From Chloroflexota bacterium (GTDB lineage: Bacteria > Chloroflexota > Limnocylindria > Limnocylindrales > CSP1-4): a stretch of DNA of 38,788 nt. Below the pieces are notes generated by a model. The model was not told where the DNA came from. It was given only the letters and a program-made list of their open reading frames with translations, and did not search any database. The position numbers and the translations under genes are program-made. The stretch is taken from contig PMBR01000089.1 in the NCBI GenBank assembly GCA_003152995.1, positions 109,893 through 148,680 of the forward strand, given 5' to 3'. Shown one piece after another: positions 1 through 38,788 of the stretch (position 1 is its first letter; the number at the start of each line of letters is the position of its first letter).

Positions 1-218
1 GGGACGTCGGTCTGGCCCTCGTTGTCGTCGCCCCAGGCGACGACAACGCCGGACGGCACAGCCGCAGCCGCAGGCGCGGCGAGCGGCCCGGCCCATACCG
101 CCAGGAGCCCCGAGAGCAGGAGCAACGCCGGAGCGAGTCCCAGGAGCCGGACCAGCGGCCGTCGCGGAGCGGGCGAGCCGCTGTGGGAATGAACCGAGGC
201 TGATACGAGTGACTTCAC
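1..218 (-). CDS. RCC1-repeat secreted protein, N-terminal part (runs off the window)
   Basis: This is the start of a gene reading out of the left edge; it is not in the ORF track because it is cut. I translated it from the reverse complement. A GTG start at 218 is preceded by GAGAGGAG about 9 nt upstream. The product opens with a basic stretch, then a long hydrophobic run (RLLGLAPALLLLSGLLAVWA) and an Ala-rich cleavage region, which is a signal peptide. The mature part begins VVVAWGDDNEGQTDVP, the signature of an RCC1-type beta-propeller repeat. Bacterial RCC1 proteins of this kind are secreted or surface proteins of mostly unknown ligand. Only about 72 codons are visible, so blade number and any anchor are unknown. 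Confidence 0.75.
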   Translation of the reverse strand, partial: MKSLVSASVHSHSGSPAPRRPLVRLLGLAPALLLLSGLLAVWAGPLAAPAAAAVPSGVVVAWGDDNEGQTDV

Positions 219-735
219 CGAACTTCGCTCCTCTCGGTGTTCGCAGACCTGCGCCGTGCGCTCCCCTGGTCTGCCCCTGCTCGCGCGTCTAACCGATGTA
301 CCCAATGTCTGAGGGACTTACAGCGCCGCTCAACTCGCCGCGTCGTAGCGCGCGATCTGTGGCGGATCCATGCCGCCGGCGGCCTTCACACGTCCGAAGA
401 GCCCTCGACCCTCCGGGGGCGTGCCAGCCCAGCCTACTCCGATGGGGAGTGGAAGAACAGGCTGATATCGGCGCCGGACTGCGCCCGAAGCGGAGCGGAG
501 CGGAGCGGCGACGATAGCCTTGTAGGGGGTTCGAGTTGGACCAGCCGAGTTGTACGACCCGCAGACTGACACCTTCAGCCCAACCGGATCGACGGCCCAC
601 TCAGGACAGAGGCTCGCGCCGAACCGCCAGACGGTGCCGGGCTGGTCGGGCGCGGGCGTGGGCGCAGCGGAGGCGCATGATCGCCTCGTCGAGCGCCACG
701 ACGCGCACGACGCCCACCCGACGAGGTTCGATCTC
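219..735. other. Gene-poor stretch between RCC1 gene and pirin
   Basis: This 517-bp stretch holds the upstream region of the leftward RCC1 gene, including its ribosome-binding site just right of 218. It also holds a short GCGGA tandem run near 489-512 and an in-frame kelch-coding remnant (separate entry). ORFs listed here in the track have no recognisable domain, disagree between strands and look like GC-rich shadows. Confidence 0.5.
541..600 (+). pseudogene. Kelch-blade remnant upstream of pirin
   Basis: The translation reads AELYDPQTDTFSPTGS, the blade-closing motif of the kelch protein at 8650-10119 (compare SAELYDP...TGSM there). At nucleotide level it resembles the last blade of that gene near 9944-9990 over about 54 bp. 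A TAG stop lies a few codons upstream and no further kelch sequence follows, so this is a debris-sized piece. It happens to be open in frame into the pirin gene, which is why the ORF track starts pirin too early, at the TTG of this motif (550). Confidence 0.6.
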
Positions 736-1749
736 ATGCCCGCCATCACCGTCCCCGACATCACCGTCCTGCCCCGCATCCCGGAGCCCGACCCAACGGT
801 CGCCCGCATGCGCGCCGTGCGCAGCCTGACCACGGCCCCGCACGGGCTAGAGGGCGAAGGCTTTCCCGTTCGGCGGGCATTCGCGGGCGTCGACCTCGCC
901 GACCTCGACCCGTTCGTCCACCTCGACCAGATGGGCGAGGTCGAATACGCGCCGGGCGAGCCGAAGGGCACTCCCTGGCACCCGCACCGCGGCTTCGAAA
1001 CTGTGACCTACATGATCGACGGAACCTTCGAACACCAGGACTCGAACGGCGGCGGGGGCGTCATCACCAACGGCGACACGCAATGGATGACCGCCGGCGC
1101 CGGCATCCTGCATATCGAAAAGCCGCCGGAATGGCTCGTCGTGAGCGGCGGGCTCTTCCACGGATTCCAGCTCTGGGTGAATCTGCCGCGCGCTCAGAAG
1201 TGGTCGTCGCCGCGCTACCAGGACCTGCGCGCCAGCGAAGTGGCAATCGCGTCCTCGCCCGATGGCGGCGCGCTCGTCCGGATCATCGCCGGCGAAGTCG
1301 CCGGGCACAAAGGGCCGGGTTCGACCTATTCGCCGATGACGCTGGTCCACGCGACCCTGAACCCTGGCGCGCGCCTGACGCTACCCTGGCGAGCCGATTA
1401 CAACGCCCTCGTATACGCCATGGCCGGACACGGCACGGTCGGCGTGGAGGCTCGGCCGATCCAGACCGGGCAACTCGCCGTCTTCGGCCCCGGCGACGCT
1501 CTCACGATGGCCGCCTCGCAAGTGCAGGAAAGCCGCAGCCCGAACCTCGACCTCCTCATCCTGGGCGGCCGCCCGATCGGCGAGCCCGTCGCCTGGATGG
1601 GACCGTTCGTGATGAACACTCGCGAGGAAGTCGTTCAGGCCTTTGCCGACTACCAGGCCGGCCGCCTCGGCACGATCCCCGCCACGACGGCGGTCCACAA
1701 CACGCCGACGACGGTGGTCGAATCGGGCCAGGCTCGGGACCGAGGCTGA
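736..1749 (+). CDS. Pirin family protein (bicupin)
   Basis: This is a 337-residue pirin-like protein. Pirins are metal-binding bicupins; some act as quercetin 2,3-dioxygenases and others as redox-dependent regulators. The N-terminal cupin shows HPHRGFETVTY (His82, His84) and GAGILHIEKP (His126, Glu128), matching the four-residue metal site of the family. The C-terminal cupin (about 200-290) ends with LLILGGRPIGEPVAWMGPFVMN, typical of pirins. I chose ATG 736 rather than the track start at 550 because the family begins there, an AGG-type ribosome-binding site lies about 10 nt upstream, and the upstream extension is kelch debris. Likely cytoplasmic. The flanking genes do not suggest a substrate. 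Confidence 0.93.
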   Translation: MPAITVPDITVLPRIPEPDPTVARMRAVRSLTTAPHGLEGEGFPVRRAFAGVDLADLDPFVHLDQMGEVEYAPGEPKGTPWHPHRGFETVTYMIDGTFEHQDSNGGGGVITNGDTQWMTAGAGILHIEKPPEWLVVSGGLFHGFQLWVNLPRAQKWSSPRYQDLRASEVAIASSPDGGALVRIIAGEVAGHKGPGSTYSPMTLVHATLNPGARLTLPWRADYNALVYAMAGHGTVGVEARPIQTGQLAVFGPGDALTMAASQVQESRSPNLDLLILGGRPIGEPVAWMGPFVMNTREEVVQAFADYQAGRLGTIPATTAVHNTPTTVVESGQARDRG

Positions 1750-1841
1750 CCCAACCGCCGTGCCGCGTTGCGATACGTGGAGCCGAACTTGACCGCCTGC
1801 GTGTCACGGCGATGATGAAGCCCCCCACCGAGGTGTAGACC

Positions 1842-2105
1842 ATGAACGCGCTGCAGATCCGCAAGACCTTGCTCTCAGGCCGCATCGGCCGGCGAATGGC
1901 CTGGCGCCCGAAGTTCTCGTCGAGAGGCAGACTCTCCGCCGTCGCGGCGAGGGGTCGGGTAGCGAACCTTCGTGTGTTCGCGGCGTTGGCCCTGGTGACC
2001 GGGCCCCTGGCGTTGTTCGCCATCTGGGCGACACGGTGGGTTCGCGAACGTCGCGTGCTCGTCAGCGTCGACGATCTGGGCGCCGCAACGGCCGAACCCG
2101 CCTGA
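1842..2105 (+). CDS. Small hypothetical membrane protein
   Basis: This 87-codon ORF starts at ATG with GAGGTG about 9 nt upstream. The N-terminal half is basic and Arg-rich. A single hydrophobic segment follows (FAALALVTGPLALFAIWA, about residues 46-63), then a short charged tail. I do not recognise a family. It lies convergent to the mannosyltransferase gene with a 19-bp gap. Antisense ORFs of similar length cover the same stretch, so it may not be a gene. The ribosome-binding site and the coherent membrane segment favour it modestly. Confidence 0.4.
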   Translation: MNALQIRKTLLSGRIGRRMAWRPKFSSRGRLSAVAARGRVANLRVFAALALVTGPLALFAIWATRWVRERRVLVSVDDLGAATAEPA

Positions 2106-2124
2106 AGTCCGCCCCTCGCGTCGC

Positions 2125-5100
2125 TCAGGGAAGAGGCGAGGAGTCGAAGCCGCCGGCCGGGTCCGCCTCGGCGTCCTCCGGGTCGGTGCCGTCGCCGGCA
2201 GAGTCGAAGCCGCCGGCCGGGTCCGCCTCGGCGTCCTCCGGGTCGGTGCCGTCGCCGGCGGAGTCGAAGCCGTCTGCGTAGCCGCCCGAACCGGAGCCAC
2301 GTAGCAGGTCGAACCGGCGCCAGCCGACCAATACCCTGCGCTCCCAACCGACCCAGGCAGCAGCGCCGGCCAGGAGCACCGCGGCCGCGACAGCCGTCAG
2401 CGTATCGAGGCTGACGATCTTCACGGTCGCCGAGACCTGCTGGTTCGTGGCGAATTGGAAGCCGTACATCCAGGTCGGCGAGGTGACCGAGTAGATGCCC
2501 TGAATCGTGTTGGGCAACCAGAGGGCCGAGAGATCCGGGTACATGAACGCAAAGACCAGGGCGGCGATCGCGCACACGCCGAGCACGAACCGGCGCGGGT
2601 TTCGCGCCGTCAGGGCGAAATAGGACCCGAGGACGCCCACGGTCACCGGAAGGAACGTCAGCGAGTCGGACGGCAACGCCTCGTGGATGAGGACGTCGTT
2701 CGGGGCGGCGATCCCAAGCCACCAGATGAGCACGACCGCAATCCCCGTCGGCACGAAGGGCGCGACCATCCGGCCTCGATCCTCGAACCCCTGGGCCTGG
2801 CGACGCTCGGAGCGCCAAAGAGGAAGGGCCAGCGCCAGGAGCGCCGCGACCAGGACCGCCGCGATCAGGAAGACGCGAGTGGTGATGACCACATCGCCTG
2901 TAGCCGTCCCGCAGACCGTGTTCCCGAAGTACTCCGTGGTGTCAACTCGAGCGAGCCCGCATAGCCCCGGTTTCAGGAGCCAGAGAACGCCCGGCGTCAG
3001 GAGCGCAGCGGCTCCGGCGACCCTGGCAAGCAGCCACGTGCGGCGCGACGGTCCATGCCACACCTCCGCCAGGAGGTATGCCAGGCCCAACAGGAAGAAC
3101 GGCAGCGCGGTGTAGAAGTGGTATTGGAACGAGGCGCGATCGATGCGCGACCACGACAACCACTGCCAGAAGAACGCCGCGGCGATCAGGGCCAGGCCGA
3201 GGTTCCGTCGCTTGAAAGCCTGCCAGGAAATGAAGGCCATGCCGGCGATGGCCATCCACCACAGGGCCGGGTTGCCGCCGTCGTGGATCCACGAGAACAT
3301 CCCCGGCACGTCGCTTCCGCTCGCGAACCAGACCGGCTTGAGATCCAGAGGCCAGGCCCACCACGGCGACGACGCCTGATGCGGTAGGCGCAGCGTGTCG
3401 TGATAGTTGTACATGGCGATGGTCAGATCCCAGAGCGTTTGCCCGGTGTGGCCCGCCGGCCATGCGTCCAGGCACGCGCCACTCTGGGCGTCGGCGCTCC
3501 AGCAGGCTATCGCCGGCTCCGGGCCGGTCGCCGCCGTCTGCTGCTGCCAGGGCATCGACCAGGGTATGTACAGCACGATGTACACGAGGAACGGAAGGAC
3601 GGCGATGCAGAACGCCGTCCAGGCGGCCGGGACACCGAAGCCTGAGCCCAGCCGCAACCAGCCTTCGGGCGCAGGTGACGGACGCTCGGCAAACGCGGCC
3701 GGGCTGTCCGGCCGAGGTGCGACGGCCAGCGGCCCCAACCCAAAGCGGCCGGCGACCCAGAAAGCGGCGCCGGCCATGATGCCGACTCCGAGGCCCGCCG
3801 CACCCGCTTCAAGGGCAACCTTGAACAGTGGCTGGAGATTGAACGGGAGCCCGAACGGGACAAAAAGCAGAGCGAGGGCGAAAGGCCCCACCAGCCCCAC
3901 GACAGGGGGCGCGCCGATGGCGAAGTACAGCTCTTCTCGGGTCCATGCAACAGGGCGGTAAGCGTTGCCGGCTGCCGCCAGACACGTGACCGCAAGCATG
4001 ATCACAAAGAACGTGTAGTTGGGGGCGCCGTTGTCCAGCGATCCCGGCGACGCCAGAAGCGCTCCGGCCAGAAGCAGACCCGACACGGTGGCGGTGGCGG
4101 CTCCCACGAACACCTTGTCCGGCGTGAGACGGGTGCGCGCGGCCCAGGCGATGCCGACGCCGACGGCGAGCGCCGCAGCAGTCAACAAGAGAAGGCACAC
4201 AAATGCGTTGCCCGTACCGGGCTCGTAGTTCATCTCCGCGATGGCCATCCAGCCCAATACCCCGGTGCCGGCGGCCAGGCCCAGGATCGTCACCAGCCTT
4301 CCGAGCGCCGACCTGATCAGGATCAGGACGCCGATGCTGGCGATGGCGTAGAAGGCGACCCATTTGGAGACCAGGGCAAGTCCGAGGACCACCCCCAGGA
4401 GCGGCATGCCCAGCCAGAAGACGAAACGGTTCTTCCACACCTTTAGCCAGATGACGGCGAAGATCAGGTACGCCAGCAGCAGGAAGCCGCCCACATAGGT
4501 GTCGTTCATGGCGATGCGGGACTGGGCGAAGAGCATCCCGTCCACAAGCGAGAAGAAGGCGATGAGCAGGCCGACGCTTCGACGCCGGAACAGGATTCGC
4601 GCGAGCAGGTAGAGACAGACGGCCGTCAGCGCGCCGAACAGGACGCCGACGATCCGCCAGGAGAAGGCGAACTGTCCGACGTCGACCGAGGCGGTCGAAC
4701 CATCGGGCGCGAAGGCCAGCAAGGCCTCACGATCGGCGCCCGGCATCTGCGTGACGTCGTCGATGCCGCGCACCTGGACCGCGTTGTCGACTCCGATCGC
4801 CACGGGCGCGAAAGGCAGCCCGGCGTCGGAGAAGACGGCGTTGCCGTTTGTCTCGATCGCGTAGACGGTCCAGCCCGTGCCGCCGGGCGTTCGGCCCAGG
4901 ACCTGCGCGACCTTCGTGGCATCGTCGAAGACCACCTGGGTAACCTCGCCGGGCATCTTCTTGAGCGGCTGATCGCCCTCCAGGGAGACGACGTAGGGGG
5001 TCGACGAGGCGTTCAGGCCGACCAGCAACAAGGAGTCGCCGGCGGTGACGTAATAGCGATAGATGCCCTGGCGAATCGCGTCCGGGTTGAGGGCGATCGA

Positions 5101-6894
5101 AGTTGCCGGCGAGTCGGTGTCGATGGTGGAGTTGATCACAAGGTGGCGGGCGTCCAATACCCCGACCCCGTTCCGATAGGCCACCAGGACCTCCGGAGTC
5201 GAGTCGGCCAGGTCGACACCCGGCAGCGCGCCAGAGTCGATTTCGTCTCGAATGCTCGTGATCTGATCCGTCGTGAGCGATCCCAGAGGCAACGCCACCT
5301 CGAGCCCGCCGGTCGAACTCATGGACTCCTGAACCGGCGCGGCATCGATCCCCACCAGGTCGGCCAGTGTTTGGGCTTCGGCGATCGCGTCCTGGATGCG
5401 GCTCGGGTCTGCGGTGACGATGGTCGGGCCCGCGCCCAGCGCAGCAAAATCGGCCGCTCCGGGAACCGCGCCGCGGCCTACGATCGTGCCGCCACCGGCG
5501 GCCAGGTCGATCGAGACGACGCTGCCGCTCGCGTCCGAAACGAGGATGTACGGCGGGCTCCCCACGAAGATGTGAGCGATCGAGAGGCCCGTGCTCACGC
5601 TCAGTTGCACGGCCGCCTTGACTGAGTTGGTTGCACCCGCTCGCAGATCGTCGAGCGAGTTCGTGTCGATGCTGTAGACCTTCCCGTCCGACGTGCCGAC
5701 GTAGATCAGGCCGCTGATGCTCGGGCCGGAGAGGGCGGACGCGCCCGGGATCGAATACGTGTGCGACAGGGCCCGTGTCCCGAGGTCGTAGGCTCGGACT
5801 TCCGAGCCGGTCGCGACGAAGATCCGGTCGCCGTATAGGGTTCCGTAGTTGGTCTGGGCATTGGGATCGGGAGTGGTGGCGCCCGGCGAGTCGACCGTTC
5901 GCTGCTGGACCACGGCGGCCTTGACCGGCACATCCAGACTGCCCGCAGCGGTGACCTTGTCGTCGGAGAAGAGCGTGATCCCGCCGGCAATGGCGTACTT
6001 GGCCAGGTGCGGATGAGTCCACTCGAATATGTCGTGCTGGATGCCGTAGCGCCACTCCTGCAGGAACTCCGTCGCGGTCCGGGCGTGGTAGACCTCGTCG
6101 AAGTACATCTGGGTTGGCTCGCCGAGGCGGTAGACCCGCATCGAGAGGATGACGACGATCAGCGCCACCACGACCCAGATGTCCGTCCTGTCCAGACGGC
6201 CGCGGGGCTCAGAGTCCAGGGCCGCCGATCGATCGGGGAATGCCGGCGGCCGCGCGAGCCTGTGCCAGGCCCTCATCACCCAACCCGGGACATACCGTGG
6301 CTGCGTCAGCGGATCCGGGTCCTCGCCGCTCTCGGGCTGATCGGGCGCGGCTTCGTCTGCCACTTCGAGCTGCGCTTCGTCCGCCGCCGTGGCCCCAGCT
6401 TCGTGGGGCGCCGCTTCGCTGGGCGCCGCTTCGTCCGCCGCCGCTTGGTGGCCTGCCGGTTCGCGCCGGCGCTCCCGGAACAACTCCAGGACACCGACGG
6501 ATAGCACCGCCAGGCCTGCGGCGGCGAGCCAGAAGCCCGCTCCTCTGGCGGGCGGCCACGGCACGAGCTGGCGCGCGGCCAGGTCGGCCACGCGCAGCCC
6601 GTAGCCGGCCAGAGCTACGGCGAAGAGCAGGAGGTAGGCCGGCGGGCGGTCGACCGGGACCGGGCTTTCGGAGACCAACCGGAGAGTCACGAGCAACAGA
6701 CATGCGGCCGCAGCCAGGAACATCAGGAAGACCCGGCCGTCGGAGATGCCCTTGTCGGTCCAGACGGGCAGCTCGCCGGGGCCGCCGCCGATCTGCCACC
6801 ACTGCAGGAGCGAGGACGCAACCACGACGATGGCGCCGATCGAGACGATCCCGCGCCCTCTGGTCAGCGCTGCCCCACTCGGCTGCGCGGTCAT
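2125..6894 (-). CDS. PMT/GT39-type glycosyltransferase with beta-propeller inserted in the first external loop
   Basis: This 1589-residue polytopic membrane protein is most like protein O-mannosyltransferases (GT-C fold, polyprenyl-phosphate-sugar donors). Four N-terminal helices (about 15-140) precede an Ala/Glu/Pro linker (about 145-200). The PMT core begins near 237: an acidic pair in YFDEVYHARTA (Asp266, Glu267), then THPHLAKY (about 293-300), the family's HPPxGK-like motif. PMT sequence resumes only at FSWRIVGVLFG (about 743), followed by SRIAMNDTY and about a dozen more helices. The intervening ~400 residues (about 345-740) are beta-rich, with phrases such as LIYVGTSDGKVYSIDT that indicate a PQQ/WD-like propeller. 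The C-terminus carries the acidic 20-residue repeats. Its ATG overlaps the TGA of the anti-sigma-like gene by 4 nt, so translation is probably coupled. The role in protein or envelope glycosylation is inferred; acceptor and sugar are unknown. Confidence 0.88.
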   Translation of the reverse strand: MTAQPSGAALTRGRGIVSIGAIVVVASSLLQWWQIGGGPGELPVWTDKGISDGRVFLMFLAAAACLLLVTLRLVSESPVPVDRPPAYLLLFAVALAGYGLRVADLAARQLVPWPPARGAGFWLAAAGLAVLSVGVLELFRERRREPAGHQAAADEAAPSEAAPHEAGATAADEAQLEVADEAAPDQPESGEDPDPLTQPRYVPGWVMRAWHRLARPPAFPDRSAALDSEPRGRLDRTDIWVVVALIVVILSMRVYRLGEPTQMYFDEVYHARTATEFLQEWRYGIQHDIFEWTHPHLAKYAIAGGITLFSDDKVTAAGSLDVPVKAAVVQQRTVDSPGATTPDPNAQTNYGTLYGDRIFVATGSEVRAYDLGTRALSHTYSIPGASALSGPSISGLIYVGTSDGKVYSIDTNSLDDLRAGATNSVKAAVQLSVSTGLSIAHIFVGSPPYILVSDASGSVVSIDLAAGGGTIVGRGAVPGAADFAALGAGPTIVTADPSRIQDAIAEAQTLADLVGIDAAPVQESMSSTGGLEVALPLGSLTTDQITSIRDEIDSGALPGVDLADSTPEVLVAYRNGVGVLDARHLVINSTIDTDSPATSIALNPDAIRQGIYRYYVTAGDSLLLVGLNASSTPYVVSLEGDQPLKKMPGEVTQVVFDDATKVAQVLGRTPGGTGWTVYAIETNGNAVFSDAGLPFAPVAIGVDNAVQVRGIDDVTQMPGADREALLAFAPDGSTASVDVGQFAFSWRIVGVLFGALTAVCLYLLARILFRRRSVGLLIAFFSLVDGMLFAQSRIAMNDTYVGGFLLLAYLIFAVIWLKVWKNRFVFWLGMPLLGVVLGLALVSKWVAFYAIASIGVLILIRSALGRLVTILGLAAGTGVLGWMAIAEMNYEPGTGNAFVCLLLLTAAALAVGVGIAWAARTRLTPDKVFVGAATATVSGLLLAGALLASPGSLDNGAPNYTFFVIMLAVTCLAAAGNAYRPVAWTREELYFAIGAPPVVGLVGPFALALLFVPFGLPFNLQPLFKVALEAGAAGLGVGIMAGAAFWVAGRFGLGPLAVAPRPDSPAAFAERPSPAPEGWLRLGSGFGVPAAWTAFCIAVLPFLVYIVLYIPWSMPWQQQTAATGPEPAIACWSADAQSGACLDAWPAGHTGQTLWDLTIAMYNYHDTLRLPHQASSPWWAWPLDLKPVWFASGSDVPGMFSWIHDGGNPALWWMAIAGMAFISWQAFKRRNLGLALIAAAFFWQWLSWSRIDRASFQYHFYTALPFFLLGLAYLLAEVWHGPSRRTWLLARVAGAAALLTPGVLWLLKPGLCGLARVDTTEYFGNTVCGTATGDVVITTRVFLIAAVLVAALLALALPLWRSERRQAQGFEDRGRMVAPFVPTGIAVVLIWWLGIAAPNDVLIHEALPSDSLTFLPVTVGVLGSYFALTARNPRRFVLGVCAIAALVFAFMYPDLSALWLPNTIQGIYSVTSPTWMYGFQFATNQQVSATVKIVSLDTLTAVAAAVLLAGAAAWVGWERRVLVGWRRFDLLRGSGSGGYADGFDSAGDGTDPEDAEADPAGGFDSAGDGTDPEDAEADPAGGFDSSPLP
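2141..2272. repeat. 60-bp tandem repeat in the 3' end of the mannosyltransferase gene
   Basis: Two 60-bp copies (2141-2200 and 2201-2260), differing only at the last base, are followed by 12 bp of a third. In the minus-strand gene they encode an acidic 20-residue unit, GFDSAGDGTDPEDAEADPAG, twice. The near-perfect identity indicates recent slippage or duplication, and the unit length keeps the reading frame. Confidence 0.95.
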
Positions 6895-7355
6895 TGCCAG
6901 AGGCTGACCGTCCGGCCGCCTCCCGACGCCCAGCGCAAGCCGTCGCCCTGCTCCGGCGCGACCAGGACGGTCAGGACGCCCGTCGAGACGGTTGGTGGGG
7001 CCGATTTCGTCGGTTCGGCGGGCGAGGGCGAGAGCGACGGCGACGGCGAAGGCGTGAGGGTGATGGCCGGCAGCGGCGACGGCGTCACGGAAGACAAGTG
7101 GCTGCCATCCGGGAGCCGCTGAGCCAGAGGAGATCCGGCGACAATGGCCAGAGCCACGACTGCAACTGTTGCTGCGGCGACGGCCGCGACGGCGAGGGCG
7201 AGGCGAAGCCCCGTGGACGTCTTCGGTCGTCCGAACCGGCGCTGGTCGGCCAGCAACATCCCGAGTGGAGGTGCCGAGCCGACCGCGCAGTCAAGCTCGG
7301 CGGCGTGCGCCTTCATTCGATCGCGAAGGGTTTGCTCGAAATCGAATGCACTCAT
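6891..7355 (-). CDS. Anti-sigma-factor-like membrane protein
   Basis: This 154-residue protein has a charged N-terminal ~50 residues of the kind that bind ECF sigma factors. One transmembrane helix follows (about 51-75, Ala/Val-rich), then a Pro/Ser/Thr linker and a short external tail. It has no recognisable zinc-binding anti-sigma motif (HxxxCxxC), so the assignment rests mainly on context. Its ATG overlaps the sigma factor's TGA by 4 nt and its own TGA overlaps the mannosyltransferase ATG by 4 nt. The likely job is to hold the sigma factor at the membrane and release it on an envelope signal. This is inferred from gene order. Confidence 0.7.
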   Translation of the reverse strand: MSAFDFEQTLRDRMKAHAAELDCAVGSAPPLGMLLADQRRFGRPKTSTGLRLALAVAAVAAATVAVVALAIVAGSPLAQRLPDGSHLSSVTPSPLPAITLTPSPSPSLSPSPAEPTKSAPPTVSTGVLTVLVAPEQGDGLRWASGGGRTVSLWQ

Positions 7356-7909
7356 AGGTCGAGCACCTCCGGTCGCTTGCGCAGGGCGGCTACCCCTCGA
7401 GAAACGTTGGTTCGCACTCCCGCCGGCGAAAGCCCCATGACCCGGCCGATCTGGTCGTCGTCGAGGTCGAACAGGAACCGCAGCACGATCGCCTCATGCT
7501 GGCGAGGCGACAGGCAATCGCGAAGCTGGTCGAACCAGACGGCCGCCTCGACCCGGCCAAGAGAGTCGGCCGAGGCGGGCGGATCGTCGGTTCGAGACAA
7601 CGAATGCCAGGGCAGGACATGGCGCTTGTTGCGATCGATCACGATCCGGCGTGCGATCAGGAACAGCCAGGGGATCGGATCTGCGGCGGGACCGCGCCCG
7701 GCCTGCCAGGCTGCGAAGGCGCGACGGACCGTTTCGGCGGCCACGTCCTCGGCATCCTCGTGGTGTCTGACCAACACCCAGGCGTACCGGCAGAGCCGCG
7801 GCCACGCGGCAACGTAGATCTCCTCGAAGGCGGCGTCGGAATCCAGCGTCCTGGCTGGACTGGCTTCTGCCACCCTCAAGATCAAACCCCCTGCGAATGC
7901 GCTTGCCAC
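7352..7909 (-). CDS. ECF RNA polymerase sigma factor (operon leader)
   Basis: The protein has up to 185 residues. Sigma-70 region 2 spans about 30-95 (RLCRYAWVLVRHHEDAEDVAAETV) and region 4 about 120-175 (LSPRQHEAIVLRFLFDLDDDQIGRVMGLSPAGV), with a short linker and no regions 1 or 3, as in ECF factors. The track start is GTG 7909, which lacks a good ribosome-binding site. TTG at 7879, 7 nt after GCAGGGGG, is a better-supported start and would remove ten residues without touching region 2. It is the first gene of a three-gene operon with 4-nt overlaps and is divergent from a second ECF gene at 8.1 kb. Confidence 0.92.
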   Translation of the reverse strand: MASAFAGGLILRVAEASPARTLDSDAAFEEIYVAAWPRLCRYAWVLVRHHEDAEDVAAETVRRAFAAWQAGRGPAADPIPWLFLIARRIVIDRNKRHVLPWHSLSRTDDPPASADSLGRVEAAVWFDQLRDCLSPRQHEAIVLRFLFDLDDDQIGRVMGLSPAGVRTNVSRGVAALRKRPEVLDL

Positions 7910-8030
7910 ACTGAGGATAACGACACGGCACCACGATTTGTGTCATGCCGGTCGCGGCGGCGGCACGATCGCGAGCCCGGTCGCCGGATCGTCTCTCGGC
8001 CGGCCTTGGGCTTGCAGTTCGGGCGAAGAT

Positions 8031-8058
8031 TGAACCCTCGCGGCAGCGCCTGCGTCAG
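8031..8058 (+). promoter_or_regulatory. Candidate ECF-type promoter (TGAACC-N16-CGTCAG)
   Basis: TGAACC at 8031-8036 and CGTCAG at 8053-8058 are separated by 16 bp. Many ECF sigma factors read a -35 containing GAAC and a -10 containing CGTC, so this pair directly upstream of an ECF gene suggests autoregulation. It is a pattern match by eye; the high GC content makes CGTC common, so confidence is limited. Confidence 0.4.
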
Positions 8059-8098
8059 ATCAGGCATGATCAGCGCGACAGCGAGGGGAGAGAGCCGC

Positions 8099-8653
8099 TT
8101 GGCGAGACCGATACAGGGGGCCGAGGCGAGGGAACGCGCGCGAGCGATCGCCTTCACGCGCCTGACGGCCGATCGCCTGGCGTCCTGCTACCGATTGGCC
8201 ACGGTCATTCTGGGCGATCCGATCGAGGCCGAAGACGCCACGCACGACGCCGCCGTTCGGGCCTGGGAACGCTGGGGCTCGCTCCGCGATCCGGACCGGT
8301 TCGATGCCTGGTTCGGGCGGATTCTCGTCAACGAATGCCGCGATCGCCTGCGAAGGCGCCGGACGAGACCGCCTGCGGCAGAACTCACAGAGCGCTACCA
8401 CGCCGGCCGGAGACTCGGCGACGGCACTCAAGCGATCGCCGAACGGCAGGCCCTCGCCCAGGCCATCGCCGAGCTCGAACCGGACCACCGTATCGCGATC
8501 GTTCTGCACTACTACCTCGAGCTCAGCGCGGAGCAGATCGCCGAACGGACGGGCGCGCGCGTGGGGACGGTCAAGTCGCGCCTCCACTATGGCCTCAAGG
8601 CGCTGCGGGCCGCGCAAGACGCATCCGCCCGGACCGAAGGAGGACGGCGTTGA
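8099..8653 (+). CDS. ECF RNA polymerase sigma factor, second module
   Basis: This 184-residue sigma-70 family protein has region 2 in ATVILGDPIEAEDATHDAAVRAWERW and region 4 in ELEPDHRIAIVLHYYLELSAEQIAERTGARVGTVKSRL; the YY-L-LSxEQIAxxxG-GTVKSRL pattern is classic for ECF factors. TTG 8099 is preferred because AGGGGAG lies 8 nt upstream. An in-frame ATG at 8066 has no clear ribosome-binding site and would add 11 residues, though a transcript starting at the candidate promoter could be read from it almost leaderless. The last codons overlap the start of the kelch protein (TTGA), so the two are a coupled pair. Confidence 0.93.
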   Translation: MARPIQGAEARERARAIAFTRLTADRLASCYRLATVILGDPIEAEDATHDAAVRAWERWGSLRDPDRFDAWFGRILVNECRDRLRRRRTRPPAAELTERYHAGRRLGDGTQAIAERQALAQAIAELEPDHRIAIVLHYYLELSAEQIAERTGARVGTVKSRLHYGLKALRAAQDASARTEGGRR

Positions 8654-10119
8654 GCGACGAGAGACTCGACCGAGAGCTGGGCGAGATCCTCCGGGCCGCC
8701 GCCGATGTCGAGCTGCCCGCACGGCTGGCCGACCGGGTTGCGTCCATCCCGAGCCGCCGGTCTCAGAGTGCCGCGAGCCGCGGGGCGATCGGCGGGGCTC
8801 GCACCCGGCTGCCGATCGGATCGATGGCGCTGGTCGGGGTCGTCATTCTGGCTCTGGTTTGGGGCGTGCCGCGGCTTGCCCCCGGCTTTGCGCCTTTCGG
8901 AGCGGCTACGGCCTGCGGTGCCGGACCTACCCCTCGGCCGCCTGTGACTGTGAAGAGCGGGCCGACTCCGACGACATTGCCCGCAACGCCCAGCCCGACT
9001 GGTCCAGTGGGACCGACTCCGACCCAGGCGCCCGGCTATTTCGAGCCGGCAGGTTCCATGACGACTTCGCGAGCCGGCGCAACGGCCACGCTCTTGCTGG
9101 ACGGCCGCGTCTTGATTGTCGGTGGCAGCAGTGGCGCCGGGTACCCGACGGCATCGGCCGAGCTCTACGACCCCGAGACCTGCTCCTTCAGCGCCACGGG
9201 ATCGATGCCGGCCCCGCGCGCCAACTACACAGCCACACCGCTGACGGACGGCCGGGTGCTGATCGCCGGCGGCTTCGATGGCTTCACCAACAGCCTGGCC
9301 ACTGACTTGCTATACGACCCCACCACGGGTGCATTCCGCGCTACGGGATCCATGACCTCGCCACGTTCCAACCCCTCTGCCACGCTGTTGGGCGACGGCC
9401 GGGTCCTCATCGCGGGCGGGGAGGGCGTATCGCCCAACCATGAGGTCGACCTCGCCTCGGCCGAGATCTACGATCCGAAGACGGGCCGGTTCACTCCCAC
9501 CGGATCGATGGGAACCGCGCGAGTTGGTGCCGCCACCGCTCCTCTGCCGGGCGGCAAGATCCTCTTCGTCGGCGGTGTGTCGACTGCCTGCACCGCTGCC
9601 GGTTGTGACGATCGGCCGGCTTCCGCGGCCGAGGTGTACGACCCGGCCACAGGCACCTTCAGCCCGACCGGCTCACTCCTCGCCGGATGGGCATCCTCCG
9701 CGACGGCACTAAAGGACGGTCGGGTCCTCGTCCTTGGCGCGATCAGAAACCTGCCCATCCCCGTTCTGCCGATCATGCGCCCGCAGGCGGAGCTGTACGA
9801 CCCGAAGACCGGCAAGTTCACGATGACGGGCGGACATCAGACGCCCGTTGGGATGAACGCGACGTTGTTGCCGGACGGGCGTGTGCTTGTTCTGGGGAGC
9901 TTCGATGCCGCCAACGGCGGCGACACCGTCAGTGCAGCCGTGCTCTACGACCCCACGACCGGCACCTTCGCCCCAACCGGATCGATGGCCGTCGCGCGCT
10001 CAGGCCCCACCGTGACGCTGCTCCGCGACGGCCGGGTGCTCGTCGCCGGCGGAGCCGGGCCCCGTGGTGGGGACGTGCCGGGTCCCCCCCTCGACTCGGC
10101 CGAGCTGTTCGTGCCGTAG
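8650..10119 (+). CDS. Membrane anti-sigma-like protein with seven-bladed kelch propeller
   Basis: This is a 489-residue protein. TTG 8650 is chosen: it lies behind AAGGAGG, it overlaps the sigma factor stop by 4 nt, and the ORF-track start at 7945 would run through the sigma gene. Residues 1-50 are charged and resemble a cytoplasmic anti-sigma segment (DERLDRELGEILRAAADVELP). A transmembrane helix follows (about 56-76), then a Pro/Thr linker (about 95-130). The external part consists of seven kelch-type units, each with a GS-M...R...T-LLDGRVLIAGG core closed by AELYDP-TG-F. The design suggests that ligand binding or folding state outside the cell controls sigma release. The absence of a known anti-sigma zinc motif leaves that as inference. 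Confidence 0.85.
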   Translation: MSDERLDRELGEILRAAADVELPARLADRVASIPSRRSQSAASRGAIGGARTRLPIGSMALVGVVILALVWGVPRLAPGFAPFGAATACGAGPTPRPPVTVKSGPTPTTLPATPSPTGPVGPTPTQAPGYFEPAGSMTTSRAGATATLLLDGRVLIVGGSSGAGYPTASAELYDPETCSFSATGSMPAPRANYTATPLTDGRVLIAGGFDGFTNSLATDLLYDPTTGAFRATGSMTSPRSNPSATLLGDGRVLIAGGEGVSPNHEVDLASAEIYDPKTGRFTPTGSMGTARVGAATAPLPGGKILFVGGVSTACTAAGCDDRPASAAEVYDPATGTFSPTGSLLAGWASSATALKDGRVLVLGAIRNLPIPVLPIMRPQAELYDPKTGKFTMTGGHQTPVGMNATLLPDGRVLVLGSFDAANGGDTVSAAVLYDPTTGTFAPTGSMAVARSGPTVTLLRDGRVLVAGGAGPRGGDVPGPPLDSAELFVP

Positions 10120-10295
10120 ATCCCGACCTCAGGCGAGGGCGCCACGCCGCCTCGGGCCTGGCGAATTCGCCTCGATCCGCGTCATGGGACTGGATCTTGG
10201 AGTCGCCACTCCCACTGTATCGTGTAGTGCCTTGGTGTTAGATCGTGACTCCCAGGAAGGGGAGGTCTGGCGCCACTCGCCCGGGGGCAATGCCC

Positions 10296-11972
10296 ATGTC
10301 GCGTTCGTATCGTGTCTTTGGAATCCTTCTGCTGGTCGTGGCCAGCCTGCTGGTTGCCGCATCGCCGGCAGCCGCCTCGACGGGCGCCATAGGCAAGGAC
10401 TTCACCCTGCCTGCCGTCACCAGGACCACCTACTCGATCTCGGGGACGGTCCGCGTCAACTCGACGTCGGCCGCCGTGTCGGGCGTCGAGGTGTCCGCGG
10501 CGAGCACGAGCGCCTCTGGACCGTTCACTTACGGCTCGGCACTCACGAAGGCGAGCGGCCTATACACGATCAGTAGCCTGCTGCCCGGCTCGTATACCCT
10601 CCGGTTCGACCCACCGAGGACGACCAACCTGCAGCACGGCTATCGAACCGCCACCGCGCCGACCTACTTCAGCGCCAAGACACCGGTGGTCGTGACAATC
10701 ACAACTGCTTCGCTCACCGGTAAGGACATCCGGCTGCTGCACGGCTTCGAGATCTCCGGGAAGGCGACCCGATCGAACGGGACGACGGCCATCCCGATGC
10801 TCCCGGTCAACGCTGACGGCGCGAGCGGCAGCGACGGCACGACGACCGACTCCGCGGGCAACTACACCCTGATGGGTCTGTCGCCGGGTTCGTACGAGGT
10901 CAGCTTCGGGCACGACCCCACGGCCAGCAACCAGACCGGATGCTGGTATTCGGCCGTCGCGTCCAAGTTCTCTGCCACCTGCGTCTCCCACACGGCGGTC
11001 GCCATCAGCGCGGCCAACGTGACCGGGATCAGCCCCAAGATCCCCAACGGCCTCGAGATCACCGGCTACCTCAAGACGCGCGACGCGTCACCGCTGCCGG
11101 TCGCCGACGCAGCCGTCTTCGCGAATGGGCCCGAGCACGAATGGGCCTATAGCGACGCCACGGGCAAGTACACCATCACGGGCCTGAACCCGGGCTCGTA
11201 CCAGATCCTGGCCAATGGTCCCTACAACACGCGGTTCGTCAGCGGCTACTACAACGCCACCGGGCCCTACTTCTGGGGCAGGCTGACGGCATGGGCATCG
11301 CCTGTGACCATCTCCTCTGCAATCACGACCCTGCCGATCATCAAGCCGCCGTCCGGATACTTCATCAAGGGCAAGATCACCAACATCTCCGGCACCGGGC
11401 TCAGTTCCGTCTTCGTCGAGTCCTTGGGCGGGGCGGGCTCGCCATACGAGAACCCCGGCAACTTCACCGACTCCTCGGGCAACTACTCCATCGGACCGCT
11501 GTCGGCCAACCAGTCGTACAAGATCCACGCGATCACTACTTACTCCTCCGACCCGTCCGTCATGCCGGGCTGGTATCTCAGCAGCCCGCCTAACAACTTC
11601 ACCGCGGCCGCGTCGTCGGCGCTCTCGCTCCTGATGACCGGCGACAAGAACGCGATCAACATGCGCCTCCCTGTGGGCGCCGCGATCTCAGGAACCGTGA
11701 CGATCACCGGGGGCGGCGCATGTGGCAACTGCACCGTCTACGCGTTCGACGCCACGGGAGTCCAGGTCGAGCAGACATCAACCACGCTATCCGGCGCGTA
11801 CACCCTGTCCGGTCTCCCGGCCGGCAGCTACCGCGTAGAAGCGTGGTCGATGGATCCGGCGATCGACGCAACGCACGTTCGAATCATCACCGAAGGCTTC
11901 TACAAGTCCGGGGCTGCCCCCCACTTCAGCGCCACGCTGGCGGGCGCCACGGCGATCGCGGTCACGCCATAG
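10296..11972 (+). CDS. Secreted protein with five carboxypeptidase-regulatory-like repeats
   Basis: This 558-residue exported protein has a signal peptide (MSRSYRVFGILLLVVASLLVAASPAAA) and then five CarboxypepD_reg/SdrD-B-like beta-sandwich repeats. Each opens with ISGTV or similar and closes with DxxGxYTxxGLxPGSYxxxF. The start is ATG 10296, which has GGGGG 8 nt upstream and gives a clean signal peptide; ATG 10290 and the track's GTG 10245 are less likely. No anchor or enzymatic domain is visible. Such repeats usually serve as spacers or adhesin modules. It follows the kelch/ECF pair by 176 bp and could be a target of it, but no matching promoter was found. Confidence 0.85.
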   Translation: MSRSYRVFGILLLVVASLLVAASPAAASTGAIGKDFTLPAVTRTTYSISGTVRVNSTSAAVSGVEVSAASTSASGPFTYGSALTKASGLYTISSLLPGSYTLRFDPPRTTNLQHGYRTATAPTYFSAKTPVVVTITTASLTGKDIRLLHGFEISGKATRSNGTTAIPMLPVNADGASGSDGTTTDSAGNYTLMGLSPGSYEVSFGHDPTASNQTGCWYSAVASKFSATCVSHTAVAISAANVTGISPKIPNGLEITGYLKTRDASPLPVADAAVFANGPEHEWAYSDATGKYTITGLNPGSYQILANGPYNTRFVSGYYNATGPYFWGRLTAWASPVTISSAITTLPIIKPPSGYFIKGKITNISGTGLSSVFVESLGGAGSPYENPGNFTDSSGNYSIGPLSANQSYKIHAITTYSSDPSVMPGWYLSSPPNNFTAAASSALSLLMTGDKNAINMRLPVGAAISGTVTITGGGACGNCTVYAFDATGVQVEQTSTTLSGAYTLSGLPAGSYRVEAWSMDPAIDATHVRIITEGFYKSGAAPHFSATLAGATAIAVTP

Positions 11973-11996
11973 AGCGTTCACCGTTCTGACAGCTGT

Positions 11997-12030
11997 GCGA
12001 GGCGGCCCATCGACGGCCGCCTCGCCGTTT
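11997..12030 (+). terminator. Intrinsic terminator after the CarboxypepD-repeat gene
   Basis: A perfect 11-bp stem, GCGAGGCGGCC / GGCCGCCTCGC, with a 7-nt loop begins 24 nt after the stop codon and is followed by CGTTT. The T-tract is weak, as is common in high-GC genomes, but the stem is strong. Confidence 0.75.
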
Positions 12031-12074
12031 CAGCGGCGAATTGGCACAGACGACACCGACGACACGCTCCTCTG

Positions 12075-12356
12075 TCAGATGTGCCGATGCAAGTCGGTTT
12101 CGGGCGACGTTTCCGGCGCGTCCTGATCCCGTGGTGGCTGTTCCCAGCCCATCTCCTCAGCCTCGCGTTTGGTGAGGTTGAGGTACACCACCTCGTGCTC
12201 GACATTGGCGATGTGGGACGCGGGAACGTACAGATGTCCGCGAAGTCCGGCTCTCGACGCGAGGATGTAGTTCTGGCCCACGCATTGGACCGTGCCGAAA
12301 CGGCGCCCGTCATTGCCGAGGATCGCCCAGCCGGCCTTCAGTTCCGCCATTCGCAT
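12075..12356 (-). CDS. DUF2171-like small protein
   Basis: This 93-residue protein starts at ATG 12356 with GAGGAGG 8 nt upstream. The pattern (GWAILGNDGRRFGTVQCVGQ... LYVPASHIANVEHEVVYLNLTKREAEEMGW) fits the DUF2171/PRC-barrel-like group: a small beta-barrel with a conserved VP motif and terminal Trp. The C-terminal ~20 residues are polar and probably disordered. Function is unknown; related proteins are often stress- or envelope-associated in annotation. It is a single gene facing left, convergent with the terminator above. Confidence 0.75.
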   Translation of the reverse strand: MRMAELKAGWAILGNDGRRFGTVQCVGQNYILASRAGLRGHLYVPASHIANVEHEVVYLNLTKREAEEMGWEQPPRDQDAPETSPETDLHRHI

Positions 12357-12579
12357 ACGCTCTCGACCTCCTCGCCTGTGCGTCGCACCTACTTTAGCAG
12401 TGGGCGCCCGAGCGCCGGAGGACCGGGCGGTCCTTGCGCCCGCACGGGCGATCTAACTTGTCGACGCCGCCGAGGATTGGCGCGACCGGCTGCCGCGAGT
12501 TCGGCCGGCGGTACATCACGTCCCCGGCGAGTTACGAGCGTGCGGGGCCGTCAGGTCCGGAGCCGGAGCCAACAAGGAT

Positions 12580-12610
12580 GATGGCCCCCGGTGTTCATCC
12601 AGGGGCCATC
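12580..12610 (-). terminator. Hairpin downstream of the Lys-rich mini-ORF
   Basis: GATGGCCCC at 12580-12588 pairs perfectly with GGGGCCATC at 12602-12610 across a 13-nt loop. In minus-strand direction it follows the mini-ORF stop by 22 nt and is followed by ATCCTTGTTG. It is a probable terminator with a poor T-run. Confidence 0.5.
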
Positions 12611-12632
12611 GGTGCTCATCACGCGGGCAGGG

Positions 12633-12677
12633 TTACTTGCCCTTCTTGTCCTTCTTGTCCTTCTTCTTACCGGCCAA
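12633..12677 (-). CDS. Possible 14-residue Lys-rich peptide
   Basis: TTG 12677 sits 6 nt after AGGAG, and the frame reads MAGKKKDKKDKKGK then TAA. A stop codon lies four codons upstream, so this is the only start. It is too short for the ORF track. The combination of a good ribosome-binding site, a strongly biased KKxDKK composition and a downstream hairpin suggests it is translated. A low-complexity accident is the alternative. Confidence 0.35.
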   Translation of the reverse strand: MAGKKKDKKDKKGK

Positions 12678-12837
12678 GCTGGTCTCCTATCGGCGGGTCG
12701 AAACATGCACAGTGTAGGACTTCAGATGGCGCTTGCAGCAGCCTGGAACAGGCCGCCCGCCAGACGAAGACTTGATCATCGTCTCGAGGCGGCGGTGGTC
12801 GCCGAGCGGCTCCGCGCGAGAGTCGACCGTGCCGCGG

Positions 12838-12946
12838 GCAGCCACCCGCCCCACCCGGCCCGGCCCGGCCAGCACGACGATCCGCCTTCCGGATTGCATG
12901 GGTCGACTGTCGGGTCGAAGTCGGACGTCGTATGCGTTTCGAACCG
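12838..12946 (+). repeat. Decayed orphan copy of the fibre-gene leader and its upstream flank
   Basis: About 65 bp ending in GGATTGCATGGG (12838-12903) resembles the flank of copy E (about 36758-36818), including GCCGCGGG, GCCACCC, CCGGCCAGC, CGACGATC and ATTGCATGGG. Beyond it, GTCGGGTCGA and ATGCGTTTCGAA echo the leaders of copies D and E. No fibre gene follows, only the 3' end of the opposite-strand zinc-ribbon gene. Confidence 0.5.
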
Positions 12947-13678
12947 CTAGGGCGGGCCCTGCAGGAATGTCGTCGGAGGCCGGCCGAAGAGCCCTCGGAC
13001 GGAGTTCAGGTTCAGGTATGCGAGCACCGACAGATGAACGGTCAGGCCGATGATGTCCAGGCCGGTGACGCCCCACTCGAACACGGACAAGACATCGAAG
13101 CCGATCAGGACGATGCTGAGTAGACAGGCCTGGATCCAGGCCTCCGGTCGCATCGACCACAGCCTCCGGGCGACCGCGAACCCGGCCACCGACGTCGCAA
13201 GGTAGGCCAGGCCCATGACCAGGTCCAGCCCAGCCTCCGCCTCCTGGTAGTAGTTGCTGACGTTGGCCCAGTAGAGCAGGTCGACCACGACGGTCAGCCC
13301 AACGATGCCGATGACGATCTCGACGACGGTCAGGATCGCGAGCCCAATCGGTCGCGCGGCGCCGGTGCCGAACGGGACGGAGGGGTTGTAGCCGGCCGGC
13401 GGGGCGCCATATGGCAATCCCGGTGGCGCAACCGGCGGGGCGGGCGGAGTCCCGAACGCAGCGGGCGTTGCCGAGACTCCACGCGGATCGAGGGGCGGCG
13501 CGAATGATGGGGGCACGGCGGAGACGGCAGGCGGAACCGGAGCGAATGGCCTGGAAGGCTGGCCCGGCGAGACGCCGACCGGCCCGTTCGACCTCAGGCT
13601 TGCGCCGCAGGCATGGCAGAAGATCGCCCCGGCCCACGGTCTCGCGCCGCAGCGCCCGCACACAGTCATATCCGCCAA
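12947..13678 (-). CDS. Zinc-ribbon membrane protein
   Basis: This protein of about 243 residues starts with a double-Cys zinc ribbon (CGRCG...CHACG, residues about 6-24). A long Pro/Ala-rich linker follows (about 30-110), then four predicted transmembrane helices from IGLAILTVVEIVIGIVGL to LIGLTVHLSVLAYLNL. I chose TTG 13678, which has GGAGGG 6 nt upstream and lies three codons before ATG 13669; the track's 13819 start would run through decayed repeat DNA. Function is unknown. The membrane half resembles the small membrane protein at 36319-36711 in segment order and motifs, so the two are probably related. Confidence 0.75.
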   Translation of the reverse strand: MADMTVCGRCGARPWAGAIFCHACGASLRSNGPVGVSPGQPSRPFAPVPPAVSAVPPSFAPPLDPRGVSATPAAFGTPPAPPVAPPGLPYGAPPAGYNPSVPFGTGAARPIGLAILTVVEIVIGIVGLTVVVDLLYWANVSNYYQEAEAGLDLVMGLAYLATSVAGFAVARRLWSMRPEAWIQACLLSIVLIGFDVLSVFEWGVTGLDIIGLTVHLSVLAYLNLNSVRGLFGRPPTTFLQGPP

Positions 13679-13745
13679 GAGGAGCCCTCCATCCATTCCG
13701 GCCCGAGACGGGCATCCGGCAGATCCTACCGGGTCAGAAGCGCTG

Positions 13746-13815
13746 AGATGCGGTCTCACGGTCGGGCGTGAGCGATGAAGCCGCACGCGGGCAAGTGACG
13801 AGCGTTCGGGGCCGC
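13746..13815 (+). pseudogene. Remnant of a fibre-like gene 3' end
   Basis: CGATGAAGCCGCACGCGGG at 13773-13791, then CAAGTGA, matches the final codons of copies A, C and D (AMKPHAGK, stop). Upstream, ATGCGGT also matches the penultimate segment, after which similarity ends. Downstream bases GACGAGCGTTCGGGGCCG recur imperfectly near 12532-12550. It is a tail without a gene, on the plus strand, about 850 bp from the orphan leader. Confidence 0.6.
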
Positions 13816-13926
13816 GCACACGAGGTCGCGGACCTGCCGCAGACCTATACTCGATTCATCGGCTACGTCCCACGTGCCGAGGTTCGTGACATCTCTCGGG
13901 CGATCGGCACAAGAGGAGAAGACCGG

Positions 13927-14289
13927 ATGGCGGCCAGGACCGTACGTGACTTCCAGGTGGGATTGGACATCGGACCCATCGTGGATGCGTGGGCACAGTC
14001 AAATCACTACGGCTTCCGCGGTATGTCACCGGACGGCACCCGCAACTACCAGCGCGGCAACGGAATCCTCACCGGCGCCATGCCACTCACGATCCGCCAG
14101 TACGGTCCGGCGGTTCACCTGGAAGGCTGGATCCACGCCACGCTGGTGGCGCGGCTGTGCGCCCTCTTCTTGATCCCCACCGACATGGGCATCGAGTCGG
14201 GTGGCGTGAAGGGCGTTCTTCCACGGTCGATGGCCCGCGGCGCCGTCAACAAGCTGCTCGCGCAACTCGGTCAGCCGCCCATCGAGTAG
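13927..14289 (+). CDS. Conserved-looking hypothetical protein
   Basis: This is a 120-residue protein. ATG 13927 has AGAGGAGA 8 nt upstream; the track's earlier start at 13768 runs through the fibre-gene remnant and is rejected. It lacks a signal peptide but has a hydrophobic stretch, LVARLCALFLIPTDMGIES, and a C-terminal PRSMARGAVNKLLAQLGQPPIE that looks like an ordered helix. The alternating beta pattern (YQRGNGILTGAMPLTIRQYGPAVHLEGWI) suggests a compact domain. I do not recognise a named family. Confidence 0.7.
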   Translation: MAARTVRDFQVGLDIGPIVDAWAQSNHYGFRGMSPDGTRNYQRGNGILTGAMPLTIRQYGPAVHLEGWIHATLVARLCALFLIPTDMGIESGGVKGVLPRSMARGAVNKLLAQLGQPPIE

Positions 14290-14392
14290 TCGTCGACTGG
14301 TTCGCGCCCATCGAATGGCTACCGGCTATTGAGGGTGGCGCAACGGCCGCTACGTTTGAGCCGCGGTAAGGCCCGCGGAGTACTATCTACCT

Positions 14393-14650
14393 ATGATCGA
14401 TCCCAGGCAGACCGTCCGCACAACCGCACCCGGCGAGACCATCTCGACGTTTGAGTGGCGCGGCCTTCACCTCCACGTCGTCACCCTGGAGCCGCTCCCC
14501 GCCGACCAGTTCCGCACGATCGAACAGGCGTTGGCGAAGGTGAAGAGCGTCGGACAGTTCGCGGACGTGGTTGGCATAGTCCTCGGACGTCACGTCCGGA
14601 TCAGGACCGAGCGCCCGTCACCGGACGTCAGGCTCGAAGTCGGAAAATAG
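14393..14650 (+). CDS. Small hypothetical protein
   Basis: This 85-residue ORF starts at ATG. TACTAT lies about 12 nt upstream of the ATG, so translation could be leaderless; no good ribosome-binding site is seen. The sequence has a plausible alpha/beta pattern (FEWRGLHLHVVTLEPLPADQFRTIEQALAKVKSVGQ) and no membrane segment. No family recognised. It is convergent with the Ig-like repeat gene. Confidence 0.5.
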   Translation: MIDPRQTVRTTAPGETISTFEWRGLHLHVVTLEPLPADQFRTIEQALAKVKSVGQFADVVGIVLGRHVRIRTERPSPDVRLEVGK

Positions 14651-14790
14651 GCTTCGGCCTGTCCACGGCGCCGAATCACACCGGCGAGCGTGAAACCATA
14701 GCCGAGGCGGAGAGCGCGAGCGCCAGCTCTACCAGCAGGTACGTCACCTGCGGATGAGCGTCGGAAGGCTCGCCGTCCGCCCAGCCCGCC

Positions 14791-15705
14791 CTACTGCACT
14801 GTGATCGTTTGCGACCCGGTGAAGGCCGCGACCTTGTCGGTGGCTCGGACCCACTGGCTGCCGGCGGTCCGCAGAACGATCCCGGCCGTGAAGGCGTGGA
14901 CGCCCTTGTCGGCCGCCTTGAACGCGTAGTCGGCCGGAAGTGTCGCCCTGGTATCGGAGCTCGTGAAGTGGATCGCGCCCAGGTATCCGGTGGCGACGTT
15001 GCCGTAGGCGTCGAGGGCTTTCACCATCACGGTGTGGGTGGCACCAGCCACATAGGGGTTGAAGGTGCTGACCGACAGGTGCGTCACTTTGGCGGGAGTG
15101 ACGGTCACCGTCTGGGAGCCGGTGATCGACGCGGTCACCTTGTCGGTGGCACGGACCCACTGGCTGCCGGCGGTCTTGAGGACGACACCGAGCGAGAACA
15201 CGTGGACACCCTTTTCGGCCGCCTTGAACGCGTAGTCCGCCGGCAGGGTCGCCTTCGTGTCAGAGCTCGTAAAGTGGATCGCGCCGAGGTATCCGGCGGC
15301 GACGTTGCCATAGGCGTCGAGGGCTTTCACCGTCACGGTGTGGGTGGCACCAGCGATGAAGGCGAAGGTGCTCACGGACAGGTGCGTCGCCACGCCGGGA
15401 GTGACGGTCACCGTCTGCGAGCCGGTGATGGACGCGGTGGTCTTATCGGTGGCACGGACCCACTGGCTGCCGGCGGTCCGCAGGACGAGCGCCGGGTTGA
15501 GCGTGAGGGCAAAGGCATGGACGCCGCCGTCTGCGGAGGTGAAGGTGTAGTCCGCGGGCACGCTGGCCCTGGTGTCGGAGCTCGTGAAGTGGATAGCGCC
15601 CCGGTAGCCGGTGGCGACGTTGCCGTAAGCGTCGAAAGCCTTCACCGCAACGGTGTGGGCGGCACCCGCGACAAAGGCGAAGGTGCTGACGGATAGGTGC
15701 GTGGC
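14791..15705 (-). repeat. Three tandem ~300-bp units inside the Ig-like gene
   Basis: Units of about 314, 304 and 297 bp (15392-15705, 15088-15391, 14791-15087) each encode one domain beginning HLSVSTF and ending TVTVTP or equivalent. They are far more alike than the upstream domains of the same protein, indicating recent internal duplication. Confidence 0.85.
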
Positions 15706-16992
15706 GGAGCCTGGTGTGACGTGAAGCGTGGCCGTGCTCACCTGCCAGCCATCTGTGCCGGTGACTGTGTGAGTGCCGACGACGGTGGACGTACACGAGT
15801 GAGCCGGGCAGGCGGTGCCCGAGTCGATCGTGAAGGTCGTCTCGGAGGTGGCGTCCCAGGAGTTGCCGTATGCGTCGAAGCCCCGGGCCGTGTAGACCTG
15901 ACTCAGACCCGCGGCGATCGTCGCGCCAGAGGGGCTCACGCCCAGGTGGTCCCAACCGGCGTGGCTGATGGCGATGGCGTAAGAGGTCCCGGTGATTGCG
16001 GAGTTGTTGGTGTCGGTGACGGTGAGCGTCTGGGAGCCGGCTGTGTGGAACGTCGCGTAGAAGACGGGAGCAATTCCCTGGTCCGTGCTCTGGAACGTGT
16101 AGTCGGCGGGCTTGGCGGCGTGGCTGTCGGAGCTCGTGAAGTGGATCGTGCCGGTGTAGCCGGTGTTCACGAGATAGTCCGAGTACTGGGCGTTCACCCA
16201 GCAAGGTGTCGCGGCGCCGGCCATGGCGCCGCTGCAGTTAATGGAGAACGCACCGCCGTTCGGTACCACATTCGTCGTGGCGGACGTTTGCAGGCTGAGG
16301 CTGGTGTCGGTGACGGTAACGGTCTGGGACTTCTCCGATGCAAAGACGACCGTAAATGTGTGCGTTCCCGCGTCGCTCGTGTTGAACGTGTACGAGCCCG
16401 GCAGCGTGGCGCTCCCGTCAGTCGACGTGAACCCGACCGTGCCCGTGTAGTTGGTAGCGACGTTGCTGTCGGCATCCCTCACGGTGACCTCTACCTGCGT
16501 CTCGTGGCCCACGACCGCGGTCGACGGGGTAGAGGCCGTGAGGCTCGCCGCCGGCCCGGGAGCCACGTCGATTGTCAAACTCCCGCTCGTGACGGTCGGG
16601 TCGGTGACGTCGGTCACCGTAATGGTCTGCGACCCAGCCGTGATCGGAATCATCACGAACAGATGAACCCCGAGGTCGCCGAAGTCGCACGTAGGGAGGG
16701 GATTGGAGAAGGTGTAGTCGTAGGGCAACATGGCCGCAGCGTCGGTGGATGAGACGTGGACGGTGTGGTTGAAGCAGGCGTTCACGCCGCCACCGGGGGC
16801 AACGGCATAGACCCGGAACTTGAAGTTGTCGCCGGCTACGGCTGCGCTCGCGTCGATAACGGATAGCGAACCGCTCCCCGCGGCACGAGCCGGCGACGGC
16901 ACGGTGAGTGCCGCCCCCGCGAGCACGAGCGCGGCGCCGAAAGCGAAGATGCAAGACAGGCGACTCGGCCTGTGCGACCTGACGGCAAGCAC
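14791..16992 (-). CDS. Secreted Ig-like repeat protein with DAYGN motifs
   Basis: This 733-residue exported protein starts at GTG 16992, 5 nt after GGGGGAGG, giving a signal peptide (LSCIFAFGAALVLAGAALTVPSPARAA). The rest is a chain of beta-sandwich domains of about 85-105 residues. Each has (F/L)DAYGN, GxIHFTSSD, LPADYxF and TAGSQxxxxTD motifs, a bacterial Ig-like/filamin-like pattern seen in surface and extracellular proteins. The last three domains are highly similar to each other. It ends abruptly at GSQTITVQ with no sorting signal or membrane helix, so it is either secreted or attached by other means. Role inferred: adhesion or structural spacer. Confidence 0.85.
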   Translation of the reverse strand: MLAVRSHRPSRLSCIFAFGAALVLAGAALTVPSPARAAGSGSLSVIDASAAVAGDNFKFRVYAVAPGGGVNACFNHTVHVSSTDAAAMLPYDYTFSNPLPTCDFGDLGVHLFVMIPITAGSQTITVTDVTDPTVTSGSLTIDVAPGPAASLTASTPSTAVVGHETQVEVTVRDADSNVATNYTGTVGFTSTDGSATLPGSYTFNTSDAGTHTFTVVFASEKSQTVTVTDTSLSLQTSATTNVVPNGGAFSINCSGAMAGAATPCWVNAQYSDYLVNTGYTGTIHFTSSDSHAAKPADYTFQSTDQGIAPVFYATFHTAGSQTLTVTDTNNSAITGTSYAIAISHAGWDHLGVSPSGATIAAGLSQVYTARGFDAYGNSWDATSETTFTIDSGTACPAHSCTSTVVGTHTVTGTDGWQVSTATLHVTPGSATHLSVSTFAFVAGAAHTVAVKAFDAYGNVATGYRGAIHFTSSDTRASVPADYTFTSADGGVHAFALTLNPALVLRTAGSQWVRATDKTTASITGSQTVTVTPGVATHLSVSTFAFIAGATHTVTVKALDAYGNVAAGYLGAIHFTSSDTKATLPADYAFKAAEKGVHVFSLGVVLKTAGSQWVRATDKVTASITGSQTVTVTPAKVTHLSVSTFNPYVAGATHTVMVKALDAYGNVATGYLGAIHFTSSDTRATLPADYAFKAADKGVHAFTAGIVLRTAGSQWVRATDKVAAFTGSQTITVQ

Positions 16993-17410
16993 GACGTCCT
17001 CCCCCTGGCCGTCGGGCAGCAGGCGACAGCCGCACACTGATTGCTTCGGCCGGGCCGGCCAACGCCGCCGTTGAAACCCGAGCGCGCCCCATGCGCTCCC
17101 GGCGCCCAGCCGCTATTCGTCGCTCCGCCGCGGGCAAGCCTCACGGGGACGGATCAGTTTGTCCGTGCCGGATCGTGGCCATCCTAGGCCTGCCCGGATC
17201 GTGGCGCAAGGTGGTCTGGGCCGGGCCTGCCCATGAGTCTGCACCTGGTCCGCTGGCCAGATCCGCGTCTCGCGCTCTATAGAGTTCCGGCGCTCGAATC
17301 CGCCGATCGGATCAAGGAGCTGTCGATCAAGCTGCTCTGTCCGGGCCACGAAGCGCCCGTTCACATGTGAATCGGGCCGGCCACGACCGATGATCCTCGA
17401 CCGCGTCCCG
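16993..17410. other. 418-bp intergenic stretch
   Basis: It holds the upstream region of the leftward Ig-like gene and a plus-strand fragment resembling the end of a metallo-beta-lactamase-fold protein (separate entry). No clear -10/-35 pair was recognised. Track ORFs here are on conflicting strands and have no domain signature. Confidence 0.45.
17233..17370 (+). pseudogene. Possible metallo-beta-lactamase-fold C-terminal fragment
   Basis: An ORF of 45 codons, too short for the track, ends ALESADRIKELSIKLLCPGHE then APV. A 'RIKxL...CPGHxxPV' ending is characteristic of the last metal-ligand His region of MBL-fold hydrolases. The preceding codons show nothing else of the fold, and no ribosome-binding site is evident at ATG 17233. 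Best read as a remnant; it could also be chance. Confidence 0.35.
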
Positions 17411-19939
17411 CTAGCTCGGGCTCAACCGGCGCCGGCGACGGACCTCGCGCTGCCTGAAGAACCACCAGAAGCCTATTGCCAGGGTGCTGTAGACGAACAC
17501 GGTCAGGGCGATCGTCCAGAGGCCGGTAGGGCTCGGGTTGGGCTCGTAACTGCTCACCGGATAGAGGATCACGTGGGCAAACAAGAGGAGCGACATCGCC
17601 CACACCACGGCCCACCTTGCGCGATTCCATGAGAAGAGTTCTTCGCCCTCGAGGTAGCGCAAGGGGATCAGGCCGATCGCGCAACCTTCGACCGCGGTGA
17701 CGAACATCCGGGCGAGCAGCCGGTTGGCCACGACCGCGCCATCCCCGGCGATCGGCCCGCCCGGCTGGAACGGCACGCGGACAAACCAGGCCACGAAACC
17801 GACCGCAAGCAAGATCGTGACGCCCCGAAACGCCATGCGCCCCCTGTCATCCGCGCTCAGGACGACCGCGAACGTGAAGCCACCGATGATTCCGTAGACG
17901 TACCCCGGCTCGACCGCGGTGACCCGCGTGATCAGGACGCAGGCCGCGGCGAGGCCAAGAGTCCAGAGCGCCACCTTCACCTTGCCGCCCTGGCCGTAGT
18001 GCCGGCGAACGTAGAGCTCGCCCGGGACCTGTGACACCGCCGTGCCGACCGCGATCCCGAACAAAGTCGTCCCGAACGTCTCGAGCCCGTTGCGGAACGG
18101 GAAGGTTGGCTCCAGGAACGAGTACAGCAAAGTCGCGAGGCCGAGGTACGCGAGCAGGCCGGCCCTGGTCGTGGACAGCGCCTTGACTCGGGTTCCTGCG
18201 CCGGCCAGGTGACGCCGGCCGCGCATCCACTTCGGGCGGCGCCGGCGCACCCAACGCTCGATCAAGGTCCGGTTGGCGGAGAGCGTGCGGTTGAAGATCG
18301 GCGTCGGGGCGCCGAGCAGGAGCATGAGGAGCATGGTGATCCCTATGCTCCGGGCCACGTCCGCGGGTGCGAGGGACACGTCGAAGGGGCCGGGCACCGC
18401 GTCGGTAATCGACGGCGCGGCTGCCACCGGTGCGTCGAGCAGGAGGACGGCGAGCTCGTCGGCGCTGACTTCGGAGACGAACGCCCGACCTGTGACTGGG
18501 TCGAGAGCGGCGGCCGAGCCACCGCGGACGCCTTCGAGGTCCGCGGCCAGGCGGAGCGTCCCGTTCGCGGCGATGTCGTAGACGAGCGCTGCCGCACGAT
18601 CGCGGAGCGGCACGAGGAGCGCGTGCCGGCCCGGCAGCAGAACAGCGGTCGAGGCCCCGCCCCGACCGGCAGGCCCAGCGGCGCCCGTCGGATCCGGGTC
18701 GATCGGCGAGCTCGACGTCTGCTTGAGCACGTCGCCGGGTCCGACCGAGATCGTCGAGATGCTGCGGGCTCCGTCCTCGACGACAAGTACCGCGCCGCTG
18801 GCCGGGTCGGGGACGATCGCGGTTGGGCCGGAAGCGGGAAGCGACCCGCCGATGATCGCCGGCGTGGATGCGCTCGCGTCGATGACCGAAACGCTGCCCC
18901 CGCCGGGGCTGCCGGCTGCGTTCGTCGTGGTCGCACCGGCGTACACGACCTCCCTGGCCGCATCGAGGGCAAGGGCGGAAACTGAGCCTGGGAGCGTGAT
19001 CGTCGTCTCGATCGTCAGATCTGCGCTCAGCACGAGCAATTCGGCGGCGCCCTGGATGGCCACGAACAGCCGCCCGGACTTGGGGTCGAACACCATCAGC
19101 GACGGGTTGCCTGGGACGTCCGTCGTCCGGAGCAACACCGGCGTCCGCGCCCGCCCATCGACCTCGGCAACCCGGCAGTCCGCGGTCAGCGAGACGAACA
19201 CGTGACCGGTACCCGGGTCCAGCGCCACGTCACTTGGGAAGCCTCCGACCGGGATCCGGGTCTCGACGTGAATCGTGGACGGATCCAGCGGGCGACCGTC
19301 GATCACGGACAGCGTGCCGGCGGTCAGGTTCGTGACGAACACTCGACCCCGAGGGTCCGTCGAGTCGACGACGATGCCGCCGGGGCTGGGCATCGTGTCC
19401 ACCGTGCCTCCGACCCGGTCGACGATCACAGGGTCGGTGCTCGCGGCGATGGGTGCCGGACCGCCGCCAAACCCGCCGAACGTGCAAGACGTTGCGGCCG
19501 GAGTTGATGGCGATGGCGATGGCGACGGCGCCGTGCTCGCGGTCGCGCTCGGAGAAGGGACCGGAGTCGTGCGGCTGAAGCTGAATGTGCCGCTCCGGCC
19601 GTTTGTGTCCTTGAACGTCCCGGAGAGGACCTTGCCGTCGGGGGAGACGACGCCGGTAGAGTGCGAGGTGTAGCCCGCCGTCACCGAATCGAATTTCACC
19701 GTGTTGCCGCTGACCGACCCGGTGACCGTATACGTCGCGGCGTTCGCGGTTCCGGAGATCGCTCCGGTCGAGAAATCCTCGGATGTGATGGCGAGCGTAT
19801 TGTGGAACGAGCCGATGTTCGCGACGGCGAACCCGTCCCAGTTGCCTCGCACGTCGACCGGACCGGCGGCCAGCACTGCGGACGTGGTCAACGCAAGGAC
19901 GAACGCCGTCGCCAGGACGCCCGCCACGACCCGCCGCAT
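17411..19939 (-). CDS. YncE-like propeller fused to a polytopic membrane domain
   Basis: This is an 842-residue protein. ATG 19939 is chosen: GGAG lies 6 nt upstream and a signal peptide follows directly (VVAGVLATAFVLALTTSAVLAAG); the track start at 20605 is antisense to copy A. Domains: a beta-rich segment of about 100 residues (27-125, GNWDGFAVANIG...SGTFSFSR), a Ser/Pro linker (125-150), and a propeller (about 165-505) with YncE-type phrases (GRVFVTNLTAGTLSVID, FPSDVALDPGTGHVFVS). A membrane domain of about eight helices (530-830) follows and includes an internal basic loop (RRRRPKWMRGRR). I know of no named family with this order. It may sense or display something outside and act through the membrane part; function is unassigned. 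Confidence 0.8.
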   Translation of the reverse strand: MRRVVAGVLATAFVLALTTSAVLAAGPVDVRGNWDGFAVANIGSFHNTLAITSEDFSTGAISGTANAATYTVTGSVSGNTVKFDSVTAGYTSHSTGVVSPDGKVLSGTFKDTNGRSGTFSFSRTTPVPSPSATASTAPSPSPSPSTPAATSCTFGGFGGGPAPIAASTDPVIVDRVGGTVDTMPSPGGIVVDSTDPRGRVFVTNLTAGTLSVIDGRPLDPSTIHVETRIPVGGFPSDVALDPGTGHVFVSLTADCRVAEVDGRARTPVLLRTTDVPGNPSLMVFDPKSGRLFVAIQGAAELLVLSADLTIETTITLPGSVSALALDAAREVVYAGATTTNAAGSPGGGSVSVIDASASTPAIIGGSLPASGPTAIVPDPASGAVLVVEDGARSISTISVGPGDVLKQTSSSPIDPDPTGAAGPAGRGGASTAVLLPGRHALLVPLRDRAAALVYDIAANGTLRLAADLEGVRGGSAAALDPVTGRAFVSEVSADELAVLLLDAPVAAAPSITDAVPGPFDVSLAPADVARSIGITMLLMLLLGAPTPIFNRTLSANRTLIERWVRRRRPKWMRGRRHLAGAGTRVKALSTTRAGLLAYLGLATLLYSFLEPTFPFRNGLETFGTTLFGIAVGTAVSQVPGELYVRRHYGQGGKVKVALWTLGLAAACVLITRVTAVEPGYVYGIIGGFTFAVVLSADDRGRMAFRGVTILLAVGFVAWFVRVPFQPGGPIAGDGAVVANRLLARMFVTAVEGCAIGLIPLRYLEGEELFSWNRARWAVVWAMSLLLFAHVILYPVSSYEPNPSPTGLWTIALTVFVYSTLAIGFWWFFRQREVRRRRRLSPS

Positions 19940-20119
19940 TCTTGCTCCAGCCTCGCCTCGCCGACCGCGGGCATATGCCCGGGGAGGCGCCGACGCTACC
20001 ACAGGGTGTCGTGCGGCGTGGGAGTGTCCTGGCTGGCGAGGAAGGACCACGACAAGACCTTCGCGGAGGTCGCCGCACGACCGATCTGCCCGTCGGCGAG
20101 GGACGCCCGTCGTCGCTAT

Positions 20120-20210
20120 CCATTGCACCAGGCCCCCGCCGGGGACGATGATCTGCTCGACGGCGCGGCCGCATGCGTCCAGCGGGCTCGTGCCGTATGG
20201 AGGGTTCCCG
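20120..20210 (+). promoter_or_regulatory. Conserved leader of copy A
   Basis: About 91 bp from CCATTGCACC to the start codon. It shares GATGATC(C/T)GCTCG, CGGCCGCAT and GTCCAGCG with the leaders of B-E and ends in GGAGGGTTCCCG before ATG, giving a strong ribosome-binding site. An in-frame ATG at the GATGATC core would extend the protein by about 21 residues. Role (promoter, RNA element or recombination homology) is not settled. Confidence 0.7.
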
Positions 20211-21647
20211 ATGGCTGCCGAACCGTTCCCCGAGCCGATCGTTCTCGACGATGCCGCTCCCGAAGCTCCGCCGCCCGAGCCGGCCCGCTCGCGGCGCTCG
20301 ATCCTGGGGGCCGGCCTGGCCGGGCTGGCCGGGCTCGTCCTCGGCTCACTGGGTCGACCGCTACCCGCGGAGGCTGCCGCGGGCGGCTCGCTCATCATGG
20401 GATCCGCCAACAGCGCCGGGACCACCGACACCAGTCTTTCGACCAATTCGAGCGGGACCGCTCTCCAGGCCACCCAAAACGGAGCCGGAACTGCTTTGCG
20501 TGGCATCGCCAACAACGGCATCGCGGGTTTCTTCACCAGCGCTAACGGTTCGGGCGTGTCCGGCGTGGTGGCCAACAACACCAAGTACGGCGTGTACGGC
20601 GGCAACGACGCGTTGACCTACGGCGGCGGTGCCGCGATCCGCGCCAACGGTGAACAGAACCACGGCCTGGTTGCGACCACGGCCGCCACCAGCGCCTATG
20701 CCATCAAAGCAACGAACACGAACCCGGGCAGCGGCGGTTCGGGCGGTCCAGCGATCCGTGCCCTGGCGGGAGGAGGCACCGATGCAAAGCTCGATGGGCT
20801 GGGCGTGCTTCACGGCGCCGGGGAGTTCTGCGGCACGATCGGGGTCGTGGCCATGGCCAGTGGAAGCGGCTATGGCGTCTACGGTTCCAGTCAATCGTCG
20901 ACTGGAATCTACGGTTCCAGTGTCTCGGGTGATGGCGTCTACGGTTCTAGCGACTCGGCGTATGGCGTCTGCGGTGCCAGCGCGTCGGGGTACGGCGTTT
21001 ACGGTTCCAGCGACTCGGAGGCCGGGGTCTTCGGTGAGAGCGAGTCGGGCTACGGCGTCTCCGGCTACTGCAGCAGCGGGGATGGCGTCCTCGGTTCCAG
21101 CGACTCGGGGTACGGGGTCTACTGCAACGGCAAGGCGGGAGTCTCCGGCAACCTACACGTCGTCGGCACGCTGTCCAAGGGCGGCGGCTCGTTCAAGATC
21201 GACCATCCCCTCGATCCGGCCAATAAGTTCCTGTACCACAGTTTCGTCGAATCGCCCGACATGAAGAACGTCTACGACGGCGTCGTGACGCTCGATTCGA
21301 AGGGCGAGGCCGCGGTGACCTTGCCCGACTGGTTCGAGGCCCTCAACCGCGACACCCGTGTCCAGCTGACGGCGGTTGGCCAGGCGGCGCCTGATCTTCA
21401 CGTGAGGACAAAGGTCCAGAACGGCGCCTTCTCGATCGCAGGTGGCAAGGCGGGCCAGGAGGTGTACTGGCAGCTCACCGGCATCCGAAAGGATGCCTGG
21501 GCGGACGCCCATCGAATCCCGGTCGAAGAGGAGAAGCCCGCCGCGGAGCGCGGGCTCTACCTCCACCCGACCGAGCACGGCCAGTCTGCCGCCAAGGGTA
21601 TCGATGCGGTTCGCAACGCCGCGATGAAGCCGCACGCGGGTAAGTAG
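20211..21647 (+). CDS. Tat-exported fibre-like repeat protein, copy A
   Basis: This 478-residue protein is the longest of five paralogs. A polar Pro/Glu-rich N-terminus (1-25) leads to a twin-arginine signal, RSRRSILGAGLAGLAGLVLG. Next is a conserved Gly/Ala/Thr/Asn-rich head (about 55-215) with AAGGSLIMG, NGIAGFFTSANGSGVSGV, KYGVYGGNDAL and AGEFCG. An array of about nine decapeptides follows (GVYGSSxSxx, about 222-306). The C-terminal domain of about 160 residues starts GGGSFKIDHPLDPANKFLYH and contains LPDWFEALNRD and the WQLTGIRxDAWADAHRIPVE segment. This C-domain occurs in many bacterial 'hypothetical' proteins; I know no function. The repeat pattern suggests an elongated beta-structure, so a secreted or surface fibre is inferred. 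ATG 20211 follows GGAGGG. Confidence 0.88.
   Translation: MAAEPFPEPIVLDDAAPEAPPPEPARSRRSILGAGLAGLAGLVLGSLGRPLPAEAAAGGSLIMGSANSAGTTDTSLSTNSSGTALQATQNGAGTALRGIANNGIAGFFTSANGSGVSGVVANNTKYGVYGGNDALTYGGGAAIRANGEQNHGLVATTAATSAYAIKATNTNPGSGGSGGPAIRALAGGGTDAKLDGLGVLHGAGEFCGTIGVVAMASGSGYGVYGSSQSSTGIYGSSVSGDGVYGSSDSAYGVCGASASGYGVYGSSDSEAGVFGESESGYGVSGYCSSGDGVLGSSDSGYGVYCNGKAGVSGNLHVVGTLSKGGGSFKIDHPLDPANKFLYHSFVESPDMKNVYDGVVTLDSKGEAAVTLPDWFEALNRDTRVQLTAVGQAAPDLHVRTKVQNGAFSIAGGKAGQEVYWQLTGIRKDAWADAHRIPVEEEKPAAERGLYLHPTEHGQSAAKGIDAVRNAAMKPHAGK
20874..21130 (+). repeat. GVYGSS decapeptide-coding repeats, copy A
   Basis: About nine 30-bp units, consensus GGCGTCTACGGTTCCAGC then variable codons, with Y-to-C/F/S/L drift in single units. 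This is the largest array among the paralogs. Confidence 0.85.
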
Positions 21648-21736
21648 CGGGTCGAACGGGGGCTGAGCAGGTCGTGGCGCCCGATCCGTTACCTCATGGC
21701 CACACTGGAGCCTGAGGACCTTCTGACGGCTTCAAC

Positions 21737-21778
21737 GTCGACAACCCGAACCCTGCGGGGAGACGCTGGGTTGTCGAC
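21737..21778. terminator. Long-loop inverted repeat between copy A and tetR
   Basis: GTCGACAACCC and GGGTTGTCGAC form a perfect 11-bp stem around a 20-nt GC-rich loop. It lies between two convergent genes, so a bidirectional terminator is the simplest reading, although no T-tract follows on either strand. Confidence 0.5.
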
Positions 21779-21791
21779 ACGTGCGTGGGGA

Positions 21792-22430
21792 CTACACCTG
21801 GGCGCGGCCTGCTCGGGGTCGGGTTCGTAGCAGCTGGCCCTTCAAGCACCTCGCCAGCCACGCTTCGAACTCGTCGGCGCTCCAACCCCCGATGTCCGTG
21901 AGCTCGGCATAGACCTCCGGCAAGGTCAGCGCGTCGAGGATGGCCGTCGCATGCGCCACGTCAACCGCGGGCGCCAGCTGTCCTTCGAGCGACCGGACGA
22001 AGCGTGCGATGCCGGCGCGCCGCATGCCGAGCACCTGCTCCACTTCGGCGCGGACCGACGGATCGGTCGCTGCTGCGTTGCTGTGGATCGCAACCACATC
22101 GTGCCCGAACTCCCAGCGTCGGCGGATCGAGCTTGCGAACAACTCGAGCTTCCGCTCCGTTCCGGCCTCGCTCATGGCGTCTTCGTATAGCGCCTCCGCA
22201 GCCGGTTGGCGCAGGATCGTGTCGCGAAGCTCGTGCAGGATCCCAGCCTTCGAGCCGTACACCGCGTATACCGTCTGCACCGCCACGCCGGCCTCGTCGG
22301 CGACGGCCTGGAGCGTCGTCGCACCGTAGCCGCGGCTCCCGAAAAGGGTCCGCGCGGCATCGGCAATACGCCGACGGGTGACGGCCGCCCGCTCGTCCCG
22401 CAGGGTAAGCCTCCCTTTGACATCGCCCAT
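21792..22430 (-). CDS. TetR/AcrR family transcriptional regulator
   Basis: This 212-residue protein has an N-terminal TetR helix-turn-helix (about 18-64: RRRIADAARTLFGSRGYGATTLQAVADEAGVAVQTVYAVYGSKAGIL) and a helical ligand domain (about 80-200). ATG 22430 is the only start that keeps the N-terminal arm. It is divergent from a SnoaL-like gene across a 59-bp gap containing two identical-class palindromes. It therefore very probably represses itself and that gene and is released by a small ligand, as is usual for the family. Ligand unknown. Confidence 0.93.
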   Translation of the reverse strand: MGDVKGRLTLRDERAAVTRRRIADAARTLFGSRGYGATTLQAVADEAGVAVQTVYAVYGSKAGILHELRDTILRQPAAEALYEDAMSEAGTERKLELFASSIRRRWEFGHDVVAIHSNAAATDPSVRAEVEQVLGMRRAGIARFVRSLEGQLAPAVDVAHATAILDALTLPEVYAELTDIGGWSADEFEAWLARCLKGQLLRTRPRAGRAQV

Positions 22431-22435
22431 GTCGG

Positions 22436-22471
22436 TAGAGTATCACTCTACGTCAATAGAGTACCACTCTA
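22436..22471. promoter_or_regulatory. Two palindromic TetR operators
   Basis: TAGAGTATCACTCTA (22436-22450) and TAGAGTACCACTCTA (22457-22471) are both perfect 6-bp inverted repeats around 3 bp, with starts 21 bp apart, i.e. two helical turns on one DNA face. They fill the tetR/snoaL divergent gap, as expected for a pair of TetR dimers binding cooperatively. Confidence 0.85.
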
Positions 22472-22489
22472 ATGAACGTAGGAGATGGC

Positions 22490-22921
22490 ATGTCGACCGA
22501 AGAGAACATCGCGGCGTTCCGCAGGCTCATCGAAGTTGGTTTCACTCAGGGCGACCTCAGCGTCGTGGACGAGTTGGTCTCCCCCGCATGCATCGAGCAC
22601 CAGAGAGGGAATATGCCCGGCATCGAAGGCACGAAGGCGACGATCACGACCCTTCGCAGGTGGTTCTCGGACTTCGAGCTCACCGTCGTCAAGGTCGCAG
22701 CCGACGGCGACACCGTCTGGTCGCTCAACCGCGCCCGAGGCGTGAACACCGGTTCGGTCATGGGCTTCCCGCCCACCGGCAAGTCGTTCGAGACCGACGT
22801 CATGGACGTCGCCCGGTTCGAGGACGGCAAGATCGTCGAGCACTGGGGCGTGCCCGATCAGCTCGGCCTGCTCATGCAGCTCGGCTTGATGAAGCGGCCG
22901 CAGTCCGTCGGCGCCCGCTGA
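22490..22921 (+). CDS. SnoaL-like / ester cyclase family protein
   Basis: This 143-residue protein has the SnoaL-like NTF2-fold pattern: NIAAFRRLIEVGFTQGDLSVVDELVSPACIEHQ at the start, a central PGIEGTKATITTLRRWFSDF, and VMDVARFEDGKIVEHWGVPDQLGLLMQLG at the end. Family members include polyketide cyclases and many uncharacterised small-molecule enzymes or binding proteins; substrate is not predictable here. ATG 22490 has TAGGAG 7 nt upstream and is preferred over ATG 22472, which overlaps the operator edge. It is probably controlled by the adjacent TetR protein. Confidence 0.9.
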   Translation: MSTEENIAAFRRLIEVGFTQGDLSVVDELVSPACIEHQRGNMPGIEGTKATITTLRRWFSDFELTVVKVAADGDTVWSLNRARGVNTGSVMGFPPTGKSFETDVMDVARFEDGKIVEHWGVPDQLGLLMQLGLMKRPQSVGAR

Positions 22922-22978
22922 GTTCGGGCGGCATCAGGGCCAGGAGTCAACCGGAGCGTTTGGGCCGCGAGGAGGCGC

Positions 22979-23020
22979 ATGCGGAGCCGGTGGGACGGGC
23001 ACTCTGGATTGGCTCCGCAT
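22979..23020. terminator. Long-loop inverted repeat between snoaL and dinB
   Basis: ATGCGGAGCC and GGCTCCGCAT make a perfect 10-bp stem with a 22-nt loop in the gap between convergent genes. It is similar in build, not in sequence, to the one at 21737-21778. Probable bidirectional terminator without T-tracts. Confidence 0.45.
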
Positions 23021-23115
23021 ATGGCAGTGCGGACAACTCGGGCGCACGCGCCGGGTCGAGTCCGTGTCTGTGGCCGCCCGAATGCGTCCGGAGGTGGCGC
23101 CCGAATCCTTGAGCG

Positions 23116-23607
23116 CTATTCCTTCCGGCCGGGCGGCCAGGTCCCCATGACCTGACGAAGAATCGCGAACTCGCCGACGTGGTAGGCGTTGTGGTCGGCG
23201 ACCAGGCGGACCTCGCGGAGGATGGTGTGCCCCGGGGTGTTCGGGATCGTTGCCAGCAGGTCGGTGGCGGGATCGGCCACGAGCTCGTGGAGCGCCGTGC
23301 GGTCGGCCCTAAAACCCTCGACCGTCAGCGCGAACTGCTTGGGCGTCGCAGAAGCGTCGCGCGCCGGCCAGTACTCCTCCGGCCAGTTGGGCGCGAGGTA
23401 TTTGCGGTTCCGAATGTAGTCGAGGATGTCCGCCTGAGCGATCCGGATGTGCTCGAGCAAATGCCAGGACGTGTACGGCACGTTCGGCGGCATCCGGTTG
23501 ATGGCGTCATCTGGGAAGTCCGCCACGGCGGCGTCAATCGGCATATGGGCGCCGTGCCCGTCGATGAGCGCGAGGAGCTGCTCGCGCAGGATGTCGCTGG
23601 CGACCAT
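23116..23607 (-). CDS. DinB superfamily protein
   Basis: This 163-residue four-helix-bundle protein of the DinB/YfiT type has the family's His ligands in the right places: SWHLLEHIRIAQADILDYI (about residues 46-65) and ADHNAYHVGEFAILRQ (about 137-152). These proteins bind a divalent metal; some are thiol-dependent transferases, but most are uncharacterised. ATG 23607 has GAGGA 5 nt upstream. It is transcribed away from copy B, with about 310 bp between them. Confidence 0.9.
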   Translation of the reverse strand: MVASDILREQLLALIDGHGAHMPIDAAVADFPDDAINRMPPNVPYTSWHLLEHIRIAQADILDYIRNRKYLAPNWPEEYWPARDASATPKQFALTVEGFRADRTALHELVADPATDLLATIPNTPGHTILREVRLVADHNAYHVGEFAILRQVMGTWPPGRKE

Positions 23608-23918
23608 TTCGTCCTCGGTCTGCTGGACTCGTCGGCGCGTGGCCTTGGCGCCCAGGTGCTCGATGCCCTGGACGCGCCCTCCACGCTGGTCGCCGACAAT
23701 CCTGCCCCATCGACCGTAATTCGTCCCGGTCGCCGCGCAAGAACCGCGGTCGGCCGCGCAATGCCGGCTGGCCGGCGTCGATGTGTTTGAGGATCGACCG
23801 GATCTGTAACCCCGATTCTCGCAGACCCATTGCGTCTCGCTCCCGACGGGAGCGATGATCCGCTCGACGGTGCGGCCGCACGCGTCCAGCGGGCTCGCGC
23901 CGAGTGGAGGGTCTCCCG
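23608..23918. other. 311-bp divergent gap between dinB and copy B
   Basis: The right 92 bp is the copy B leader. The left part has no recognisable promoter boxes. Minus-strand ORFs crossing it in the track continue antisense through copy B and are shadows. Confidence 0.45.
23827..23918 (+). promoter_or_regulatory. Conserved leader of copy B
   Basis: About 92 bp, CCATTGCG to GGAGGGTCTCCCG, closely matching leader A (GATGATCCGCTCGACGGTGC, CGTCCAGCGGGCTCG). The short ORF starting at its internal ATG (MIRSTVRPHASSG) is out of frame with the gene. Confidence 0.7.
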
Positions 23919-25289
23919 ATGGCTGCCGAACCGTTCACCGAGCCGATCGTTCTCGACGATGCCGCTCCCGAAGCTCCGCCGCCCGAGCCGGCCCGCTCGC
24001 GGCGCTCGATCCTCGGGGCCGGTCTGGCCGGCCTGGCCGGGCTGGTTCTCGGCTCGCTCGGGAGACCGCAAGCGGCGGATGCCGCGGCAGGTGGCTCGCT
24101 CGTCATGGGAGCCTCCAACGACGCCGGGACCACGAACACGGATCTCGCCACCAACTCGACCGGCACCGCTCTCTATGTCCACCAGAACGGCACGGGCACG
24201 GCCGTTCGGGGTATCGCCAACAACGGCATCGCCGGCTTCTTCACCAGCTCGAACGGATCGGGTGTCAGTGGCGTCGTGGCCAACAACACCAAGTACGGCG
24301 TCTACGGCGGCAACGACGCTCTGACCTACGGTGGCGGCGCCGCCATCCGGGCCGCGGGCGGCCAGAACCACGGCCTCGTGGCCACTACGGCGAGTACCTC
24401 CGCCTTCGCCATCAAGGCGACGAACACGAACGCGGGCACCGGATATGCAGCCGGGCCATGCATCCGCGCCCTTTCGGGAGGCGGCACCGACGCCGACATC
24501 GATGGGCTGGCGCTGCATCGCGGCGCGGGGGAGTTCTGCGGCGCCAGCGGCGTGGTTGCCGTCGGCAAGTCGAGCTTCGGCGTCTACGGCTCCAGCGTCT
24601 CGTCGTACGGCGTGAACGGTGTCAGCAACTCGATGGCCGGCGTCTACGGTGTCAGCGACACGGGGGACGGTGTCCACGGTTCCAGCTCGTCGGCGACCGG
24701 CGTCTACGGCCGCTGCGACTCAGGAGTTGGCGTCTACGGCTCGACCGATTCGGGGTTTGGCCTCTACAGCAACGGCGACGAGATAGTCAACGGCGACCTG
24801 AACGTCATCGGCACCCTGTCCAAGGGCGGCGGCTCGTTCAAGATCGACCACCCCCTCGATCCCGCGAACAAGTTCCTCTATCACAGCTTCGTCGAATCGC
24901 CGGACATGCTCAACGTGTACAGCGGCACGGTCACGCTCGATGCCAAGGGCGAGGCGACTGTCAGTCTGCCGGCCTGGTTCGACGCCCTCAATCGAGACGC
25001 TCGGATCCAGCTCACAGCGGTCGGCGAGTTCAGCCCGCTGTACGTCAAGTCGGAGATGCACGGGGGCTCCTTCTCGATGGCTGGTGGCAAGGCTAGCCAG
25101 CGGGTGTACTGGCAACTCACCGGCATCCGACAGGACGCTTGGGCCAACGCCCACCGCATCCCGGTGGAAGAGGAGAAGCCGGCAGCCGAGCGCGGGCTCT
25201 ACCTCCATCCGACCGAGCACGGCAAGCCCGACACCAAGGGGATCGAGCAGGTCCGGAACGCCGCGATGAAGCCGGCCGGTCACAAGTAA
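23919..25289 (+). CDS. Tat-exported fibre-like repeat protein, copy B
   Basis: This 456-residue paralog of copy A has the same plan: Pro/Glu-rich N-terminus, Tat signal SRRSILGAGLAGLAGLVLG, Gly/Ala/Asn-rich head, seven GVYG-type decapeptides (about 221-285) and the GGGSFKIDHPLDPANKFLYH C-domain. The repeats are more degenerate than in A (GVNGVS, GVHGSS, GVYGRC). The C-terminus, NAAMKPAGHK, and the LSLPAWFDALNRD segment are the most divergent of the set, and its stop is TAA rather than TAG. The head is nearly identical to copy C at nucleotide level (AADAAAGGSL through YVHQNGTGTAVRG), suggesting recent duplication or conversion. ATG 23919 follows GGAGGG by 7 nt. Confidence 0.88.
   Translation: MAAEPFTEPIVLDDAAPEAPPPEPARSRRSILGAGLAGLAGLVLGSLGRPQAADAAAGGSLVMGASNDAGTTNTDLATNSTGTALYVHQNGTGTAVRGIANNGIAGFFTSSNGSGVSGVVANNTKYGVYGGNDALTYGGGAAIRAAGGQNHGLVATTASTSAFAIKATNTNAGTGYAAGPCIRALSGGGTDADIDGLALHRGAGEFCGASGVVAVGKSSFGVYGSSVSSYGVNGVSNSMAGVYGVSDTGDGVHGSSSSATGVYGRCDSGVGVYGSTDSGFGLYSNGDEIVNGDLNVIGTLSKGGGSFKIDHPLDPANKFLYHSFVESPDMLNVYSGTVTLDAKGEATVSLPAWFDALNRDARIQLTAVGEFSPLYVKSEMHGGSFSMAGGKASQRVYWQLTGIRQDAWANAHRIPVEEEKPAAERGLYLHPTEHGKPDTKGIEQVRNAAMKPAGHK
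24579..24770 (+). repeat. GVYG decapeptide-coding repeats, copy B
   Basis: Six to seven units of 30 bp beginning GGCGTCTACGGC or variants, ending at GGCCTCTACAGCAACGG. Confidence 0.8.
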
Positions 25290-25298
25290 AGCCTGCGC

Positions 25299-25391
25299 CC
25301 ATTGCACCGGACCTCCGCCGGGTCGATGATCCGCTCGGCGGTGCGGCCGCATAGGTCCTAGCGAATCTCGCGCCGTTGGAGGATTCCTCGA
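25299..25391 (+). promoter_or_regulatory. Conserved leader of copy C
   Basis: About 93 bp. The core GATGATCCGCTCGGCGGTGCGG is identical to that of leader D; it ends GGAGGATTCCTCGA before ATG. The internal mini-ORF is short (MIRSAVRPHRS, stop). It begins only 9 bp after the copy B stop codon. Confidence 0.7.
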
Positions 25392-26711
25392 ATGGCTGCC
25401 GAACCGCTGACCGAACCCATCCTTTTCGCCGATGCCGCCCCGGACGCTCCACAACCCGAGCCGGCCCGCTCGCGGCGCTCCATCCTTGGGGCCGGCCTCG
25501 CCGGCCTCGCCGGTCTGGTCCTGGGCTCGTTGGGGAGACCGCAAGCGGCGGATGCCGCGGCAGGTGGCTCGCTCATCATGGGTGCCTCCAACGACGCCGG
25601 GACCACGAACACGGACCTCGCCACCAACTCGACCGGCACCGCTCTCTATGTCCACCAGAACGGGACCGGCACGGCTGTCCGGGGCATCGCCAACAACGGC
25701 ATCGCCGGCTTCTTCACAAGCTCGAACGGCTCGGGCGTGAGTGGCGTGGTAGCGAACAACACCAAGTACGGCGTGTACGGCGGTAACGACGCTCTGACCC
25801 ACGGCACCGGAGCCGCCATCCGGGCCGCGGGCGAGCAGAACCACGGCCTCGTCGCAACCACGGCCAACGCGAGCGCCTTCGCCATCAAGGCCACGAACAC
25901 CTACGCCGGTACCGATCCGTCGGCCGGAGCTGGCATCCGCGCCCTGGCGGGTGGCGCCACCGACGCCAACATCGATGGGCTGTCGCAGTGGCACGCCGCC
26001 GGGGAGTTCTGCGGCGCGACCGGCGTCCTGGCCGTGGCCAGTCCGGGGGATGGCGACGGCGTCTACGGTCTCAGCAACTCAGGGTTAGGCGTCTACGGCT
26101 ACAGCAACTCGGGGATGGGCGTCTACGGCTACAGCCACTCGGCGTACGGCGTCTACGGCTACAGCACGTCGGGAACGGCCTCCGTCTACTGCGACGGGGA
26201 CGGGTACGTGACCGGCAATCTCTATGTCGCCGGCAACGTGACCAAGGCGGGCGGCTCCTTCAAGATCGACCATCCCCTCGATCCGGCCAACAAGTTCCTA
26301 TATCACAGCTTCGTCGAGTCGCCGGACATGAAGAACGTCTACGACGGCGTCGTGACCCTCGATGCGAAAGGCGAAGCCACCGTCACGCTCCCGGTCTGGT
26401 TCGAGGCCCTCAACCGGGACACTCGGATCCAGCTGACGGCGGTTGGCCAGTTCAGCCCGCTGTACGTGAAGACAAAGGTCCAGAACGGCGCATTCTCGAT
26501 CGCCGGTGGCAAGGGCGACCAGGAAGTCTACTGGCAGCTCACCGGCATTCGACAGGACGCCTGGGCGGACGCTCATCGGATCCCGCTCGAAGAGGCGAAG
26601 CCGGCCGCCGAGCGTGGGCTCTACCTCCATCCGACCGAGCATGGCCAGCCTGCCGCCAAGGGTATCGACGCTGTTCGCAACGCCGCGATGAAGCCGCACG
26701 CGGGTAAGTAG
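25392..26711 (+). CDS. Tat-exported fibre-like repeat protein, copy C
   Basis: This 439-residue paralog has a twin-arginine signal, a head closest to copy B, about five decapeptides (GVYGLS, GVYGYS three times, SVYCDG), and a C-domain closest to copy A (TKVQNGAFSIAGGK, ending AAMKPHAGK). The mosaic relationship suggests recombination between copies. Differences from the family consensus include ATVTLPVWFEALNRD and IPLEEAKPAAE. The start at ATG 25392 is fixed by GGAGGA and by the shared N-terminus MAAEPLTEP. It lies in tandem between B and D. Role inferred as a secreted or surface fibre. Confidence 0.88.
   Translation: MAAEPLTEPILFADAAPDAPQPEPARSRRSILGAGLAGLAGLVLGSLGRPQAADAAAGGSLIMGASNDAGTTNTDLATNSTGTALYVHQNGTGTAVRGIANNGIAGFFTSSNGSGVSGVVANNTKYGVYGGNDALTHGTGAAIRAAGEQNHGLVATTANASAFAIKATNTYAGTDPSAGAGIRALAGGATDANIDGLSQWHAAGEFCGATGVLAVASPGDGDGVYGLSNSGLGVYGYSNSGMGVYGYSHSAYGVYGYSTSGTASVYCDGDGYVTGNLYVAGNVTKAGGSFKIDHPLDPANKFLYHSFVESPDMKNVYDGVVTLDAKGEATVTLPVWFEALNRDTRIQLTAVGQFSPLYVKTKVQNGAFSIAGGKGDQEVYWQLTGIRQDAWADAHRIPLEEAKPAAERGLYLHPTEHGQPAAKGIDAVRNAAMKPHAGK
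26058..26195 (+). repeat. GVYG decapeptide-coding repeats, copy C
   Basis: Four clear 30-bp units (GGCGTCTACGGCTACAGC consensus) plus one degenerate unit. Units 2-4 are nearly identical, indicating recent expansion. Confidence 0.8.
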
Positions 26712-26786
26712 CGGGTCGAACCGGGCCGGGACCACCGCCAGGCTTATCCCGCCCCCGCTCCCCCGGGTCACCGACTCTCCAGACGC

Positions 26787-26878
26787 CCATTGCACCGGGT
26801 TCCCGTCGGGTCGATGATCCGCTCGGCGGTGCGGCCGCATACGTCCAGCGAAACTCGCGCCGTCTGGAGGGTCTCCCG
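26787..26878 (+). promoter_or_regulatory. Conserved leader of copy D
   Basis: About 92 bp, from CCATTGCACCGGG to GGAGGGTCTCCCG. It is the best consensus representative. The internal mini-ORF runs through the gene start in another frame. Confidence 0.7.
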
Positions 26879-28198
26879 ATGGCCATCGAACCGCTGACCG
26901 AGCCGATCGTCTCGTCCGATCCGACGGCAGACGCGCAGCCGCCCGAGCCGGCCCGCTCGCGACGCTCGATCATCGGCGCCGGTCTCGCAGGCCTGGCCGG
27001 TCTGGTCCTCGGCTCGCTCGGGAGACCGGCTCCGACCGAAGCTGCGGCAGGTGGCTCGCTCGTGATGGGTGCTGCCAACAGTGCCGGGACTACGAACACG
27101 TCCCTCACCACCGCCTCGACCGGGACCGCCCTGCTCGTCACCCAGACAGGCGCAGGTACTGCCCTGCGCGGCTCGGCCACGGCGGTCAATGGCATCGCCG
27201 GCTTCTTCACCAGCGCCAACGGTCCTGGCGTATCGGGTGTCACGGCCAACAAGGACAAGTACGCCGTCTATGGCGGCAACGATGCCGGGGCTACCGGAGC
27301 GGGTGCCGCTATGCGGGCCGCGGGTGAGCAGAACCACGGCCTCGTGGCCACCACCGCGAGCACCAGCGCCTACGCCATCAAGGCCACCAACACCAACGCC
27401 GGCACCGACGGCTCGGCCGGGGTGGGCATCCGCGTCCTCTCTGGTGGCGGCACCGACGCCGACATCGATGGGCTGACTACGTGGCCCGCCGCCGGGGAGT
27501 TCTGTGGCGCGAACGGCGTCATAGCCGTGGCCCCTGGGGCCGGCATCGGCGTCTACGGATACAGCGGGTCATTTTCCGGCGTCTACGGTCTGAGCGGCTC
27601 GGGGGAAGGCGTCGTCGGTTCCAGCTCCTCGGGGACCGGCGTCTACGGCTACAGCACCTCGAGCTGGGCCGTCTACAGCGACGGGGACGCCGACGTCAGC
27701 GGCAACCTCTCCGTCACCGGCAACGTGTCCAAGGGCGGCGGCTCGTTCAAGATCGACCATCCCCTCGATCCGGCCAACAAGTTCCTCTACCACAGCTTCG
27801 TCGAGTCGCCCGACATGAAGAACGTCTACGACGGCGTCGTGACCCTCGATGCCGCAGGCGAGGCGACGGTCACCCTGCCGGACTGGTTCGAGACTCTCAA
27901 CCGTGACTTTCGCTATCAGCTGACGGCGATCGGCTCCTTCTCACCGGTATACGTGAAGTCGAAGGTGCACGCGAACGCCTTCTCGATCGCCGGCGGCAAC
28001 TCGGGCCAGGAGATCTCCTGGCTACTCACCGGTATCCGCAAGGACGCCTGGGCCGACGCCCATCGAATCCCGGTCGAAGAAGAGAAGCCGGCCGCCGAAC
28101 GCGGGCTCTACCTCCATCCCGCCGAGCACGGCCAGCCTGCCGCCAAGGGCATCGACTCTGTCCGCCACGCCGCGATGAAGCCGCACGCGGGTAAGTAG
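26879..28198 (+). CDS. Tat-exported fibre-like repeat protein, copy D
   Basis: This 439-residue paralog has the twin-arginine signal SRRSIIGAGLAGLAGLVLG. Its head pairs with copy E (TSLTTASTGTALLVTQTG, ATAVNGIAGFFTSANGPGVSGV), and it has about five decapeptides and the standard C-domain. Like E it has NRDFRYQLTA and NAFSIAGG in the C-domain, whereas A and C have NRDTR and QNGAFSIAGG, so two C-domain subtypes exist. The TAG stop is followed in the same frame by an open parvulin-like reading frame (next gene) after only a ~17-bp family tail. Confidence 0.88.
   Translation: MAIEPLTEPIVSSDPTADAQPPEPARSRRSIIGAGLAGLAGLVLGSLGRPAPTEAAAGGSLVMGAANSAGTTNTSLTTASTGTALLVTQTGAGTALRGSATAVNGIAGFFTSANGPGVSGVTANKDKYAVYGGNDAGATGAGAAMRAAGEQNHGLVATTASTSAYAIKATNTNAGTDGSAGVGIRVLSGGGTDADIDGLTTWPAAGEFCGANGVIAVAPGAGIGVYGYSGSFSGVYGLSGSGEGVVGSSSSGTGVYGYSTSSWAVYSDGDADVSGNLSVTGNVSKGGGSFKIDHPLDPANKFLYHSFVESPDMKNVYDGVVTLDAAGEATVTLPDWFETLNRDFRYQLTAIGSFSPVYVKSKVHANAFSIAGGNSGQEISWLLTGIRKDAWADAHRIPVEEEKPAAERGLYLHPAEHGQPAAKGIDSVRHAAMKPHAGK
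27548..27690 (+). repeat. GVYG decapeptide-coding repeats, copy D
   Basis: About five 30-bp units, GGCGTCTACGG(A/T/C) start, with GVVGSS and AVYSDG variants at the end. Confidence 0.8.
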
Positions 28199-28243
28199 CG
28201 GACCGATCGGGGGCTTGCGGCCAACACGAAGGCCGAGACGATC

Positions 28244-29524
28244 GTGGCCGGCCTCCACGACGCAGGCTGGACCGTGACCGGCGAGGATGTCGCGCTGTCA
28301 TCGAGCGGCGTGCCTGCCGACGCCTCGCTCGCGCTCGACCCGCAGATCGCCGCCGGAGCCGAGACGGCGGGGGTCGACGATCTCCTGGGTCCCGCGACCG
28401 ACGAATACGGCGAGATCGCCATGGCCCGGGTCCTGGCTCCGACAGACACCAACCGCGCCCTGATGGGTCTGCGCGAGGACGCCGGGAGCGCCAAGCTCGA
28501 TACCGGAGCTCTGGCGGACTGGGCCGAGGGCCAGGCTCTCTCGCGTGCCCTGGCCGGCGACCTGCTAACCCGCCAGAAGACCGCGGGTGTGACCCTCGCG
28601 CACTTCCGAGAGCTCGTCATCGGAGATGCACCCGACTCATCGGGAACAGCTGGTCCCTGGGTCGAGCTATCGGGTCTGGCACTCGATCGACTCGCGTCGG
28701 TAAGCCCAAGCTCGATAGCCGGCGCTCCGGCCGGTCTGGATCTCGGAGCCGATGCGCTGGCCAAGACTCTGCGCGGCCTGGCGGCACCCGATCGGATCAA
28801 GCTCTTTGGTGCCCTGGTCAGCGGCGCCAATGCCGCACCCGGCTCGGATGGCTCGGATTCCTCGGGTGAGATCGGCTTTGCCACAAACGATGGCCTCCTC
28901 CCCGACATCGGCAAGGCTGCCTTCGATGCCAGGGTCAAGACTGCCGACATCCTGGGGCCGATCACGACAGCCGCTGGTCCGCAGCTATTCCTGGTCGAAG
29001 CCCGCTTTGGTGGAGCGCTCGACGAACGAGCGAAGGCTGCCCTGCAGGAGGTCCGGGCCGATCCCTCACCCGATCTACTGGCCTACACCACACGCTTCTC
29101 CGCGGCCGATGCGCCGCTCGCGCGTGATGGCGGCTGGCGTGCCGACGCCGAGTTCGGAGCGGCCGAGGACGTTCGCGCCGCTCTCTTCGATACACCCATC
29201 GGGACTCTGTCGGGTCCGTTCGTTCTCGATGGCAAGCTCGCCTGTGCCATCGTGGACTCCCGTTCGAGTGGCATACCCTCTGCTCGAACGCTTGCTCGGC
29301 TATCGCTCGATGGCTTCGATGCCTGGTATCACGATGAGCGCATAGCGGCCATCATCACCCGTTCGGATAACCCCCTACCCGAGCTTGCCTCTCCATCCCC
29401 CTCTCCGACTCTGGCCCTGCCCACCATGCCCGGCCTCGCGACCCCGGCTCTGCCGACGATCCCGGGCCCCCCTGGCGCTACTCCGGTCGGGACCGATGAG
29501 CTCGGGTTGCCGGCGCTGCCGTAG
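28244..29524 (+). CDS. N-terminally truncated parvulin-type (PPIC/SurA-like) protein
   Basis: Up to 426 residues. Two segments have the look of parvulin domains: GEIGFATNDGLLPDIGKAAF...GPITTAAGPQLFLVEARF (about 205-250) and DGGWRADAEFGAAEDVRAALFDTPIGTLSGPFVLDGKLACAIVD (about 300-345). Parvulins catalyse prolyl cis-trans isomerisation and assist folding of exported proteins. A Pro/Ser/Thr-rich tail ends the protein. No signal peptide, lipobox or SurA N-domain precedes it. The frame is open back to the copy D stop codon (RTDRGLAANTKAETI), with GTG 28244 as the first possible start and no ribosome-binding site. The 5' part was probably removed when copy D arrived. It may be a pseudogene or be expressed by reinitiation or readthrough. 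Confidence 0.7.
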   Translation: MAGLHDAGWTVTGEDVALSSSGVPADASLALDPQIAAGAETAGVDDLLGPATDEYGEIAMARVLAPTDTNRALMGLREDAGSAKLDTGALADWAEGQALSRALAGDLLTRQKTAGVTLAHFRELVIGDAPDSSGTAGPWVELSGLALDRLASVSPSSIAGAPAGLDLGADALAKTLRGLAAPDRIKLFGALVSGANAAPGSDGSDSSGEIGFATNDGLLPDIGKAAFDARVKTADILGPITTAAGPQLFLVEARFGGALDERAKAALQEVRADPSPDLLAYTTRFSAADAPLARDGGWRADAEFGAAEDVRAALFDTPIGTLSGPFVLDGKLACAIVDSRSSGIPSARTLARLSLDGFDAWYHDERIAAIITRSDNPLPELASPSPSPTLALPTMPGLATPALPTIPGPPGATPVGTDELGLPALP

Positions 29525-29656
29525 GGGGCGAGAGTGTCCGGAGGCTCCCGAGCCCAACCTACGAGGGCCCGAAAGTGTCCAAGATTCTTGACGCGGGACA
29601 CGATCGGGATGTTCTCACGCCACTGAGAAACGTCGCAGGCCAACGAATCTTCACCA
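29525..29656. other. Short region with possible insertion-sequence end
   Basis: Between two convergent genes, GAGTGTCCGGAGG and AAAGTGTCCAAG recur 45 bp apart. The second faces GGGACACG (GTGTCC-N16-GGACAC), the sort of TGTCC-type inverted terminus seen at some insertion sequences. No transposase remains. Confidence 0.25.
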
Positions 29657-30106
29657 CTACGGCCGACGATACCTCCCGGGCCTCGGCGCGGCTGGCGCTG
29701 ACGCGCTAGGTGGGGCAACCTCCGAATCGGCGGTGGTTCTTGACAGGGACCTGGTTCGGCGCTTGGTCCATCGCGCCAACCACGCAGTCCAGGCCACGGC
29801 AAGCACAACCTGAATGGCCGCCAAGAGGTGAGAGGTGTCGATGGCGGTTCGGTTGATCGTCAGCAGTGACATTGCGGGCAGGAACGAGATGACGCCCACC
29901 CATATTGCGCCGTTGACAATCGCGGCCTTCACCCGACCTTCTCTGGTCTTAGGCATGTCCGAGTCCATCACTCCGCCGAGTATCAGTGGTATGCCTCGCA
30001 ACGCCGGATACGACAAGATGCTCGCCACGACGACAGAACCGCGGCAGTACATGGCCAAGAGGAGCAGACAAGCGGCCGCTCCTCCCCAGAAGTCCTTGTC
30101 AATCAT
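29657..30106 (-). CDS. Small membrane protein paired with Rhs gene (candidate immunity protein)
   Basis: This 149-residue protein has three or four predicted transmembrane segments (AAACLLLLAMYCRGSVVVASIL; AIVNGAIWVGVISFLPAMSLLTI; LLAAIQVVLAVAWTAWLARW) and a basic, Pro-rich C-terminus. Its ATG overlaps the TGA of the Rhs gene by 4 nt. In polymorphic toxin loci the gene directly after the toxin C-terminus usually encodes the cognate immunity protein, and a membrane protein fits an envelope-acting toxin. I recognise no family, so the role rests on position alone. Confidence 0.65.
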   Translation of the reverse strand: MIDKDFWGGAAACLLLLAMYCRGSVVVASILSYPALRGIPLILGGVMDSDMPKTREGRVKAAIVNGAIWVGVISFLPAMSLLTINRTAIDTSHLLAAIQVVLAVAWTAWLARWTKRRTRSLSRTTADSEVAPPSASAPAAPRPGRYRRP

Positions 30107-32073
30107 CGACAGACTCCAGCCAACGCATTCGTGAGGGTGTTGGCAATGCTAGTCATCGCACCGAACGCGGCACCAGGCAATCCCTTGTCCGGCATACCCT
30201 TTCTGGATACCGCCGCAGTAAGCAATGCAGTCAGCCCCGCCTGGCAGAAATTGACGTGACCTTCCCCTGTGCTCGCCTGGTTGGCCAGGTCGCCGAGGAA
30301 CGCAGTCGCGCCATTGCTCGAGACTGCGTCCTGCAGGGGATCGAGTGCGGTCACAGCCCTTCCGATAACAGGAACTGCCACCGAGACGGTGTAGTCCCGG
30401 AGGTTAGCCCCCTTGAATGGATCGTCGAACAGGTCCCGGCCGCTCAACTTGTTGCCCACCACGTTCTGCCCTAACGTTCCCCCGTAGTATCCGCCGATGG
30501 AGCCGGCCACGAGTACGAGACAAGCCCCAGAACCAGCGCCGAAGGTGATGAGGGTGCATGCACCCCATGCGCCCAGACCAACCAGAACGTATGGCGCAAC
30601 CTGGAGGGCTGTGTCTCCCACTGTGTTCGTGAAGCCGCAGACGATGTTGTCGCACGCGTTTCCTCCGACCAAGCCCTGGCCGGAGGCGAGCCGCTGGCGC
30701 CAGTTGTCTAGTGGGGTCGGAGTGTTGGCGCCGCAGCTGTTGTCGCTCCAGCATGTCGGCCCGGCCGGCTTTGTGTTCGTGTTGCCGCACCAGCGGGACG
30801 GATCCGCACACGGGGCGGGCGCGGGAGCCGTAGCGGCTCGACGACGCCTGTCGGTGGCCGCGTCCCCCAGGCTCTTGCGCCACCCGGAGACGGTGTCGTC
30901 AAGGCTGGGCGCCGTTGACATCTGATACCCCGAGGTCACGGTTTGGTTATGCCAACCGCTGATGGCGTCATCGAGGGAGTTGCTGGCCGCGTGGCCATCG
31001 GGATCCACGAGAGTGGCCGGGTTGGCGGCGGCGTAGAGGTAGCGGTTGAGCGTGAGCGGGTTCTGGGCGGACCCCGATACGGAGTCAAACGCGGTGAAGG
31101 CGCCAAGGGAGGGGTCGTAGGAGCGGGCGCTGAAGTCATACAGATCGGTCGCCGAGGCGGAGGACTCCAGGATCCGACCCTGGAAGCGCCAGGGGACGGT
31201 GAGCGAGCCGCTCGATGCGGTCCAGCTCCCCACCGTCTCGCCATAGGGGTCGTAGCGATAGGCATCGAGAAAGACCGGTGAGGAGTCGTTGCTGATGGCT
31301 GCGACGACGTTGCCGTGGAGATCGGCGATCAGATAGCCCGCTACCGCGCTCGTGCTGCCCTGGGCCAGACGATCGCCGATGGCGTCGATGGCGCTGTATG
31401 TGGTGGTGCCGCTCCTGGTGGTCGCGGTCACCTGGTCCGAAGCCCCTAGATAGGCGTAGGTCGTGGCCGCTCCGGTGCCGATAGTCTGGGTCAGATGACG
31501 ACCGAGGGCATCGATGCTGAAGGTCACCTTCTGCGCAGCGGTGCCATCGTCGATGGTGAGCAGGTGTCCCGCGGCATCGTAGGTGTACGTGGTGGCGAGC
31601 AGACTCGAGGAGTCCGGAGTCGAGGGCACCGAGCTGCGCAGGTTGCCCGTTGTGTCATAGCAGAAGTTGACATTGCCGCTGGCGCAGACCGTGCCGGTCG
31701 GGGCCGTGTTCGTGGTGTTCTTGGCCCGCAGTTCGTCGGTGGCGTCGTAGAAGTAGTAGAAGGTGACTCCGGCCTCGACGACGCTTGTGCGGTTGGAATC
31801 GGCGTCATAGGTGTAGGTGCGGGCTTCGGGCAGGGTGCCATCGAAGGAACTGGCGGTCACCCTGTTGGCGGCGTCGTAGGAGAACGACTCGGTCTGACCG
31901 TATGCCAGGGTGGGGTTGGGAGAACCGGCGCCGCCGGTGCGGTTGAGGGTCTGGGTCTCGGCGGCTACGTTGCCCACGGTTCCGAGTCTAGTAGGTTGCG
32001 ACCCGCGGGTTAGGCGATTCCGCATGCCGGCCGGCGCATGGTGGCGGGCGAGGCTCGAGCGTGACTCCATCAA
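30103..32073 (-). CDS. Rhs/YD-repeat protein, 5'-truncated, with variable C-terminal region
   Basis: This is a 656-residue ORF. YD-repeat motifs run from about 33 to 300 (YDAANRVTASSFDG, YTYDADSNRTS, YTYDAAGHLLTIDDG). The Rhs-associated core follows at about 310-362 (YDFSARSYDPSLGAFTAFD, NRYLYAAANPATLVDPDG). After DPDG comes a unique C-terminal region of about 295 residues with a Cys-containing Trp/Asn-rich part (about 420-490) and hydrophobic stretches (about 492-525). This is where Rhs toxins carry their effector domain; no known nuclease or deaminase motif is recognised. Full-length Rhs proteins are typically over 1,000 residues with a signal or PAAR/N-domain. Here the first ~30 residues are unrelated low-complexity sequence and no ribosome-binding site precedes the TTG start, so the 5' end is probably lost. 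Confidence 0.8.
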   Translation of the reverse strand: MMESRSSLARHHAPAGMRNRLTRGSQPTRLGTVGNVAAETQTLNRTGGAGSPNPTLAYGQTESFSYDAANRVTASSFDGTLPEARTYTYDADSNRTSVVEAGVTFYYFYDATDELRAKNTTNTAPTGTVCASGNVNFCYDTTGNLRSSVPSTPDSSSLLATTYTYDAAGHLLTIDDGTAAQKVTFSIDALGRHLTQTIGTGAATTYAYLGASDQVTATTRSGTTTYSAIDAIGDRLAQGSTSAVAGYLIADLHGNVVAAISNDSSPVFLDAYRYDPYGETVGSWTASSGSLTVPWRFQGRILESSASATDLYDFSARSYDPSLGAFTAFDSVSGSAQNPLTLNRYLYAAANPATLVDPDGHAASNSLDDAISGWHNQTVTSGYQMSTAPSLDDTVSGWRKSLGDAATDRRRRAATAPAPAPCADPSRWCGNTNTKPAGPTCWSDNSCGANTPTPLDNWRQRLASGQGLVGGNACDNIVCGFTNTVGDTALQVAPYVLVGLGAWGACTLITFGAGSGACLVLVAGSIGGYYGGTLGQNVVGNKLSGRDLFDDPFKGANLRDYTVSVAVPVIGRAVTALDPLQDAVSSNGATAFLGDLANQASTGEGHVNFCQAGLTALLTAAVSRKGMPDKGLPGAAFGAMTSIANTLTNALAGVCR

Positions 32074-32112
32074 GTGGCGGCGAGCGCGGCCCTTACTGGG
32101 AGCGAGAGCGGC

Positions 32113-33081
32113 CTAGAGGATCGAGAACCAGTCGCGGATGCCCGTCGGCCAGCCTCCCGAATCGGAGACCTCCAGCGACTGCGATAGGAGACTGTCGATC
32201 TGCCGGTCCAGGTTGAAGGCGACTGCCCAGGCGATCTCCTCAGTTGGAGATCCGACCCAGGGCAGCGGCCTCATCACGACCACTTGTTCCAGCGACTGAG
32301 CCTGAGCGATGGCCGCCCTGAGCGTCCGGCGATAGGCGTTGAGCATCGCCGCCAGCATCGCGCCTTCTTCCGTGCGCGCCGGCATCGAGCCCGACATGAG
32401 ATAGGTGATAGCGCCCGCGATCGCTGCTCCAAGGCCGACGATCGCGACGACAATGGAATTGGGCTCCACCGATGCCGCGATTGGCCTCGAAACCCAGCCA
32501 ATCAAGAACAGCCCTGCCACCACTTCGGTCCCAGCCAGGATCCGCCACCTGTGGATCAGGGCGCCCGGGTGAGCGTGAACCCATCCGCGCTGCACGGCTA
32601 TTTCGTCAAGAGATCGCGTGAAGTCGGCGAAGGCGCCGCTCAGCGTACCGAGAAACAGAGAGGGCAGATGCCGTGACCCGGCCATCCTGTAACGGATCGA
32701 CTCGTAGAGTGCCGCTTCGGGCGCCGGCAAGTTCAGACGACCGTCGCGATCCGTGGTCAGGTCCAGGCCGGCTCGGTGACCAACGGGGGCCGGCTCGGCG
32801 CTAAAGGCGATGAGTCCGTGGCTGGCCAGATCCATCAGCCCGGCAGAAACGGTTCGCCGCGATGCGCTGCCATGCAGCACCAGCGACGCCAGTGCCGGAG
32901 TGAAGTCGGGCGGCGGCGACGGCATGAGCACCGAGTCGTCATCGGCGAAGTGAGGGTCGCGCCCGTGCCTGAACCACCGCCACAGTGGCAACGCCGCCAG
33001 CGCGAAGTCCGCCGTCAGTCCCGCCGACAGGATGCAAATCTGGAGAATCGTCACGGTCGCATCTCCCCATTGCGAGACCAT
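32113..33081 (-). CDS. DUF2207-like membrane protein, short form
   Basis: This 322-residue protein begins with a hydrophobic segment (ILQICILSAGLTADFALAALPLW). The DUF2207-type block follows: RDPHFADDDSVLMPSPPPDFTPALASLVLHGSASRRTVSAGLMDLASHGLIAF (about 40-95). Two transmembrane helices lie near 190-240, and a conserved-looking PWVGSPTEEIAWAVAFNL occurs near the end. DUF2207 proteins usually have a signal peptide and an external beta-domain of about 200-300 residues before this part, so this copy corresponds to the C-terminal half only. ATG 33081 has a weak GGCGGA ribosome-binding site. It ends 40 nt upstream of the Rhs ORF on the same strand. Function unknown. Confidence 0.7.
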   Translation of the reverse strand: MVSQWGDATVTILQICILSAGLTADFALAALPLWRWFRHGRDPHFADDDSVLMPSPPPDFTPALASLVLHGSASRRTVSAGLMDLASHGLIAFSAEPAPVGHRAGLDLTTDRDGRLNLPAPEAALYESIRYRMAGSRHLPSLFLGTLSGAFADFTRSLDEIAVQRGWVHAHPGALIHRWRILAGTEVVAGLFLIGWVSRPIAASVEPNSIVVAIVGLGAAIAGAITYLMSGSMPARTEEGAMLAAMLNAYRRTLRAAIAQAQSLEQVVVMRPLPWVGSPTEEIAWAVAFNLDRQIDSLLSQSLEVSDSGGWPTGIRDWFSIL

Positions 33082-33182
33082 TCCGCCCGGACCTGCTTCT
33101 TGGTCGAGGGTACTACGCTTGCGGAAGGACGCCAGTCGGATCTGCCGACCACTCCGTCACGAGACCTTGCGAGGAGGCGTCC

Positions 33183-34139
33183 ATGCCTCGATCGCGCCCG
33201 GCGTCTCGGCGCGCACCCGTAGATGAGGCAAATCGGTTGAAGCCTGGGCCACTTCTCGCCATGGCGCTCTCGGTTGTCGTCGTGGCCAGCTGCGGCTCGT
33301 CTGGCGTCAGGTCGCCGATCGGGTCGATCCCGCCGTCGGTCGGCGCCTCGCCCCGGCCCTCGCCGGATCTGACTTCCTCGCCTATGGGGACAGCGGAACT
33401 CACGCCGTCGGCGTCGCCAGCGGCGTCCCTGACAGCGTTTCCCGCCCCATCGACCCCGCCCGCCTCTGCCGTACTCGTCACCCATGGTCGCCGGGACCGG
33501 CGCTGGATCGCCCTGACCTTCGACGCGGACATGACGCCGAGCATGCTGGCGCGCCTGCGTGCCCACGAGGTCGCTTCCTGGTACGACCCCCGGATCGTGG
33601 CCGAGCTGCGCTCGTCCGGCACGCCGGCCACGGTCTTCTTGACCGGGCTGTGGGCCCAGACCTATCCCGACATCGTGCAGTCGCTGGCCGCCGATCCGCT
33701 CTTCGAGATCGAGAACCATTCGTTCGACCATTCGGCCTTCCGTGCGCCCTGCTACGGGCTGCCGACTGTCTCGACGGACGCCGCCCGACGCAAGGAGCTC
33801 AGCGACGGGGCGAGGGCCATCGCCGCCGCCGGGGGCGGCACGCCGATCTACTTCCGCTTCCCAGGCGGCTGCCACGCGGTCACCGATCTCGAGCTCGTCG
33901 CCGCGCTGGGCGAGACGCCGATAGCCTGGGACGTGGTTTCAGGCGATGCCTTCCAGTCAGACCCGAAGGTCGTCGTTCGGGATGTGCTCGCTGGAGTTCA
34001 GCCGGGCTCGATAATCGTGATGCATCTCATGGGTGCCCCGAACGCGCCCGCAACCGCGAACGCCCTTGCTACGCTGATCCCGGAGCTGCAGGCCCGCGGC
34101 TACGAGTTCGTCACGTTGCGCGAGATGCTGGCAGGCTGA
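33183..34139 (+). CDS. NodB-type polysaccharide deacetylase lipoprotein
   Basis: This 318-residue protein starts at ATG 33183 behind GCGAGGAGG. A lipoprotein signal with lipobox VVAS-C lies at about residues 25-40, followed by a Ser/Pro/Thr linker (40-100). The NodB domain spans about 105-318. It has motif 1 as LTFDADMT, motif 2 as NHSFDH (the metal-binding H-x3-H), motif 3 as FRFPGGC, and a final VMHLMG near the last catalytic His. The TFDAD spacing differs from the usual TFDD but recurs in one deacetylase subgroup. Enzymes of this family remove acetyl groups from peptidoglycan, chitin-like or other envelope polymers; the substrate is not evident. Divergent from the DUF2207 gene across 101 bp. 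Confidence 0.9.
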   Translation: MPRSRPASRRAPVDEANRLKPGPLLAMALSVVVVASCGSSGVRSPIGSIPPSVGASPRPSPDLTSSPMGTAELTPSASPAASLTAFPAPSTPPASAVLVTHGRRDRRWIALTFDADMTPSMLARLRAHEVASWYDPRIVAELRSSGTPATVFLTGLWAQTYPDIVQSLAADPLFEIENHSFDHSAFRAPCYGLPTVSTDAARRKELSDGARAIAAAGGGTPIYFRFPGGCHAVTDLELVAALGETPIAWDVVSGDAFQSDPKVVVRDVLAGVQPGSIIVMHLMGAPNAPATANALATLIPELQARGYEFVTLREMLAG

Positions 34140-34180
34140 ACGTCTCACCGCCAGCGGGCCCCGAAGGCCATAATGGGACG

Positions 34181-35206
34181 ATGACGTACCTTCCTGCCGC
34201 TACCCGCTACGACGCCATGCAGTACCGGCGATCCGGACGGAGCGGGCTCCAGCTGCCCGCGATCTCGGTCGGACTGTGGCAGAACTTCGGGCACGACCGC
34301 CCGATCGACAGCCAGCGGGCCGTTATCCATCGGGCCTTCGACCTGGGCGTCACCCATTTCGACCTGGCCAACAACTACGGCCCGCCGTATGGCTCGGCGG
34401 AGGAGAACTTCGGTCGAATCCTGGCGACGGACCTGCGCGGCTACCGGGACGAGCTGATCATCAGCTCGAAGGCCGGCTACGACATGTGGCCGGGACCGTA
34501 CGGCAACTGGGGCTCGCGCAAGTACCTGCTCGCCAGCCTCGACCAGAGCCTCGCTCGGCTGGGCCTCGAATACGTCGACATCTTCTACTCCCACCGCTTC
34601 GACCCCGAGACGCCGCTCGAGGAGACGATGGCCGCCCTCGACGCCGCGGTCCGGCAGGGCAAGGCTCTCTACGTCGGGATTTCGTCGTACTCGCCGACGC
34701 ACGCGCGAGAGGCGGTCGCCATCCTTCGTGAGCTCGGCACGCCGCCGGTCATCGCCCAGCCGTCCTACTCGATGCTCAACCGCTGGATCGAGGGCGGCCT
34801 GCTCGATGTCCTCGGTGAAGAAGGAGTCGGCTGCATCGTCTTCTCGCCCCTCGCGCAAGGGCTGCTGACCGGCAAGTACCTCGGCGGCATCCCCGCCGGC
34901 TCACGCGCCGCGGCGGGTGGTTCCCTCCCGTCGACGCTCCTCGGCGACGACACCCTGGCCAAGGTCCGTGCGCTCGCCGAGATCGCGAAGCGTCGAGGAC
35001 AGAGCCTGGCGCAGATGGCGCTCGCCTGGACACTCCGCGACCCGCGCGTGACCTCGGCAGTTGTCGGAGCGGGCAGCGTGGTCCAACTCGAGGAGAACCT
35101 CGCCGCGCTCGGGAATCTCGATTTCTCCGCGACCGAGCTTGCTGAGATCGACCGCTACGCGACAGAAAGCGGGATCAACCTCTGGGCGGCGTCCAGCGAA
35201 GCCTGA
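34181..35206 (+). CDS. yghZ: Aldo/keto reductase, YghZ/L-glyceraldehyde-3-phosphate reductase type
   Basis: This 341-residue protein is closely similar along its whole length to E. coli YghZ (Gpr), an NADPH-dependent aldo/keto reductase acting on L-glyceraldehyde 3-phosphate and related aldehydes such as methylglyoxal. Shared signatures include MQYRRSGRSGLQLPAISVGLW, HFDLANNYGPPYGSAEENFGR (catalytic Tyr and Asp), SKAGYDMWPGPYG (catalytic Lys), VDIFYSHR (catalytic His) and the cofactor region FSPLAQGLLTGKYL. The end, LNLWAASSEA, matches the family too. ATG 34181 lies 41 nt after the deacetylase stop, so the two may be co-transcribed. The name is by homology; activity is untested. Confidence 0.93.
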   Translation: MTYLPAATRYDAMQYRRSGRSGLQLPAISVGLWQNFGHDRPIDSQRAVIHRAFDLGVTHFDLANNYGPPYGSAEENFGRILATDLRGYRDELIISSKAGYDMWPGPYGNWGSRKYLLASLDQSLARLGLEYVDIFYSHRFDPETPLEETMAALDAAVRQGKALYVGISSYSPTHAREAVAILRELGTPPVIAQPSYSMLNRWIEGGLLDVLGEEGVGCIVFSPLAQGLLTGKYLGGIPAGSRAAAGGSLPSTLLGDDTLAKVRALAEIAKRRGQSLAQMALAWTLRDPRVTSAVVGAGSVVQLEENLAALGNLDFSATELAEIDRYATESGINLWAASSEA

Positions 35207-35374
35207 GGCCAAGCGCCCAAGGATCGCCGTCGCCGTTCTTCCACGATACGACCCGTCCTCGGGCGGCTCGCCAGGTCAAGCAGTGGGTTCGCAACCAACA
35301 CGAACTGCGCATCTCGCCTGATGCCTGGCCCTTGTGGCGAGCCGGGCAGCGTCCAACCCGGCACCCCCAACCAG

Positions 35375-35884
35375 CTAGCGGCGGCGGGAGAAGCGCGACC
35401 GGGGACGCTCCGGTCCAGAGGTGGCTGGCCGTGATGCTGCCAGAAGGGCCTCGATCTCGGGCTGGAGCCTGTGGCCAATGGGCGTGCGCTCCAGCCACTC
35501 GAGATAGTCCGGATCGTCGATCGCCAGATCTCCGAGCGAGAGCCCCGCATAGCGACCGAAGTCGAGGACTGTGCCGGGCCGAGCGCGAGGCGACCTCCGC
35601 GGCGGTGACGCAGTCGTCGCGGGTGGGCGCTCGTACAGCGCGTGACCCTCTGTCTGCGCCGTTGGCTTGGCTGTGGCCGCCTTCTGCTCCCGGTCGTACC
35701 GTGCCCGCCCCCCACGATCGCGCACGGTTTCCCACGCAGCGTTGAGCTTCGCCATCTGCAGGTCGGACCCACCCATGTCGGGGTGATACTTCCGCGCCAA
35801 GGCCCGGTACGCGGCCTGGATCACCTCTGGCTCGGCGTCCGGAGTCACCTGGAGCACGTGGTACGGGTCGAGGACTAGAAGCAT
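35375..35884 (-). CDS. DnaJ-domain protein with C-terminal YL-W motif domain
   Basis: This 169-residue protein has an N-terminal J-domain (about 5-65) with intact HPD (ARKYHPDMGG) and the expected helix II/III residues (VIQAAYRALA, LNAAWETVRD, RARYDRE). J-domains stimulate Hsp70 ATPase. A Pro/Arg-rich linker follows. The C-terminal segment, DFGRYAGLSLGDLAIDDPDYLEWLERTPIG, resembles the small domain found at the end of some exonuclease X-like and DUF3820 proteins. No zinc-finger or substrate-binding DnaJ domains are present, so it is a specialised co-chaperone. ATG 35884 is favoured over TTG 35893; neither has a strong ribosome-binding site. Convergent with yghZ. Confidence 0.85.
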   Translation of the reverse strand: MLLVLDPYHVLQVTPDAEPEVIQAAYRALARKYHPDMGGSDLQMAKLNAAWETVRDRGGRARYDREQKAATAKPTAQTEGHALYERPPATTASPPRRSPRARPGTVLDFGRYAGLSLGDLAIDDPDYLEWLERTPIGHRLQPEIEALLAASRPATSGPERPRSRFSRRR

Positions 35885-36318
35885 TGCGTCCAAGACTCGC
35901 CAGGGCGACAGTCTGGCGCCAGATACCTAGTTGTCACACCTCGGCCGTACTTTCCTGTCGCATCGAGTAATCCGACTCTCGTAGCCATTCGACCGCTGGC
36001 GGCGGACACTGACTTCCCGTCGGTGGCAACGTTCACGTCGCGCTGGCGACCTTTCAGCCCTGGCCGCCGAGGATGCCGCCCAGGCCTCCGCCCAACAGGC
36101 CGCCGAGCGGCGACGACTCGTGCTGGCGCGAGGCGGGTGAAAGACGTGGGAGCGAGAGGTTTGCGGGTGTCAGATTCGGGTTCCTGGGTCGTGGCCCTAA
36201 CACTCGTCTTACATTCGGCCGGGTGACCCCAGTGGCGCACGACAGGCTGGTGCATGAGAATCGAGCCATGCCGCCAACGTCGAGCGGCCGGAGTCCCGAT
36301 AGTGTGAAGGCTGGACAG
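35885..36318. other. 434-bp divergent gap with a Gly-rich coding remnant
   Basis: It contains the upstream regions of the dnaJ-like gene and the small membrane-protein gene. On the minus strand at 36054-36140 it encodes SSPLGGLLGGGLGGILGGQG then stop, a Gly/Leu ending seen in some small bacterial proteins. No convincing start or body was found, so it is treated as a possible remnant. Confidence 0.35.
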
Positions 36319-36711
36319 ATGCGACAACGTCCGACTGGCGTGGCCGTGCTGGCAGTGGTCGCGGCGGTCCTTGGAGTGCTCGCAATCCTCGCGGCAGGAG
36401 CCTGGTGGAATGCGTCCGAGGGACTCGCCTGGCTGCCCCGTATCCACGGTGGCGAGAAGCTGATCGCACTCGTCTTGCTCGGGACTGGGCTCTTGGAGCT
36501 TGTCCTGGCCTATGGCGCGTGGATGCTTCGACCGTGGGCCTGGACGCTCGGAGTGGTGCTCCAGGTCGTGGTGATCGTTCTGGCGGTGCTCCAGCTCGGC
36601 CGCCTCGAGTTCGCCCGACACATCCTCACCATCGTCATCGCTGGAGTCACCCTCTGGTATCTCGCGACTCCGCGGGTGAAAGCGGCATTCGCCCAGATAA
36701 GCACCAGATAA
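36319..36711 (+). CDS. Small four-helix membrane protein
   Basis: This 130-residue protein has about four transmembrane helices (GVAVLAVVAAVLGVLAILAAG; LIALVLLGTGLLELVLAYG; WTLGVVLQVVVIVLAVLQL; ILTIVIAGVTLWYLA). The RPTGVAVL start and L-RPWAW-LGVVLQ-V motifs are like DUF2127-type proteins and like the membrane half of the zinc-ribbon protein at 12947-13678. ATG 36319 has GAAGG about 8 nt upstream; upstream in-frame ATG 36268 and GTG 36304 are possible. Function unknown. Confidence 0.7.
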   Translation: MRQRPTGVAVLAVVAAVLGVLAILAAGAWWNASEGLAWLPRIHGGEKLIALVLLGTGLLELVLAYGAWMLRPWAWTLGVVLQVVVIVLAVLQLGRLEFARHILTIVIAGVTLWYLATPRVKAAFAQISTR

Positions 36712-36806
36712 GCGGCGTTTGCTGGGGCCGGTCCGGGTGACGGTGAGGCCACCTCGCGCCGCGGGTAGCCACCCATCCGAACCGGCCAGCGCGACGATCC
36801 TCCCAC

Positions 36807-36900
36807 CCGATTGCATGGGCCTCCTGCCGGAACAATGATCCGCCCGGCGGTGCGGCCACATGCGTTTGGCGAACTTGCGCCGTCTGGAGGGTTTCTCCCG
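36807..36900 (+). promoter_or_regulatory. Conserved leader of copy E
   Basis: About 94 bp. It begins CCGATTGCATGGG (matching the orphan at 12.89 kb), contains ATGATCCGCCCGGCGGTGCGG and ends GGAGGGTTTCTCCCG before ATG. The internal ATG is in frame with the gene and would add 21 residues. Confidence 0.7.
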
Positions 36901-38223
36901 ATGGCTGTCGAACCGCTGACTGAATCTATTGTGGCGCCCGATCTCGCCGCGGACGCGCAGCCGCCCGATCCCGCTCCCGAAGCTCCGCCGGCTGAGCCAT
37001 CCCGCTCGCGGCGTTCGGTTCTCGGCGCCGGCCTGGCCGGTCTGGCCGGTCTGGTCCTGGGTTCGTTGGGTAGACCGGCTCCGACAGACGCCGCGGCCGG
37101 TGGCTCGCTCGTTATGGGTGCCGCCAACAGTGCCGGGGCCACGAACACGAGCCTTACCACCGCGTCCACCGGAACCGCGCTCCTGGTCACCCAGACAGGC
37201 GGGGGTACTGCTATGCGTGGAGCGGCCACGGCGGTCAATGGCATCGCCGGCTTCTTCACCTCCGCCAACGGTCCCGGCGTATCGGGTGTCACTGCCAACA
37301 ACACCAAGTACGGCGTCTATGGCGCTAACGACGCGTTGACCTACGGTGGCGGGGCCGCCATCCGGGCCGCGGGTGAGCAGAACCACGGCCTCGTGGCCAC
37401 TACCGCGAGCAACAGCGCCTACGCCATCAAGGCCATAAACACGAACCCGGGCACCGGCTCTTCGGCCGGGGCAGGCATCCGCGCCCTGGCTGGCGGCGGC
37501 ACCGACGCCGACATCGTTGCACTGGCGACATATCCCGCCGCCGGGGAGTTCTGTGGCGCTAACGGCGTGGTGGGCGTGGCCAGTGCGACCAGCGGCGACG
37601 GCGTCTACGGTCAGAGCACGTCGGGGATCGGCGTCTTCGGTGACAGCGACTCGTCGTACGGCGTCGTCGGTGTCAGCGGCACGACCTACGGCGTCTACAG
37701 CGTCGGCCCCGCGTACGTCAATGGCAACCTCGACGTCATCGGCACGCTGTCCAAGGGCGGCGGCTCGTTCAAGATCGACCATCCCCTCGATCCGGCCAAC
37801 AAGTTCCTATATCACAGCTTCGTCGAGTCGCCGGATATGAAGAACGTCTACGACGGAGTCGTAACGCTCGACTCGAAGGGCGAGGCCACGGTCACCCTGC
37901 CCGACTGGTTCGAGGCCCTCAACCGCGACTTTCGCTACCAGCTGACGGCCATGGGCTCATCCGCTCCGGACCTGTACGTCAAGTCCGAGGTGAAGGCCAA
38001 CGCCTTCTCGATCGCCGGAGGAGATTCCGGGCAGAAGGTCTCCTGGCAGCTCACCGGCATCCGCCAGGACGCCTGGGCCAACGCTCACCGAATCCCGGTC
38101 GAAGAAGAGAAGCCGGCCGCCGACCGCGGGCTCTACCTCCACCCAACCGAGCACGGCCAGCCTGCCGCCAAGGGTATCGACGCCGTCCGCAACGCCGCGA
38201 TGAAGCCGCGCACGAGCAAGTAG
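36901..38223 (+). CDS. Tat-exported fibre-like repeat protein, copy E
   Basis: This 440-residue paralog is separated from the A-D cluster by about 8.7 kb of unrelated genes. It has a longer Pro/Glu N-terminus (DAQPPDPAPEAPPAEPSRSRRSVLGAG), the twin-arginine signal and a head of the D type. It has only about four decapeptides (GVYGQS, GVFGDS, GVVGVS, GVYSVG), the shortest array, and a C-domain of the D type (NRDFRYQLTAMGSSAPDLYVKSEVKANAFSIAGG). The ending AMKPRTSK differs from the AMKPHAGK of A, C and D. ATG 36901 lies 9 nt after GGAGGG. Downstream, a family tail and a partial leader continue, as if another copy once followed. Confidence 0.88.
   Translation: MAVEPLTESIVAPDLAADAQPPDPAPEAPPAEPSRSRRSVLGAGLAGLAGLVLGSLGRPAPTDAAAGGSLVMGAANSAGATNTSLTTASTGTALLVTQTGGGTAMRGAATAVNGIAGFFTSANGPGVSGVTANNTKYGVYGANDALTYGGGAAIRAAGEQNHGLVATTASNSAYAIKAINTNPGTGSSAGAGIRALAGGGTDADIVALATYPAAGEFCGANGVVGVASATSGDGVYGQSTSGIGVFGDSDSSYGVVGVSGTTYGVYSVGPAYVNGNLDVIGTLSKGGGSFKIDHPLDPANKFLYHSFVESPDMKNVYDGVVTLDSKGEATVTLPDWFEALNRDFRYQLTAMGSSAPDLYVKSEVKANAFSIAGGDSGQKVSWQLTGIRQDAWANAHRIPVEEEKPAADRGLYLHPTEHGQPAAKGIDAVRNAAMKPRTSK
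37600..37710 (+). repeat. GVYG decapeptide-coding repeats, copy E
   Basis: About four degenerate 30-bp units starting GGCGTCTACGGTCAGAGC; the shortest array in the family. Confidence 0.75.
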
Positions 38224-38304
38224 CGGACCGAGTGGGGCCGGGACATCCGCCAGACCGATGTCGGCCCTGCCCATTGCACCGCGCTCCCGCCGGGTCGATG
38301 ATCC
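38224..38304 (+). repeat. Family tail plus orphan partial leader after copy E
   Basis: CGGACCGAGTGGGGCCGGGACATCCGCCAG matches the tail after copy C. CCATTGCACCGCGCTCCCGCCGGGTCGATGATCC (38271-38304) then matches leaders C and D and stops abruptly at the GATGATCC core. No family gene follows, so this marks a truncation or recombination breakpoint. Confidence 0.75.
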
Positions 38305-38341
38305 ACGCTGTCAAGGCTCGACCGCGAAGGACCCGCGGCGC

Positions 38342-38468
38342 TCAGCTGTCGGCGAGCAGCTTCGCCTTCGGCGCCGCGAACTCGGCGTCGGTCAGCACGC
38401 CCCTGGCGCGAAATGCGTCGAGCTTCGTCAGCTGGTCGACGATGTCCGGCTTCGGCCTTCTCTGTCAC
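38342..38468 (-). pseudogene. SHOCT-domain remnant with frameshift
   Basis: The minus strand encodes DIVDQLTKLDAFRARGVLTDAEF then AAPKAKLLADS and a stop, a typical SHOCT (short C-terminal) motif that usually ends secreted or membrane proteins. In this frame a TGA lies a few codons upstream and there is no start. In the neighbouring frame GTG 38468 gives MTEKAEAG before losing the motif. One base of frameshift would join them. It may be a broken small gene or the tail of a lost larger one. Confidence 0.55.
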
Positions 38469-38480
38469 CGGGACGCCGCT

Positions 38481-38788
38481 TCACCAAATCCAGGGGACTA
38501 GCCGCGCGCGGCCCCGGCAGTATTCGATGTAACTGTCTCCGAGACCCTTGCGGAGGGCTGCCTCCTCCACCCTGATCCGCCACATCAGCCCCAGGGCTGG
38601 GAGCACGACCATCGCAGTGGCGCTGGCCAGGTCGCCCAGAGCCAGACCGAAGCCGCCCAACAGGATCATGACGCCGAGGTAGGAGGGGTGGCGGACCAAC
38701 CTGTAGGGCCCGCTGGTGACCACCGCCTGCTCTTGGCGGACCACCACCGTCGTCGTGAAGAGCCGGCCCAGGGTGAGCACCGCCCACA
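38481..38788 (-). CDS. Isoprenylcysteine carboxyl methyltransferase-like membrane protein, C-terminal part
   Basis: This is the C-terminal ~101 residues of a protein whose start lies beyond the right edge; the frame is open to position 788 of the last kilobase. The motif GPYRLVRHPSYLGVMILLGGFGLALGD, followed by a hydrophobic helix and RIRVEEAALRKGLGDSYIEYCRGRARLVPWIW, is the ICMT/PEMT-like signature: SAM-binding GPYRxxRHPxY and the EExxLxxxxGxxYxxY ending. Bacterial members methylate unknown acceptors at the membrane. The product stops normally at TGA 38481. Confidence 0.85.
   Translation of the reverse strand, partial: WAVLTLGRLFTTTVVVRQEQAVVTSGPYRLVRHPSYLGVMILLGGFGLALGDLASATAMVVLPALGLMWRIRVEEAALRKGLGDSYIEYCRGRARLVPWIW

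Follow-up and report, generated by a model that had tools for sequence, protein, structure and literature searches.

What is the role of the roughly 430 residues that separate the catalytic motif of a bacterial membrane glycosyltransferase from its second transmembrane helix (TM2)? The question is raised by one gene in the window, by which we mean the whole stretch of Chloroflexota DNA analysed here (38,788 nucleotides; Table 1). A sequence-only reading of the window had proposed that the gene encodes an enzyme of the protein O-mannosyltransferase (PMT) type with a beta-propeller in its first external loop. It had numbered the landmarks on either side correctly (D266/E267, HPHLAK at 294-299 and FAFSWRIVG at 742-750), and D266/E267 and HPHLAK do lie about 430 residues away from TM2 (742-769).

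Table 1 Features of the PMT-type gene and its operon, in window coordinates
Feature	Position	Strand	Evidence
PMT/GT39-type gene	2125..6894	minus	one ORF, 1589 aa; Pfam match to PMT, and to PMT_4TMC below its cut-off
N-terminal hydrophobic domain, residues 1-150, replacing the second GT-C domain of most relatives	6445..6894	minus	homologous stretches elsewhere
TM1, residues 236-254	6133..6189	minus	AF2 model
Catalytic DE motif, D266/E267	6094..6099	minus	invariant in 79 sequences; role from PMC12705809
HPHLAK, residues 294-299, where the second juxtamembrane helix begins	5998..6015	minus	motif position and AF2 model
Predicted beta-propeller in external loop 1, residues about 312-740	4675..5961	minus	AF2, Foldseek, 78/78 homologues
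Module within the propeller, residues 491-567, akin to the dimerisation domain of class B penicillin-binding proteins	5194..5424	minus	4ovd, hhalign
TM2, residues 742-769 (FAFSWRIVGVLFG...)	4588..4671	minus	AF2 model; Pfam PMT match starts here
PMT_4TMC region, residues 1153-1293, with conserved SPWWAWP and R-x-x-FQYH segments	3016..3438	minus	Pfam; consensus and invariant columns
Small protein, probable anti-sigma factor, ATGA overlap with the PMT start	6891..7355	minus	no Pfam match; homologues at four other loci
ECF-type sigma factor	7352..7909	minus	Sigma70_r2 and Sigma70_r4_2; homologues at four other loci

The window protein exceeds the curated cut-off of the Pfam PMT family (PF02366; 46.1 bits against 22.7, E=6e-12), with a best-matching stretch, residues 743-861, that starts at profile position 82 and thus only after the insert. 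Its match to PMT_4TMC (E=1.4e-6) scores 28.4 bits, short of the cut-off of 32.4, which four relatives (L078, L050, L052 and L131) exceed. For the NCBIfam equivalog NF058602 (protein O-mannosyltransferase) it scores 27.2 bits against a cut-off of 800. As an insert-free outgroup protein, L162, also falls below that cut-off (108 bits), NF058602 is a narrow model, and we therefore file the enzyme as PMT-type, at the level of the family, rather than as an equivalog of the characterised bacterial Pmt. A profile of the whole domain (A2) returned no PDB matches at E 1e-9, so the link to yeast Pmt1 is drawn through the insert-free sister proteins, which match Pmt1 in a PDB search. The protein, a membrane enzyme, is likely to attach sugar to secreted proteins.

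In the AF2 model of residues 230-1360, made from 79 sequences (pLDDT 86.7, pTM 0.87), TM1 is followed by two juxtamembrane helices (267-283 and 296-309), by strands from 314 to 738, and then by TM2 and the remaining membrane core, which places D266/E267 between TM1 and TM2. Region 314-738 is composed mostly of strands, interrupted by a small helical module (503-553) and by a handful of short helices elsewhere; modelled in isolation, the insert shows about 30 strands (pLDDT 93.5, pTM 0.92). For both models, the best Foldseek hits in the PDB were WD40-type propellers (G-beta, alpha-/beta'-COP, LIS1 and PRL1), with E down to 1.5e-11 and TM-scores by target of up to 0.74. Almost all of the best hits listed for the insert are propellers, with BamB further down. 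The insert is thus predicted to be a beta-propeller, and the number of strands together with the nature of the Foldseek hits suggests that it probably has seven blades. Structure prediction, for residues 230-1360 and for the insert alone, therefore bears out the proposal that the first external loop of a PMT-type enzyme contains a propeller. Of the span originally proposed for it, 4675-5862, the start at 4675 stands, and the other edge falls about 100 bases short of our best estimate (4675-5961).

No Pfam or NCBIfam family reached its cut-off on the insert. The best was PQQ_2 (E 0.026), at 14.6 bits in the window protein against a cut-off of 27.6, and the named PQQ_2 and WD40 families gave only weak matches, in 16 of the 79 members. 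Identity with the MIR domain was rejected because Pfam found no MIR match in the window protein or the other members; the insert also sits in loop 1 and has a predicted propeller fold. The earlier expectation that it would be neither MIR nor another named PMT domain was therefore sound. We also rejected a shared origin with the Kelch propeller of the neighbouring gene (8650-10119), against which hhalign gave E 0.25. Profile matches in the PDB to designed 'Cake' propellers and armadillo proteins were set aside, being short motif matches added up across identical repeats, and not taken as evidence of homology. The propeller core usually measures about 340-370 residues. In the tandem-type proteins L002/L035 (G000 contig C122), L023 and L065 it measures 433-439, and these additional 70-90 or so residues may be one more blade or a further insertion.

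A longer stretch between propeller strands marks a module site in 60 of the 79 members, among them one (L054) in which it is not clearly the same module; the other 19 are without it, and their propeller core is about as large. The module profile matched the class B penicillin-binding protein (PBP) 4ovd in the PDB over one single stretch of about 72 residues (E 4e-8), with weaker matches to 4ye5 and 7rcz. It also aligned with two Chloroflexota PBPs (hhalign E 5e-12 and 7e-9), one of them confirmed by Pfam (PBP_dimer and Transpeptidase). Together, these matches indicate that the propeller harbours a fragment akin to the PBP dimerisation domain, a homology that is remote and partial since single members gave no direct Pfam match to PBP_dimer. 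By sequence comparison, the module is an optional element of about 65 residues and is homologous to part of that domain. It differs from class B PBPs in being a domain fragment only, set within a propeller and without a transpeptidase, and it may serve as an optional protein-interaction surface. A long Pro/Thr/Ser-rich link precedes it in several proteins of the same genus (L019, L020, L064 and L065) and is a plausible target of O-mannosylation, that is, of self-modification. In L047, L099, L100 and L105, an apparent helical hairpin extends the sub-insert to about 114 residues.

To assess how widely the insert is conserved, we examined its distribution. It occupies the same site in all 78 non-redundant homologues, which come from independent genomes. 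Among 79 non-redundant full-length sequences, the window protein included, HPHLAK and TM2 lie 316-554 residues apart, and none is without an insert. The window protein was matched in 60 of 61 near genomes, and families f3 and f4 supplied further members with the insert, the f3 propeller aligning with the propeller profile at hhalign E 6e-7. Homologues with named records are Chloroflexota, and as they include CSP1-4 and a Ca. Limnocylindrales bacterium, we take the class to be Ca. Limnocylindria, whose bacteria live in soil and freshwater. A pattern scan, the only search to reach beyond Chloroflexota, found 172 relatives, of which the best 77 distinct loci all belong to Chloroflexota. In 300 genomes of the phylum, class members matched in long frames, and the matches listed outside the class were mostly about 470-760 aa, with a maximum of 980.

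The insert is absent from all eight PMTs that we read from outside the class, which represent six other Chloroflexota families. In three of these (L162, L163 and L166), HPPLGK or HPALAK is followed by FGWR within about 25 residues. The eight insert-free proteins thus fix the insertion site: it lies in external loop 1, after the second juxtamembrane helix and before TM2. Searched alone, the propeller profile retrieved essentially only PMTs of Ca. Limnocylindria, plus a few weak hits elsewhere. The three of these hits that we read (with G158, G237, G299 and G304 left out) comprised two class B PBPs, reached through the sub-insert, and one separate propeller protein. Every full-length member read, from five families, retains the insert, and insert-free sisters occur in the same phylum. 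Judged from these sequences, the insert is a fixed feature of the enzyme throughout Ca. Limnocylindria and no one-off. A phage or viral origin was rejected as viral contigs contained no relatives. Misassembly or chance was rejected given the same insert in all 78 homologues from independent genomes and a bias in the codon positions at which it differs.

Relative to the closest long homologue, codon positions 1, 2 and 3 differ by 30, 20 and 44% within the insert. Identity among close relatives is 51-63% for the insert, compared with 65-74% for the core. The propeller nonetheless has 17 columns with 90% or more identity, and an EPHG/ETHG-type segment is recognisable from family f1 to f3 and f5. 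This pattern indicates purifying selection on the insert, yet faster change than in the core, as a binding domain would show.

Most relatives have about 500 extra N-terminal residues that constitute a second GT-C enzyme, GT87- or ALG6_ALG8-like; in family f4 the N-terminal domain matches PMT_2. One such tandem paralogue with two GT-C domains is encoded in the genome of the window itself (contig C122). Homologues of about 140 residues of the hydrophobic domain that takes this place in the window protein are found apart from PMT in the same genome and in most genomes of the genus. The PMT gene forms an operon with the ECF sigma factor and the small protein, which had no Pfam match and is probably an anti-sigma factor. 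Homologues of the small protein and the sigma factor occur at four other loci (L067, L071, L130 and L131), three of which have short-type PMTs. As the window protein pairs with L071 in the core tree (support 100/100), with the long-type L006 adjoining (89/94), short types may derive from long ones. Neighbourhood clusters had non-gene frames mixed in, and only those of GT2, sigma and small proteins were used; a GT2 resembling polyprenyl-phosphate sugar synthases, by a similarity below curated cut-offs, lies nearby in 27 of 77 loci. Two sigma-factor genes in 7352-10119 of the window are adjacent and divergently oriented. Behind the one on the plus strand (8108-8653) comes a gene (8650-10119) whose product joins a probable membrane anchor, anti-sigma-like by position, to a Kelch propeller. 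Repeated CarboxypepD_reg and SdrD_B-like domains are encoded at 10245-11972, likely as part of a surface protein that is a candidate acceptor for the PMT-type enzyme.

Several known enzymes invite comparison. Mycobacterium tuberculosis PMT shares the GT-C core, the DE motif between TM1 and TM2, the family match and the lack of MIR, but has a WW-like segment in loop 4 and no large soluble domain, whereas the enzyme described here has a propeller of about 430 residues in loop 1 (PMC12331936); most Limnocylindria relatives differ further by their second GT-C domain. Yeast Pmt1-Pmt2 (6P25) and Pmt4 have the same core and likewise add a soluble beta domain outside the membrane. The eukaryotic MIR domain has a beta-trefoil fold, sits in loop 4 (TM7-TM8) and has been associated with dimers and with the handling of substrates, in contrast to a predicted propeller in loop 1 (TM1-TM2). 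The nearest outgroup, the insert-free L162, L163 and L166, can be aligned on both flanks of the insertion site; in L162, a protein of 449 residues, the motif runs straight into TM2. EmbC arabinosyltransferase is likewise a membrane enzyme of the GT-C type to which a soluble binding domain has been added, although it belongs to another family, carries a C-terminal carbohydrate-binding module and acts on a glycan acceptor (PMC3044687). Full-text literature searches for a PMT with a propeller returned nothing relevant, in agreement with the initial impression that none had been described. The enzyme family is known, but the insert is an undescribed domain in an undescribed position, and it is fixed throughout one class.

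The computed evidence supports the gain of a loop-1 propeller by a GT-C-fold enzyme of the GT39/PMT type in the Ca. Limnocylindria lineage, which has kept it since. With a sugar-loaded polyprenyl-phosphate as donor, the enzyme would place mannose or a different hexose on Ser or Thr of proteins that are being exported from the cytoplasm. Known PMTs have their catalytic DE motif in the TM1-TM2 loop, and what has been added to loop 4, MIR in eukaryotes and the WW-like segment in mycobacteria, has been tied to the handling of substrates (PMC12331936, PMC12705809, PMC7759382); loops 1, 4 and 5 of the mycobacterial enzyme form a proposed acceptor groove (PMC12331936). Hung outside the membrane from the loop of the catalytic Asp, the propeller would adjoin this groove and, judging from its attachment, face it. 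Because it would lie on the groove's side of the membrane, tethered beside it, we favour, at a probability of roughly 45%, a role in docking and selecting acceptors, comparable to that of MIR or the WW-like segment. Consistent with such a role are the invariant motifs, the insert's place in the loop that also bears the catalytic one, the confidently predicted propeller fold, the retention of the insert in full-length members read from five families and the GT2 near 27 of 77 loci. Against it stand the NF058602 score (27 of 800 bits) and the many roles that propellers serve, and the second GT-C fusion of most relatives fits scaffolding or glycan extension equally.

Scaffolding is the main rival, if on balance an unlikely one. 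The propeller would then make no contact with acceptors and would anchor the enzyme to the second GT-C domain, to a secretion channel or, through the PBP-like module, to cell-wall synthesis proteins. Propellers are often assembly platforms, as with the best-matching folds G-beta, COP and LIS1 and, further down, BamB; the tandem fusion in relatives and the module in 60 of the 79 members point the same way. Yet the window copy has no second GT-C domain and 19 members have no module, all with the propeller retained, and attachment to the catalytic loop would be unusual for a mere tether. The same fusion to GT87- or ALG6_ALG8-like domains, with EmbC as a precedent for GT-C enzymes with soluble carbohydrate-binding domains (PMC3044687), would also suit an acceptor other than protein. 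The two GT-C units would then build or decorate a cell-envelope glycan or lipid, with the polymer bound by the propeller. We consider this improbable given the Pfam PMT and PMT_4TMC matches, the retained DE motif and the match of insert-free sisters to yeast Pmt1. That the propeller entered once and persists as a tolerated passenger with no specific role could account for its rapid divergence and the varying sub-insert lengths, but is hardly credible given the absence of loss in full-length members read from five families, the 17 conserved columns, the EPHG/ETHG-type segment common to f1, f3 and f5 and the codon-position bias.

Acceptor docking thus remains our preferred reading. A far more speculative extension is that the class possesses an undescribed O-mannosylation machine: a tandem of GT-C units, the second bearing on its catalytic loop a propeller and a PBP interaction module that direct glycosylation towards particular substrates, perhaps where the wall is growing, the window protein being a sigma-linked short form. 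The bacterial PMTs studied so far have no large soluble domain. Here the catalytic loop bears a large, separable and confidently predicted propeller, and sister enzymes of the same phylum that lack it are ready controls, so that how PMTs choose their acceptors becomes testable by removing or grafting one domain. Collectively, our results reveal that the PMT core can take a soluble domain at another loop, and with another predicted fold, than the eukaryotic MIR, and they suggest a new way of choosing proteins for sugar-coating.

Follow-up and report, generated by a model that had tools for sequence, protein, structure and literature searches.

The window analysed here, a stretch of 38,788 nucleotides, contains a truncated Rhs gene that ends in a variable tail and overlaps a small membrane-protein gene. 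This raises the question of whether the two genes form a toxin/immunity pair and, if so, how the tail might act. We examined the locus together with the remainder of its assembly (3.05 Mb in 140 contigs, 73% complete and MAG-like) and with other genomes of the genus. The features of the locus are listed in Table 1.

Table 1. Features of the truncated Rhs locus in the window
Feature	Position	Strand	Basis
3΄ part of parvulin/SurA-like foldase gene, convergent to Rhs	28210..29600	+	94.5–94.8% nucleotide identity to intact copies in C48 and C68
149-aa polytopic membrane protein, candidate immunity protein	29657..30106	–	ATGA overlap, GGAG, three Kyte–Doolittle segments
Rhs ORF	30103–32073	–	656 aa, TTG start; open reading frame and Pfam/NCBIfam matches
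Rhs C-terminal variable tail, candidate toxin (295 aa + stop)	30103..30990	–	Hydropathy; distant homologue in G014:C31
Retained 3΄ part of Rhs core (YD repeats and Rhs_assc_core, DPDG end)	30991..31976	–	Pfam/NCBIfam; blastn
DNA from leader/promoter side of full-length Rhs gene, joined directly to truncated core	31977..32048	–	Match to C68

The Rhs fragment, its tail and the adjoining membrane gene

The Rhs ORF matched PF05593 (E = 2.7e-7) and TIGR03696 (57 bits, with a cut-off of 32.5), indicating that YD/RHS repeats and the Rhs-associated core are present; the repeats were located at residues 139–177 and Rhs_assc_core at residues 274–361 (E = 2e-15; Pfam/NCBIfam). About 330 core residues are kept. 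Together with the sequence itself, these matches confirmed that the core ends in DPDG (residues 358–361, nucleotides 30991–31002), as claimed in a preliminary description of this DNA, and 295 residues lie beyond this motif. The canonical Rhs autoprotease site is an aspartyl pair, DPxG-x18-DPxG. When this pair was read directly in the ORF, the second motif was present as DPDG, and the first was DSVSG, with a longer spacer and only the Asp kept.

The Rhs frame is open for 669 codons, extending as far as position 32113, where the DUF2207_C gene upstream has its stop. In this frame, the segment from 31977 to 32112 exhibited no coding signal (–0.1 bits per codon), and similarity to other Rhs copies stopped at positions 31974–31978, so that the genuine Rhs part extends from approximately 31976; the TTG start is therefore not meaningful. 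Near this boundary, the first in-frame start codon is GTG (31977), and it has no Shine-Dalgarno sequence at normal spacing. The fragment has neither a signal peptide nor a Shine-Dalgarno-preceded start at its boundary, in agreement with an orphan core lacking initiation and export signals.

The tail consists of a polar-, Pro- and Cys-rich spacer (residues ∼362–475) and a hydrophobic, Gly/Ala-rich, predicted helical region (residues ∼476–656). Hydropathy was maximal at residues ∼496–523, with a peak of moderate height, and the ∼130 residues C-terminal to this main hydrophobic segment are Gly/Ala/Leu-rich and predicted to be helical. The frame is intact across all 295 codons and shows a positive codon bias; the GC content is 0.64 in the tail and 0.62 in the membrane gene, compared with 0.675 in the window. 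The preliminary description had found no recognisable toxin motif in this region and had proposed a profile search of residues 363–656. This search bore out the observation, with no structural-domain match in Pfam, NCBIfam, PHROGs, PADLOC or the PDB; no family in the first four databases was matched beyond the Rhs core, and the PDB gave noise alone (subtilisin, E ≥ 0.36). The tail had no match in phages, viral contigs and 85k genome contigs, and a Rhizobium match from the plasmid search was set aside (E = 0.3). In an HMM search of 107 genomes of the family and 126 of the order, the only credible match came from one genome, G014 (see below); another match (G001:C41, E = 1e-5) was rejected because it is read in an alternative frame of a different gene, across a repetitive Gly/Ser-rich stretch. 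The AF2 model of the tail was wholly helical but unusable (pLDDT 30). On these sequence comparisons, the tail is not assigned to any known toxin-domain or ionophore family and may represent a new toxin family.

The description of the adjoining ORF as a 149-residue polytopic membrane protein overlapping Rhs by 4 nt proved accurate: the Rhs stop codon and the start codon of the membrane ORF overlap exactly, as ATGA, and three Kyte–Doolittle segments were detected. A Shine-Dalgarno-like GGAG is located 7 nt before the ATG, and the ORF is probably translationally coupled to the tail. Since three such segments occurred in 0 of 136 out-of-frame ORFs of 110–200 aa from the same genome, this hydrophobicity is unlikely to have arisen by chance. 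The codon score was weak (0.06 per codon; 0.04–0.13 for other candidate immunity genes), and a single-sequence AF2 model was all-helical, with four helices (pLDDT 56). The protein had no match in Pfam, NCBIfam, PHROGs, PADLOC or the PDB and no homologue in the genomes searched; matches across 40 genomes were weak, and the best one inspected has a stop and sits inside another gene. Occurrence of the membrane gene independently of Rhs had been named as evidence against pairing, and the searches found no Rhs-free homologue.

Borders of the cassette and loss of the Rhs 5΄ part

The convergent foldase gene (ORF 28244–29524) lacks ∼240 N-terminal residues, and its product gave weak Rotamase/SurA_N Pfam matches. 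Its similarity to the intact copies stops at 29600, shortly beyond the point where the membrane ORF terminates (29657). On the opposite side, blastn matches to other Rhs loci all end at 30984–30992, which is the DPDG junction. Because the conserved borders end at these positions, the tail and the membrane ORF (∼1.4 kb) constitute the exact variable unit. The foldase gene was convergent to Rhs in 9/9 genus loci that had both, at a distance of 1.5–5.6 kb from the Rhs cores; among the 13 foldase copies in the genus, two occurred without Rhs despite ample contig and two at contig edges. The foldase may help the exported Rhs protein to fold, or may only mark the conserved border of an exchange cassette.

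Several further observations were made on this flank. The foldases encoded in the window and elsewhere (L089:7231–9201; L137; L096–L104) are membrane-anchored, with an intact form of ∼656–690 aa. In both C48 (L089) and C68 (L090, G000:C68:14554–20450), the foldase gene is preceded by a block with ParB-like genes (2.9 kb at ∼90% nucleotide identity), with a serine-recombinase-like ORF at C68:14554, both functions being read by eye; the block is possibly a mobile element carrying the foldase–Rhs locus. The window also contains five copies of a ∼1.45-kb unit (20120–21661, 23827–25289, 25298–26725, 26786–28212 and 36807–38237; ∼75–80% nucleotide identity), which encode secreted-looking Gly/Thr/Val-rich proteins of ∼440–460 aa; the three copies scanned had no Pfam match, and at 28212 the truncated foldase gene directly adjoins the final copy of the first array.

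At the other end of the Rhs fragment, the 5΄ part had been regarded as missing, as in a displaced orphan tip. The core is indeed truncated, but it is not merely missing its 5΄ end: at the 31976/31977 junction, it is joined to a 73-bp piece that is 97% identical to C68:38450–38522 and has the same orientation relative to Rhs. In C68, this piece precedes the longest ORF of the full-length Rhs gene (3,920 codons) by 63 bp. A mere dispersed repeat was not favoured, since the piece occurs just twice in this genome and the other genomes of the genus gave a single short, partial match. Given this junction with DNA from just upstream of a full-length Rhs gene, the truncated Rhs is more likely to have arisen by internal deletion or recombination than by simple tip displacement. 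The signal peptide and ∼3,200 residues of the C68-type Rhs protein are absent at the window locus, which, judged from its sequence, looks like a condensed parvulin (PPIase)–Rhs locus without these parts. A comparison at the DUF2207 gene identified orthologues in other contexts, with no readable empty site.

Rhs loci of the genome and the genus

Rhs cores were detected in 16 of the 21 genus genomes, followed by diverse tails. We read 54 loci, many on short fragments and some in tandem, and their tails formed ∼34 sequence groups, including PT-HINT pretoxin tips. At one of them (G014:C31), a short Rhs fragment is found beside the same parvulin-like 3΄ end, and its core matched that of the window by blastn (73.6% over 987 bp). 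The two cores are 60–90% identical; identity is 82–90% before DPDG and 15% just after. The tails are distant homologues (phmmer E = 1.3e-4; 28–29% identity over the C-terminal 184 aa), with a Smith–Waterman score of 101 (z = 7.8) that was above 2,000/2,000 shuffles, the top shuffle being close at 99, and they end within 4 residues of each other. No conserved His/Asp/Glu/Lys catalytic cluster was present in the alignment of the two tails. Downstream of the G014:C31 tail lies an ORF of 127 aa; it has three membrane segments and did not align with the window membrane protein (z = 0.9). The survey that had been suggested for the same tail linked to similar membrane proteins was thus borne out in part: a homologous tail accompanied by a membrane ORF was found, but the membrane proteins cannot be aligned. 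Co-inheritance of tail and membrane gene would accordingly rest on two loci with dissimilar membrane sequences. A common tail family with the same end and a different membrane partner would fit polymorphic toxin/immunity pairs, as read from these two loci.

Membrane neighbours occurred beside 10/23 hydrophobic tails and 7/27 other tails in the genus, a difference that was not significant (Fisher's exact test, P = 0.24), and the hydrophobic tail was rejected as a predictor of a membrane neighbour. Some tails (e.g. L057 and L075) have a soluble C-terminal domain preceded by a hydrophobic Gly/Ala segment, and their neighbours are not membrane proteins; hydrophobic stretches in tails with soluble neighbours are probably pretoxin/translocation (delivery) segments.

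Within the window's own genome, the full-length C68 Rhs protein comprises a signal-peptide-like start, laminin-G-like domains, YD repeats and the Rhs core. Its N-terminus exhibits an Arg-rich stretch, a hydrophobic core and an AxA-like site (by eye and hydropathy); the window ORF lacks such a signal peptide. No high-identity core partner was found in this 73%-complete genome: C68 was 46% identical in amino acids overall and 74% in nucleotides over 212 bp, and C130 was 79% identical in nucleotides over 394 bp. From the sequences, such identities over 212–394 bp would be low for efficient homologous recombination, and a better partner may lie in the quarter of the genome that is missing from the assembly. 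In C136, too, an orphan tail and a membrane ORF share 4 nt. The C136 and C68 tails (L139:4504–5217; L137:4024–4644) are homologues of each other (E ∼1e-74). The membrane proteins beside them, however, could not be aligned, and therefore this pair gives no proof of co-inheritance. The membrane neighbour of the C68 tail had a weak match to a bacterial PH domain. A displaced PT-HINT tip adjoins the full-length Rhs gene of the same genome. An orphan tip with a HINT-like end in G000:C130 (L093:9439–10846), overlapped over 4 nt by an 84-aa ORF and followed by a tailless Rhs core fragment, is by its sequence a further displaced tip.

A candidate Rhs-CT/immunity cassette and alternative explanations

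The view of this locus as a polymorphic toxin with its immunity gene is supported by the hypervariable cassette after DPDG, the ∼34 tail groups, the G014:C31 locus and the PT-HINT tip of the same genome, and assignment to the Rhs-CT/immunity cassette class is well supported by these sequence comparisons. With regard to function, we consider it slightly more probable than even that this is an orphan WapA-type cassette whose tail depolarises the membrane and whose 149-aa membrane protein provides immunity, these parts being taken jointly. We infer the silence, toxicity, membrane mechanism and protection of the cassette along the following lines. A complete Rhs protein of this genome would be exported via its signal peptide, with the C-terminal tail carried past the YD-repeat core. 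Because the window fragment lacks initiation and export signals, retaining the last core residues and the tail, it is probably silent. It could serve as a reserve tip that recombination with a complete rhs gene, via the shared core or the shared parvulin-like 3΄ flank, would re-activate. Once delivered, the hydrophobic Gly/Ala-rich helices of the tail would enter the cytoplasmic membrane of the target and dissipate its potential, and the 149-aa protein, produced from the coupled ATGA start, would block the tail in the producer membrane. By analogy, a membrane-resident candidate immunity protein suggests the membrane as the target of the tail. Also in favour of this explanation are the low GC content of the tail and membrane genes, the overlapping start with its Shine-Dalgarno-like sequence, the overlapping membrane ORF of the C136 tail and the layout of the C68 Rhs protein. 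Against it stand the lack of a membrane-ORF homologue and of an alignment with the G014 ORF, the hydrophobic stretches in tails with soluble neighbours, the non-significant genus-wide association (P = 0.24), the moderate hydropathy of the tail and its low AF2 confidence (pLDDT 30).

The main rival, which we regard as rather unlikely, is a toxin that acts as an enzyme on a target in the membrane or envelope. The locus would again be an orphan Rhs-CT/immunity pair, but its tail would be an enzyme, either from a family not yet recognised or with envelope precursors as its substrates; the hydrophobic stretch would serve only as a translocation (pretoxin) segment, and the immunity protein would reside in the membrane because the target is in the membrane or envelope. 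The L057 and L075 tails, in which such a segment precedes a soluble domain, offer a precedent, and ∼130 residues remain beyond the main hydrophobic segment; however, Gly, Ala and Leu also abound in this stretch, which is predicted to be helical, and no catalytic cluster is conserved between the two aligned tails.

The locus might instead be a degenerate remnant, that is, a truncated Rhs pseudogene that has lost its toxin domain, beside an unrelated or chance membrane frame. Truncation on both flanks (the 5΄ parts of Rhs and of the parvulin-like gene), the missing ribosome site of the Rhs fragment and the weak codon bias and lack of homologues of the membrane ORF would agree with decay, whereas the intact tail frame with its positive codon bias, the coincidence of its end with that of the G014 homologue, the Shine-Dalgarno sequence at the coupled start and the three membrane segments seen in none of the 136 spurious ORFs argue against decay, which is quite improbable. 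An assembly artefact, in which the junctions at 28210 and 31976 would be mis-joined repeats of a MAG and the real locus would carry a full-length Rhs gene, is very improbable. Both breakpoints do lie at repeat borders, and the assembly, which has 140 contigs and is 73% complete, contains parvulin-like blocks of 95% identity in C20, C48 and C68; however, the copies differ by 3–6%, more than typically collapses in assembly, G014 has a similarly short Rhs beside the same parvulin-like gene, and the tail–membrane pair lies inside unique sequence either way.

The orphan WapA-type cassette that we favour can be compared with several known systems. Truncated orphan copies of WapA with immunity genes ('truncated duplication') have been described in Gram-positive bacteria, such as WapA-CT2 of Streptococcus suis (PMC12704120). 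The window locus shares with WapA-CT2 a core fragment without a signal peptide, a polymorphic tail, an adjacent immunity gene (here a candidate) and a parallel full-length Rhs in the genome that bears a signal peptide (here a putative one), and the C68 Rhs layout is that of Sec-exported WapA proteins, its signal peptide being judged by eye. In contrast to WapA-CT2, the window tail is unrelated to database families and joined to DNA of the rhs leader side, and a different lineage is presumed. In Salmonella, orphan rhs-CT/rhsI tips lack initiation signals and are silent before rearrangement (PMC3967940). The window resembles them as a displaced tip without initiation or export signals and with a common core permitting recombination with the main gene, whereas it has no near-identical donor in the incomplete genome (best core 74–79% in nucleotides), so that re-activation would be possible in principle only, and Sec-type export is presumed for its Rhs. 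A high-identity core partner is a feature of Salmonella and is not required of all orphans; the resemblance is one of form, with no demonstrated donor.

As for the mechanism, Tse5 is a pore-forming Rhs protein of Pseudomonas aeruginosa, and Tsi5 is its immunity protein with two transmembrane segments (PMC9637101, PMC10684867). The likeness lies in a predicted alpha-helical, membrane-seeking Rhs tail combined with an integral-membrane immunity protein (here a candidate); however, the window tail has no PDB sequence match, and Tse5 is a T6SS effector with a PAAR-like N-terminus. CDI ionophores are likewise paired with very hydrophobic immunity proteins, which are ∼30% identical within a group (PMC11630599). 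A helical tail and a short, very hydrophobic, highly polymorphic (candidate) immunity protein recall these systems, although their carrier is CdiA rather than Rhs and their CdiI proteins are two-helix hairpins of 72–100 aa, compared with 149 aa and three to four helices here. No relation of the tail to a known ionophore toxin was found in the PDB sequence search, and the AF2 model was unusable; by analogy, the tail may work like membrane-depolarising toxins rather than being a member of their families.

We further propose, tentatively and as somewhat less than probable, that the tail founds a new alpha-helical, membrane-acting family of Rhs toxins so far found in this genus only, with a new immunity family of three to four transmembrane segments, and that the cassette is exchanged in the interval bounded by the Rhs core and by a convergent parvulin-like foldase gene, which would be dedicated to rhs loci and form their conserved border. 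Orphan Rhs tips and membrane immunity proteins are already known in general. The present locus adds a candidate pair that belongs to no database family, from a genus for which rhs loci seem not to have been described, and a cassette bounded on both sides, by the core and the parvulin-like gene, so that the exchange unit is unusually well defined. As a separate observation on these loci, the next listed ORF after the Rhs tail belongs to one homologous secreted family at six of them (L048, L051, L053, L056, L059 and L069; C103 of the window's genome is included), with Kelch-like repeat motifs recognised by eye, and a Kelch gene is also present in the window, at 7945–10119.
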